This document shows positions 1 through 64,000 of a stretch of 64,000 nt of DNA, in pieces. Both the position numbers and the translations under genes were made by a program. Location: positions 21,221,521 to 21,285,520 of the forward strand of contig OX291544.1 of NCBI GenBank assembly GCA_946406115.1, read 5' to 3'. This stretch comes from Apoda limacodes (taxonomy: Eukaryota; Arthropoda; Insecta; Lepidoptera; Limacodidae). Every line of letters starts with the position of its first letter. Position 1 is the stretch's first letter. Below the pieces are notes generated by a model. It was not told where the DNA came from and made no database searches. It saw only the letters and a list, made by a program, of their open reading frames with translations.

Positions 1-1737
1 GAAACCGCGAACTCTCTCCCTCCGTTATCTCGTCCCAACAACGTTCCCGCGTTCAACGACGACGAAAAAGCGGATTGCCTAGCGTCTAGCCTCCAAGCCC
101 AATGTGCCTTAAGCACACAGCCCTTCGATCCCGACCACGTGCGCGAGGTAGACGGCGAAGTGGAGCGCAGAACTTCTCTGCCTCCACAAGACCCCCTGCC
201 CCCCGTCACTGTCGACGAAGTCGTACAGGTCATCAAAGACCTACGCCCCCGTAAGGCCCCCGGTGCTGACGGTATCTCTAACGATATCCTAAAGGGCCTC
301 ACTCTTCCCCTTATCTGCCTCCTAGTAGCGATCTTTAACGCTGCTATGGAACATTGCATCTTTCCATCTCAATGGAAAGATGCAATTGTTATAGGCATCC
401 ATAAGCCAGGTAAAGCTCGTACCGAGCCGTCCTCCTATCGCCCCATAAGTTTACTAAAGGCCCTTGGTAAACTCTATGAACGCCTCCTCCTTGCTCGCCT
501 ACGGAACGGTATAGTTTCCAGAGGCATTTTAATAGATGAGCAGTTCGGCTTTCGTGCCAAACACTCATGCGTCCATCAAGTCCTCCGCATAACGGAACAT
601 ATTCTTACAGGCTTTCAGCCAGCGTTAGGTAAGACCCGTCACACGGGCGCTGTCTTCTTCGATGTAGCGAAAGCTTTCGACAAAGTCTGGCACAACGGTT
701 TAATTTTTAAACTGTACAACTTTCAATTGCCAGATCGTCTCGTGCTCATCATTCGAGACCATTTGTCGAATCGTAGCTTTCGCTACAAAGTCGAAGGCAC
801 TCTCTCTTCCCCCCGCCCTATTGAAGCAGGAGTCCCGCAAGGGTCCGTGCTCGCCCCCATCTTGTACCTTCTGTACACAAACGATATCCCTAAAACGATA
901 GGTTCCAATCTAGCCCTCTTTGCGGACGATACCGCTCTCTATACCACAGATAGGCAAGTGAGTCGAATCACTGAGAGACTCCAACCCGCTATCACCGCCC
1001 TAGGCGAGTGGTTTCGGAAATGGAGAATCGAGGTGAATCCCGACAAAAGCTCTGCCGTCCTTTTTACCCTAGGCCGCCCTCCGCGGCCTTCTCCCCTTTC
1101 TCTTTTCGGTCGTGCCATTCCCTGGCAAAATAAGACCAAATATCTCGGTGTGACCATGGATAGTCGTTTGAACTTCCAAGCTCACACCAAAATAGTCAGA
1201 GACCGAGCCGCTTTTGTCCTCGGCCGTCTCTATCCCATGATAGGCAAGTATAGTAAGATGTCGCTTAGAAATAAGCTAAATCTTTACACAACTTGTATCC
1301 GCCCCATACTAGCTTATGCTAGCGTAGTCTTTGCGCTGTGCAAGCGCAATCTCCACAAACTCCAGACCCTCCAAAACCGCTTTCTCAGAGCGGCCACTGG
1401 AGCCTCTTGGTACGTTCGCAATGCGGACCTACACAGAGACTTCGAACTTCCCACGATTCCCCAATATTTTAAAGACTTGGCAGTCCGCTTTTTCGAGCGT
1501 ACGCAAAATCACCCGAATCGATTAATTGTGCAATCCACAACGTATCGTCCCCCCGATCGACCCGGTCACGGTCGTAAAACTATTGTTAGGCGGCCTCGGC
1601 ACGTACTAACGTCCCCAGATGACGATCTCGCTGTCCGGATAGCGAGATTAGTCTCTACGACCTCCCCGAATAGGGCCTCCCCTTCAAACACGACGCCGAC
1701 GTCCCCGGGTTCGTCGGCGCCCACAAGGATACACTAG
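1..1737 (+). CDS. Jockey-like non-LTR retrotransposon ORF2, reverse transcriptase (5' part outside window)
   Basis: The frame is open from the first base of the window to a TAG at 1735-1737, so the protein is cut only by the window edge; the GTG at 139 is not a real start. Visible reverse transcriptase motifs, in order: KAPGADGI (GADG at 262-273), SYRPISLL, an FDVAKAFDKVWH block, GVPQGSVLAP (from 829), the catalytic FADD (919-930) and KTKYLGV. These are followed by the C-terminal region typical of Jockey-clade ORF2 (RNKLNLYTTCIRPILAYAS). The enzyme copies the element RNA at a nicked genomic target. The apurinic-type endonuclease that normally precedes the polymerase is not in the window. No stop or frameshift is seen, so this may be a young copy. 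The clade assignment is from motif style; CR1 or another Jockey-group clade is less likely. Confidence 0.9.
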   Translation, partial: ETANSLPPLSRPNNVPAFNDDEKADCLASSLQAQCALSTQPFDPDHVREVDGEVERRTSLPPQDPLPPVTVDEVVQVIKDLRPRKAPGADGISNDILKGLTLPLICLLVAIFNAAMEHCIFPSQWKDAIVIGIHKPGKARTEPSSYRPISLLKALGKLYERLLLARLRNGIVSRGILIDEQFGFRAKHSCVHQVLRITEHILTGFQPALGKTRHTGAVFFDVAKAFDKVWHNGLIFKLYNFQLPDRLVLIIRDHLSNRSFRYKVEGTLSSPRPIEAGVPQGSVLAPILYLLYTNDIPKTIGSNLALFADDTALYTTDRQVSRITERLQPAITALGEWFRKWRIEVNPDKSSAVLFTLGRPPRPSPLSLFGRAIPWQNKTKYLGVTMDSRLNFQAHTKIVRDRAAFVLGRLYPMIGKYSKMSLRNKLNLYTTCIRPILAYASVVFALCKRNLHKLQTLQNRFLRAATGASWYVRNADLHRDFELPTIPQYFKDLAVRFFERTQNHPNRLIVQSTTYRPPDRPGHGRKTIVRRPRHVLTSPDDDLAVRIARLVSTTSPNRASPSNTTPTSPGSSAPTRIH

Positions 1738-2034
1738 GTATCAAAGAGTGCCGGGGCGCTTCTCGCCCCCACTCAATCGCAACCGCACCCGCGTAACGGG
1801 GAACTCCCCTCGTGGCGGTGACTCACCTTCGGGTTCGAGACTCACGCCGGTCGAAGGGACGCCCCCGAGAGCGACAACCCAAGCCGAGGCTTCCCCCGCG
1901 GGAAGCCCTTGAGCGTTGGGCGCTATATGGGCTGAGGCTCCTTCAGAGTCTCGCCCCAAAAGTCCGGTGAAGCAGTAATGGCTGCAACAGCCAACTGCAT
2001 AGTCAGCTCAGAAAAAAAAAAAAAAAAAAAAAAA
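1738..2034 (+). mobile_element. 3' UTR and poly(A) tail of the Jockey-like element
   Basis: After the ORF2 stop comes a GC-rich untranslated tail that ends ...GTCAGCTCAG and a run of 23 A (2012-2034). The same tail, with small differences, ends the second copy at 15430-16124, which confirms that the 3' boundary belongs to the element. The antisense ORF in this stretch has no support as a gene. Confidence 0.85.
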
Positions 2035-5000
2035 CGCCACTTGAATAGGTAAGTAGTCATTAGTTTTATACTTTTCTACTTCCTATACTAGATCCTAAAA
2101 TATCTTGTTATTGGCTTTATATTTTTTAACTCTCTAAATACAAAAAATGGTTCGAATTCTAACAGAACTATAAAGTAAGAAATCAATATCGAAATTGTCA
2201 TTTTTTTATATTTTTCTACTTCATAGATCCAAAATGGTTCCCAGAGATTAGGTAGGTATCTGATAAGAAACGTATTAGCACAGCCTAGACATTTTATTTC
2301 ATATGAACACCTAAGCTGTGGCATTAGGTTGTGGAACCATCGACGTAAATATATTATTTTAAATAAGTAGGTAGAAACCTATACCTACTTAGAGATCCTT
2401 GGGTCATAGCATTGGAAACGCCCCTTAAAAGATCCGCCTCTCTAAAAATTACTACTAAGCTAGTTGTTGGTATCATAAAATATTTCATACTGCATTAAAT
2501 AGATGGCAGTGTTAACTTTATTTTAGTGCTGCCATCTGTTGTACGTATTTGATAATATGAAAGTCTAAGGTGAATAGTTTTAGCTAAGTATACGGCCGAT
2601 GATAATAGATGTCTTTGTAATATTTTTTTTAATTATTTTTATTTTGGTTGGTGGTTATTGGGGATAAGAGCCATTTTTATCAAGAATTGATTATTTTAAT
2701 TATAAATTGGATTGGAGTTAAACATTTAACCAGTCTGGCGGTACGCAATTTGTTATTTTATTAAATAATTAAAAAAATATTTTTGTAAGTACTTACCCAA
2801 CATAAGTTATTTGTTTTTATTTGAGAGGGCTTCATGAGTAGAAGATAAAAATTTAATTCTGGTAGCTTATTGGAAACTCATTTAGTCATGTGGTATGTCA
2901 TGGTTATCCTACAACGTTAGTTACCATATTTTTGTATTACTAAGCATTTGATATCGCATATGGGTAATGGTTTAGTCGCACTACATACTTGAAAACTCAT
3001 ATCTCCTGTGACTACAAATACAGTTACCTTAACACGTGTTGCCGATTAAAAAAAAACCAGTTAGGTACCTACATAGATTTTTGATTAGTAAATTATTTAA
3101 AAATAATAAATATAGAAATTTTTAAATCTGTAAATGTTGTATACATTTCGTACCGTAGAAGGACCAATTAAGCTTTGTCACGCGTATAGTTCATGTATGT
3201 ATGTAAGAATAGTGATTGGCTTCCAAAGTTAAAAGAAATAAGTCTCTCTAACTTTTGACCTTAAAATTTTTGTTTAAAAAAAACACGATAGGTACTCGAA
3301 CATATTTAATCTTTGACGAAAATTGTTTTGCGCAAAATAGGTTTACAGGTTTTCCAGATATCCGCAATAATTCTCATTCGGAACCCTAACTTAATGCATT
3401 TAATATGACATGTAGGGAACGGTAAATTTTTATTCCACTCTTAAATAAAATTGGTCTGGCACCTTAATATTTGATCAAAATCCTCGACAGTTTTTGTCGA
3501 GTTTCAATGTTTTAAAATTTTATTAATGTTGTGTAGTTTGTTTTAAACTAAAATATTGTAAGTGAAAAATAAAAAAATACACATTTTTTTAAGCTTTAAA
3601 ACCTTAAATGCATTGTTGAAGACCTATTTAATTTCTTCATAAAAGTGATGAAAATTACAGACAGTGACATACGAACGGACGGAGAAACATGACGAAACTA
3701 TAAGGTTTTTATTAATGCGAAACCCTAAAAATGAAAAATAAAATCTTGTACCTTTTTTCGATACAGTAAATTTATTCAAAGTGGTGAAAGCTTTCAGGCA
3801 ATTATGTGGCAGAATTGAATTTGGTGAAGAATCAAGAGTGGTATATATATTATTTGTCCTTAATATGTTAATTTTATTGATTATAAAGGATTAAAACAAA
3901 TCTTCGTACTTATGTTGTCTTAGTACTTATGTTTTACTTTACCAAATAATCAATGTACTTGAGAAATTAAAAAAAAAGACTCATTGGTACACGCTGGTCT
4001 CGAACCTCCGCCAGTCAGGACGCAAACTAAAATCGAGTGAAAACTTTCCATTCAAATTGACAAAATTGGACAACTTTATGAACGGATTAAATTTAAATTT
4101 AACTACGCGGTCATAAGTAAAACTCTTTCAGTAGAAATTTATAATATTATTCACATAAAAATAACGTGACGTAAATATTTTAAGGATGTTCGTGCGATAG
4201 TGTTATAAATGTAATCCTGGCCTGGAAGCTAATTTGCGGTTACACTGACCGAGTAAATTACAGAGTTAAGTAGGTATATGGAAATCAAGTTGACAAAAGT
4301 CGCATGAAAAACCTGGAGTATAATGCATTTTCCACAATTCATTGTTAATACACTCAGCAACCTATGTGTATTTTGTTTCGTTTCAACATAGGTATCTAAT
4401 TATTTATGAATTCTTGTTATGTATGAAAGTACTCTAAAATAATACAAAGTATAGGTATCGCAACTTAAAACTACAAATGTATTTTTTAAAGCAAAAACCC
4501 TTCAGTTAAAATCGCCCTTGAACTAATTTTACGTTATTCAAAAGCAAATTCATGGATTTGACAAGTCAAAGTAGATTTTCAATTCAACTAATTGTTAGTA
4601 AATGTTCTGTATCTTGTTAAAAATGTTAAACAAGCTTTAACGAGTGAAAGTATACATGCGTAATTTGATTATCAACTGAATTTCATTCTTTCTGAAACTT
4701 GTCTTGAGCACCTTTTGAACAAGAAATTGTTAAAGCATAACTATTATATGGATTAAATGTAACAAAAGAATTGGGCAGCTCGTCAAATTTTGACAGTTTT
4801 AGAAGGGGATCTGGACTGTTTGATAGGGTGAATATGCTTCAAATTTGTTTTTTTACCTTGGTAATGTTCTAACAATTGAGAAAGCAAAAGAAATGCTTTT
4901 GAGAATAAAGAAACATACTATTGTATGTTTAAGTATCACTTTTGTTATTCAGCAGGGAGTGTCGTAACAGAGACGATGTTTCGTTGAAACTGTTGCCTGT

Positions 5001-5254
5001 TTTTTTAGCACGAAATGTTTAAATTTAGATTCTTAGTCAATTAGAAGCAATTTCAGAAAAATATATTCATCTTTTATTGAATTTACTCAATATTAATAAG
5101 ATAACGATAAAAACACTACACACTGTGTAATTATAACACGAGTATTCTTCAAAATTTGACGGATATGTCTTTCACTAAACTCCTAATATTATTTTTACTG
5201 GACTGTATGTCACAACTCAGGCATTTGAATCAAAAACTATATCAAATCTACTAT
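2035..5254. other. AT-rich intergenic or intronic DNA with no recognised gene
   Basis: No open frame with recognisable content was found. At 3655-3735 there is a short decayed trace of the interspersed repeat called family B here (ACGGACGGAGAAACATGACG followed by a degenerate ...CCCTAAAA end). The rest is AT-rich and unassigned. Confidence 0.5.
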
Positions 5255-5550
5255 AAATACAACTCCTAGTGACTTATAAAGTCCTAGTACATCAATTTTA
5301 CAAATACACAAAATCTTCATAGAATTAAGAAATACAATATACATAAATAAAAAAAAAATCTCTCTTCGTTTATGACTCCCTGAAGGTTAGAGTCTTAGAT
5401 GTAGTTTGGATTTTCATCAGCCAGATTTGTGCCTCAATAGCTTAATGGTAGAGCACTTACACGGAATGTAAGGAGTTGCAGGTTCAAGTACTGGCTCGAG
5501 GTTAATCTATTGACTGCATCTTTGCTATGAAAGAATTTATTTATATTGAT
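5255..5550 (+). mobile_element. tRNA-derived SINE, family A
   Basis: The 3' half (5431-5501) is tRNA-like: an A-box/D-arm block (TAGCTTAATGGTAGAGC), a perfect 5-bp anticodon stem CTTAC/GTAAG around a 7-nt loop, and a B box GGTTCAAGTAC. It is followed by a conserved tail ending TTATTTATATTGAT. A second copy of the same unit lies at 59156-59347, sharing both the upstream ACACAAAATCTTCAT block and the B-box-to-tail block. A further fragment abuts the right end of the giant LTR element at 47267. Pol III transcription and LINE-driven mobilisation are inferred from the family type. Confidence 0.7.
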
Positions 5551-6540
5551 AAAATCTACTATATGTATATATATATCTATCTATCCTTTTATCTATAAAT
5601 CTATTATAGATGCCTCTAGTTTCTAGTCTGGTACGTGCAAAAGTTATCATTTTAATAGGTATGTGGAAATAAGTTCGCCTGTTTCATACATAGTAACAGG
5701 TCATGTAAGTACAATATTTCCACCTGAAGTTTGGAATGCATCAGTTCATTAAAATTATATGAGAGAAAAGCCGCAGGAATCACTACAATTGCACCAGTTT
5801 ACTACTTTAGGTTTTTTGCTATTTGCGCTGGTTACAATTAATTAGTAGCTTGAATAGCTTGTCTTGAATTCTAAATTTTTCAGGATAGTAAAACCGCTTT
5901 TAGCAGTTTCAATTTCTTGTTAAATCTTTATTTTCAGTAATTAATAATGTGACAAAAAAATTATAATACTGATTATTTACAAATTTATATTTTAACACAA
6001 AAATATTTATTAATTAGTTAATTGATAGCGTGTAATGGAAAATAAATTGTTTATCATGCGCCAGAACTAGGGAATTGGATCTCGCAAGATTACGAAAATG
6101 CGAGATCTTTCGAGAACGAAATATCGATCTTTCACCTGTAATTTTAACTTACCTATCATTTCATAGCTTAGGTAAAATAAATAAAATACAATTCGCTTAT
6201 GATAAGCGTTTTAATTACTTATAAAAAATATTAAAAAAACACAAAGGAATCATGGAAACTTGTGTGACGTTAATTTTGCGGCAGGTTTGAGGACTCTCGA
6301 GGTAGAGTAATAATCAGCACTATTATATAAAAGTATAAAACTGTACTTTTATTAAATAGTTATTGAATCGGTGTAGGTATCCAGCAACGTGGTTGTCGCA
6401 AACTATCATTTCAATTAATTATAGTATAAAGATTGCACTAAAATAAAGGAAAATGAAACGAAAATCTCTCACATCACATATATTAATAAAATAAGGTTAG
6501 TAATGTGATGTGACCCGCAGCCACCTCACGTACGTACATC
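5551..6540. other. AT-rich stretch, nothing recognised
   Basis: No ORF, tRNA or clear repeat structure. An imperfect palindrome at about 6081-6110 (CTCGCAAGATT...GCGAGATCTTTCGAG) is the only local feature noted. Confidence 0.4.
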
Positions 6541-6559
6541 AGTCGGCATCATTGGCTCG

Positions 6560-6850
6560 TTTGCATACCTTAGCCAGAACAGTTCCATGTGGGACACTGA
6601 AGGGCAGTGTATTAGGACCATTATTGTTTTAATTATGCCTAAGGGATTTACCTAAAGCAGTTTATTCTTGAATGCTCTTGTTTGCCAATGGCAACACAAT
6701 TGTGGTAAACAAAACAATACGAATTATTAAAACAATGTTAATGAAACATAGCTTGAAAATAAATCAGGGTAAGAAAGAAATAACCATTTTTATCAGCGCC
6801 TAAACTAATCAAAAAAGTATGTGTAGTGAAGAATTTCTATGGTACGAAAG
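6560..6850 (+). pseudogene. degraded non-LTR reverse transcriptase fragment
   Basis: In the frame starting at 6591 the translation reads GTLKGSVLGPLLF, a stop, LCLRDLPKAVYS, a stop, then MLLFANGNTIVV. This matches the order GxPQGSVLGPLLF...INDLP...LFADDTTVV in Jockey-group and related reverse transcriptases. The catalytic FADD has become FANG and there are at least two stops. Its boundaries are uncertain because the flanks are too diverged. Confidence 0.6.
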
Positions 6851-7964
6851 TTTTTCTATAAATAGAAGTTTGTTATATGGAGTTTGCACTGTAATTTGCA
6901 AGCAAGCAACCAGAAAGCATGATTTTAATTTACGTTTTACATCAGATATCTGATCCTTTAGATTTAGATCCTACTTATTATGACGAGGAGTCCAAACTTC
7001 GTTAGAAGTCTGCTTGAGGGGCTTAGGATCCTTAGGATAAGATGTCATTCATCATAATAAATAGAACATCACAACATACCCATGAAGACTGCCTCAGAGG
7101 CAGTGGCTTCAGATGTGTTGGGATCTTCTAATATGAATTAAAGCTGCCTCCACGGCATAAAAGTCACGCCAGATGATACTGTACGCCAGACTGTGTAAAT
7201 ATCAGTTGCAGCGGTCAGAAAAGCCAAGTCGCTTAAGATATTGAAACGGAATACCTGTCTCGAGATATTATCAACAAAATGTCCATAAAAGACTCGTATT
7301 TTTTTGAATATGGTTCTCTCGTTGAAGAATGCATTAGATAAGAGAACCCTTAGGCCAAAGAAAATTCGTTAGCCGTATCTCCCTGGCCCCCGCATAGTTG
7401 TTGAGCAACGAACAGTCTCCCTAATATAGTGGTATAAGTCTCTATTGCTCGAGGATTTTATCTTATTCTTGTGGCGGACTATTTTCCGCACTTGCCAGTC
7501 GTAAATGGTGATATACCTAGTTTCTTCCAGAAACTCAACAAGCCGCCTCCGTTGCTGCTAGCCTCCTGGAGCGTCTTGGTCTTGCGTATCTTGCCCTGGG
7601 GGGTTTGACCTTTCCGTAATTCAGAATTACGTGAGATGACGTTTCTTTTGCTCACACGCATGCTTTGCGGAGTCAGTGACACCTACATAGAACAAATAAT
7701 TATCAATTAGGAAGGTAGTGGTCTGTTAAAATCCCTACTCCAGTTTTCAGGTTGTCCATGTTCATCCGAAGAAGGTTATTAGCTTATCTTGGCTTTAGGT
7801 TCAGTATTGATTCCCTCAAACTTATCAAACACAGGTATAATGCAACAAACTTTTCTGAACTCCTGACCTTGGATCTTTGTTCGCCAGTATCGTTGTAAGT
7901 TCACGCACCATTTCAATATCGCTAATGTAATTTTGATCTTCGATCACCGGGTCTGAAAAATTTT
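6851..7964. other. unassigned stretch with one weak minus-strand frame
   Basis: Moderate GC between about 7060 and 7680. A 67-residue minus-strand frame (7479-7682) is rich in K, R, S and G and has no motif I recognise; it could be a remnant of a retrotransposon ORF1 or chance. Nothing else was identified. Confidence 0.3.
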
Positions 7965-8077
7965 TTGAACTGTATGCTGTTGGTGTTGCAAGCGTCCATA
8001 GGCCACGGTGACCGCTTACCATCAGGCGGACCGTGTGCTTGTTTGCCACCTTAGTGGTATAAAAAAAAAAAGAAAAA
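7965..8077 (+). mobile_element. 3' tail of a Lepidoptera-type non-LTR retrotransposon (CR1/Zenon-like)
   Basis: Contains the conserved tail GGTGTTGCAAGCGTCCATAG, GACCGCTTACCATCAGGCGG and GCTTGTTTGCCACCTTAG, then an A-rich end. Copies with the same core are at 17105-17690 (minus), 23131-23310 (minus), 62050-62275, 62840-63030 and 63440-63660 (minus). In the longest copy the core directly follows reverse transcriptase C-terminal coding sequence, so it is the 3' end of a LINE rather than an independent SINE. The clade name is from memory of lepidopteran repeats. Confidence 0.65.
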
Positions 8078-8699
8078 ACTGTTCATATACTATGTTATTA
8101 CTATTACTACTATGGTAGGCGTAATTATGTAAAACATCAGCTGTGACTAAATCATTTTTCCGCGTAGCAATTAATGTTCCAATATTATAAATTTAGATTA
8201 CTTTTTGGGTTTCCCTTATTAAACCGCTTTGAAAGTAATAGAAATAAATAGTTAATATTAAATAAATACGTTTGAAACAATAAACATTTTTCCTTGTTGT
8301 TGTATAACCACACATAGGTATGCAGCATCTGTTTTTAAAATGTTTAAAATATTTGACACAATCATAATCAAAACCCAAGACCAGTGAAGACCCTCTGACG
8401 ACGGTCTTGAGAGGTTCTTGAATCTGTATAATTTGGACTCTGAACAGGAAACCAGAGTAACCTATGCTTGAAAATATAGCTCTTAGATAGAAGTATTTTT
8501 GGGGTTAAAATATGAAAATGCCATATTATACATAATAAAGGGATAGAAAATCGGCGAGTTCCTTTCGTACTTGAGGGTCTGTACTAGGGTAATTTCAAAA
8601 GTTTGTTTCGGTCACAGTTTACAAATTACAATCTATAGCACAATTGGGAACATAGGTAATAACACAGAGATTTTAAATTCCTAAATTGTGTAAGTTTTA

Positions 8700-9060
8700 A
8701 GAGGATACGATACGCGGCGCCACTCACCGGGATTTATACCAACGATTTTCTCATTCGTTTTTGACATTTACTGATCAATCAATGTGAAATTTCTTAGTCA
8801 TAATACTTATGTCTGTAGTTTTTCAAAATATTGTAAAATGTTTTTATTAACTAGAAATCTTTTTTGAAACCATTTGTATGAAAAACTAGAATCCTGTATA
8901 ACTTTTGCACTATAAAATTTAATAGGAAACTGGCAGACTGCAGACCTAATTATTTATTACTAGAACATGTCTTCAAAATTTTGCAGTGTTTGTTCTGTAA
9001 GTGTCAAAAATAAGTGAGAAATTCGTTTGTATGAAGTATTCTCTTAAGACAGACCCCTAA
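8700..9060 (+). repeat. interspersed repeat, family C (copy 1)
   Basis: Matches the reverse complement of about 59905-60265 over several hundred bases. Shared blocks include TTTTTATTAACTAGAAATCT, ACCATTTGTATGAAAA and TTATTACTAGAACATGTCTT. No coding content or ends typical of a known class were recognised. Confidence 0.6.
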
Positions 9061-9094
9061 ACAAAAATAAATAAGTAAATATATATCTGGACAT

Positions 9095-9190
9095 TACACA
9101 CAGCGCCTTCTGGTACCAAACTAAGCAAAGCTTGCACCTACTATAGATACCAGACAACGGATACAAATACATATTATATACTTTTTGTAA
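9095..9190 (-). mobile_element. SINE fragment (family D, lacks the tRNA-like part)
   Basis: The block ACACACAGCGCCTTCTGGTA, CAAACTAAGCAAAGCTTG and ACGGATACAAATACATAT also occurs in the fuller copy at 63178-63415. There it is joined to a tRNA-like promoter on the minus strand, so this is a truncated copy. Confidence 0.55.
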
Positions 9191-11836
9191 ATTTTCATTT
9201 TAATGTTTGGAGATTAATTACTGGTTAAGTGCACTAAGGGTTTTGTAATGAATAGGATTCTTAAAAGTTTTTTAATTACTTAAACTGTTGATTTGGTACC
9301 TACGCAAAATATTGAGAGATTTACCATTTTACTCGTATTATATCATATTATATGATAAAATTGTATAGGTTTTTCTGTAATAAAGACTTTATATCCTGTA
9401 TTTTATTCAAAAGTTTAGGCTAGGTAGTTTCGGTGATAAGGGGAATGGTTAATTTATATTTATTCTAGTCAATTACTATTTAGCTATTTATTTTGAAACT
9501 ATAAAAAAACATGTATATTTGGGAGCATCACAGCAATAAGCCATTTGAAGAGTAAAAAAACTTTTTTTCTTAAATTTTCTAATTCACCCCTAAAAGTGAC
9601 TTGGTCAAAATTTATTCAAGTTACACAACCGTTTTTGGGTCACAGAAATGCATATGTACACCCACCAAATTTCAATTTAATCGGTCCAGTAGACACAGAG
9701 CAAATTGGCTGTGACAGACAGAATCCTATTAGGGTTTGGTCCTTTTTCAATCGGACGTAAGGAACTCTTAAAGTAGTTATTGTTTATTAGCATACAAAAG
9801 ACGGAATAAATTATACAAGTGAACAAAAAAAAAACGTTTGATTTTTTTTTAGAGATGTAGTACGAATTATTTCAGTAAAATAAAATCGATTATAATATCT
9901 TATCGAAATAATTTATAATAAAGTGTTCATCGATTTAAACGAAACAATAATTTAAAAGCAAAATGAAATAAAATCGATTGAAATATCTTATACAGATAAT
10001 TTATATTGAACTTTTCATTTATTCACATGTAGTGTAGATGCTAAATCAAACACCTAACAATAACTCCAAAAACTCCACGAGAAATTCAATACAGAAAACA
10101 AAGAAAATTGCATACAACTATACAAGGCATACAGGATTCATGCACTTGTACTGGTACGATTTCATAAGGCAGTTTTTTCTTGCGTATTTCATAAAATTTT
10201 GTTTTAATATCATTAACCCAGGCTAAGGATACCATACCATACAGTAAAGTTTGAATTAATTAAAACAAGAAATTAAAACCATATTTGAAAATTAGCTTAA
10301 AGGTGACTCTTCGAAGAGATGGTACTTTTTATGGTACTGGTAGTGATACTAATCAATGATAACACCTATGGATCTTCAGCTTAGAAACCTAATGATAATT
10401 CTATTCTAAGGCTCAAAAATTTCAGCCGTACGAAACACACAATTTTTCATCTCACTACAGCGAGGAAAATATATAGAAGATACAAGAAAAACAATAAATA
10501 ATTAGTGTTTAATTATACTTGTGAATGGAACAAGTATACTTATTTTATATAGTTTAATTAAGTATTGATAACATGATAACAACATTATAAGTCTCTGAAA
10601 TAGGTCAAAAAATCGCAGGTTCAGAGGTACTTACTTACCTATTTTTCGCGAGTAAACTTAGGTATTTTACGTCACTGGTGGAATTAATCATGTTTTTTTA
10701 TTATTAACTTTAATTATTTAGTAAAAGTAATATGTTTACAGTAAAAACAACCAAAATGATGTTCCTACTACGTAATAAATGTTGTTTTTTTATTTCTTCT
10801 TATAAGGTGCGGTCCGAATTTGCACCATGCCAATTTTAATATTATTATTTATTATCTTATTTATTCTTGTTGTTTTTAATAATTTAAGAAACTATATCTA
10901 TTAAATAACAATAAACAAAACATTATCGTTAATGCAATACTATCAAATATATTAACGGATCACTAATGTATAAAGTAGTAAGGACGAACCGCAATTCATA
11001 CGGTTTTATTATGTATGTTTTTGCGGAATTAAAAAAAAAACCTTTAGCGCGCAAGCGGATAAAGTGAGGTTTTCCACGCAGATTAAATTAGGTTTTAAAC
11101 GACACAGTAAGCCTTTCCGAGCCAGTTAGATGAAATAGTTATTTGTTCACCAAGTGAGCTATGTTGTTTTTAGTAGAGAGTACCAACTTTTGTGCCAAGA
11201 TTTAAAGGCACGAGACCTAAAATAATTTGCTCTCGTGTGAAACATACAATTTTTCACCTCTACCAGTGCGAAAAAAAGGTCTTAGGCAATGAACACATAC
11301 TGAAGGCCAGATTAAGCAATAAGTTTATTCTAATTTACAAATACTACCTACTATACTCTGCTCCCAACAAAACATAAACAATAGGTAGGTATACTAACTA
11401 TTCTTTTTATCATTTACACCTTTTGAAAGAAATTATTGAACAATTCGTATGCTTTAAGATATTTTTCTCTTCTCTGGTAAAAAGCTTAGCTCAGCATTAA
11501 ATACTTGTTGTCTTAGCTCTTTTAGTGTTAAAGAAACATCTTCGTAATTCGAGTCACTCATTTTTTTAAAAAAATACAATCTATACGTAAATAAACAATC
11601 TAAGGTTAAAATAATTAATTCTTTTCGCGCCATTTCGCATTCTTTTTTTTTAGACTTGCGTTCAGAAATTTACTTTATGACTTTTTTATCGAAAACAAGG
11701 CATAATTTTTTGAAATAAACGCTATTAATTATTAATAGGTATTATTAATCATAAATATTAGGTACGTCGACAATGAAAAAAATCAATGTAGTTATGATAC
11801 TCATTAAAATAAATTTGTTCCTAAAGCAATCATCGC
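9191..11836. other. AT-rich stretch, nothing recognised
   Basis: Long AT-rich DNA with homopolymer runs. Short frames at 9545-9760, 10038-10226 and 11192-11377 have low-complexity composition and no motifs. Two similar stretches near 9885-9930 and 9960-10010 (each with ATAAAATCGATT and an ATATCTTAT block) look like a small local duplication. Confidence 0.4.
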
Positions 11837-12105
11837 GTTGTTAGGGTTCCGTATCCGAAGGGTAATTAGCGGAACCCTATTACTAAGGCTTCGCTGTCCG
11901 TCTGTCCGTCCGTCCGTCCGTCTGTCACCAGGCTGTATCTCATGTACTTGAAATTTTCACAGAAGATGTATTTCTGTTGCCGCTCTAACAACAAATAATA
12001 AAAAACAGAAAAACATACAACAAACGTGATTTTTTGCTCGATTTTGCTTGATATTGATAACGGCAAAAGGTAGACGCTTAAAATATGCACAGAATATTTA
12101 GTTAT
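11837..12105 (+). repeat. interspersed repeat, family B (copy)
   Basis: Starts AGGGTTCCGTA, followed by AAGGCTTCGCTGTCCGTCTG with tandem GTCC/GTCT microsatellite, CTGTATCTCATG and GTATTTCTGTTGCCGCT. The same order occurs at 27622-27917. Family B is the most abundant repeat in the window; the paired end motif is GGCCAAGTGCGAGTCGGACT. It looks like a widespread lepidopteran family, class not determined. Confidence 0.65.
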
Positions 12106-12814
12106 ATAGTCAATTTAAAAATAAATAATTAAATTAAAATAAAACAAATACTTAAAACGAGTGTTCTAAAAATTAAAAAAAAATCACAATCCTAGAAATT
12201 TACGACACACCTAATTTTCAGATATTCGATATTATTCTCATTCTACGAGATCCTAACTTAATGCGTTTAAGACGCGCACTTCCGGTTTTTTACCCGACTG
12301 CCAAAAGAAGCAAAACGAGAAAAAAAATCACGTTTGTTGTTATCACAGAACAACCGAATGATCTATTTTTAATAATGAGTGATTTTTATATTTTGGATGC
12401 CAATTGGAGTAGTTCTTCCACGCTGTGAATGCAATTAACACAGTGTGGGAACTATCCAATACACATTTTTAACTAATTTTTGTCCTTTAATCAATTAAAA
12501 CAACATAATTGTATTGTATTTTCAATGCCTACGGCCGCATTCTTGATTTAATTATGTGTAACTATGACTGTAATTTAGCTTCATCTGACTATCCGCTTAC
12601 CGCTGAAGATTATCATAGATCACTAAATTAACATACTCGCCCGCTTTGAGACAGGCTGAAAACTTTTACTATAATTTTCACTTAGCAAATTTTGATCAAA
12701 TTAATAATGAATTAATGGGAATAGATTGATCTGTATTTTTATAGATTTGTTCCCCGTCGGAAGCAGCGTATTTCAACATCCGCATCGGCTTAGCATACTA
12801 GAATCCTACAAAAA
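12106..12814. other. AT-rich stretch with short repeat traces
   Basis: A TTTTTACCCGACTGCCAAAA block at 12288-12307 matches one at 49322 (TTTTTACCCAACTGCCAAAA), marking another interspersed repeat family. Nothing coding was found. Confidence 0.4.
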
Positions 12815-13757
12815 GTGTTAAAAGAAAAACTCAAATACCATAAATTGTGGAAACTTTATAAAAATCCGTTGGACTACGAAAGCTTTAAGATTTTAAGAAA
12901 GAGAGTAGATAAAATAGAATCGGTGTGCTATAAAAATTTTATATCGTTTTCTGAACATAGACTTAATACTCATCCAAAAATTTTCTGGTCTTACATTAAA
13001 ACACTCTTTTCTAGTAAAGGGCTTCCACAAACAATGTATTACAAGAAACAGGCTTTTTTGAAAGGGGTGCAGATTTGTAAAATATTTAATAATCATTTTC
13101 ACTTTGTGTTTGAGAAGCCGAAATCCAATTTGGTCAACATTGTAAATTCAAAGCCATTCTGTGATTCTTTAATTGATATGAATAGTATAGAAATAACTAA
13201 AAATAATGTTCACAAACAACTAAGCCTAGTCAATATTCACAAGGGTGCTGGTCCCGATGGAATACACCCCCTTCTCATAAAAAGCTATTGATCAAGTTTA
13301 GCAATGCCTATTTCTATACTTTTCACTAGATCTTTAAAAAAATGAGTGTTTTCCAAACATCTGGAAACAAGCATACATTACTCCTATTCCTAAAGGAATT
13401 GTCAATCAAGATATTGAGAAGTATAAACCAATATCAAAATTGTGTCAATTCAGCAAAGTTTTTGTAAAAATTGTTCCCGAACAACTTTCTAGCGTTGTAC
13501 GACGTCACATTGTCACTAATTAGCATAGATTTTATAAAGGTCGTTCTGTTGACAGTAACTTACTATTATTTACTCATGATATTCTTAATACTATGGACGA
13601 TGGATGCCAAATAGATGCTGTGTATACAATACGTTGGATGAAATCATATGTAGAAAATAGAAGTCAAGCTGTTGTACTGTCTGGATACATATACCAATAT
13701 ACAAGAATAAGTTCTGGTGTGCCTCAAGAATCCCATTTGGGTCCATTATTATTGAAG
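12815..13757 (+). pseudogene. non-LTR retrotransposon ORF2, N-terminal and central part (broken)
   Basis: The open part (12815-13291, 158 aa) is a typical linker and start of a non-LTR reverse transcriptase: YKNFISFSEHRLNTHPKIFW, then IHKGAGPDGIHPLLIKS. Beyond its stop the similarity continues in shifting frames: W..AYITPIPKG, then YKPIS at about 13422, and SGVPQESHLGPLL near 13711-13755, with several stops (for example TAG at 13520). Similarity ends abruptly at about 13757, where a GC-richer block starts. The catalytic FADD region is absent, either deleted or replaced by that block. Confidence 0.75.
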
Positions 13758-14200
13758 TGAAAACTTCTTTAGCGGCTTGTGCACTTTTTTGGTATGGGTA
13801 AAAAATGTTAAACTCGCGTCAGGTCACGTGTCCTGATCGTGAAAATTCGTAAGACGGATGGAGAGTAGACAGCTGGCGCGGCGTAGGAGAGGGAGTATCC
13901 CCCTCTCTTTCTAAGGCGCGGCGAAAATGTATGCTTGCGCCTGCTGTTTCGTTTAGGCGGCGCAGGGCGCTTGCGCGAATGGTCGTGTGTGTTTATGTTA
14001 CAGCGTGCTACGCGCATCCCTGGATGGTGACAGCTGATGGCTCGACCGTCTGTGTAGTGGCCATACTGCTGTGTATTCGTAAAATTCGTGTATATAAAGT
14101 GTTTAAAATATGGAAATTGAACAAAGTGCATCTTTGTCTTTGTAAAATACGGAAACCGTAATGCCACGCCTATTATAATAGCTATGTATTATAATATAAT
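13757..14200. repeat. GC-rich insert of unknown class inside the broken reverse transcriptase
   Basis: Base composition changes sharply (GGCGCGGCG, GGCGGCGCAGGGCGCTTGCG), and the block interrupts reverse transcriptase similarity between SGVPQESHLGP and YNSYVRSRLEFA. It could be a solo LTR or SINE-like insertion; clear ends were not found. A 14-bp direct repeat TATAATAGCTATGT occurs at 14174-14187 and 14204-14217 at its right edge. The frames read across this block (13808-14167 minus, 13931-14161 plus) have no recognisable motifs. Confidence 0.45.
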
Positions 14201-14670
14201 TTGTATAATAGCTATGTCCGTAGTCGTCTGGAGTTTGCATGTGCAGATTGGAAACCCTTTTATAATTCACACATGGACCGAATTGAAAGATTACAAAAAA
14301 AATTTGTCAAATCATTGGATCATAGAACTGGTAACACCTATAAAGATTATTCCGAAGCATTAACGCGCCATGGGATGCAAACTCTATATCTTCGCCGGGA
14401 TTGCGAGATGCTGATCTATTATATAAAATATTACATAATACCTTTGATGCCCCTACACTACTTCAAAATATATTTTTCCGAGTGCCTCGAAGACGTGATC
14501 GACAATGTCGCTGTAAACATTTGTTCGCAGTCTCGTCTAGCAGAACATGTTACGCTAGTAATTCGTTCATAAAACGTGCATGTACATTATATAACCAAAA
14601 TGACAAGCTTGCATGTGTGGATATATTCTGTTGTTCAATAAGCTCTTTAAAAAAAGTTTTTAACCCTTAA
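14201..14670 (+). pseudogene. non-LTR retrotransposon ORF2, C-terminal part (frameshifted)
   Basis: The first frame reads YNSYVRSRLEFACADWKPFY, then IERLQKKFVKSL. A frameshift near 14400 moves the reading to DADLLYKILHNTFDAPTLL and then ARTCYASN-like sequence (SSRTCYASNSFIKRACTLYN), ending at 14670. This order (LYxSYVRSxLEFAS...RIERVQ..F...DLLxLYKILHNxID) is the C-terminal region of Jockey-group and related elements. It is probably the continuation of 12815-13757, because strand and order agree. Confidence 0.7.
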
Positions 14671-15060
14671 AAGTTCGAGTAAAAATTATTCAATTATTAT
14701 CTTAGTTACACATTAGCTAAACACCTTTATAAAAGGTATTCTTAACCTTCAGGGTTCAGTAAACAATGTTTTTTTTTTGACCAAACTGAGAATAACTAAT
14801 CGCTATCTCCAAATGTGTGAGGTGAAAAATCTGAAAATACGAATTCTTATTTAATTATAAATTAAAGAAAACAGGAGAGAATTAAAAATTATTCAATGGT
14901 TCATGAAGATAACTTCTAAATATAACAATAAAAAAAAAAGATTTTTTTAAAAACTTGCTTTTCTTAAAACATTAGTATCATATAAAAATTCATCCTAACC
15001 GAAAATTGTACTAAAAAGTAAAAAATATTTTTTCAAAATGAATATAAAAAAAAATATATT

Positions 15061-15190
15061 TACGACTGCAATAAAAGCAAGGCGTGCGCCACACACGAGC
15101 TACAGTTTCAGTGGATATTAATTAAGAGTTTATCAAGTGATTGTAGGTAAGTGCGCACGCCTTGCTTTTCTTGCACGCCTTACAGTCGTA
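15061..15190. repeat. foldback hairpin with 17-bp perfect arms
   Basis: The arm AAAAGCAAGGCGTGCGC (15073-15089) is the exact reverse complement of 15153-15169, with a spacer of 63 nt. Outer arms TACGACTG (15061-15068) and CAGTCGTA (15183-15190) extend the pairing. This looks like a small foldback element; no terminal duplication was recognised. Confidence 0.55.
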
Positions 15191-15429
15191 CGTGGATATA
15201 ATTCCCGGATACCCATTTTGAAGATTTTTGAATTCCTCCACCTCTAGGTTGTACCCCTGGTACAACTCTGGAAGGGGGTTGTTGGTCAAAGTAACTTTCA
15301 AATATTGTATTGTCATCCGAGCTTAGTAAGTATGCATAATTTCATCGAAGGGTGATAACAGGAAGTATGTTTAATTAAGACATATAGACATTCCTAAGAC
15401 AATAGGTACCCAACTATCCCTATTTACTT

Positions 15430-16124
15430 ACACCACCGATAGGCAAGTGAGTCGAATCACGAAGAGACTCCAATCCACAATTACCGCCCTACGCGAATGG
15501 TTTTGGAAATGGAGAATCGAAGTGAATCCCGACAAGAGCTCTGCCATCCTCTTCTCCATAGGCCGCCCTACGCGACCATCTCACCTCTCACTCTTCGGCC
15601 GTGCCATTCCTTGGCAAAACAAGGCCAAATATCTCGGTGTGACCCTAGATAGGCGTTTGAACTTCCGCGATCACACCAAAGTTGTAAGAGACCGAGCCTC
15701 TTTTGTCCTCGGTCGTCTATATCCCATGATAGGCAAGTACAGCAAGATGTCGCTTAGAAATAACTGACTCTTTGCAGCCGCCCTATACTATCATATGCTA
15801 GCGTCCTCTATGCGTTGTCATATCATCCATAAAATCCAGACCCTCCAAAACCGCTTCCTCAGAGCTGCCTCCGGAGTCTCCTGGTACGTCCGGAATGCGA
15901 TAGCGAGATTAGTCTCATCGACCCCCCCAAATACGGCCTCCCACCTCACACGATGCCGACGTCCCCAGGTTCGTCGGCAAACGCAAGCCCCAACCTCATA
16001 TACGAGGTATCAAAGAGTGCCGGGGCGCTTCTCGCCCCTAGGGACTCCTTCAGAGTCTCGCCCAGAAAGCCCGGTGAAGCAGTAATGGCTGAATCAGCCA
16101 ACTGCATAGTCAGTCAGAAAAAAT
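15430..16124 (+). pseudogene. second Jockey-like copy, 5'-truncated with an internal deletion
   Basis: Starts inside the reverse transcriptase at the position matching about 948 of the first copy (GATAGGCAAGTGAGTCGAATC) and ends in the same 3' UTR (GTGAAGCAGTAATGGCTG...GTCAGTCAG). A first open segment (15447-15767, 106 aa) corresponds to ITERLQ through MSLRN, then stops. Around 15898 the sequence jumps from the position matching about 1425 to that matching about 1639 of copy 1, removing some 210 bp between short matching ends. It is inactive. Confidence 0.85.
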
Positions 16125-17104
16125 AAGTGTATAGTTATTAGCAGAGGTGATAAAAGTTTATTAAAAAGTTAACCTCGTCAATTCCTTACTTGAAAAATAA
16201 CAAAATGCAATAAATCGTTCAATGTTTAAAAAATTAACGCAAGTTATTCGGTACAATTTAAGCCTTTAAGAAGTTGTACTGATGTCTAAGTAATATAATA
16301 AGTATTGCTGCTCACTACACCAAGTTGCGTATTTACTCTTTGCTCCTGCTAGACAATGAACCGTGAAAACTAAAAAAATGGGTTCTAAGCAACAAAATTT
16401 TATAACATTATTTTAATAAAAACTTTTTAACAAAATTACCACCAGATTCAAAAAGATGCACTAGAAAGGTAAAAATAATAACTTATTTCCAAACATCTGA
16501 TTTGAATTATAGTTTGAAGTTGGTGTTTATGTACCTATGTACAGTTTACGCACACTTCATGACAAAATATTTTAATTTTATTTCGTTTTTTTGTTAAAAA
16601 GTTTTTAGTTTTTACTTTTGAGAATTGCTTTTTTTTCTCGTACACTAAAAACATCGATACTCGTAACAAAATTTTATACAATCGTCAACATAAAATGGGT
16701 TTCACCAAATTAACACCACTAATTTTTTCTTTTAAAAAGTTTAAGTTCAGTACATTAAAATGAGACCACCTCGGAAACTTTGAAATAAAAAAAGTCTTTA
16801 TAATAATATGAATATTAATTATAAAGCAGAAATAACATAAAAAATTACGTATAGTTTCACTTTAAAACAAACATATTAATAAGTATTTATTAAAATAGTT
16901 TTAAAGAAAAAATAGTCAATAGTCATAAGCTATCTCTCTGCAAAAAAATAAATAGTACCCATAATTATAAAACGACAAACTACCTAACACACTTTTGCAT
17001 TAACAATATTAGTGTGGATCTATACCTCCAACCACAGCGCCATCTATTAGGTAAACCTAATAAATATAAATATTTCACACAAAATCAACATATACATTTT
17101 ACCC
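16125..17104. other. AT-rich stretch with a partial MITE copy
   Basis: 16430-16560 resembles the left arm of the foldback element at 25896-26105 (AAAAAGATGCACT, AAGGTAAAAATAAT, CATCTGAT, TTTGAAGTTGGT). The remainder is AT-rich with no ORF. Confidence 0.5.
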
Positions 17105-17690
17105 CTAAGGTGGCAAACAAGCTTACGGTCCACCTGATGGTAAGCGGTCACCGTAGCCTATGGACGCTTGCAACACCAGGGGTGTTCAGAAATCTAATAA
17201 CTTATTTCTTGAAGAACCTTATACTGTAGTCGTTGGGGAAAACCTTGGCAGGGAGCTCATTCTACAAACCTAGCGTTCGCGGGTGGAAGTTTATCTGTAA
17301 CCGCACATTACGCGACCATTTTGGTTCAAAAGTGCGAGAATGAATTCCCTGCCGATGGCGAGCGGTGCGATGGTAGTGTGGGCATCATTACGGACAATTC
17401 CTCAGAACGCAACCCATTGTACAAGCGGCAGAACACACACAGTGAGGCAAAGTCTCTCCTCAGACATAAGGGCTCGATACCACAAGTGAGTTTAGAATCG
17501 TCGACAATTCTCACAGTCCGTCGTTGAACCGAGTCAAAAGGGCCAAGCTGGTATCCGGGTGCACCTGCCTTGAGATGGCAGCAGCAGTAGTAAAGCAGCA
17601 ACCTTTGCCCCGATGTGAAGTACTGCTTCACTCTGTTGAGTGTTGAGAGTTCACCTTTGCATCCCAGCATAGCTATAAACTATTGCGAAA
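17105..17690 (-). pseudogene. non-LTR retrotransposon 3' end (CR1/Zenon-like reverse transcriptase C-terminus)
   Basis: The minus-strand frame 17326-17670 reads GAPGYQLGPFDSVQRRTVRI, then LTCGIEPLCLRRDFASLCVF and YRLYNG-like sequence. This is a characteristic C-terminal segment of a lepidopteran LINE. After a disrupted interval the coding similarity continues as NELPAKVFPNDYS (17275-17220, read downward) and then the tail core GGTGTTGCAAGCGTCCATAG, ending near 17105. This copy shows that the recurrent tail sequence elsewhere in the window belongs to this LINE. It is 5'-truncated and has a stop in place of the conserved W. Confidence 0.75.
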
Positions 17691-17711
17691 CGTACAGAAA
17701 TTACACGATAG

Positions 17712-18325
17712 CAAAAAATCGGCCAAGTGCGAGTCGGACTCACGCTCGAAAGCTTCCGTAACATTATCTATAAAAATTAAATGTTTTCTTTTTTTTATAT
17801 TTGAGTTGATTGAATGAAAGGAAAATTGCGGTTTACGATTTATGACGTATTAAAAAAAAACTACTTTCTAGATCTCGTTCAAACCAATTTTCGGTGGAAG
17901 TTTGCATACTTATGTACATCATATTTTTTTTTTAGTTTTATCATTCTCTTATTTTAAAAGTTACAGGGAGGGAGGGGACGTACATTTTACCACTTTGGAA
18001 GTGTCTCTCACGCAAACTATTCAGTTTAGAAAAAAATGATATTAGAAACCTCAATATCATTTTTGAAGACCTATCCATAGGTATACCCCCACACGTATGG
18101 GTTTGATGAAGAAAAGAAAATTTATGTTTTAGTTCTAAGTATGGGGAACCCCTAAAATTTATTGTTTTTTTTATTTTTACATCTACTTACCAAGTTTCAA
18201 CAGTATAGTTCTTTTAGATTAGGAAAAAAGGTGGACGTGACATACGGACGGACAGACAGACAGACAGACATGACGAATCCATAAGGGTTCCGTTTTTTGC
18301 CATTTGGCTACGGAACCTAAAAAAT
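17712..18325 (+). repeat. interspersed repeat, family B (full-looking copy)
   Basis: Bounded by AAAAAATCGGCCAAGTGCGA at the left and a GACAGACAGACAGACA run followed by AAGGGTTCCG and CTACGGAACCTAAAAA at the right. The middle includes GCGGTTTACGATTTATGACG, which recurs in the copy at 18953. No ORF. Confidence 0.65.
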
Positions 18326-18679
18326 ACAAACCATTGTATAGACGTAATGATTTTTGTATTTGTTGTATAGTACGAAATGCAGTGCCTAGCATAAGTTTTA
18401 TTTTATGATGTATCCAAATTCTGTTGATCTTACGCCCATTTCGCTTTGGAACCTAAATGGTTACATATAGTGCATTGCTCCGCTTGGCATTTAGCTGGTC
18501 TTTTCACTAAAGGTATATTTTGCGAGCTTCCAAGTTGTTAATTTTGTATTTAAATCTTCAACCTCGTGTTCTATAAATTTGAAGAAATCACAATGATAGA
18601 GCTTTAATGTAAAGCACAATAATAACTTCAACGAAAGCTTTAATATATATAAATAAAATAAACAAATAAAATTTTTTGG

Positions 18680-18745
18680 GCATAAACACAGCACTAGTAC
18701 CAAACTAAGCAAAGCGGCAACGGATACGAATACATATTATAGGTA
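18680..18745 (-). mobile_element. SINE fragment, family D
   Basis: TACCAAACTAAGCAAAGC and GCAACGGATACGAATACATA match the body of the SINE at 63178-63415. Confidence 0.5.
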
Positions 18746-18952
18746 GGAAAACCCATTCTCAAGGCACACACAAATGTTCATTAGGTACATAAAAGGTGTG
18801 CTTTTAGGATTTTCAGATATCATTGTCAACAATCATTGTCATACTACGAAACACTAAGTTTATGCGTGTTTCAGGGTTCGCAAGCCAAATGGCAAAATCA
18901 GAATTCTTGTGTTAGATGTCTTACGTGCATACAGTCTTATAATAAAATTGAA

Positions 18953-20047
18953 AAAAACCGGCCAAGTGCGAGTTAGACTCACGCACCGAGGGTTCCGTAC
19001 CTACCACCATTTACGTACTTTACAAACACAAACAAAAAAATATGTTTTTTTTTTTATTTTTATATTTGAGTCGATTGAATGAAAAGTAAATTGCGGTTTA
19101 CGATTTATGACGTATTAAAAAAAAACTACTTACTAGATCTCGTTCTAACCAATTTTTGGTGGAAGTTTGCATGGTAATGTACACAGATGTTCACAGAATA
19201 TATCTACTTCTCATCATCACCATACATCTTTCACCAACGGATGAAAAAGAATACTGTATCACAAGGGATCAAAAATATTTTTACGGCGAGGGCTCTATTT
19301 TAAATTCAGAGTGGAGCAAAGGATTCTAAAGAAGACGGCGCACAAGGTAAAATAATATTGCGACCGAGTGATTCACTCTACTTTTTATCACCCTCTATGA
19401 GAAAAGAGGTAAGTATAACTTAAAGTAACATTTATTTATTTCATTATTGCTACCTTATTGAGGAAAACGCACTATTTATAAAAGTATGATCATAAATACG
19501 AATTTGAGTAAACAATTACAAAGGCGACAATTTCATAAACTTTTTTTTATTTGGTCCTCGCGCGGCCAGTGAGTTTTATTTTACAGCTAGTTACTTGTTC
19601 ATGCAATGTTCTTGATTAATCGTTTTGGTGATTGGAATATTTACTAACAATATCCACACTGCAAATTGAAATCCATTTTGGGTTAAAGTGCAACTTTAAT
19701 CCCTGTTTACGAGGAACCAACGAGCTCTTTTTGAATAGATGTGATAAAAAATATCTTTTACAAGGACCCCATCAGGTGGGGTATTAATAGATAAGGCTTA
19801 AAAATGCATTGGTGGTGCAATGCAAGGATTTCTTAAGAACTTTTGTCTTAGATTTATATTTTGCGAGTTGAACGCTTCCAAAGTTGGAAAAAGTGTAATC
19901 TTAAAATCTGAAAAAAAGGCTGATGAATACTACTACTGAAAATTGTTTTACATATAATCGGTTAATAAGTTTTATAAGAAATCGGCAATAATTATTATTC
20001 TACGGAACCCTTAATTAGTGTACGACATACACTTGGCCGGTTTTTTA
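18953..20047 (+). repeat. interspersed repeat, family B (long copy, inverted end motifs)
   Basis: Begins AAAAACCGGCCAAGTGCGAG and shares TTGCGGTTTACGATTTATGA with the preceding copy. At 20012-20047 the inverted form of the same end occurs (TACGGAACCC...CACTTGGCCGGTTTTTT). The two may be the ends of one element of about 1.1 kb or two separate fragments; the middle is diverged. No coding content. Confidence 0.45.
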
Positions 20048-20640
20048 TTTAGTAAAGTAAATTTTCTAATACCGTCATTCAAGTACCTCTCACATTTTTG
20101 TTAGTGAATTCTAATCTTCAGGTGTCATGTAAGTAAGTCTCACTCTAAAGCTGACTCTACATCTCTTATCACTTATTCACAGTTGTCAGACTCTTATAAA
20201 TGAAATAAGTAAATGTATAAAAAAATACCACATTATAGAAGTTTATAGTTCTTACTTCAGTCGTTTCTAATAAAATATCGTAAATGACTAGAAACTTAAT
20301 ATAAAAAGCCTCCGTTATTTCCAAAGTATAAAATGACTCCCCTACGCAAGTAAAGTGAACTAATTAGAGAACATTTTATTGAAGAGACGAAAAAACAAAC
20401 AATATTGTCATTTGATAATGGTATTACTACTTGTTAGCTACACTATGGCTACACTACTCAATTTTACTCAACATTGTCTAAATAAAAGCTCAAACGAATA
20501 GCTTAACAAAAAGCTCTTTAGAACACAAAAAAGACATCAAGTTCGGACATCCGTAGATCCCTTCGTTCTCGACTCGACGCATCGGCGGCTCTATTGAGAA
20601 TTATAATTTTTTTGTAAAGTTTGGATGTTAAGCGTTTATA
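20048..20640. other. AT-rich stretch, nothing recognised
   Basis: No ORF or repeat of note. Composition becomes less AT-rich from about 20535, leading into the candidate promoter region. Confidence 0.4.
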
Positions 20641-21092
20641 GCGATGATCGTGTGTTAAGGTAGTTGGTGCCGTTCACCCTGCAGCGTGCCCTTTTCTGAT
20701 GGAAGTGGCATGGCGTTCTCAACGCCGACAACACAAGTGACACATTTCGGTGGCAAAGCGACCGGCGCTTTCGGGCGGTGCACACGTTCCGTTAACTTCT
20801 CTATTTTAAAAACTACTTGCTTGACGATATCCGGGAAGGGACCAACCGCATAGTCACGTCGTTCGGTTCTATATTTTCGATGCAGTCGAGTTGCGCACGC
20901 GTCGCTAGTCGCTTCGCGCCCAACGGCCTACATTGATATGCATCCAACGATTTTTGATAGTAGAAAAGTTTCATAAATGAGTGTAATTGTAATTGCAACT
21001 GATACGATAATAAATAAACAAATAGTTCGCGCAGAGGATGGATTTTACGAAGAGGTGATATTTGTGGATTGAGTGAAGAATTTTCAGTTACC
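20641..21092 (+). promoter_or_regulatory. candidate host-gene promoter and 5' UTR
   Basis: An island of higher GC and CpG content (GGCGCTTTCGGGCGGTGCAC, GCGCACGCGTCGCTAGTCGC) unlike the surrounding AT-rich DNA, and free of the repeat families seen elsewhere. It leads into an ATG followed by a strong splice donor. No TATA box with correct spacing to an initiator was found. A six-codon upstream ORF (ATG at 21038, TGA at 21056-21058) precedes the proposed start. The assignment is inferred from position and composition only. Confidence 0.35.
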
Positions 21093-21132
21093 ATGACTGG
21101 AAGGAACGACGGAAGTGCAATTCCGTCTTCGA
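21093..21132 (+). CDS. candidate first coding exon of an unidentified host gene
   Basis: ATG at 21093 opens a frame reading MTGRNDGSAIPSS plus one base of a split codon. It runs into GTGAGTAT at 21133-21140, close to the ideal insect 5' splice site. The nearest upstream in-frame stop is TAA at 21015-21017 and no other in-frame ATG lies between. I do not recognise the peptide. If real, the downstream exon lies beyond the window or is not visible to me, and much of the window to the right would be first-intron DNA, which would fit its transposon load. The alternative is chance. Confidence 0.4.
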
Positions 21133-22883
21133 GTGAGTATGCAATTTGTATATTTTCTTATTTTTAATCGTAAATATCTAGTTGGAAAGTTTCCGTTGCA
21201 TTTGTTGTGCCACCTATCGGATCTCGAACACGTGGTGTCAATAGGAGTGGGGTGTTGGAGCGACTTATAAGTTGTTCATACATTTGGAAGTGTACAGAGC
21301 TGTTATCGTGGGTACATGCTTTGCGCAATGCCGGGAACCTAATCACATTCATTTGTTTACAACATCACTGGTGTTACCAAATGTAGGTTAATAGAGGTTC
21401 GTCCATTGATGTCGCCCATATGCGTGCCATGTTTATTTGACACTGCGTTAATCTACAACACAATTTTTACACCTACTCTTATACTATTTACAATAACATT
21501 TTTATTATTATTATGCAAAGGTTCATTATTAATAGTCTTATAAACTAAAATATAACGAAACAATACAATATAATACTAAATCAATAACATGTTCTTTCTG
21601 CATTCTTTCTTATTCAGCCCTTCCTTAATAAAAATAGCGTGAATTGACGAAGAAAACAACTTCGTAGTACGAACACTGTGCTAGTTTTACGAATATTTTA
21701 TCAAACGCAGGTCGACGCAGTGGGTTCTTGTTTACGATACGAACCTCTATTCGCTGTGTTTGTTGACTTCTCTTTCACACCATCTTCAACTTTAAACTTG
21801 TCTACGAAGGTTTAAAATACATGTTCGTCTTAATTTATTTGTGTGAGTGAAAGAAGCTAGCGTGCATTGTCGACTGCATTTTCGGAGGCCCTATTCTCGC
21901 CCGGCTTCCCACTTCTTTACAACTGCGTGTTTCATAGTCAACATGCCACAGATGTAGGATAGTGTTGAAAACTTTATCAATATGTTTATGCTGATTAGTT
22001 TGTTTACATTCTTTCTTATTCTTACGCAACGGTACTATGTCGGCTTCCTTAACATTAATATTAGACAAGTTTTGAAACATTCTAAAATTATTGTGCTTCA
22101 TTGTTTAAAGTAGGTAACTATTTGTTACTTGCTAGCTATTGCTTACGACTTCGTCTGCGTAGATGTTTTTTTGGAAGTTTACTTTAGGCCGGTATACAAT
22201 AGGTACTACTTTTTACCAAAAACGAGCCCACTTTAAAAGGGTATTTGAGGTTAAAAGAGCTTAGCTTACACAGTACATAATTTTTAGACGACATACAATA
22301 TCTGAATTCTAGCATTTTTTTATGAATAAACCTAAAACTGGGTTAGATTTCATTAACCAGTTTTTGCGATATGCGTAAAAACAGACAAACAAACATGAAG
22401 ACAGACTAAAATTCTGAAAATTATTTCATTGGATTCTACTGATAGGTATACCTAATTCTGCTATGATTCAAAACATTCATTTTCCGCGTAAAGATTTCTT
22501 AAATGTTATCAATGTACCTACAGGCATTGGGTCGGTTATATATTATTATACGTATCGATTGATAATAGTAAGTATGTATACTAGGTTTAGGCAATATTAA
22601 ACCCGAATACTGTATATATATTACCTTATAAAAAGAACACGCTTCGTAACGGGAATTGTTATTCAAAGAAACCAAAGAACTATTTTATTTGGAATGTTTA
22701 GAAAGTAGATGTTAATAACGTTCGTCCCTTCGTAGGGTCTGTGTCCGTAACCAGTCAATTATATCTGAATCGTGTATCTTTCTGTCTCTTTCACTCCTAG
22801 TTTAAGATCCCGGGTAGAGCGCCACTTGCGATGAATCACGATTACATTCCATGCCTACTACGGTCACTTTGATAACAGCGTTA
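21133..22883. other. unassigned stretch, possible intron
   Basis: Moderate composition up to about 22100, then AT-rich. Minus-strand frames at 21164-21352 and 21835-22101 carry no motif I recognise. Nothing else was identified. Confidence 0.35.
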
Positions 22884-23401
22884 GGCCGCATTCATACACA
22901 CTTAACACTTAACTGCGACGCGACTGCGACCTCACAGAGCACATGGCTGGACACAGCCGAAACAGATTTTATTTATATCCGATTTAAATCCGATGTCATC
23001 GAGACAGTTTTTTCCATGTAAGGCGTACCGTATCTTACGATTGCTCTGCTCTGTCTTGTATGAATGAAATTAATGTTTGAGCTGTCGTACGGAGTTGAAT
23101 CAGCGTGTTCATCATTCGACTTTTTTTATACCATTAAGGTGGCAAATAATCTAACGGTCCACTGATGGTAAGCGGTCACCGCAGCCTATAGACGCTTGCA
23201 ACACCTGAGGCATCATTTACACGGTGCCGACACTTCAGAAATCTAATTATTTTTTTCTTGAAGAACCGGATACTGTTTTTTAGAGAAAACCTTGGCAAAA
23301 ATTGAAAAAAATTTAAACCTTAAAATTCTTGTGCTCTGTGACGTTGCAGTCGCGTGTCGTCGGCACTTTGCAGTCTGAGTATAATCTTGTATGAATGCGC
23401 C
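22884..23401. mobile_element. MITE with long terminal inverted repeats, host to a nested LINE tail
   Basis: The left end GGCCGCATTCATAC and the inverted right end GGCGCATTCATAC match. Further in, the left CGACGCGACTGCGACCTCAC pairs with the inverted right ACACGCGACTGCAACGTCAC, both followed by AGAGCAC. The arms span roughly 65-75 bp, with no ORF between them. A LINE-tail fragment (23131-23310) lies inside. The left flank TTA and right flank TTT do not give a clean duplication. Confidence 0.6.
23131..23310 (-). mobile_element. LINE 3' tail (CR1/Zenon-like), nested in the MITE
   Basis: Minus-strand copy of the recurrent tail: AAGGTGGCAAATAATCTAAC, GATGGTAAGCGGTCACCGCA and GACGCTTGCAACACC, then decayed coding remnants near TTCTTGAAGAACC and ACCTTGGCA. 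Confidence 0.6.
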
Positions 23402-23924
23402 TTTAGAGAAGTAGTGAATGGCAGTGCGTTTTAGGCCATTTGCGTGCCGACCATGCGTTTTAACAGTTCATTTTCTACGAATGTGTTTTTATTAGTGTCC
23501 AGTTTTGTATTGGCCACGTATCTCGTGAATACTGAAGTAGCTGTTATAAGAATTGAATATTTAATTTTATTACTAGTTTATGCAAAATACACATTCGAAA
23601 TTGTCCATTCATTCAGTATAATCTTATAGACGATTTCTGTGAATGATGAATTAGTTTTATTTAGTTAGTTTTAATATTCTTGTTTTTTTACTTTTTTTCC
23701 AAATTTTCTGTAGCATTTTATAACATATTCCAAAATCAGTCTTTCTTTCTTAATTTCTACTCCAAACTTATAAAAATTATACGCGCTCTAAGTACTGTAA
23801 TTAGGTCAATATACTGCAAGTGACCTACTATAGTTACTACCGTTTCGGAATCAAAATGGCCTGGCTTGGCTGCCATTCTGGGCTAGAAATTAATAAATTG
23901 GTTTTAGGTACTTACTCTTTAACA
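23402..23924. other. AT-rich stretch, nothing recognised
   Basis: A 61-residue hydrophobic plus-strand frame (23444-23629) is the only ORF. It lacks any motif and its upstream region shows no promoter or exon signal. Confidence 0.35.
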
Positions 23925-24430
23925 ATAAGTTGCTTACAGTGAACCATTGGACAATTTTAAACAGACAATTGTTTAAATTATTTCAGATACTTTCGCTTTG
24001 TTTAACTTTGAATAAAGTGATGTGTCATCCGCAAAAACCACATTTCATGATTATCTTTAACGATCTTTATCAGATTATTAATATACAAGAAGCAGGAACC
24101 GCCGAAGAATGGAACCCTGTGGGACGCCCATTTAAATATTTAACAAATGGGCGCCCTTTTTATTTATAATAACTGTCTGGATCTTATTGTCGAGATAAGA
24201 GCTAATGAAACTCAGTGCAGTATTTTTAATAGCATAGTGTTGCAATTTCCTGATCAGGGTTTCACGATGGTCGCTATGTTATGCCTTGGATAGATCACAG
24301 AAAATACCTAAGGCATCCATTGAATCCTCACAAACCAATCAAACATGGGCTGAATAAGTTTAAAAACAGCATCGTTTGTTTAGCGATCCTTTGTGAATCC
24401 AAACTGTTCACGTGTTAGCAATTTTAAGCA
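23925..24430 (-). pseudogene. degraded non-LTR reverse transcriptase on the minus strand
   Basis: Read on the minus strand with frame changes, the order is FTKDRS-like sequence, GIFCDLSKA, LIRKLQHYAIKNTALSFISS and YLDNKIQTVIIN. It continues as GVPQGSILRRFLLLVY, two stops, and then VVFADDTSLYSKLNKAKVSE. These are the palm motifs of a reverse transcriptase with FADD preserved. Several stops and shifts make it inactive. Its style is closer to CR1/Jockey-group elements than to RTE. Confidence 0.7.
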
Positions 24431-25895
24431 AAGGTAAAATTTACGCCAAATCTGCCAAATAAGATGCGTAATCTTGCGTAATTCTCAGAATTGGCACACA
24501 AGCCGCGGGTAAAAGCTAGTATTTCGACATACAAAAAACTTCTTCAACCAACGCCTAAATGATAAATCAATGCTGAATTTATTTAAATATTTTTATCAGT
24601 AAGTAATTTTGAATAATTTTAAATTAACTTACATTAACTTAACATGCAGTTTTTAACAATAACGGTAACAATCGAATTGAAACAGGAATTTGTGATTCTC
24701 ACGGATCTGCTAAATTTGTTGAGTAATTATGCGTAATTCTTAGAACTGGCACACAATCATCATCAGCATCACCGTATAGGTAAACTAAGATATTATCAAA
24801 ATTGATTATTAAAACATTTAATACCAGTTTGTTTAACGTAAAATATTTTTGTTTTCTCAGAATAGTCGTCTTAATGTGTCGTGTAAATGACTCATTTTCG
24901 AATAGTTTTTCTGTTATTTATACTGTATTGTAGTTGTTCTTTTAAAGAGAATTCAATAAATGTTTAACGTTGTGTCCGAGGTAACCCCCACCAGATTTGA
25001 AAAAAAATCTTCTGACTAAAATCATGTTTTTTCGTCGTATTTATTAGACGGCTAAACTAGATAGAATGTATTCATTAAAACTTAAGCAGTCTTAAAGATC
25101 CATCTGAAAATAATACATAAATATAAGCTTTTAAAAATAATATTATTAACTAATGACGTCATACCCCCAAAGAGATTACTCTGAAAAGCTACTACTTGTC
25201 GATTTACGACAATATAAACAGTTTTGACGTGACAACGTCTTATAAATTGGTTTGCCGGGTGACACTTCAAGAAACTGCGTTACGCTCCGCTCACGTTATG
25301 CGCTCACAATGAGAGCGAGTGAGAGGCACGCGGCATGGTTAGCCCGCCTAAGAGCGAGAGAGACAGACATAAAAAGTGAAAGGCACAAGTTGTCACGATT
25401 CCGGACGGTTGTCCGACACTATTTTTTTGTAGAGAGAAAATTTTCCATCGTAGGGCTGCTAAAAGAAAAAAATTTTATAGACAAATTTGTAGCGACTAAT
25501 TATTTTAAAATTAGGTACAAACTAAAAAAAGGAAAATTTTAAAATATTATGAAAACTATACAATATTTTTGATTAGCACTGTAAAATATGGCCCGGCAGG
25601 AACTACCGCATGAGTAACTTTTTAACCGACGTCAAAAAAGGAGGAGGTTCTATGTTCGACGGGTAAATTTTTTATTTTTATGTATGTCCACTTATTTCTC
25701 CAGTGGTTCCACTTCATTAACTTAAACATTTGAAGAAAAAAATTAATTGATGTAAATTTTGAACTGGTGAAACGCGCCTTTTATGTTGATGATTGTATAA
25801 AACTTTGTTACAAGTACCTTTGGATATTTTTAGTGTACGCGAAAATAAAGCAATTCGTCACTCAAAAAATTAAAAACTTTTTAACGAAACAAAAC
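24431..25895. other. mostly AT-rich, one purine-rich patch
   Basis: 25255-25400 is locally richer in GC, with AGAGCGAGTGAGAGGCACGC and CTAAGAGCGAGAGAGACAGA. The plus-strand frame there (25252-25542) begins at a non-ATG and has a low-complexity R/E-rich part. It looks like an interspersed repeat rather than a gene. Near 25625 a further repeat-like block (CCGACGTCAAAAAAGGAGGA) occurs. Confidence 0.35.
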
Positions 25896-26105
25896 AACCG
25901 GCTTTAAAAAGATGCACTCAAAAGGTAAAAATAATTACTTATTGCCAAAAATCTGATCTGAGTTACAGTTTGAAGTTGGTTTCATGCAAGAGAAGTGTGT
26001 TGTATACTGTTAGGTACATAGACACCAACTTTAAACTGGTAATTAGATCAGATTTTTGGAAAAATTTTTTGAACAGAGTTTTGGTGCATCTTTTTGAAGC
26101 CGGTT
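25896..26105. mobile_element. foldback MITE
   Basis: The left end AACCGGCTTTAAAAAGATGC and the inverted right end AACCGGCTTCAAAAAGATGC match almost exactly. The arms continue inward (TTTTGG/CCAAAA, ATCTGATCT/AGATCAGAT, TTTGAAGTTGGT/ACCAACTTTAAA) for about 80 bp each. No coding space. A partial left arm recurs at 16430-16560. It abuts the family B repeat that follows. Confidence 0.7.
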
Positions 26106-26670
26106 TTTTTAGGGTTCCGTACCTCAAACGGATAAAAAAACCATTATAGGATCACTTTGTTCTCCGTCTATCTGTCTGTCTGTCAAGACACTTTTTCTCA
26201 GAAACGCGTAAAGGTATCACATTGAAATTAATATCAAATACGGTCTATGGTCCCTTGAAGCTGTTAAAAAATTAAGCTTCTTAGTCAACTCAGTAAAGAA
26301 AGACGGCGGAAAAACGGCTATTTTTGTTGCTTATTTTGGCATTCACAAACAAATCAAAACCTATGGGGTACTTTCCGTTGTCCTAGAATCATGAAATTTG
26401 ACATGAAGCAAGGTCTTACATTACGGATATAGGGAAAAATCTGAAATTTTTGTTAATTTGCAGATAACTGCAAACACAACACAGTTAAAAAAAATGTTTG
26501 TCCCTTTTACTTAAGAACTCGTGGAGTTATCAAGTTGAAATTAATATTAAATACAAAAGTATATGGTCCCTTAAAGGTGTAAAAAATTAAACTTCTATGT
26601 GAACGCAATAAAACAATACGGCCATTTTTGATGCATATTTAGGTATTCAGTTATTCACAAATAAATCAAA
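26106..26670 (+). repeat. family B repeat, left part (tandem internal units)
   Basis: Starts TTTAGGGTTCCGTACC. It contains two units of roughly 300 bp, each with GTTGAAATTAATAT-like or ACATTGAAATTAATATCAAA blocks, TATGGTCCCTT and a CACAAA(C/T)AAATCAAA block. A third unit follows the nested transposon (28815-29155). It ends at the insertion point of that transposon. Confidence 0.65.
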
Positions 26671-27298
26671 TAGAGCAAAATCCCAGAGCGATCTGAAATA
26701 ACATATTTTCACATAGATGTAACCTTAGGTTATTAGTAGCGTCTCATGGTCTTTAAACACCTGCGTGCAGGTGGAGCTCGCCTTGTGACACCTGGGCAGG
26801 TCCCAGGTAAGAAAGGTAACTAAAAATAAGAGCTAATTGACTAAAATTTAAATGGTTGATTTTTATATACGTCTTGTACATTATTATTCTAAAATAGTAT
26901 TATAAGTGTCAGACACTTTCCATGGGCTAAAACATTTGTAAGACGCTTTAAAGCTCCATCAAAAATAATTAGACTTTACTTATTTTTACATGACTGATTT
27001 TAAATATGATATTAAGGTAACTATTAAAAAGTTATATTTCATTAGTCAGACAAATTGTAGTGACCACACATCCTCTAAACACAAAATTATTCATTCGAGA
27101 GTATCTAAAAAAAAGCCCATCTAAACAGCCTTTCTCGCTGCCAATGTGGCTAATTATAAGACGTCTTTCTTTTCCTGTGGCAGCTTTAAAACCCGTTGTT
27201 AGGCCTTCGAGAAAGAAAATATAGTTACTGATATTGCGATAATTATGTTAGGACATATGCATAATTTGAAAAATGATGATTTAAATGTATAGTTATGA

Positions 27299-27621
27299 GC
27301 AGGCACCGGAAATAACCAAAGATACATTAATTTCACAAAAGTTTACGAGCACTTGGGACCATCTTTGTGTAGAAGTTTGCCAGGATTTCATGCATTGACT
27401 GGATGTGACTTTAATCCCGCCTTTTTAATAAAGGTCAGTCAAAGACCATTTAATTCATTAATGAAGAAACATGAATATCAGCAAGCTTTCATGCAATTTG
27501 AAGATCCGGAGTTGTTACCGATGAGCATATACACGAAGATATTTACAGTAAAATACAAAAATATATCTGCGAAATTTATAGTGTTCCTGGCATACTCGAC
27601 GTTGATGCTGCCCGGCTTCAG
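27299..27621 (+). pseudogene. transposon-borne protein of unknown function, first part (HALTGCD motif)
   Basis: After a stop at 27296-27298 the frame reads GNNQRYINFTKVYEHLG, then PSLCRSLPGFHALTGCDFNP and AFLIKV..RPFN. I recall the HALTGCD motif and its surroundings from uncharacterised, repeat-derived proteins of arthropods and cnidarians, without a named function. A frameshift near 27550 moves the similarity to CEIYSVPGILDVDAARLQLF. The frame is then cut by a family B insertion. No start codon or catalytic triad can be assigned. Confidence 0.5.
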
Positions 27622-27917
27622 CTGTTTTTAGGGTTCCGTACCTGAAAGGTAATTAGGAACCCTATTAGTAAGGCTTCGCTGTCCGTCCGTCCGTCCGTCT
27701 GTCACCGGGTTGTATCTCATGAACCGTTATAGTGAGACAGCTGGAATTTTCGCAGATGTATTTCTGTTGCCGCTATAACAACAAATACTAAAAAACAGAA
27801 AAAAATAAATATTTAAGGGGGCTCCCATACAACATACATGATTTTTTTGCTCGTTTTTGTAGATAATAGTACGGAACCCTTCGTGCGCGAGTCCGACTCG
27901 CACTGGGCCGATTTTTA
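27622..27917 (+). repeat. family B repeat nested inside the TIR transposon
   Basis: Starts AGGGTTCCGTACC and runs through AAGGCTTCGCTGTCCGTCCG, GTATTTCTGTTGCCGCT and GGGGGCTCCCATACAAC. It ends TACGGAACCC, GCGAGTCCGACTCGCACTGG and GCCGATTTTTAAA. It splits the HALTGCD protein remnant. Confidence 0.7.
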
Positions 27918-27954
27918 AATAATTATAGTGTATCTAATATTAACGAAGAATTCA

Positions 27955-28085
27955 ATCCATGAAATTTAAAAAAAAAATATTCTAGCTGTTTACCACCATG
28001 CAAATCTGAGTTATTTCAACAATTCTTCCGAGTTTATTACATTGCTAACATGTGGAACAATGCAAATCAAAAGCAACCTAAAAAA
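27955..28085 (+). pseudogene. HALTGCD protein remnant, second part
   Basis: Downstream of the nested repeat the translation reads SSCLPPCKSELFQQFFRVYY, then IANMWNNANQKQP. The CLPPC..EL..Q..R..YI...W.NA pattern is the expected C-terminal continuation of the same unknown protein family. The protein was therefore split by the repeat, and the transposon is non-functional here. Confidence 0.5.
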
Positions 28086-28814
28086 CCTTTTTTTTTTAAA
28101 AAATGTTTTTTGTTTTAATTGTTCGAAATGATACCTTTTTATAATAAAATGAAAATAATTCTTGATAAAACAAAATTGCGCCGAATATATTTATTTTTCC
28201 GAACATATGCAATAAATTAATTTACTTAAATATAAATTAATGATTACTTTAATGTTGAAGTTCGTCTTATTTAAATGGAGATGCAAAATGTTGAATTGAA
28301 AGCAGTGAGGACTTTAAAAATATTTAAATATTTTACTGTTAGCCACTCTTAGTGTTCTTATTATTATTATATATTATTATTCTCTCGGCTGAATAATTTT
28401 TGTGTTTAGGGGATATTTGGTCACTAAAATTTGTCTGACTAATGAAATAACACTTTGTAATAAGTATCCTTAATAACATATTTAAAAATCACACCTGTAA
28501 AAATAAGTTAAGTTCGTTTATTTTTTGTGGAGCTTTCAGGCGTCTGACAAAAGTTTTGGCCCATGAAAAGTGTCTGACACTTATGATACTATTTTAGAAC
28601 AATATTCTACAAAACATATATAAAAATCAGCCATTTAAATTTAAGTTAAGTAGCTCTTATTTTGAGTTACCTTTCTTACCTGGTACCTGCCTAGGTGTCA
28701 CAAGGCGTGCTCCACCAGCACGCAAATGTTTAAAGAACATGAGACGCTACTGATAACCTAAGGTTTCACCTATGTGAAATAAGTTATGTCAGATCGCTCT
28801 TGGATCTTGGACTA

Positions 28815-29155
28815 AAAACCTATAGGGTACTTCCCGTTGTCTAAGAATCATAAAATTTGTCGCGAAGCAATATCTTATATCACAAATATAGGGAAAAAAC
28901 CGAAATTTGTTAATTTGTAGTTATAACACAAAAAAAAAAGTTTGTCTGCCTGTCAAGACCCTTTTACTCAAGAACGCGTATAGGTACCAAGTTGAAATTA
29001 ATATCAAATAGTAAAGTTTACGGCATTTTACTGTCAAAAAAATTAACCTTCTAAGTCAATGTGAAAAAAAAATATGCCCAAAATACGGTAATTTTTATCG
29101 CATATTGTGACACAAATAAATCAAAACCAAAGCCAAACTCGCACTTGGCCGGTTT
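28815..29155 (+). repeat. family B repeat, right part
   Basis: Continues the unit interrupted at 26670 (AAAACCTATAGGGTACTT), then repeats CAAGTTGAAATTAATATCAA and ACAAATAAATCAAAACC. It ends at ACTCGCACTTGGCCGGTTTT, the inverted terminal motif of the family. Confidence 0.65.
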
Positions 29156-29808
29156 TTTTTGTTAATCTTTGTTTGTCTTGATATTAAAAAGGGGGCCTTA
29201 AAGATCCACCGTCTTGAATTTTGAATTTTGAAACAATATACAAATTTTGAATTCAGCTCCTTCAAATAGGACGTAAAAACAAGGGCACCGCTTTGGCTCA
29301 TTTTAAATGTTTAAAAACTGATAAAAAATCTTGAAAATCAAACATAGCTTATTTTCATCCATATCAAAAAAATCTCTAAGACAAAACGGAAGTCTTGGAT
29401 ATTACAAAACTGATAAAATATTTGAATTCAGAACTTTCAGAAACCAAAAAATGACTTAGTTTATTCAAAATCGGATAATTTTCGAAGGAAGTGTTGATAA
29501 CCGCTGCCTTGGTTCTATATTTCTGAAAATCTAATTAGGTCGATTATGGGTGACGTGACGGGGAACCGTTTAAGTTTGGTAAGTAAATTGGTTTATTATT
29601 ATAGTACGTGAGTAAAATACCACACACAAACACACACACACATAGCAATTCCGATTTCCGGACCCATTTAAGTAACTTCTTATCTCAAAGATTAATAAAA
29701 AGTTTTCTTTAAGTTTGTTATCTATATGTACTGCTATTTATAAGCATTGTAATTTCCTAGTATAATTTCTAAATAATTTATATAAACTTATAAAATAATA
29801 AAAGGATC
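29156..29808. other. AT-rich stretch with short CA microsatellite
   Basis: No gene found. A CACACACAAACACACACACA run lies at about 29621-29641. The final bases before the giant element, AGGATCAAGT, form part of its target site. Confidence 0.45.
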
Positions 29809-29812
29809 AAGT
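29809..29812. other. target-site duplication, left copy (AAGT)
   Basis: AAGT directly precedes TGTAGTGG of the left LTR and is repeated after the right LTR at 47267-47270. A length of 4 bp is known for Ty3/Gypsy-type integrases and for plant retrozymes. Confidence 0.85.
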
Positions 29813-30479
29813 TGTAGTGGTCCCAAGCCTTTTATAAAGAATTGTAATAATCTGGACCCCACGACACGGTGTTGACATGCTAATTTAAGTTTTAAGAGAG
29901 CAGGTGAATTAAAGATAGAATTTATCAATAATAAATATAAATTTGATTAATCACCTTCGTAATTCATACCGATCGGATACTCCTAATAAATGGATAGAAA
30001 GGAGATCAATGAAGTATGAAGTAAGTGAGGGGCCCGGATGTCCTCACCGGGGTTCGATTAATATGGTTGTACCTACGTCATAAGGCGTAAATCGCAGTGG
30101 GATCCTAAAATCATCAACACAAAGAAAAATAATTACTCGTTAAATACGACCGATTCGTAAAGTAGCAGATAACCAGGAGGTTAAAATATATGGAGAATAT
30201 CGAACGATTATTTTCAGTTAATTGTTATAAATATCGTAGGGTGCGAGAGGGATAGTAGAGTAGGCTCCGCGCCGCTTACGACGAGTCTTCAATGTGTAAA
30301 TTAATCGAAGCTGTATAATCGAGTCACAAAGAAGCGGAGAAACTAGTTCGGCAGGTAAAGAGTTTAGTAGAATCGGTTTACGATTTCGATATGATTGTTC
30401 GATTATTACTATAAAGTAACTGGCCACTAAAATGCGAAGCACGTGGGTACACGTGGAAGTAAAATAAAGAAGAAATTAA

Positions 30480-30708
30480 CTGGCGCCACAATCCCTAGAC
30501 ACGCCACGCGTTCAGGCCGCGTCTATCGGGGGGGAGGGGAGAACGGTTATAAGCGATAGGCGTCAGTTGCGGCACCCTTTTCCATTGTCGACGTGACGAG
30601 AGGCTGGCTGGGTTCAAGGTTCCTGAGGAAGTGGGAAGGACAGGACGCACAAAGATTTGAAGAAATTTAATACCGACGCCGTGCACGTTTCGCCTACATC
30701 AAATCTCA
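30480..30708 (+). promoter_or_regulatory. possible LTR promoter region
   Basis: Locally GC-rich with the arthropod initiator-like TCAGTTG (30563-30569), an upstream TTATAAG (30547-30553) and a downstream CGACGTG (30589-30595). The TATA-like box is too close (about 17 bp) and the DPE-like element is about 3 bp off the usual spacing, so neither is convincing alone. An equivalent block is at 42490-42718 in the right LTR. Confidence 0.25.
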
Positions 30709-32011
30709 GTAAGTGTCTTTTGTGAGAACTGAGGCTAGCAATATCAACTTATTATTGATGGGTTTGTACTATGGGGCTTTGTGAGGGACTTCCTTTATAC
30801 GATGGCGTAAGGACTGTGTAAGGGACCGTGTAAGATGCCACCTTGGATAAAGTGAAGGGTTGGTTGGGGAAAATTGAAAGTGTTTGACTTTTTGGTTGGG
30901 ATTTAGTCCGGGATTTTAGTTGTAAATTTGGGATAGAGAAGAAAGAAACCCTTACTTATTGAGAATGCAGAGGTAATTTGTTGACATTGCTGGCTATGTA
31001 CTCTCTAAGGAAAAGAGATTGCCGATTTCTGTAGGAAATCTAGTGGAGTAAAAGGTTCCTGCCGGGATCGGTGTCTTTTAACATGATGTTGTAAATTTTG
31101 TGATACCTTGTGGGAGGAAAACCCCGTAATTAAGCCCTGATCTGATTAGATAGGAAATCGGCTAAGCTTAGGGTTAAGGCTAGGGTAAATCTTGTGTATT
31201 CCCTTTAGAGCGTGTATGTGTATGAGTTTGGATATCCTCACTGGATAAAACCCTACGCGGGCCCCTGGGCCGTGGTTACTCGCACTGATCTGAGTCGATG
31301 TGAAGGGACCCCCCAAAGGACTTGCTAGGGTAATCCTTGTGTGGCCCTTGCTGTGCATATATATGTTGAGTAGGTGATCCTTGTGTGAACCTTGTCTTGA
31401 ATTCCTATTAAAGGAAACCCTACACGATTTAGTAGGTGCTCATCAAAGTTGTACGACTTTGTTGCATGTAATTCGTTATTATGTTAATGGTATCCATATA
31501 TTCACTATTTATTATCATAACAATCTTAAATTACAATATCGTGCTGCTTTGCGGTATAGTGGCCCCAAAGCGAGCAGACCCTTGGTAGATAGAGGTAGGC
31601 GAGGACGGGGCAGTCACAGTAGGGGTTCCTCAAGCGGGGTCTGGCTTGTTATAAGATTAGAGGAAGATTGGGGCTTGGTGTTAGAGACATACTAGGATAA
31701 TTGCAGGCTTCAGGAATCTAAGGGTGTGAGGGGGCTGATAAAACCTAGATCTGGGTTGGCTCCAATTCCACCCTTCACCGGCGTCGAGTAAGGAAACTGA
31801 ACTGTTAGATTCCGTTTAGGTAATGGGTGGCTAAAATTTAACGTGGGATTTTTAACCCAATCTCCTTAAGGAATCCATAAATAAATAATACCTCCACTCC
31901 ACCCATTGCTGCGACGGATAGATTTGGAAAGCTAAGTATTATTGTGCTCATATTTAAATATTTGTTTTCTGTGTAAAAAATAAATAAACGTAAACCTCAT
32001 ATGTTTTTCAG
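30709..32011 (+). other. possible intron within the LTR
   Basis: Donor TCA|GTAAGTG at 30709 and acceptor ATGTTTTTCAG ending at 32011 are good insect splice signals on the element's sense strand, enclosing 1,303 bp. Splicing would bring the GC-rich leader to within about 210 nt of the hammerhead. Predicted by eye only. Confidence 0.25.
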
Positions 32012-32222
32012 GGCCGCGACATTAATCTAGCGAGTCTAATTTTTAATTAGACTATCTAAGCTTTATTTTATTGCTTTATACTGTTTAAACTATGTTTTGA
32101 CTAAGCCATTTAAGATAAAGATGACTGAACTTCAACATTGACCAAACTTTATTAACAGGCTATGAGGTGACGTTAGTGGGTCAGGATTTGTTTTATTCTT
32201 CACCATGAATCACCCCGTTGAA

Positions 32223-32299
32223 GACGTATTAGTATAATCATACACAATTCTCTACTAACTGATGAGGCTCTGAATTGTTGTATGGAAAGCCGAAACGTT
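32223..32299 (+). ncRNA. type III hammerhead ribozyme, left LTR
   Basis: The invariant core is complete: CTGATGA at 32259-32265 and GAAA at 32292-32295. Stem I is TTAGTA (32229-32234) with TACTAA (32253-32258), six perfect pairs. Stem II is GGCT (32266-32269) with AGCC (32288-32291), four perfect pairs. Stem III is GACGT (32223-32227) with ACGTT (32295-32299), five pairs including one G-U and the A15.1-U16.1 pair. The cleavage triplet is GTA (32226-32228), an allowed NUH site, so cleavage is predicted between 32228 and 32229. Loops I and II are both 18 nt, long enough for the tertiary contacts of natural hammerheads. The 5' and 3' ends leave from stem III (type III), the topology used in plant retrozymes. 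It lies on the same strand as the primer-binding site and polypurine tract. Confidence 0.85.
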
Positions 32300-32308
32300 A
32301 AGTTCTAA

Positions 32309-32365
32309 ACACTCAGAAAGGGCTAACCCTTACTTGATCTGGCTAATGCGCCGGGTCCTGAGTGT
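32309..32365 (+). ncRNA. stem-loop immediately 3' of the hammerhead, left LTR
   Basis: ACACTCAG (32309-32316) pairs perfectly with CTGAGTGT (32358-32365). Inside, AAGGG (32318-32322) and CCCTT (32327-32331) close a CTAA loop. The start is only 9 nt after stem III of the ribozyme. The copy in the right LTR is at 44319-44375. Function unknown. Confidence 0.5.
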
Positions 32366-33899
32366 GGATATGTCTTCCTTACAATCCACCTTAAACATAT
32401 TTATTGTGTGTCAAACTAGGTGTTCTGTCGCCTTAATTACTCTGATAAACAATTCACCACTTAACCATGTGCGTAATCGCACACCTATTTTATTATTTCT
32501 TGTGAACTTAGCTTGCACGGCATATGTTTCGGGCGAGTATAGCTTCTCCGGACTAGCGGCTATTTAAACTTAAGGAGCCTCGGGTTCGAACCGACCGATC
32601 GTAGGTTATAATCAAATAATAACGAGATGGTCCCTTTAGTTCCGTAGTTAGTCATAGTAGTAAGGATAAATACATGGTCGTCTGGTTGTTTGCCACCTCC
32701 GCAGCGTTATAAATGTAGGAGTTGGCGGGGAGCACTACTTACCTATCCTAAAGAACAGTTTAAGGCACGGTGTACGAAGGGGAAAGGTTATCTATTAACT
32801 CAATTATTAAGTGACAGGAAGGCGAAGTCACAAGATAAGCTAGTCCGATGAAACCTATCTACGAGTCTGTCAGAAGTTGGTCGTTATATACTTTCCTTGG
32901 TAAAGGTCCCAAGGCGTTAGTCAGATAATAGGTACGATACATTTGGCAACCGCTTAAGGTCGGACGGTATCCGAGGGCTTTAAAGTTGTTCAAAATCAAG
33001 TTATACATAGTTAAATTTCAATATTCATTCTAGCATTAAGGTAGGAACAGTCTAGTGTATAAGTTCGGCGAACTTAGGCTTCGTTTCGATTTTACAGTAT
33101 TGATTTTTATAAACTTTTATATCCGAGTGTAGATAATCTCCATAGTTCGTAAACATAAACCCAATTTTAGTTCTAATAGCGAAATTCATATTGACAGGGT
33201 CGCGAGATACTAAACCAAAACCGAACCAACGTAAATTAGTCGAAGGAAGGTCGAGTAACACGATTAGACTCTGTACCTGCGCAGAAGACTAAAATGTGAA
33301 CTCTGCGCACCCACGTGACCACGAGACGCCAGCTGGGCACTTCGACGCACAGGCAAATGTATGGAAAGTCTGACCGGTTAGTCTTTAATTGGCCGAAGGG
33401 ATAATTCGGTGGCGGGCCCAATAATTCTGAATAGAACAACTTACGAACCCTTAAGGAATGGTTGTATATGTGAATTTTCCTGGATGATTCCCAGTTAGGG
33501 TTACCCGTAAACGACCTGGAAACTAGGATTGGTAGATTTAGATAGACTTCCATACTAAATCGTCCGCCCTTAGCGCCCTCTATAAGACCTCCCCAATATC
33601 TCCATTATTAGACAGTTAGCTAAGATATCGATCGACCGAGTAATTCCACGATTATTACACAGATGGCGTGAGTTTCAGTGGTAAAATAATAATCATGAAT
33701 GTATGTGGATTTCTGGATACCTACGGTTAGGACTATGTTATAACTTTATTTAAAGGGTAGGCTGTAGATGTATTTCAGGGTTACATTTACTTCTAATTTG
33801 TTAGTTTGTCTTTACGGCGATTCTACATATATTATTATAAGATTAGATTAGAAGAGAAGCTAGTAAGGATAGTGGTAGTCTTTTTATATACTTAGATTG

Positions 33900-34640
33900 C
33901 CTTTGGGGTGGCTTCTCGAATACCATTACGACTTTATAATTTCACTTAGGGGTTGTTAACGGGTTGTCAACAGGCTCTTTATGCAATTACTAAACTTATC
34001 GGTCAGTCTGTGGTGCATTCTTAAGTGTTATTGAGAGGGTTGTGTAATTTACGTAAGGGCCAGGCCGCGAGTATATTCGTTTTTATCTATATATATATAT
34101 TCAATCTGTTAGTTCATCCGTATGGTGACCTTTCATATTACATTACAGTTTTATAACTTCGCTTAAGAGATCGATAGCTAGTCTACTAATAATTTATCTA
34201 TGTACTTAATAGGTCCGCTTGTCTCCCTAATGCCTTATATATGTTGTTATTAGTTCCGACCTTCACTTAAGCGCAAGCTAGAGAACTGGTGACAGGTTAG
34301 TTGTGTAGGTTATAGGTTAATTAAGGGATCAATAGCGTACCTGCTAATAATTTATTTAGTTATTAAATAGGTCTGTCTGTCTCTTAAATGATTTTGTTAT
34401 ATTATAAGTGTATAAATTTAGTTAAGGGGAAGCCAGTGAGCTTATTAGTGGTTAGTACTTTCATATGTCTAAGGGTTCTTCCTTTTAAGGTGATTTTCCT
34501 ACATTACTATGAGGTTACAAGTTTACTTAAGGGCAAGATAACTAGTGTATCGATGGACTACTTACCGTTTAAGAGTTCTCCTTTAAGGCGATTTCATACA
34601 TTACTATAGGATTACGACTTCACTTAAGGGGTATGCGGTC
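33900..34640 (+). repeat. degenerate ~100-bp tandem repeats inside the left LTR
   Basis: The motif ACTTCACTTAAGGGG and variants recurs near 33947, 34157, 34261, 34419, 34521 and 34617, each preceded by a variant of CATACATTACTATAGGATTA. Spacing varies between about 96 and 210 bp. The equivalent set in the right LTR is at 45910-46650. Confidence 0.6.
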
Positions 34641-35259
34641 ATAGTCGTTATAACTTCAAGGCCTATCGTGTTCGAGGGGTAACCGTGTTATTACGAGACA
34701 TGTTCGGAGTTGTAAGGAGGTAGCTAGGCTGGTGAATAGGGTGACTTAGGCTAGGGTACTTCGACTACGTTAGGATAATAAATCGCATATATTTTAATCT
34801 GAAACTCGCATTTAGTAATTTAAATTCTGGTCTAATGCTAATCAGGACTTAGTGGTTCTGCGGTTAAGGATTAGTTATAGGCCATTGCTTTTAATGTAGG
34901 TATAATGTAAAATTAGGGTTTTGATTTTGTTCTTTCACACCTGGGACTGATTGAATCCATACCTCTTAGGATCTGGGGTTATTATCGGTCACAACGAGGG
35001 GTCCAAATAGACGATTACGCCATTAGACGATTACAGCCAAATAATAATATTAATTCTCTGCATAGCTTTCTTTAATAATAACATTAATAACGGTTACAAA
35101 ATATCATTAATGTTTAATAATAATAAAGGCAACAATAATATGTTAGGATTACGTACGCCATCACGTATTCAAATTGGCGACTACGTCAGTATACTCCACG
35201 TGAGTTCAAATAAATAATTTTATTATTTATATTATGTGAAGGGGGGGGTTTCTACATTT

Positions 35260-35277
35260 TGGTGCCGTGACCAGGAT
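35260..35277 (+). promoter_or_regulatory. primer-binding site, probably for tRNA-His
   Basis: TGGTGCCGTGACCAGGAT begins with the TGG that pairs with a tRNA CCA end, three bases (TTT) after the LTR. Its complement ends ...GTCACGGCACCA, which agrees with my recollection of the acceptor stem of eukaryotic tRNA-His (5' GCCGTGA). The tRNA identity is from memory; the position and TGG start are seen directly. Confidence 0.75.
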
Positions 35278-38240
35278 AAGATATAGAACTAAAATAGGCT
35301 TGTAAAAGCCTACATTTTGTTGTCGTACAACGGATGGGAGGTCATTAAAATGGATTTGAGTTGGTGACTGGTGTGACAGAATGGAACCAATAAGCAAGAT
35401 ATAAATCTTGTTTAGAAGGCATTTTGTAGTTGTTTGTTACTTAAGCTTAGTTATAGACACATACTTTAATATAGCATATATGGGAATTGTAGGCCAAGTT
35501 TAGGATAAAACCATGTTAAATTAGTGTAAAAGAATGGTTTTTATTTTTTAGTTAGGTAGTACAGTACATCTATCTAGGTACTAGTATAGTAAGATATATT
35601 CTACGACTTAGGCTTAGATATAGGAAGGCATTACTAGTAATATGTAGACATAAAATTACGGCTAATACGCAAAATTAAAATTACATTTATAGAATGGTAG
35701 GCAGGGGTATGATCTAATAACCTTATTTATAAATACATACTCGTATATCTCAATCATCCGAAACCTAGGGAACGGTATTCGTAAGATAAATCTTACTAGT
35801 CTCGTTCAATCTGAACTTCTATGTGGTAGTACCTATATGCATATTGCCATAACATAGGTTTAAGAAAATGTTTAAAAACTAGATTCGAATAAATTTATTA
35901 TTGGATAGCACTATTCAATAATTATGGACCTTAGCTTAATGTTGTGAGTACGTTTCGAATAAGCTTGTGAGTGTTGGTTTGTACGTATATGTGTGCGTAA
36001 GTAGATGTGGATAAGTATATAAATTCGCAGGTGTTTTATGGAAGGATTCTTGAACTTGTGATTGTCAACTGATAGAGTGGAGGAGTTAGCCGTACTATTT
36101 ATAAAAAAGGGAACCCCCTTATGGACTTTAGTGGCCTGTCGCGAGGCGTATTACCGTATGGACATAGGTTAGAGATCAGTATAGTTGGTGTGGCCTTAAT
36201 GAACTGTCTATATACGTGGAATTATTATTTAGAGGGGGGGGGGGGCACTGTGGAATAAAGGTCTTATATGCTGGGGGAGGGAAAGGACATAACAAAATAA
36301 TGAACATTTAAGAGGGCTCCAACGCACGTATACCTATACCTTACGGGGGTGTAGCGGGAGTCAATAATGTTAGGTTCAGATAGAACTCGTCTTCCAGTAG
36401 CGCAAAGATATTATAGGTAGACATACAACTTAGCGTAAAGGGGGGGAAAATATTTAATTAATCTTACATCACATGCGATATAAAAATTTGATTACAGTAA
36501 TTTTCTAGCTTGTAGTTACTCAGCATGTCCGGAAATAAATTATGTTCTCGCTACTTGTTGATAGTGAGTTATGAATTAAAAAATAGAAAACGAGAAATTA
36601 GGCCGTAATTTTCAAAAAAAAAAAAATTTTTGGTTTGGACGGGAACCGTAAGTCGAATACAGTAATCTGTTTGTCAAAGAAGGTAAGACAGTGGAGTCGA
36701 TTTTAAAACCGAGTAGAAAACTGTAGCTCAAGGTAGAGTGCCGCCTTAAAGTATCACCTTATTATTGATGATTTAGAGTGGGTTCATTTATGTTTAGTAA
36801 ATGCATTGAGAGTCGGGATAACGAGCATTTGGAATGCTAATGCCGAAGTAAGGTCATAAGGTCACTAAGATATTAGCTAAAGTGGGCCTCATCCATCTCG
36901 GTTTTTTATTTTATACTAGGTAACGCCGACTTAGTAAGTTGGGATCATCCCCATGAGCCATTTAGACATAACTGTGTAAATGTATAATTATCGGTTTATA
37001 GGTTTTAGTTAAAAGGTTACTTCAATGTACGAACGTCTAATAACTGTTTCACTTGGCGGTAACGTCTGTTAAGCCCTTAGACTCGGTGAACTTCTTCCAA
37101 CGAGAAGATTCATGACTGGTTGAAGGTAATCTTAACAAAGTAAACAGTAGATGTTAAAACGACTATATGTACTTTGTGAGTTGTTAGTTTAGTAATATGC
37201 TTTTGTAAAAGGAAAATTTATAACAAATGGTATAAATTGGGGAAGAAAGGATGTCCGCTCGGGCGGGGGTTTGAACTCGGGGTTTCCCGGGGTCTTGGGG
37301 CGAACGTGAGGTGTTTGGCCGACGGAACTGTCTGAGTCGACTCTGTGCGATCGAATGTAAACGTTAGGTAGAGACCTTTGGTTAGAGCATCTTTTATAGA
37401 GTTGTTGTTACCGTTCACGGGCTATTAGATTCAAATTTTAGGGTGCTTTCGGCTCCTGTTTTGTTTGCCAAATTATATTACATTTTGATTGTCGATGAAT
37501 ATTTTATTACTAGGCGGACCGGAAGTGTCAAACGGTATTAACCTATTGGGATACCATTTATGAAGGTGATAGATTGACGGTGTGGAGATACTCGGGTGTA
37601 AACCGGAATTGCACTTACAATGTATATAAATATGTACATCTCTGATTAGGAAATTTAACATACTTAAAGGTGAGATAGGATAATGGCAGGTATAAGGTGG
37701 GGTTCATGTCGGCTGTGCCTGGTAACGCGTTCCGTTTTGAACTAAATAGGTTATTGTTAATAGGTATTATATGTTCAGAGGGTTCTGTCGAGTAGACGAT
37801 ATGTAGCAACTGAGAAATGAGGTTAATGTCGAGGTTAAACCCGTTGGCGTAGGTTAGGGACCGGTTTTGTTAGGGTAGTCATGTTAAGGGCAGTTAGATA
37901 TAAAATGTACATTATGAGAGTCCCCTCTCCACAGGGTGCCACAGGATAAATGGTTGCGTTGTTAGGGGAGGGGTCTACATGATTTATTAAACTGCGATAA
38001 CGTTTATTCAGAATCAGGATTCGCATGAAAATATATACATAAATTAGGGTTAGTGTAGGATGAGGAGTGAGCTAGACGGTGAATAGATACTATTACTTGC
38101 CATGTTGATCTGAAATTTAAACAAAATTATTAAACCCAGCCGAGTTGGACGAGGTAATTATTTAATTTTGAACGAGGAACTAGTAAAGATTTTGGATTTT
38201 TATACATGATCAGTGTAACCCCTGAGATTTTTGCCGTGTG
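35278..38240. other. internal non-coding region of the giant element, leader part
   Basis: No retroviral-type motif in six frames. It contains long G runs (twelve G at 36234-36245, seven at 36440-36447) and short, motif-free minus-strand frames (37218-37418, 37473-37661, 37615-37809, 37835-38026). It may act as packaging or structural RNA; that is inference. Confidence 0.6.
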
Positions 38241-38245
38241 AGTTG

Positions 38246-38281
38246 CAGGGGGTCGTAATGTTTCGGCAGGTACGATCCCTG
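38246..38281 (+). ncRNA. 36-nt hairpin with TTTCG core, copy 1
   Basis: CAGGG (38246-38250) pairs with CCCTG (38277-38281), and TCGT with ACGA extends the stem inward. The loop side carries TGTTTCGGCAGG. It recurs at 40463-40499, with a related but unpaired version at 38545-38580. Confidence 0.5.
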
Positions 38282-38544
38282 AGTGACCGCGGGCGGTGCA
38301 TGTCTATGTGTGTGTATACATATCAGTATGCAGACATGTGTATATGTGTCGGAGTTGAGGTCGGGCCCTGCCTTAATGGTGGGAGAGTCAGGTCCTTAAC
38401 TGAAAAAGCAAAAGGCGTTATGCTGGGGATGTGTTTAAGTCATCGGAAAAGAAAAAAAAAAATTTGGTTAGTTGTTAGATACATCAATGAAAGGTTTTTG
38501 GATACGTGGGTGTGGCAGCCCTTACAAATTTGCCTTGTGGGATT

Positions 38545-38580
38545 CAGGGAGGTTTTAATGTTTCGGCAAATGCTGTTTTG
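38545..38580 (+). repeat. 36-nt hairpin, degenerate copy 2
   Basis: Shares CAGGGAGGT..TAATGTTTCGGCA and a following GGATCGCTTCC with copy 1, but its right arm no longer matches CCCTG. The sequences downstream of copies 1 and 2 (TATGTGTGT..ATACATA..., GAGTTGAGGTC / GTGGAAGTCAGAC) are also related, so a unit of about 300 bp is duplicated. Confidence 0.45.
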
Positions 38581-38869
38581 ATGGATCGCTTCCGGTGTAT
38601 GTTTGTATAAGTGTGTGTAGGTATACATACATAAGTATATGTCGTTAGTGGAAGTCAGACTTAACCTGAATGGTGGGTGAGTAGTTAAGGGGAGGAGGGA
38701 GATATTTGGGGTATGGGGTTAGGCCGCTCTAGTATCAGCATTATTACACAAGGTTCGAAATTTCACGACCGGTTCTTATAGTTGCTGATAACAATTTAAT
38801 ATTTGTTTCTTAATATCATTAAATGAACAACCCTCTAACATTAACGCCATATTTAATCTACTATAACTA

Positions 38870-40560
38870 TCACGACGAGCGGAAGTTGAGTGAGGCCCTT
38901 GGTCCTTAATCGAAGCATAGCCATCATAACAAGCCTAGATTGAGTGAGGCCCTTGGTCCTTAACCGAAGCATGTCCGTCATATCCGTTCTAATTACCTAC
39001 GGCTGGTAGTGGGCAAACTTAACTGTTTGCTTCCGAACGTCATCGAATGGACAAACTCAACTGTTTGCGTCCAAACGTCATCGCCACCTTATAGCTACTA
39101 TATCTATCATAGCTACCTACACCTAAAAAGGGACAAACTTAACTGTTTATTCCTGAATATCATCAAATGGACAAACTCAACTGTTTGCGTCCTAACGTCA
39201 TCACCATATTCAAACTACAATATCTATCACAATTACCTACGGCTAAAAATGGACAAACTCAACTGTTTGCTTCCGAATGTCATCAAATGGACAAACTGAA
39301 CTGTTTGTTTCCAAACGTCGTCGCCATATTCAAACTACTATGTCTATCACAATTACCTACGACTAAAAATGGACAAACTAGACTGTTTGCTTCCGAATGT
39401 CATAAAATGGACAAACTCATCTGGTTGCTTTCGAACATCGTCTAAGGGACAAACTTAACTGTTTATTCCTGAATATCATCAAATGGACAAACTCAACTGT
39501 TTGCGTCCTAACGTCATCACCATATTCAAACTACTATATCTATCACAATTACCTACGGCTAAAAAAATGTACAAACTCAACTGTTTGCTTCCGAATGTCA
39601 TCAAATGGACAAACTCAACTGTTTGTTTCCGAACGTCATCAAATGGACAAACTCAACTGTTTGCGTCCAAACATAATCGCCATATTGAAACTACTATATC
39701 TATCATGACGAGCCGAGGTTGAGTGAGGCCCTTGGTCCTTAATCGAAGCATATACATTGTAACGAGCCTAGATTGAGTGAGGCCCTTGGTCCTTAACCGA
39801 AGCATATCCATCATGATTACCTACGACTAATAATGGACGAACTCAACTGTTTGTTTCCAAACGTCGTTGCCATATTCAGACTGCAATATATATCATAATT
39901 ACCTACATCTAATAATGGACAAACTGAACTGTTTGGTTCCAAACGTCGTCGCCATATTCAAACTACTATATCTATCATGATTACCTACATCTAATAATTG
40001 ACAAACTCAACTGTTTGTTTCCAAACATCGTCGACATATTCAAACTACTATATCTATCATAATTACCTACATCTAAGAATGGACAAACTCAACTGTTTGT
40101 TTTCAAACGTCGTCGCCATATTCAAACTACTATATCTATCATAATTACCTACATCTAATAATGAACAAACTCAACTGTTTGTTTCCAAACATCATCGCCA
40201 TATTTAAACTACTATAACTATCCCGACAAGCCGAGGTTGAGAGAGGCCTTTGGTCCTTAATCGAAGCATATTCATCATAACAAGCCTAGATTAAGTGAGG
40301 CCCTTGGTCCTTAACCGAAGCATTTCCGTCGTACCCGTCCTGATTATCTACGACTAATAATGGAAAACCTCAACTGTTTGCTTCCAATCATATTTCCCTT
40401 CTTCGATCTACTATATTCTTCATAACTATCCATTATATCTGGTGTTTCCTATCGTAGCGTTGCAGGGGACTGACCTTGTTTCGACAGGGTGGGTCCCTGA
40501 GTAGTCGCTGGCTGAGGTTGAGTGAGGCCAGTGGTCCTTAACTGAAGCTGTGTTCGTCAT
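38870..40560 (+). repeat. composite tandem array of hairpin units (interior of giant element)
   Basis: Two unit types alternate. Unit Y is GGACAAACTCAACTGTTTG followed by (C/T)TTCC(G/A)AACGTC; I count about 19 copies between 39010 and 40385. CAAAC and GTTTG in each can pair around a 6-nt loop. Y units come either 35-45 bp apart or about 82 bp apart with a CATATTCAAACTACTATATC spacer. Unit X is GTTGAGTGAGGCCCTTGGTC followed by CTTAA(T/C)CGAAGCAT, present in pairs at 38880-38985, 39715-39805 and 40230-40325 and once at 40512-40550. The plus-strand frames through here (39009-39299, 39167-39445, 39483-39722) are only translations of the repeat. Confidence 0.85.
40463..40499 (+). ncRNA. 36-37-nt hairpin with TTTCG core, copy 3
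   Basis: CAGGG (40463-40467) pairs with CCCTG (40495-40499). GAC/GTC-type pairs and an inner CCTTGT-TTCG-ACAGG hairpin are possible. It is followed by AGTAGTCGCTGGC, comparable to AGTGACCGCGGGC after copy 1. Confidence 0.5.
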
Positions 40561-41340
40561 AGTTATTTGCTGCATTTGAGTAAAGCACGATCTTAAGCAC
40601 TATAATTTCTTTTTAATCTCTTACGTTCTATTTCGAGTAATTATTATGACGTGTCATTCATTATTATTAGGAGGCTCTTAGGTGATCATCGTAGCTTATT
40701 GGGTACAGCCCTTTAAACCAGTTTAGACTAGTGAGGAACATGATGAGACAACTAGTACCACGCTAAACCAGGTTTGATGAGTCATCGTCTTGGTACGGAA
40801 CTATAGTATGAGATTCATTAATATCTAAATGGAAGCAGACCTTGAACGATGAGATAACCTTGGAGTTGAGGGTGATTATAGGATGGGAGATGTCCATTAA
40901 GTTGATTAGTTAGAAATCAGTAGTGTCGAGAGACTGATTTAAGCTTTAGGTGCTGTTGCTAGTTTTAATAGGGTGAACGTATGATTATGTTTTAGGGTGA
41001 ACTAAGTTGATTTTACGACGGGGGAATGGATGGAAAACCGTCGATAATATAAGCGAGAGGGAATTGGAGGAAATGAAAGATAAGGCTAGGACTGAATGGG
41101 TAAAGTGCAGTTAAAGGAAGGGTGATCCTTATGAGAAGACACGTTGAAAGGAACAATTCCGGTCAGGGAATTTGATGAAAGCGCGTAGAACTGATAACTC
41201 AAGTGTGAGGGTGAAGTGGATTAAGAAGTTTTCATTGTTGTATAAGGGGCCTTGTGTATTAGTCGCGATACCGCTCTCGGAGGAGGTTACGGGAAATTTC
41301 GATGCGATTTCTTTTTTCTGACGGCAGGGCTAGGATTAAG
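40561..41340. other. internal non-coding region, 3' part
   Basis: Purine-rich on the plus strand (for example 41030-41180). No ORF with motifs and no recognised regulatory site. Confidence 0.45.
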
Positions 41341-41344
41341 GTAA

Positions 41345-41655
41345 GGATAATATTAGGTTTATTAGGTTCAGGGCAATTAGGGTTAGGTAAACATGAGGTT
41401 TATAGGGTTTAGGTACACATAAAATTTATTAGGTTTAGGTAAACATGAGGATTATTAGGCTTAGGTTACAGATATGTTTAGGAGGTCTAGGTTAACATGA
41501 GGTTTATAGTGTTTAGGTTAACATTAGGGTTTATTAGGTTTGGGTGGACATGAGGGTTATAAGGTTTAGGTTACGGTTATGTTTGGGAAGTCCAGGTCAA
41601 CATGAGGGTTGTTGGATTTAGGTTTATGTAGGGGTTTTTAGGTTAAGGTTAGCGT
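41345..41655 (+). repeat. TTAGG-like degenerate tandem array upstream of the polypurine tract
   Basis: About nine variants of TTAGGTAAACATGAGGTTTA with a period near 35 bp, rich in TTAGG and TTTAGG. TTAGG is the canonical insect telomere repeat, but here it sits within a longer unit. Confidence 0.6.
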
Positions 41656-41813
41656 TATTGCTGAATTAAGGTTAGATTAAGTCTCGAGTAATTTATATGT
41701 CATTACTGAACTAGGTTCGAGTTGTAAGTCGAGGTCTTAAAACTTAGGTGTAGAGATCCAGTGGTTAATTAAGAAACAAGTCACAACTGATAAGTGTACA
41801 TTTATGACTTGTT

Positions 41814-41821
41814 GGGGAGGA
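41814..41821 (+). promoter_or_regulatory. polypurine tract
   Basis: GGGGAGGA lies directly before the right LTR (one T between it and TGTAG at 41823), as expected for the plus-strand DNA primer of an LTR retroelement. Confidence 0.7.
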
Positions 41822-44232
41822 TTGTAGTGGTCCCAAGCCTTTTATAAAGAATTGTAATAATCTGGACCCCACGACACGGTGTTGACATGCTAATTTAAGT
41901 TTTAAGAGAGCAGGTGAATTAAAGATAGAATTTATCAATAATAAATATAAATTTGATTAATCACCTTCGTAATTCATACCGATCGGATACTCCTAATAAA
42001 TGGATAGAAAGGAGATCAATGAAGTATGAAGTAAGTGAGGGGCCCGGATGTCCTCACCGGGGTTCGATTAATATGGTTGTACCTACGTCATAAGGCGTAA
42101 ATCGCAGTGGGATCCTAAAATCATCAACACAAAGAAAAATAATTACTCGTTAAATACGACCGATTCGTAAAGTAGCAGATAACCAGGAGGTTAAAATATA
42201 TGGAGAATATCGAACGATTATTTTCAGTTAATTGTTATAAATATCGTAGGGTGCGAGAGGGATAGTAGAGTAGGCTCCGCGCCGCTTACGACGAGTCTTC
42301 AATGTGTAAATTAATCGAAGCTGTATAATCGAGTCACAAAGAAGCGGAGAAACTAGTTCGGCAGGTAAAGAGTTTAGTAGAATCGGTTTACGATTTCGAT
42401 ATGATTGTTCGATTATTACTATAAAGTAACTGGCCACTAAAATGCGAAGCACGTGGGTACACGTGGAAGTAAAATAAAGAAGAAATTAACTGGCGCCACA
42501 ATCCCTAGACACGCCACGCGTTCAGGCCGCGTCTATCGGGGGGGAGGGGAGAACGGTTATAAGCGATAGGCGTCAGTTGCGGCACCCTTTTCCATTGTCG
42601 ACGTGACGAGAGGCTGGCTGGGTTCAAGGTTCCTGAGGAAGTGGGAAGGACAGGACGCACAAAGATTTGAAGAAATTTAATACCGACGCCGTGCACGTTT
42701 CGCCTACATCAAATCTCAGTAAGTGTCTTTTGTGAGAACTGAGGCTAGCAATATCAACTTATTATTGATGGGTTTGTACTATGGGGCTTTGTGAGGGACT
42801 TCCTTTATACGATGGCGTAAGGACTGTGTAAGGGACCGTGTAAGATGCCACCTTGGATAAAGTGAAGGGTTGGTTGGGGAAAATTGAAAGTGTTTGACTT
42901 TTTGGTTGGGATTTAGTCCGGGATTTTAGTTGTAAATTTGGGATAGAGAAGAAAGAAACCCTTACTTATTGAGAATGCAGAGGTAATTTGTTGACATTGC
43001 TGGCTATGTACTCTCTAAGGAAAAGAGATTGCCGATTTCTGTAGGAAATCTAGTGGAGTAAAAGGTTCCTGCCGGGATCGGTGTCTTTTAACATGATGTT
43101 GTAAATTTTGTGATACCTTGTGGGAGGAAAACCCCGTAATTAAGCCCTGATCTGATTAGATAGGAAATCGGCTAAGCTTAGGGTTAAGGCTAGGGTAAAT
43201 CTTGTGTATTCCCTTTAGAGCGTGTATGTGTATGAGTTTGGATATCCTCACTGGATAAAACCCTACGCGGGCCCCTGGGCCGTGGTTACTCGCACTGATC
43301 TGAGTCGATGTGAAGGGACCCCCCAAAGGACTTGCTAGGGTAATCCTTGTGTGGCCCTTGCTGTGCATATATATGTTGAGTAGGTGATCCTTGTGTGAAC
43401 CTTGTCTTGAATTCCTATTAAAGGAAACCCTACACGATTTAGTAGGTGCTCATCAAAGTTGTACGACTTTGTTGCATGTAATTCGTTATTATGTTAATGG
43501 TATCCATATATTCACTATTTATTATCATAACAATCTTAAATTACAATATCGTGCTGCTTTGCGGTATAGTGGCCCCAAAGCGAGCAGACCCTTGGTAGAT
43601 AGAGGTAGGCGAGGACGGGGCAGTCACAGTAGGGGTTCCTCAAGCGGGGTCTGGCTTGTTATAAGATTAGAGGAAGATTGGGGCTTGGTGTTAGAGACAT
43701 ACTAGGATAATTGCAGGCTTCAGGAATCTAAGGGTGTGAGGGGGCTGATAAAACCTAGATCTGGGTTGGCTCCAATTCCACCCTTCACCGGCGTCGAGTA
43801 AGGAAACTGAACTGTTAGATTCCGTTTAGGTAATGGGTGGCTAAAATTTAACGTGGGATTTTTAACCCAATCTCCTTAAGGAATCCATAAATAAATAATA
43901 CCTCCACTCCACCCATTGCTGCGACGGATAGATTTGGAAAGCTAAGTATTATTGTGCTCATATTTAAATATTTGTTTTCTGTGTAAAAAATAAATAAACG
44001 TAAACCTCATATGTTTTTCAGGGCCGCGACATTAATCTAGCGAGTCTAATTTTTAATTAGACTATCTAAGCTTTATTTTATTGCTTTATACTGTTTAAAC
44101 TATGTTTTGACTAAGCCATTTAAGATAAAGATGACTGAACTTCAACATTGACCAAACTTTATTAACAGGCTATGAGGTGACGTTAGTGGGTCAGGATTTG
44201 TTTTATTCTTCACCATGAATCACCCCGTTGAA

Positions 44233-44309
44233 GACGTATTAGTATAATCATACACAATTCTCTACTAACTGATGAGGCTCTGAATTGTTGTATGGAAAGC
44301 CGAAACGTT
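44233..44309 (+). ncRNA. type III hammerhead ribozyme, right LTR
   Basis: Identical to the left-LTR copy: core CTGATGA at 44269-44275, GAAA at 44302-44305, predicted cleavage between 44238 and 44239. Cleavage at both copies of a full-length transcript would free an RNA of 12,010 nt with 5'-OH and 2',3'-cyclic phosphate ends. Such ends can be joined into a circle by RtcB-type ligases; this last step is known from retrozymes and inferred here. Confidence 0.85.
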
Positions 44310-44318
44310 AAGTTCTAA

Positions 44319-44375
44319 ACACTCAGAAAGGGCTAACCCTTACTTGATCTGGCTAATGCGCCGGGTCCTGAGTGT
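44319..44375 (+). ncRNA. stem-loop 3' of the hammerhead, right LTR
   Basis: Same pairing as 32309-32365 (ACACTCAG with CTGAGTGT, inner AAGGG/CCCTT). Confidence 0.5.
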
Positions 44376-45909
44376 GGATATGTCTTCCTTACAATCCACC
44401 TTAAACATATTTATTGTGTGTCAAACTAGGTGTTCTGTCGCCTTAATTACTCTGATAAACAATTCACCACTTAACCATGTGCGTAATCGCACACCTATTT
44501 TATTATTTCTTGTGAACTTAGCTTGCACGGCATATGTTTCGGGCGAGTATAGCTTCTCCGGACTAGCGGCTATTTAAACTTAAGGAGCCTCGGGTTCGAA
44601 CCGACCGATCGTAGGTTATAATCAAATAATAACGAGATGGTCCCTTTAGTTCCGTAGTTAGTCATAGTAGTAAGGATAAATACATGGTCGTCTGGTTGTT
44701 TGCCACCTCCGCAGCGTTATAAATGTAGGAGTTGGCGGGGAGCACTACTTACCTATCCTAAAGAACAGTTTAAGGCACGGTGTACGAAGGGGAAAGGTTA
44801 TCTATTAACTCAATTATTAAGTGACAGGAAGGCGAAGTCACAAGATAAGCTAGTCCGATGAAACCTATCTACGAGTCTGTCAGAAGTTGGTCGTTATATA
44901 CTTTCCTTGGTAAAGGTCCCAAGGCGTTAGTCAGATAATAGGTACGATACATTTGGCAACCGCTTAAGGTCGGACGGTATCCGAGGGCTTTAAAGTTGTT
45001 CAAAATCAAGTTATACATAGTTAAATTTCAATATTCATTCTAGCATTAAGGTAGGAACAGTCTAGTGTATAAGTTCGGCGAACTTAGGCTTCGTTTCGAT
45101 TTTACAGTATTGATTTTTATAAACTTTTATATCCGAGTGTAGATAATCTCCATAGTTCGTAAACATAAACCCAATTTTAGTTCTAATAGCGAAATTCATA
45201 TTGACAGGGTCGCGAGATACTAAACCAAAACCGAACCAACGTAAATTAGTCGAAGGAAGGTCGAGTAACACGATTAGACTCTGTACCTGCGCAGAAGACT
45301 AAAATGTGAACTCTGCGCACCCACGTGACCACGAGACGCCAGCTGGGCACTTCGACGCACAGGCAAATGTATGGAAAGTCTGACCGGTTAGTCTTTAATT
45401 GGCCGAAGGGATAATTCGGTGGCGGGCCCAATAATTCTGAATAGAACAACTTACGAACCCTTAAGGAATGGTTGTATATGTGAATTTTCCTGGATGATTC
45501 CCAGTTAGGGTTACCCGTAAACGACCTGGAAACTAGGATTGGTAGATTTAGATAGACTTCCATACTAAATCGTCCGCCCTTAGCGCCCTCTATAAGACCT
45601 CCCCAATATCTCCATTATTAGACAGTTAGCTAAGATATCGATCGACCGAGTAATTCCACGATTATTACACAGATGGCGTGAGTTTCAGTGGTAAAATAAT
45701 AATCATGAATGTATGTGGATTTCTGGATACCTACGGTTAGGACTATGTTATAACTTTATTTAAAGGGTAGGCTGTAGATGTATTTCAGGGTTACATTTAC
45801 TTCTAATTTGTTAGTTTGTCTTTACGGCGATTCTACATATATTATTATAAGATTAGATTAGAAGAGAAGCTAGTAAGGATAGTGGTAGTCTTTTTATATA
45901 CTTAGATTG

Positions 45910-46650
45910 CCTTTGGGGTGGCTTCTCGAATACCATTACGACTTTATAATTTCACTTAGGGGTTGTTAACGGGTTGTCAACAGGCTCTTTATGCAATTAC
46001 TAAACTTATCGGTCAGTCTGTGGTGCATTCTTAAGTGTTATTGAGAGGGTTGTGTAATTTACGTAAGGGCCAGGCCGCGAGTATATTCGTTTTTATCTAT
46101 ATATATATATTCAATCTGTTAGTTCATCCGTATGGTGACCTTTCATATTACATTACAGTTTTATAACTTCGCTTAAGAGATCGATAGCTAGTCTACTAAT
46201 AATTTATCTATGTACTTAATAGGTCCGCTTGTCTCCCTAATGCCTTATATATGTTGTTATTAGTTCCGACCTTCACTTAAGCGCAAGCTAGAGAACTGGT
46301 GACAGGTTAGTTGTGTAGGTTATAGGTTAATTAAGGGATCAATAGCGTACCTGCTAATAATTTATTTAGTTATTAAATAGGTCTGTCTGTCTCTTAAATG
46401 ATTTTGTTATATTATAAGTGTATAAATTTAGTTAAGGGGAAGCCAGTGAGCTTATTAGTGGTTAGTACTTTCATATGTCTAAGGGTTCTTCCTTTTAAGG
46501 TGATTTTCCTACATTACTATGAGGTTACAAGTTTACTTAAGGGCAAGATAACTAGTGTATCGATGGACTACTTACCGTTTAAGAGTTCTCCTTTAAGGCG
46601 ATTTCATACATTACTATAGGATTACGACTTCACTTAAGGGGTATGCGGTC
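45910..46650 (+). repeat. degenerate ~100-bp tandem repeats inside the right LTR
   Basis: Copy of the tandem set at 33900-34640. Confidence 0.6.
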
Positions 46651-47266
46651 ATAGTCGTTATAACTTCAAGGCCTATCGTGTTCGAGGGGTAACCGTGTTA
46701 TTACGAGACATGTTCGGAGTTGTAAGGAGGTAGCTAGGCTGGTGAATAGGGTGACTTAGGCTAGGGTACTTCGACTACGTTAGGATAATAAATCGCATAT
46801 ATTTTAATCTGAAACTCGCATTTAGTAATTTAAATTCTGGTCTAATGCTAATCAGGACTTAGTGGTTCTGCGGTTAAGGATTAGTTATAGGCCATTGCTT
46901 TTAATGTAGGTATAATGTAAAATTAGGGTTTTGATTTTGTTCTTTCACACCTGGGACTGATTGAATCCATACCTCTTAGGATCTGGGGTTATTATCGGTC
47001 ACAACGAGGGGTCCAAATAGACGATTACGCCATTAGACGATTACAGCCAAATAATAATATTAATTCTCTGCATAGCTTTCTTTAATAATAACATTAATAA
47101 CGGTTACAAAATATCATTAATGTTTAATAATAATAAAGGCAACAATAATATGTTAGGATTACGTACGCCATCACGTATTCAAATTGGCGACTACGTCAGT
47201 ATACTCCACGTGAGTTCAAATAAATAATTTTATTATTTATATTATGTGAAGGGGGGGGTTTCTACA

Positions 47267-47335
47267 AAGTCCTGGCTCGAGGTTAATCTTTTGACTGCAT
47301 CTTTGATATGAAAGTATTTATTTATATTGATGATA
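47267..47335 (+). mobile_element. 3' fragment of SINE family A, target of the giant element
   Basis: AAGTCCTGGCTCGAGGTTAA and the TTTGATATGAAAGTATTTAT tail match the SINEs at 5481-5550 and 59281-59347. With the left flank AGGATCAAGT (29803-29812), the empty site would read AGGATCAAGTCCTGG, one base from the B-box region AGGTTCAAGTCCTGG. The first four bases are the right copy of the target duplication. Confidence 0.65.
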
Positions 47336-48539
47336 TAATATAATAAAGATATTTTAAAGTTTTCATCTATTTGAAAAATATCCGCCACAAGTCGCAGGAA
47401 AATGCTAGTATTTTATATAAAAGTGTAAACAAAGAGTAAAGTAACTGACTGATATATCAACACACAGCCTAAACTGCGACTTGAAATTTCGTACAGAGGG
47501 TTCTGTTATAACGTTGGCGAGGACTGAGCAAAGATTTTGCAAAATTAATACCCTAATGGGCTAAAATGGGAATTCGATTCGAAATTCGAAATTCGAAGTT
47601 TGTATGGAAATCTTTGATTTTTAAAGCTAAATAAATACATTAAAATTAGTATTTGGCCATTGGTTGACAATTAAGATTAATGTATTTACCGTTATTGAAA
47701 AATCCCCTAGGAGTCAATAATTAAGTAAGTAATTTTTTTTTTTTATGAGAACCCCGATATTTTTGTAGGTATGTAGAACCATAAACAGTTAGCTTTCTTT
47801 TCTTTAAAAGTCTAAGCGAACGAAGTCACTGGATTATTGAATCTCATGTGACATAAGATCCGATAAGGCAACTTTTATCTTTTTAAGCTTCTTCTTTATT
47901 TCTCTAATTAGGGTAAATTTTGGTTTCCGTACGTACGTTGCCTTAGGTGGGTATGTCAACCCCACTCTACCATATGTTAGAACATTTTATCCTACCGAAA
48001 AAATCATTTCAAGATCAAATATGCAATAACAGTGCCATCTTAAATTCTCTACGTTTTCGCCAACACGGCAAATTAATTTTTCTTAAAAACAAAATAGATA
48101 AAAGATACATAATTAGTAAATAATAGTAATAAGTTTCTTAAAGTCTCATTGAAGCCATACTGAATTATAATAGTTCATAGTTAATTAATTCTATGAGATC
48201 TAAATTATATATGTCGCCATATAAATGTCTTTAGAAAAAAAACACTGCTATAGCTAGGGTTGCCAGTCGTCCCGTATGTACGGGACTGTCGCCAAGTTTG
48301 AGAGCCTTGTCCAGTATTGCTATTTTGTCCCGTTTTTTGTTAAAATACGCGAATGCAGTAAGACGACTGTCGCAAATCGTCACATTTATAAAACATTTTA
48401 TTGAGTTGCACCCAAAATATCATTATATAAAACTTATTGAATTGCACCCAAAATATATTTATTTAAAATCGTACTCAGACTGCATCTTAAACTGCCCGTA
48501 TCAGTTCCCAATAATTATATAAACCCTAGATAGCTAATG
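47336..48539. other. AT-rich stretch with repeat traces
   Basis: Around 48255-48300 there is AGGGTTGCCAGTCGTCCCGT with an internal short inverted repeat (CCCGTATGTACGGG). 48410-48470 carries a local duplication of TTGAATTGCACCCAAAATAT-like units. The plus-strand frame at 48298-48522 is not convincing. Confidence 0.4.
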
Positions 48540-48960
48540 ATAGTAGGCAATTAAACCATGAAGAAGCAGTAAGAAATCCCAAAAAGCAGTCGATAATTAT
48601 ATCTTGGTATGACTCTTGACAAATTTGCGCTGGAAACCTCATGTCAAAAAGAAAAGAAAGATAAAAGGGTAGCATTAGGAATTCTCTACAAGTAAATAGA
48701 ATGACTGCTAGGGGGATTCTCTGTACTAAGCATATAAAGTAGAATATTATTGTCGTAATGTTGTTTTGTATATACGGTGTACAGCTTTGACACTGTGTAA
48801 AAATAATATTAAATTCATATTAGGTATAAAGTACTTACTAAGATTAAAGATATTGTTAATGGACCATGGTACATATAAGAAATGAGGAATCGAGTTGAAT
48901 GCCAAAGACTAGTAAATAGTTTCTTTTGGCATCTCACTGCAAGCCAAAGAAAATACCTAG
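48540..48960 (+). pseudogene. Jockey-like reverse transcriptase C-terminal remnant
   Basis: In shifting frames the translation reads YLGMTLDKFALETSCQKEKK with RVALGILYK, then VQL-like sequence, then WTMVHIRNEE or, shifted, PWYIRNE near 48860-48885. The order (KYLGMTLDK.L.W..H......R.....LGR.S.LS....G.QLW........NAPWYIRN) is that of Jockey-clade ORF2 downstream of the polymerase. There are many stops. Confidence 0.6.
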
Positions 48961-50139
48961 CTTAATGTAAAGTCAGTTTGTCTGCTGTAGGGGAATAATT
49001 TTTACTTTTAACAATATATTTGATTTATGGATTATGTTAGTCATATACAGGAAAGTTAGATCTATATATGTTAATAAGTAAGCATAGGATTTTTGCTAAA
49101 GGTGACCAAGCTTACGGGAAGGTTGATTACCTCCTCAGTGGGATTAAAAAAATGATTTTTTGCAGGTGAAGTCACGAGTCAAAGCCAGTGTCTAATACTG
49201 TTAAAAAAATATATTTAAAAACTGTTTATATTGACATTACAATTTATTCCTAAATTTTTTGTTATTATTTTGTATCAAACAGTTGTAAAAAGTTTCTACG
49301 TTACTTTTGTATTAATTGTTTTTTACCCAACTGCCAAAAGGAGGGTTATGTGTTTTTTTTGGTGTATGAATTAATGCAAGGATTTTAATTTTTTTTTGAT
49401 TTGACGATTTAATGAGGTGTCGTTAGATTCGACTTGATTCTGGAAGTGCTATCATATATCGGCTATATGAAGTCAGTATATAACAAATATGGCGGCCATA
49501 GCTAGTCAAAAACCGACCCAAACTGATACTTTATTCTTTTTTAAGGGGCATTCTTTGTCATTATGTTAAATACTGCCAAACAAAATTCAAGATTTTAGGA
49601 CTTGGTTTTCGCTTTTTAGTTTTTTAGCTGGCAGGTGTTTTGATTTCTTAATGATAATTTTTCTCAATAAAGTCCCATTTTTGATTGCCTTAATTTTTTT
49701 TCTAGTTATTATTAGAGTCTACCACACAGCACAAAATATAAAGATTCTTAATTTGAATTGTTTGTTTTCGACATTTGTGGTAGCTTATGCCTCAAGTTAA
49801 GTGCCGACAATTATAAACGATATACTATATGAGCTGGCATAATTAATATGGTTGCTTGTTTCTTCCTTGAAGTTTTTCGCGCCTGATGAAATATATCGAT
49901 GACTAATCTACCTTCTTAGGTTAAGTCATAAACTATCGATATATCAGTAGGAAACCCCATTGACTAGGATCTAGGATGGCATCTAGTGTTAGTTAAAAAA
50001 AAGATGTTTTCCTGCAATGTGAGTATTTTTTTTAAGGCTCTTTAGAATAACTATTTTGTAACAATTAACGAAATTACAAATATGCTGGTTTATTCTAGGA
50101 ATATTGAGATTTTAAAAAAATATAGAAAATGGTTATTTA
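48961..50139. other. AT-rich stretch with a short family trace
   Basis: TTTTTACCCAACTGCCAAAA at 49322-49341 marks the same unassigned repeat family as at 12288. A pair of short inverted blocks around 49885-49945 (ATATATCGATGACTAATCTA and AACTATCGATATATCAG) may be a small MITE. No gene. Confidence 0.4.
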
Positions 50140-50840
50140 CATTGACTTAGAAGCCTAATTTTTTTACAAATTTAAGTAAACATAGACTTTAGTATTTGAT
50201 ATTTATTTTAACTTGATATCTCCACACGTTCTTGAGTATAAGGATCTTGACAGACGAACACACAAACCTTTTTTTTAATATGTTATAACTACAAATTAAC
50301 AATTTTTTTTCTATATTTGTGAGAAGACGTATGACCTTGCTTCTTGTCAAATTTCATGATTCTTGAACAACGGGAAGTACCCCATAAGTTTAAATTTGTG
50401 AATGCTAAATTATGCGACACAAATGGCTGTATTTCTGTCGATTTTTTTATTACTTTAACTTAGAAGCTTGAGTTTTTTACGGCTTCAAGGGACTATAGAT
50501 TTTAGTATTTGAAATTAATTGCAACTTGATACCTACACTCGCGACTGCGAAAAGCCTGTTTGTCCAGACGGACAGGTTTTTTTTTTCCTTTTTGAACGGA
50601 ACCCTAAAATAGCTTTTGTCAGCGGCACCGCCTTTGCTACATTTGGTTATCCTACGGCAAACTATGAAAGAATTTTCGTTAAAGCAAGCTATAGTTGTAT
50701 CTGCAAGAATCAGAATATAATAATTCCTGCAAAAACTTTTGAATTCAGGATAACTATATAATGTGCGAATTGGACTTGCGCACTGATGGTTCTGTAACAC
50801 TACATAATGCAGGAGATCAACTCGCACTTGACCGGGGTTT
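50140..50840 (-). repeat. interspersed repeat, family B (long copy, opposite orientation)
   Basis: Contains the inverse of the internal units seen at 26106-26670: GATTCTTGAACAACGGGAAG with TACCCCATAAG, and AGGGACTATAGATTTTAGTA. It also has GGAACCCTAAAAT at about 50598 and ends ACTCGCACTTGACCGGGG near 50835. The overlapping frames on both strands (50477-50827, 50519-50761) are translations of the repeat. Confidence 0.6.
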
Positions 50841-51844
50841 TATTATTAGCTGTTTGACTATAGAGCATACAATATAATTATTTTAAGTTTGATTTTTTTT
50901 ATGTATAGGGTTATACTTTCAAAAGCTTCTTTACAATAGAGCAGAAACACGTAAATTTTATTGGTGCACCTTAAAATTTTGCTTTTTGTTTTTTTTTATT
51001 ATTTACTATATATTTAAACATATTATTTGGAAATTTAACATTTCTATCTACATTGGCCTAAAAGATAGAGCCTTTTAAAGTTCGGGCGGACAGGCAGCAA
51101 AGACTTAGTTATAGGGCTTCGTTGGTACCCTTTAAGTACGTTACCCTAAAAAGGAGTGAAATGGGCTCAAACCAGGATTTTTTATCAAATCAAAGTGAAC
51201 TTAGTTTTCACGTCTGTCAGTTTATCTCGTAAAACACGATCATTAAATTTCAGTCGGACAACTGAACGCGTCCGAAGAAATCCTTGCCCAAAAAAACTGT
51301 CATTTGGGTGTGATATGGCCTGTAGGGGATTATAGATACGACGACTGGAAATTTCTATAGAAAAATACCAAATTATGGAGTCACGGGGACCTACTAGCAT
51401 TCAATATCCTAGTTTAGGGTTCTCAAAATTTCGTTACATAAAAATATATGGACAGACGTACAAGCTTGTTAGTTCCGTTCCGTTGAATATTATGGTCTTC
51501 CCGCATTCCTAACATTATCTACCCCAAGTTTAGGAATCGAAGGCGTGACATTTCTAGTTTAGTTCCTCACATTACGTACTATTTATTACAACTATTTTTA
51601 AAATACAATCTATTTTAGCTCCGGGCTATTTTGAGTAGCAGGAAGGGGAAACCTACCAGTATCGTAAGTTGAAATTCTGGTTGCAGTCATGGAACAAAAG
51701 TGTGTTAACGTAATTTTTTATTTTAAGACCATTTTTAGAATCTGGACTACAAGGATTTTGAGACAATAGAATTCACTACCTATGTGATTTATTTGTTTAT
51801 GACGCAATAAATGTTCCTGTGTTGGTCTATTCTACATCAAAATA
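50841..51844. other. AT-rich stretch, nothing recognised
   Basis: The minus-strand frame at 51185-51400 has no motif. Possible decayed family B traces (CGGGCGGACAGGCAGCAAAG near 51082) were seen. Confidence 0.35.
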
Positions 51845-52020
51845 AATCCATACTAATATTATAAATACGACAGTAAGTTTGTTTGTTGATTTGTTTGTTC
51901 TGAGCATCCAACAGAAGTGAAATTAGGCACAGAAATAGTTCAAGAGACTGAGAATAACAAGACTATTCCGAAGAAATAACTCAAGCCAAATTCACGTGGG
52001 CGAATTGTAAGCTATATCAA
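51845..52020 (+). mobile_element. RTE- or SINE-type repeat fragment
   Basis: CATACTAATATTATAAATAC followed by AGTTTGTTTGTT and, later, ATTCACGTGGGCGAATTGT is the layout of a repeat very common in Lepidoptera. A longer relative is at 61365-61680. The class name is from memory. Confidence 0.5.
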
Positions 52021-52294
52021 ACATACTTACTTATCAAGGACTTACCATAGAAATCATAATATCATAAGTGTCTAAATATATAAAACCGTCACTGATAGAA
52101 TGATAATCACCTTACAGTATGAACCAGAGGTGATGGAGACGCGACGTTTTGAGGGTCGCTTTCTTTCTTAGTGTATAGTATCAATAAGAAAATCATTTAA
52201 AAAAATCGTGGGATGTAAAACAATTCAGGGATAAATTTAAGCTAAAAGTATCAAGTATCTCGAGCATTGATAGTTGTTGTTTCTATAGAAATTA

Positions 52295-52385
52295 ACTAAA
52301 AAAACCGGCCAAGTGCGAGTCGGACGCGCGCACTGAGAGTTTCGTACCTACCACTATTGTATTTACGTAATTTACAAACACAAAA
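52295..52385 (+). repeat. interspersed repeat, family B (end fragment)
   Basis: AAAAACCGGCCAAGTGCGAG, then GTTTCGTACCTACCACTATT; compare 18953-19030. Confidence 0.6.
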
Positions 52386-52526
52386 AAACAAAAAGTGTGC
52401 TGATCAGCGGTCACCCATCCAATTACTGACCAAGCTCAACGTTGCTTTAAAAATAAAGCTTAAACATTTTAGTATTCAGAATGATATAATTTTATTTTTC
52501 TATAATGTTACATCGCACATAAACTA

Positions 52527-53425
52527 TACACACCGGCACAATTAGCGGAACACAAAAAAAGGATTTGAACGAATGGCAGCAGGTTCTCTGTACTGATGAG
52601 TGCAGAGTTCTTTTAAAACAGATCGATGGGAGACAGCGAATATGGAGACGCAAAGGAGAACGCCACATACAGTCTAATTTTGAACACACAGTGGCTTATG
52701 GTGGCGGCTCGATTATGGTTTGGGGAGGGATATGTTTCGGAGCTCGCACGGAGTTAGTGATAGTCACAGGAGGGACCATGACAGCAGATCGATACATCAG
52801 AGACATTTTAGAAGAACACGTTGTACCATTTGCCCCATTTATTGGTGATGATTTTATTCTAATGCAAGATAGTGCTCGTGCTCATAGTGCACAATCGGTA
52901 CAGGCATATCTGAGCCACGTAGGTATACCGGTGATGCAGTGGCCAGCAAATTCCCCCGATATGAATCCGATAGAGCATGTCTGGGACTTGCTAAAAAGAA
53001 GGGTTAAATCCAGAATGCCACCCCCCAACAATCTGAATGAACTTGGAAACGCAATACTTGAGGAGTGGGAGCGGTTGCCTCAAGAAATCATCGATAACAT
53101 AATCTGTAGCATGCCCAGACGAATGGAAACCGTAATCAGAGCAAGAGGGGGAAACACTCGTTATTAATTATGCTTTAATTTTATTGTTAAATCATTTAAT
53201 GCTTTTTTTTTTAATTTTTTATGATGGCTCATAATCATCTAAAAATTTCACTTATTTCAAATTTCTTTATTTTTCAATAAAAAATAACGAAGACTTTTCA
53301 AAGTCGTTGTTAAAAGATGTTAATCAATTTGTTATTTTGTGTCTAATTACATTTTCGTCAAATATATGTGTTATTATCTCATAGTCTCACTTTTTTTTCT
53401 GTTCCGCTAATTGTGCCGGTGTGTA
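52527..53425 (+). mobile_element. Tc1-like transposon, 899 bp, ends intact
   Basis: Left end TACACACCGGCACAATTAGC then GGAAC; the right end is its reverse complement (53401-53425). TA dinucleotides flank both sides (52525-52526 and 53426-53427), the Tc1/mariner target duplication. The interior is almost filled by a transposase fragment. The element is short for an autonomous Tc1 (about 1.3-1.6 kb) because the coding sequence for the N-terminal DNA-binding domain is missing. Confidence 0.88.
52565..53167 (+). CDS. Tc1-type transposase, catalytic domain only
   Basis: The 200-residue frame starts within a few bases of the left inverted repeat. It carries the DDE triad: D11 (LCTDECR), D102 (LMQDSARAHSA) and E137 (NSPDMNPIEHVWD). 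The spacing of 34 residues between D102 and E137 is the D34E signature of Tc1. The GGGSIMVWGGIC block and the C-terminal region (to RGGNTRY) are intact. The paired helix-turn-helix domain that binds the inverted repeats, normally about the first 110-120 residues, is absent, so the protein cannot bind its ends specifically. The start at ATG 52573 or at the first codon of the frame is uncertain. No internal stop or frameshift, so the deletion may be recent. Confidence 0.85.
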   Translation: MNEWQQVLCTDECRVLLKQIDGRQRIWRRKGERHIQSNFEHTVAYGGGSIMVWGGICFGARTELVIVTGGTMTADRYIRDILEEHVVPFAPFIGDDFILMQDSARAHSAQSVQAYLSHVGIPVMQWPANSPDMNPIEHVWDLLKRRVKSRMPPPNNLNELGNAILEEWERLPQEIIDNIICSMPRRMETVIRARGGNTRY

Positions 53426-53427
53426 TA

Positions 53428-56400
53428 TATTTAATACCTGTTTTTCACAAGTACCAAATTCATCTCAGTCCCTTTTAATGGAATTTTTACGGAATTTTAA
53501 ATTTTCCGACTACATTTTTTAAGTTGGTCATCTATTTTTCATTAAGTTGTAAAGCCTACTTAGCTTTATAGTTTTCATTTTAATTTCGTTATATATGCAA
53601 CTACCATAATTTTTTTCACACACTCAAGTACAGCCATCTAGCTGGGGTATTATGGGACAGACGAGAAAATAAAAAATTCACAGATCACATGTAGGGGGAG
53701 GTACACTAAAAAATTTTTTTTATTCTTTTATTTTACAACTTTGTTGGCCTAATGAATATGTATTCCTTTAAAAATTACAGCTTTCTAGTACTAATGGTCG
53801 CTGATTTATGCTGCGGACAGACAGACAGACCGACGGACATGGCGAGACTATAAGGGTTCCTTGTTTACTACGGAACCCTAATGGCATAACATAACATAAA
53901 TGAATTTTCCTTTACGTCCTAACAGCGCAAGCATCGGATTGACTTGATTTATGGCATTTATTCGATTTGTTGTAGCGTGGAGGAGTAACAAAGAAGTGAG
54001 CTAGTTAGAGTTAGTTCTTTGCGGTGATATAAATAGAAAATAAACAATTTTTTTTTTGTCTTAATCTATTATATAGAAAATGAGATATACTTACTGCTGA
54101 ACATATTCAATACCACTATTTACAATTTTATTTAGATAACTCCTTAGATTCTAGTATTGTATTTCAGTAGGTATTTTTATCTTATTAACATCTACAGTAA
54201 ATCTCATCACCTTGCTATGTCATAGTTTTCGGCCTCTTTTATTGTAAATATTTATAATTTATGTCGATGATCTATCTTATCGCTCATCCAGCAAGCTGTT
54301 TTAAATTACATAATAGATGCTCGATAAGATCCATTTAAATATATACCAAACTTAATTAATCGAAGTTTTTTCTTTTTATTGTCTACTACTATAGTTAAAA
54401 TATTTGAATAGTAGTTATTTTATTTTTTTAATAGTATAATATTAAAAATAGTTAAGTGAATATAGTAGTTTCTTTCATTTCCTGTAGGAAAGATATGTAT
54501 GGTCCCACACAAAAAAAACATACCATAAAACTATTCTTCAAAGTGCATTATATGTCAACTTTAATATAGAGCATACTTTTAATTTCTTAGACCAAGGTCC
54601 ATAGACTTTTGCCCACTCTCCTATCATAATTCTAAGCCAGCGAAAAGTGCCTCTGGGTTTTAATTTATTTGTGAATGCTAAAATATGCAAATGGCCATAT
54701 TTTTGAATGCGTTGTCTTAGATTCTTAATTTTATTTCTTTAGGGGTAGTTTTAGGGTGCCCTTTGGCTGCTTTCAAAACTAATTTTCGAAACCAGTTTTC
54801 ATAAAAGAAAAACATTACTTCAACCGTAACCCGGTTCCCAAATAAGAACATAACCTCGTTTTACGGAACCATTTACTAAAAAAAAAAAAACAAAATATAA
54901 CTAGTTTCGAAACTATTTCCGAAACTGGGAACTCCTTACTTTTTCGGTGACGCTTTTCTCCTAAACTAAGACTAACAAAAACAATACTTGACTATCTTTT
55001 TGTCAATGTAATCAAGATTTCTTGTTTACACCAATTCTTCATTTTTTGATACTTTTGATAAAATAGTTAATGGCGAAATTTTGGGCAAAGGGAAGGAAAC
55101 AAGTTTTTTTTAAAGTATTTTTAAGTTAGTTTCGCAAACAGCTTCGGTCACACCCTGTTGTTGAACTTTCACTATTCAGCCTATAGACAAGTTGCGTTAA
55201 GTTATACAAAACTAAGCTTTATAAATACCTTGTTATTGGTGTGATCGTACAGTGATAGGCACTTTACCCACAAGCCAGTTTAAACCATTTTTTTTATAAT
55301 TTCAGGTCACGCAAAAAATATCGTTTTATGCAAATTACTCAGCGTTTTAATGCACGTTAATAAATAACTTACGGCCGGGCCCTTGTTTGTGTTTGTAAGG
55401 AAATACACGTTTCTTTCCAAATCTCTTATTTTAATATATTTTTTTTCTATTGTCGTGGGATTTTTTTTTTTTAGACAAAAATTTTTAATTTACAGACAAT
55501 TATTCTCAGAAAATTAAGGAGCTGGTGACCTGGTCGATATCGTGTTGTTACATTATTATAAGATTTTTTATTTCTTTGAGACATGGAATTCCAAAAAAGT
55601 TTTGTAGAAAAATCTGTTCACTGATGTGTTCCTCTTTTTCTCAGCCTACGTATGTACGTTTCAGGCAACTCATGATAGATTTCACATGAAGATCTCGCAA
55701 TTTCAATTTATTTATTCCTTATAATAAAATTGTAAGTTTGAGGGTAGCGTGTAATGTATATATTAATGTCATATTTTGTTTTCACATAGGTTATATGTAA
55801 TAAGTACAGTCAGAAGCAATAATACATGCATAGCTGAGGCATAGGATCAAAACAGCATGCAATCTATACTCACTCACTGACACATTTGTATTACCATTTG
55901 TCAATAATATCTGCCTTAAACAATGTTCAGTTCAAAATATTTCATTCGATACCACCTTATCTTAGGATAAGAGTGACTGTAGTAGTATGTAGCGACACAA
56001 TCTTGACATTTGTAGCATAGTAGTCTATACACTCAAATCACCTTTATCGTCTAAGGGACTCGGGTTCTATTTTTAATACCTGCCTTTTTGTTCGTAGTGA
56101 TAATGCCTACAAAACGAAACCGTGTGCGTAGCCATCGGTAACTTGCATGATATTATCAAAAATATTTAAATATTTTGGAAAAATTTAATTTTGTATTGAC
56201 GATTTCAAATCAAACTTTTCAAAAATTTTAATTTCGTTATCAAATTTGCCAATCCATATGTGTGAGTGATTAGATCTGCTGGCGTATGCCATGAGATCTG
56301 GATTTCTTTATGTCACGTTACTGTACGCCCGTCGTTTGGTATATCACAGTCTTTTAATTCTTCTATCGATTTAACTAGCTTAACCACCATTTACGGTTTT

Positions 56401-59155
56401 ATAATGAACATAAGATAAACAAAAATCAAGGAGTTCCTCATTCACAGTGATTGTTTTGAGCACCCCATTTTGTGGTATGATAAAAATTTGAATAGATTTT
56501 CAGAACGTAATAAATATTTGTGAATCGACTATTCCTCTCAGAAAGATATTTTGCGATTTACTACCTAATTAGCTTCCAAATTTTCTCTGTAAATCTTTGC
56601 CCTTTCTAACTTTTCAAACATGTGTTCTAAGAATTTAAAACAAATAACAATAATTAAACTAAAAATCCTTTTGATTATTATTTTATACATAATTTGTTTC
56701 TAAAGCATGTTTTTCAGACATTCGCTTTATTTTTTTATATATAATTGAACCCTAAGTACTTACTACTGTCACTTGACCAGTTTTTACATCTAACTATTAT
56801 CTGTGCTAATAATAATCAAAGAATTTTAAAATAGAATAAAGCAAAAAACCACAAAATAATATTCTTTAGTTTAATTTAGATTATAACACATGACGTGAGG
56901 ACACATTTATAGGATAAGTGTGTTGGATTGAAAAAATAAATTTATAATAGACATTTGATCTTTTCAATTAGACGTTTACAAACAAAACATTTCAAATTAA
57001 TTAAATACATTGACATAATACGTATTATAATTTCCCACGAACATTTCTTTCGAATTTGGTTACAAAACTAACTTAAGATAAGCTTAAAGTAAATTTAGAT
57101 TCTTGGTGGGGCTCAATAAGTCTGGACATCTCAATATATTTTGTATAGAAAACTAGAATAATAGAAACTTCACATTCATTTAAAACCTGTCTGCCCATAG
57201 TCCAATAGAAAATGTCACCATGATCAAGAATGTATCGATTTGATTTACGGGCATAAATAAACACAGACATTCACTTATTTAATGACAAAAAAAAAACAAA
57301 TAGAAAATAAAATCTAAATTAAGGTTTCTTTTATTTACTGCTTTATATTTAAGACTAAGCACTTGGAGATTTGAACTTCAAAAACAACTGTTTCCATATT
57401 CCATGTTCTTCTGTATCGTATGTTTTTTATTTAATTTTTAATAAATTCGGTCAGCATTTGTCGTCCTCTATGCATTGTTAAGCTTGTAGTTATCCATAAA
57501 GTCCATATTTTTATTTACATGTAGGTATATATACCTATCTACAAACTTTGACGTATAAAATACATCCCTTAGCATGAGCAACTTTATTATCTTAATTCCC
57601 TTTTTAGTTTTAAGCACTTGGATGACAGATGTTTACTAGAAAATATCCTTGAAAATCATACTACAAAGTAGCTGTGTCCTGCGGCTTCACCAGCAGGCAA
57701 ATTATTTCCGTGGGAACACTTGATAGTAAATAAAATCGTGCATTAAGAGGGCGATATAGGCCAGAAATCTTATTTCTGTAATTCTAACGTTGTGTATGTA
57801 AGGCACTATAAATAATTAGATAATGTCATATACATTACTATGAGATATCTATGTTATACCCTTCTTAAGTAATTTATACCGTAATGACGCCTTGAAACTT
57901 TTAATTTTTTGTATGGAATGTAACGTTATTACCGTTTTGTAGTCACATTTTTTTGACTTTTTGCTACAACTTAGAGTCAATGCACTAGATAACAAGCTAT
58001 TATAATTATTTAACCAACTTTAATTACAAGCAAATCCAAAAGACGCTTTAAAAAGTGTTAAAACAATGGTCAATTCCAGATTTTTTATTACAAAATACAA
58101 TAAATGAAAATCATTCAGTGAGGTAATGCACTAGACAAAAGCAAGTTTTATTACATATATTTTTTTCAATCTGTATTTTCGCAGTCTTAAGTAACTTTTA
58201 CAGTATTGAACTTTATCAGCTGCTGGGAAATGTACTAGGTACTACACACGTGTTTTTTAATAAACAACACAATACGGATCCTGTGTTTTTGTTTACAATG
58301 TAGAAGTGTAGGGCTCCATCAATTTAGGCATATTTGGTGATTGTTGACACGGTAGTAGCCTTACAGGGATTGAGTAAAGATAAGGAGCGTTCGGAAGATT
58401 GCATCACTGCTTACACAACTGGACCACCAAAATAGTCATTCATGTATTACGAAATGGGTGTGTTTGATTAGAAAAAATGTATTCGTCAATGGGCGTAGAT
58501 ATTGCTAAGAAATACGGTATCTTATGTGAGGATTGACATGATATTGGTTATAATAGAGTTTTTTTTTTTATTGAGAACAATTATGAGGTGATTTTCCTTG
58601 TTTGTAAGTGGGGCTCATCTCTGCGCCTACGATTCTGAAAATAATTATGCAATAGAAATTGACACTATCCCCAAGCAAAATGGGCTGTCTTGTTTTGATT
58701 TATCTATTTAAATAATATTATGTTCGAAATATTAATCTTTGTAAATCAAGTCTGAAGAAAGGGGGTACTATTAAGCTAGTAAGCAACGGGTGGACCTGAT
58801 TTTTTGGCGCAGGCATTTTAATATTTAACATTATGCTTGCAAACATTTAATTATTTTTGTGTTAACATAAATAAGTTACTAAGTGTTAAAAAATTCGTTG
58901 CTAACATTTCGCGTCGCTCTAAGAATACGGTTCGCGGTGCTCGTAGCGCGCTTTATACGATTAATGTACTTAGGTAACATTTTACTGATAAAATTAAATT
59001 TTGTAAATATTATCTCAAACCAAATAGCTATGTTTGTGGTTTTCCAAAATCTTAAAAAATGTTTTACTGGCACATTAATTCCTGGACAATGTGTTCAAAA
59101 TTTTATAGTGTTTGATTTGTAAATATCTATCAATAATTTGTATCATATAGAGCCA
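53428..59155. other. long AT-rich stretch, repeat traces only
   Basis: Family B traces at 53790-53882 (GACAGACAGACAGACCGACG, AAGGGTTCC, CTACGGAACCCTAA) and 54590-54760 (GGTCCATAGACTTTT, GTGAATGCTAAAATATGCAA). A pair of imperfect inverted blocks around 54780-54935 (TTCGAAACCAGTTTTC... and ACTAGTTTCGAAACTATTTC) suggests another small element. Short frames at 57073-57270 and 58879-59122 lack motifs. No gene was found. Confidence 0.4.
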
Positions 59156-59347
59156 CATACAACTTCCAGACCCTTGAAGACCTAGTACATAAATCTTATA
59201 AACACACAAAATCTTCATGGAATTAAGAAATACAATATAAATTATACATAAATAGATATAATCTTTCTTCCTGAGTTGCAGATTCAAGTCCTGGCTCGAG
59301 CTTAATCTTTTAACTGCATCTTTGCTATGAAAGTATTTATTTATATT
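59156..59347 (+). mobile_element. tRNA-derived SINE, family A (second copy)
   Basis: Shares ACACAAAATCTTCATGGAAT and AGAAATACAATATA with 5300-5340, then the B-box region AGATTCAAGTCCTGGCTCGA and the TTTGCTATGAAAGTATTTAT tail with 5481-5550. The D-arm and anticodon part seen in the first copy is missing. Confidence 0.65.
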
Positions 59348-59904
59348 ATCATATAGAGCTAGATGGATTGATAATACAGTGCAGTGCCGCCAGCTGACGA
59401 ACACAGAGTAAAACAGCGTAACTTAAATATTATCAATTTTTAGGAAAAAGAAAACAAACATCGATATAAATCGAATCGATTATAAATATATTCTTAGTTA
59501 TAATAAAAACATGATTAATTTGTAATTTTTTCTTGTTTTGACTTTTTCAATTAAGAATGATAACATTATAATTATATTACAATGTTACAAATTTTATCTT
59601 AGAGTATTTTTTGCGCTAAAACTCAGTTCGAAATTTTATAAGGACCATTTCACACTAATTAACTTTATAGTACAATAAACGTTAAAGACATTGAAAAATA
59701 TGAGTGAATCCAGCAGCGAGACATTTAACACAAGTACAATTACTAGAAACGGTATAATTTCTGAGTTTTCGCGCGAAAAGTACCTTAGAGAATAAAATTT
59801 GTTGACTACCTGCAGATTGCAGACATTCAAAAGGACATTCAAAAAAAAACAAGTGCTAGTACTTTTTCAAAGATTATATTGTTATCATACTTAAGAGACT
59901 ACGA
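59348..59904. other. AT-rich stretch, nothing recognised
   Basis: Only short AT-rich frames; no motif. Confidence 0.4.
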
Positions 59905-60265
59905 TTGGGAGCGCCTCTCAGCGTGCTTTATACAAACGATTTTTTTCTCACTTATTTTTGGCACTCGCTAATCAAAAACTACGAAACTTTGAAGACATGT
60001 TCTAGTAATAAATATCTAGGTCTGCAATGTGCCAGTTTTCTATTAAATTTTATAGTTCAAAACTTAAACAGGATTCTAGGTTTTCATACAAATGGTTTCA
60101 AAAAGATTTCTAGTTAATAAAAACATTTTACAAGGTTTTGGAAAACCGCAGTCATTGGTATTCAGCTTAGGATTATGATTAGTAAATTCCACAGAGATTG
60201 ATCAGTAAATGTCAATAACAAATAAGAAATTCGTTTGTATGAAGCCGCGAATCGTACCCTTTTAA
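59905..60265 (-). repeat. interspersed repeat, family C (copy 2)
   Basis: Reverse complement of 8700-9060; see shared blocks AAGACATGTTCTAGTAATAA and AGATTTCTAGTTAATAAAAA. The plus-strand frame 59905-60117 lies entirely within it and is not a gene. Confidence 0.6.
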
Positions 60266-61059
60266 TTGAATCATCCAAAACATGTATTATACTTACTTAA
60301 TGTTGAATTTAGAAGGTAAAATTAAGAAGCAGTACTACGTGACAGAAAACTGAGTAAAAACAAGGATGACGCGATACGCTTAGTTAAAGCGTGCGTGAGT
60401 AGTGCAGCTACATCTCAACTTACTGAGATTTTCATTGAAATACATAAGTTAAATTAATAATTTATTTAATAAATATACATCATTGTTTTCAAAAAATGCT
60501 TTTTCTTAGGGTCTAAAGCACTATCACGGCTATGCTTTAAGAAAGTTGTAAATTAAAAGCACTAAGAACTTTGAAGGTTTCTTTACCATAACTTGAACAA
60601 AGCAATGAAAAGGAGTCAGCCTTTTTTAGTAATTATTTTATGGAACAAAAGTTGATTCACGTTTTTCAGGATTTGCACTATATCCCGATTTTTTTCTTGT
60701 AAGTATTTTTAGATTATATTTTACGTTATTCCCGTTAAAGTTAGATCAAAAATTGTGTTTCGCAAGGGTGTAAAATTATTTGCGTCTCATGCCTGTATCG
60801 CTTTGCTCAGGATTCTATTTTTAAACCACTCGCTACGCTCGTGGGTTTGATTTTGGTATCGCTTCGCTGGCTTGGTATTTAATATAGGTAGTCATGTCAA
60901 ATAAATACCTACTTTGCAACCTTGAATAACAAATAACTATGAATCAGTCTTACAAGTATATACCTATATATATTTATAAACATACATATATATATTGAAA
61001 TACATAGATAACATAAAGAGAGAGATAGAAAGAGAAAGCCACGACTACACTGATGTTAT
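60266..61059. other. AT-rich stretch
   Basis: CGCTTCGCTGG and CACTCGCTACGCTCGTGGG blocks near 60795-60870 suggest an interspersed repeat. AT microsatellite ATATATATTTATAAACATAC around 60963-60990. No gene. Confidence 0.35.
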
Positions 61060-61071
61060 AGTAGAATATAG

Positions 61072-61251
61072 AAAAAGCTTAGATGCGGGCAAATGATGGC
61101 GGCCATGCAAGCGCACGGGGCGGCGGCTGCGGCGGCGGCACGGGCGCGCTCAGTAAACAAACAAACACCACAGCACGATGCACTGGCCTGGACCCGCACC
61201 GCTGCCTCCTCGCACTTCCAGCTGCCTGCAATGTGCTTTAACACTTTTCAG
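61072..61251 (+). CDS. GC-rich, polyalanine-coding island; possible exon of an unidentified gene
   Basis: A sharp GC island in AT-rich DNA. On the plus strand, after a TAG at 61069-61071, the frame reads through ATG 61093: MMAAMQAHGAAAAAAARARS, then VNKQTPQHDALAW..., to a TAG at 61249-61251. A GTAAAC at the RARS point (61151) could be a donor. The minus strand is also open (61056-61244) with an alanine run. Short alanine runs next to M/Q/H are frequent at the N-termini of insect transcription factors, but I do not recognise this one. It could equally be a CpG-rich regulatory block or a repeat. Confidence 0.25.
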
Positions 61252-61364
61252 TAGAACAATCTATATATAAAAATATGCTAGACAAAAGGATATGATATGA
61301 TATGATACGCTCACAACAAAGCTCCGTAGCTATCTCCATCTTGTATTTATTCAATTCTATTTAT

Positions 61365-61680
61365 CCATACTATTGTTATAAACGTGAAAGTGAGTTTGTT
61401 TTTGTTTGTTTGTTTGTTTGTTTTTTTTGTTTGTTTGTCATTCACGTTGCAGTGGAGCGGAGATAAATGAAGGGATGGTGTAGGACATAGGCTTTTTATC
61501 CCGGAAAATTGTTCTTAGAAATAGTTATTCCTAAGCAAATTCCACGTTGGACGAACTATAACTACATCTGTGGCTGTTTAAGCAAACTTTCTTACGATAA
61601 TTAAAAAGTTGTGCAAAAAATATTTTACCGATACCCGAATTAGGCGCGGGCGAAGCGACTGGCAAAAGCAAGTTATAAAA
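61365..61680 (+). mobile_element. RTE- or SINE-type repeat, longer copy
   Basis: Layout CATACTATTGTTATAAACGT, AAAGTGAGTTTGTTT followed by a TGTT microsatellite, GTCATTCACGTTGCAGTGGA, then GGACATAGGCTTTTTATCCC with GGAAAATT, and finally GGCGCGGGCGAAGCGACTGG. This is a well-known lepidopteran repeat pattern with the (TTTG)n stretch near the start. Confidence 0.6.
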
Positions 61681-62049
61681 AAACAAGTGCTAGCTATTAA
61701 TAGGAAATTTAAGTTTGTTTGAATTACAGTTTAACAACTAATGTAGTTAGAATCGGAGTTTATAGTATTTGCTATTTAAATACAGTATACGGTACATTCT
61801 AGAATACTTACTAGTTGTGATATATCAAAAACTACAGTTGACGTGAAATAATATACTCGGGTATAGATACATTCTGTAAGAGCAAATTTGGCATCTTTGG
61901 GCCCTTTGGGTACGGAACCCTAAACAAAATGAAGACATTTGTTCAACCATATTCTAACTTTAAATAATTTCTATAATTGCACCGCACGCAATCGACAGGA
62001 AATTCATCCTCACAGCATAGAACCTAAATCGCCACGCAAAGTGCGGTTT
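61681..62049. other. AT-rich stretch with a family B trace
   Basis: GGGTACGGAACCCTAAAC near 61906-61923 is a family B end. Nothing else. Confidence 0.4.
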
Positions 62050-62275
62050 CAGAGAAACTTCCTTCCGCGAACGCAAGTTGTGGAATGAGCTCCCTGCCAA
62101 AGTTTTTCTCCAGAGATTACAGAATGGGGTTCTTCAAGAAAGGAGTGATTCGATTTTTAAAGGGCAGCAACATGCGAGTAGTGTCGCAGGTGTTGCAAGC
62201 AACTATATGCTAGAGTAAACCAACAAGCGGTCTATTCGCTTGTTTGCCACCTTTTCTAGTATTAATATCATAAAG
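62050..62275 (+). pseudogene. LINE 3' end (CR1/Zenon-like), decayed
   Basis: Contains GCAAGTTGTGGAATGAGCTC with CCTGCCAAAGTTTTTCTCC, which in frame is the LWNELPAKVF motif. This is followed by GGGTTCTTCAAGAAAGGAGT, GTCGCAGGTGTTGCAAGC and CGCTTGTTTGCCACCTTTTC. Stops and shifts throughout. Confidence 0.65.
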
Positions 62276-62839
62276 ATTATCTCGCAGCAGAGTGCAAGCA
62301 GCACCGCTGTAAAAGTTAGTCCGCGTGGAGTTGTAAAGGCCCTGGAAGTTTTTTTTATAAAAACTTTATACGCCATAGGCGTTATCTATCTACCAGCCGA
62401 CCTTTGATTAATGCAGAAATATTGAGAATGGGGTGTTCAAATCGGAACGGTTAAAATGGTTAGCTTAAAAAGGTTAGGTTAATGGTATAGCGTTTATAAA
62501 ATAACATAAACATATACTAAAATATATATATAAAAACATACAATACATATTAAAAGATGAATACATATAGATAGATTCATACATATAGACAAGTATAAAT
62601 AGATATGCAGATGAAATAAAAGTTTTCTCCAAGGACATTAACCCTTTAATTGTTAAATTCGTTAATTGCTATATATTGAACTTCAATATTAAGGCTTTGT
62701 CACTGCAACAAATCTGCTTGGTCAGGCTGACTGCAGTAACATTGTTGTAGCATTAAACATCGACAGCATTGTTAAATTATCAAAGTACAAAGTGACAATA
62801 AAAACGTTGTCATTCTGTCTATGGACCTTGGTGGGCTCC

Positions 62840-63030
62840 ACAGTAACAAAGTTTTTTGACAATATTTTTTTTCAGTGCAGTATGAGGTTCTTCAAGAGAA
62901 AAGTTGTTAGATTTCTGAAAGGTCGACAACGCGCGAGTGATACCCCTGGTGTTGCAAGCGTCCACAGGCTACAGTGACCGCTTACAGTTAGGCGGACCGT
63001 AAGATTGTTTGCCATCTTAGGAAGATTAAA
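62840..63030 (+). pseudogene. LINE 3' end (CR1/Zenon-like), second copy
   Basis: ATGAGGTTCTTCAAGAGAAA, GTTAGATTTCTGAAAGGTCG, CTGGTGTTGCAAGCGTCCAC and TTGTTTGCCATCTTAGG, then an A run (63028 onward). The translation RFFKRKVVRFLKGRQRASDT with PGVASVHRLQ is the end of the LINE ORF2. Confidence 0.65.
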
Positions 63031-63177
63031 AAAAAATTTGCAAAGAGAAAATTTAAAACATCTAATATAGCGGCGCTAGTTGGAAGAAGACTACCGGCCA
63101 ATATCGCTTCCAAGTCACGCCACGTACATATTTAAACTAGGCAGAAAAACGCAAGAAGTAGCGCGCTATGGACACCG

Positions 63178-63415
63178 AAATAATAATAAATAATACACAC
63201 AGCGCCGTCTGGCTCCAAAGTAAGCAAAGCTTGTGTTATGTATACCAGAAAACGGATACAAATACATATATATATATTTTTTGTAAATACATACATATCA
63301 TACATAAATACACCCAGACTCAAGACAAACATACAAATGTATGGCCAGTGCGGGAATCGAACCCACACCCTCTGCACAGCAGTCAGCCACACTACCAACT
63401 AGGCTGCGACGGAGT
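63178..63415 (-). mobile_element. tRNA-derived SINE, family D
   Basis: On the minus strand, 63412-63341 is tRNA-like, with A-box GCCTAGTTGGTAGTGTGGC and a perfect B box GGTTCGATTCC. The body follows (GTATTTGTATCCGTTTTCTG, CAAGCTTTGCTTACTTTGG, CAGACGGCGCTGTGTG). Truncated copies lacking the promoter are at 9095-9190 and 18680-18745. The overlapping ORFs on both strands are spurious. Confidence 0.75.
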
Positions 63416-63439
63416 AAGCTCATTATGACGGTCAAAGAT

Positions 63440-63660
63440 ATTTTTATACCACTAAGGTGGCAAACAAACTTAACTTTCCGCCTGATGGTAAGCGGTTACC
63501 GCAGCCTATGGACGTTTGAAACACCAAGAGCATCACTCGCGCTTTTAGGACCCTTTAAAAATCTAATACCTTCTGCCTTGAAGAACCCCATACTGTAGTC
63601 CCTGGAGAAAACTTTGGCAGGGAGCTCATTCCGTAACCAAGTTCTTAAAGTTATGTAAGT
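63440..63660 (-). pseudogene. LINE 3' end (CR1/Zenon-like), minus strand
   Basis: The minus-strand translation reads TWLRNELPAKVFSRDYSMGF, then FKAEGIRFLKGPKSASDALG and VSNVHRLR. It is followed by the tail core (ACTAAGGTGGCAAACAAACT in plus-strand sense at 63452-63471). Confidence 0.7.
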
Positions 63661-64000
63661 GAGTAATTTGGAGTCGGCGCCAAACAAACAAGATCAATGC
63701 GCCGACTCAAAAATAGTTAAATATCTACTTATATAATTAAGGAATTTAGTTAATAAGTCTAAAAATGTTTATTTTATTTTTCCGGCTTTTTCAATCGGTT
63801 TCAATATTATTTTTTTTAATTTATGATTATTAACTTGTTTTAAAGATAGAGTACAAAGCCTTTATTAAAAATATTTTTCAAATTTTAGTTGATGCTGCTA
63901 TAAAATCTTTTTTTTTCTAAATTCGATATCAAGAATTGTTATTCATTTTGTAGTTTTAAAACAAAATTGGAGGCCGTATCGAAAAAGGGTTTTTTAAATT
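63661..64000. other. AT-rich stretch to window end
   Basis: No ORF or repeat recognised. Confidence 0.4.

Follow-up and report, generated by a model that had tools for sequence, protein, structure and literature searches.

Each LTR of a giant Ty3/gypsy element in the moth Apoda limacodes contains a complete type III hammerhead fold, and comparison of genomic copies supports this fold as real and conserved. The copy analysed here, within a window of 64,000 nucleotides (the whole stretch examined; Table 1), is a non-coding derivative of coding Ty3/gypsy relatives. From the conservation of the motif we infer that the hammerhead cleaves itself. Taken together, a working, loop-paired LTR ribozyme, a derivative window copy and a model in which the transcript is cut twice and can form a circle make up the reading that we consider quite probable.

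Table 1 Features of the LTR element in the window (window coordinates)
Feature	Position	Strand	Remarks
Target-site duplication, left	29809..29812	.	AAGT
5' LTR	29813..35256	+	5,444 bp, TGTAG...CTACA; same sequence as 41823-47266
Type III hammerhead fold, 5' LTR	32223..32299	+	predicted cut 32228/32229; from sequence, descriptor scan and conservation
Loop 1 segment CATACACAATTC	32239..32250	+	complementary to loop 2 segment
Loop 2 segment GAATTGTTGTATG	32272..32284	+	complementary to loop 1 segment, one bulged U
Internal region	35257..41822	+	6,566 bp
Primer-binding-site-like TGGTGCCGTGACCAGGAT	35260..35277	+	from sequence, downstream of 5' LTR
Polypurine tract GGGGAGGA	41814..41821	+	from sequence, directly upstream of 3' LTR
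3' LTR	41823..47266	+	5,444 bp, TGTAG...CTACA
Type III hammerhead fold, 3' LTR	44233..44309	+	predicted cut 44238/44239; from sequence, descriptor scan and conservation
Target-site duplication, right	47267..47270	.	AAGT

The window element has the two LTRs, target-site duplication, primer-binding site (PBS) and polypurine tract (PPT) by which a Ty3/gypsy element is recognized. The first-pass annotation had placed the hammerheads inside both LTRs and on the sense strand, and both placements held: the repeats are identical (5,445 identical bases at an offset of 12,010) and bounded by a 4-bp duplication, and because a PBS-like site, apparently complementary in type to a tRNA-His primer, lies just downstream of the 5' LTR, with the purine tract just upstream of the 3' LTR, the plus strand is the sense strand. 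The PBS-like sequence seems to correspond to the tRNA-His 3' end. No open reading frame of at least 150 amino acids was found in the internal region, which includes tandem arrays at 38991-40222 and 41376-41624. A tandem duplication or assembly artefact in place of an LTR element was ruled out, given the target duplications, the PBS, the PPT and 20 LTR-like pairs elsewhere in the genome. Both elements for which the two ends were read have 4-bp target-site duplications (AAGT in the window, AATT in the C1 copy), and the two elements measured have LTRs of 5.4 and 5.7 kb and total lengths of 17.5 and 23.0 kb. A search of phage records gave no match.

Both 77-nt copies of the motif are as first described, with the type III core (CUGANGA, here CTGATGA, and GAAA), a cleavage triplet of the form NUH (GTA) and three helices in type III order. 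Stem I has 6 bp (TTAGTA/TACTAA), stem II 4 bp (GGCT/AGCC) and stem III 5 bp (GACGT/ACGTT, with an outermost G.U pair). The motif is located at base 2411 of the 5,444-bp LTR, and 12,010 nt (32229-44238) separate the two predicted cuts. Its 18-nt loops 1 and 2 are complementary over 12 bp, a feature largely conserved in the sequences of other copies, with a predicted duplex energy of -13.2 kcal/mol that 4 of 5000 shuffled loop pairs equalled. The first-pass annotation mentioned neither this complementarity nor the protein-coding relatives described below. A 2-bp difference between stems has been reported to accompany a pseudoknot in type III hammerheads (PMC3088659), and the stems of 6 and 4 bp here agree with that report. 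Nested folding favours another structure (-16 kcal/mol versus -5.9 for the bare hammerhead), and 35 of 200 shuffled sequences fold equally well or better. We rejected this competing hairpin as a disproof of the hammerhead, since it consists of stem III and the loop 1-loop 2 helix, so that a nested program displays one part of a possible pseudoknot.

The motif had been called unlikely by chance, and an order-1 Markov simulation of 2,400 Mb bears this out: no match arose at the observed stem lengths, 1 arose at stem lengths of (5,4,5) and 28 at (4,3,4). In a descriptor scan of the window, even the loosest form was matched by the two LTR copies only. The covariance-model check that had been set beforehand went the other way. 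An Rfam search at the gathering threshold returned no match; the type III model RF00008 gave 17.6 bits against a gathering cut-off of 48.5 bits, with an E-value of 0.42 when 351 bases only were searched, and it matched nothing over the host genome, where 68 of 90,236 candidates were scored. The gathering cut-off is a threshold set by curators and not a defining trait of a type III ribozyme, and we judge that the comparison of copies outweighs this negative outcome.

Part of the motif was fixed in the patterns used to collect copies from the host genome; the remaining copies were collected through their similarity to the window piece itself. One pattern gave 389 matches (none in the reversed control), and another search gave 92 (again none in the control). 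Two of the pattern matches, C1:3736286 and C1:3743101, belong to another repeat without the helices, and the first (L062) was set aside; the match at C11:6914280 looks like chance. Among 67 copies, after exclusion of 18 positions fixed by the pattern, shared changes affected 6 of the 11 free loop positions, compared with 3 of 48 paired or core positions (p 0.0007). With older copies added, the counts were 8 of 13 and 5 of 64 (p 6e-5); excluding the positions fixed by the second pattern changed them to 7 of 11 and 5 of 45 (p 8e-4). The only core position with a shared change was N7, the one free position of the hammerhead core, where 8 of 26 aligned rows have C and 2 have A; in an LTR pair 13 kb apart, C7 is present in both places. 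At the stem II pair 47/66, 24 distinct rows comprised U.G in 12, U-A in 9, C-G in 2 and an unpaired state in 1. Covariation sought across the copies was never two-sided against the commonest pair and did not exceed the shuffle control.

Decay is evident in older relatives. The fold is disrupted in 5 copies of a set of 20 and two more have a core change (L104 and L105); in a further set of 10, two lack the fold (L114 and L116), one or more pairs are broken in six, and L109 and L112 are whole. That the fold is nevertheless kept in old, strongly diverged relatives suggests that it matters to the copying of the element. Longer copies with the same ribozyme in both LTRs code for reverse transcriptase, RNase H and integrase, arranged as in Ty3/gypsy elements. 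The order protease-reverse transcriptase-RNase H-integrase, found in L032 and in L029 with L030, is absent from the window copy; the protease match is weak, falling below the Pfam cut-off with an E-value of about 0.001. In two coding copies, both LTRs contain the identical 77-mer.

In the mechanism that we propose, Watson-Crick pairing between loops 1 and 2 would stabilize the LTR hammerhead throughout this family, and the window copy would be a recent, protein-less derivative mobilized by coding relatives that have the same LTR ribozyme. A transcript running through both LTRs would cut itself at both ribozymes, releasing a unit-length RNA, in this copy of 12,010 nt, that contains a single permuted LTR and ends in a 5'-OH and a 2',3'-cyclic phosphate. 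A host RNA ligase could circularize this RNA, and tRNA-primed reverse transcription would restore two LTRs, as modelled for plant retrozymes. The extension of this scheme to the coding elements, whereby an animal Ty3/gypsy lineage replicates at least partly through a hammerhead-excised RNA circle with one permuted LTR and spawns large non-coding riders, is a tentative proposal that we would not favour over its negation.

An equally tentative alternative accepts an active hammerhead but lets it cut once per transcript, with no circle, as a hammerhead sited in U3 or U5 would appear in each transcript once; the single cut could trim 3' ends, remove a capped leader or excise the element from read-through host transcripts. 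The position in the LTR is compatible with the hammerhead lying either within R or outside it, with AATAAA on both sides, and coding copies need a usable mRNA, which loss of the cap would probably harm. Plant retrozymes of the same layout, however, are described as forming circles (PMC4918200).

Two further readings dispense with the ribozyme. Conservation of the segment as a promoter, packaging or RNA-binding signal, with the hammerhead likeness incidental, seems very improbable to us: the LTRs of the family are mosaic and young copies are conserved across a block from ~32200 to ~32750, and the variability of paired and core positions falls barely below that of the near flanks (3 of 48 versus 39 of 223 variable, p 0.05, no clear difference), but the changes track the hammerhead, falling at N7 and in free loops and mostly preserving pairs in stems, and the simulated frequency of chance matches speaks against it too. 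Moreover, in four of the most diverged copies (L087, L088, L107 and L108) the alignable part narrows to one stretch of 188-249 bp, of 701 bp, around the motif. Least probable of all, and barely credible, is a chance resemblance spread by the recent burst of one element; the first 40 copies listed are young, with 99-100% identity within the ribozyme-bearing piece, and LTR pairs are 99.87-100% identical in six elements, but the fold also occurs in old, diverged subfamilies. Separately, the conserved block may have some other function as well.

Hammerheads also occur in the terminal repeats of another coding retroelement, the Penelope type, which is not classed as an LTR element with an integrase. 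As described, these Penelope-like hammerheads are of the minimal type I motif (PMC6155905, PMC7761336). Metazoan non-LTR retrozymes are likewise hammerhead-bearing mobile elements of animals, but are described as type I, ~170-400 nt long and tandem, without LTRs, PBS or PPT (Cervera and de la Pena 2020, PMC7229834). The first-pass annotation had confined animal hammerheads mainly to LTR-less retrozymes and Penelope-like elements. That was too narrow, as type III hammerheads have been reported in termites, Drosophila pseudoobscura and other dipterans, although the account of them places none in LTR elements (PMC7936874). These and the hammerheads of termite and toad HDV-like RNAs share with ours the type III topology, paired loops and, in part, insect hosts. 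The toad and termite motifs differ in having a stem I of 5 bp with an internal loop and an extra hairpin (6 bp here), a stem II of 6 bp (4 bp here) and a loop contact of ~4 bp (12 bp between 18-nt loops here), and the termite genome copies are presented as isolated motifs with no LTR element described (PMC7936874).

The closest likeness is to plant LTR retrozymes, which have a type III hammerhead per LTR, a PBS, a PPT, 4-bp target duplications, a non-coding internal region (as in the window copy) and a link to Ty3/gypsy (Cervera et al. 2016, PMC4918200). They are described as short, with LTRs of ~350 bp, 600-1000 bp between ribozymes, a tRNA-Met primer site and no coding members, and beyond the PBS, PPT and LTR ends as having no similarity to gypsy elements (PMC4918200). 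Unlike these, the element reported here resides in a moth, has 5,444-bp LTRs with 12,010 bp between ribozymes and a primer site that seems to differ, and belongs with ribozyme-bearing coding gypsy members. The LTR retrozymes in the literature covered are from plants only, with a mobilizer that was inferred (PMC4918200), and our literature search found no earlier report of such an element. If the circle reading is true, the family would represent the coding equivalent of plant retrozymes, and would point to an RNA route to LTR retrotransposition without terminal R repeats. The findings would also mean that Rfam scoring overlooks one type III hammerhead with paired loops, and may bear on the origin of type III hammerheads in insect genomes and in HDV-like insect RNAs. 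Since coding gypsy copies contain the ribozyme, the role of an LTR hammerhead for its retroelement becomes testable in one insect.

Each LTR of the element carries an identical 77-nt copy of a complete type III hammerhead, in the order stem III (5 bp), GTA, stem I (6 bp), CTGATGA, stem II (4 bp) and GAAA. A first-pass annotation had read an undeviating core at both positions, and reading the sequence and a descriptor scan agree with it; a loose hammerhead descriptor matched only the two LTR copies in the window. The same annotation judged the fold unlikely to arise by chance. Order-1 Markov sequence with the composition of the window, 2,400 Mb in all, contained 0 folds with stems of the observed lengths; a slightly relaxed form turned up once and the loosest form 28 times. 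The covariance-model check that it named did not recover the hammerhead: an Rfam scan gave no match at the gathering cut-off, and with a search space of only 351 bases RF00008 reached 17.6 bits, its cut-off being 48.5.

The element, an LTR retrotransposon, measures 17,454 bp and reads on the + strand, which places the ribozyme in sense, as had been proposed. The LTRs begin with TGTAG and end with CTACA, AAGT abuts both outer sides, and the ribozyme starts at base 2411 within each LTR. The 6,566-bp internal region contains several tandem arrays and no ORF of at least 150 aa. Nested arrays lie at 38837-40385 and 41376-41624 (units of 38, 82, 120 and 26/52 bp), and related repeats occur in other copies. 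Elsewhere in the window are a 532-aa ORF with an RVT_1 reverse transcriptase domain, from another retroelement (139-1737; E 8e-38), and a 200-aa ORF bearing a DDE_3 transposase domain (52565-53167).

Features of the ribozyme-bearing element in the window
Feature	Position	Strand	Remark
5' LTR	29813-35256	+	5,444 bp, 100% identical to 3' LTR
Hammerhead, 5' LTR	32223-32299	+	77 nt
Primer-binding-like site	from 35260		between LTRs
Purine tract	41814-41821		between LTRs
3' LTR	41823-47266	+	5,444 bp, 100% identical to 5' LTR
Hammerhead, 3' LTR	44233-44309	+	77 nt

Loops 1 and 2, of 18 nt each, are complementary to one another: 12 pairs can be drawn between them, leaving a single bulged U, and 4 of 5,000 shuffled loop pairs equalled this. 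Because the nested minimum-energy fold holds both stem III and the loop 1-loop 2 helix, all four helices may form together as a pseudoknot. The available portion of PMC3088659 describes a stem I-stem II pseudoknot as likely in ~40% of hammerheads and as common in type III when one stem is 2 bp longer than the other, a difference likewise found here.

The host genome (800 Mb, 31 contigs) contains many relatives. At least 40 matches to a 251-bp LTR piece at 99-100% (40 of 498 candidates scored) included 20 pairs spaced 11.4-17.3 kb apart. The pattern ACTGATGAGN{8,38}CGAAACGTT gave 389 matches, with 0 in the reversed control; family loop 2 or a close variant was present in all but two of the places listed (contigs C1-C6), those two being an unrelated inverted repeat. 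LTR pairs in six elements were 99.87-100% identical in the parts compared, indicating that these copies are recent. Separately, 29 moricin-domain matches lie within ~190 kb at C19:8446758-8636641 (best E 1.1e-7). Moricins are a lepidopteran family, and the host is accordingly likely to be a moth or butterfly; 14 control genomes yielded no moricin match, a weak control because the named ones among them are prokaryotic.

Some relatives are coding. Of 12 internal stretches fetched from 11 longer copies, 10 contain one or more stop-to-stop frames of 120 aa, whereas L037 and L038 contain none. A Pfam scan covered seven ORFs, a set exclusive of the long ORFs of L031, L033 and L034. The L032 ORF gave a weak protease match followed by RT, RNase H, H2C2 and integrase domains, the Ty3/gypsy order; L029 gave the weak protease match with RT and the beginning of RNase H, while its neighbour L030 gave RNase H and integrase. 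L036 matched integrase alone, L035 matched PRE_C2HC, and two of the seven had no domain match. The 523-aa ORF lies in L035, which is C5:6935600-6945599 of the host genome, and perhaps belongs to a different element that sits inside an LTR element of the ribozyme family. Both LTRs of the elements holding L032 and L029/L030 contain the 77-mer without a single change. The coding copy on contig C1 is 23,006 bp long, its LTRs measure 5,736 bp and its duplication is AATT; its primer-binding-like site (L029:348-365), TGTTGCCGTTACCAGGAT, differs from the window's at two positions. The window's internal region aligns piecewise with all 11 longer copies, and since the pol-ORF parts of L029 and L032 are unmatched among the alignments listed (at least 250 bp), we infer that the element in the window is a derivative lacking the coding block.

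The 77-mer is invariant in 28 young copies, themselves found via similarity to the same piece, with LTRs 3-9% different from the window's in aligned parts; in ten tabulated copies the block ~32200-32750 is almost unchanged. Across window positions 31300-33900, LTRs of L001-L028 appear mosaic, stretches of 0-1% and 15-30% difference alternating, which suggests recombination between subfamilies. In 67 copies (L001-L028 and L047-L086, minus L062), with 18 pattern-fixed positions omitted, changes common to two or more copies fell at 6 of 11 unpaired loop positions versus 3 of 48 that are paired or belong to the core (p 0.0007); the latter were only marginally less variable than the near flanks, where 39 of 223 positions had such changes (p 0.05).

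Ninety-two places matched a second pattern and 0 its control; 20 older copies were fetched from among them, unusual ones first. The fold was disrupted in five, by a 3-base insertion in L090 and by whole or partial loss of the 5' half in L095, L096, L098 and L099; L104 and L105 have a core change. Alignment A2 (26 rows) combines the window, 10 of the 20 loci of an earlier batch and the other 15 older copies; it omits haplotype repeats, L062, the five disrupted copies, a further 20-locus batch and the ten loci without T at position 7 of CUGANGA. Shared changes occurred at 8 of 13 free positions, N7 counted, versus 5 of 64 others (p 6e-5), or 7/11 versus 5/45 without positions fixed by the second pattern (p 8e-4). 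The only pair-breaking change at constrained positions was G1 to T, in two rows, at the outermost pair of stem III; the remainder, single rows excepted, gave standard pairs. In A2, 96.3% of cells were paired, versus 21-47% in slid structures. With no two-sided change against the commonest pair in A2, and its shuffle control not exceeded, the evidence is conservation by class of position rather than covariation.

The sole shared core change in A2 is at position 7, which the hammerhead consensus leaves free. A third pattern that excluded T at this position matched 31 places, a pair 13 kb apart on C12 among them, against 1 match for its control. Ten of these loci were fetched: L109 and L112 were whole, the fold had been lost from L114 and L116, and in the other six one or more pairs were broken. 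CTGAAGA is carried by L087, L088, L107 and L108, each of which aligned to the window (blastn, 701 bp) in a single stretch, 188-249 bp long, that surrounds the ribozyme and includes the letters fixed in the pattern that had retrieved them; they align over longer lengths with each other. L088 keeps every stem I-III pair except the outermost of stem III, and L087, L107 and L108 have additional broken pairs, as expected of old copies.

We consider it very probable that the hammerhead cleaves. Cuts at both copies would release a 12,010-nt RNA. Going by plant retrozymes, this RNA could be closed into a circle by ligation and reverse transcribed in that form, and we give such a route of two cuts and a circle somewhat less than even chances. 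Were the ribozyme to lie outside R, only one copy would be transcribed, and one end would be trimmed instead.

Among the papers listed in searches of a largely open-access literature without preprints, none described an LTR retrotransposon of an animal that carries a hammerhead. A review (PMC7761336) does mention elements in insects that bear type III hammerheads, with reference to a previous publication and to work in preparation, so such elements may already be known to others. Termite and dipteran genomes contain type III hammerheads whose loops form pseudoknots, no LTR element being described in the portion of PMC7936874 available. Metazoan retrozymes are presented as small, type I and without LTRs (excerpts of PMC7229834) and as non-LTR and type I in a 2024 review (excerpts of PMC11722881), whereas here the hammerhead is type III and within LTRs. 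Plant LTR retrozymes, as excerpted from PMC4918200, are non-coding with 350-bp LTRs; the LTRs of the window element, in contrast, are 5,444 bp, and two relatives with the identical LTR 77-mer encode pol.
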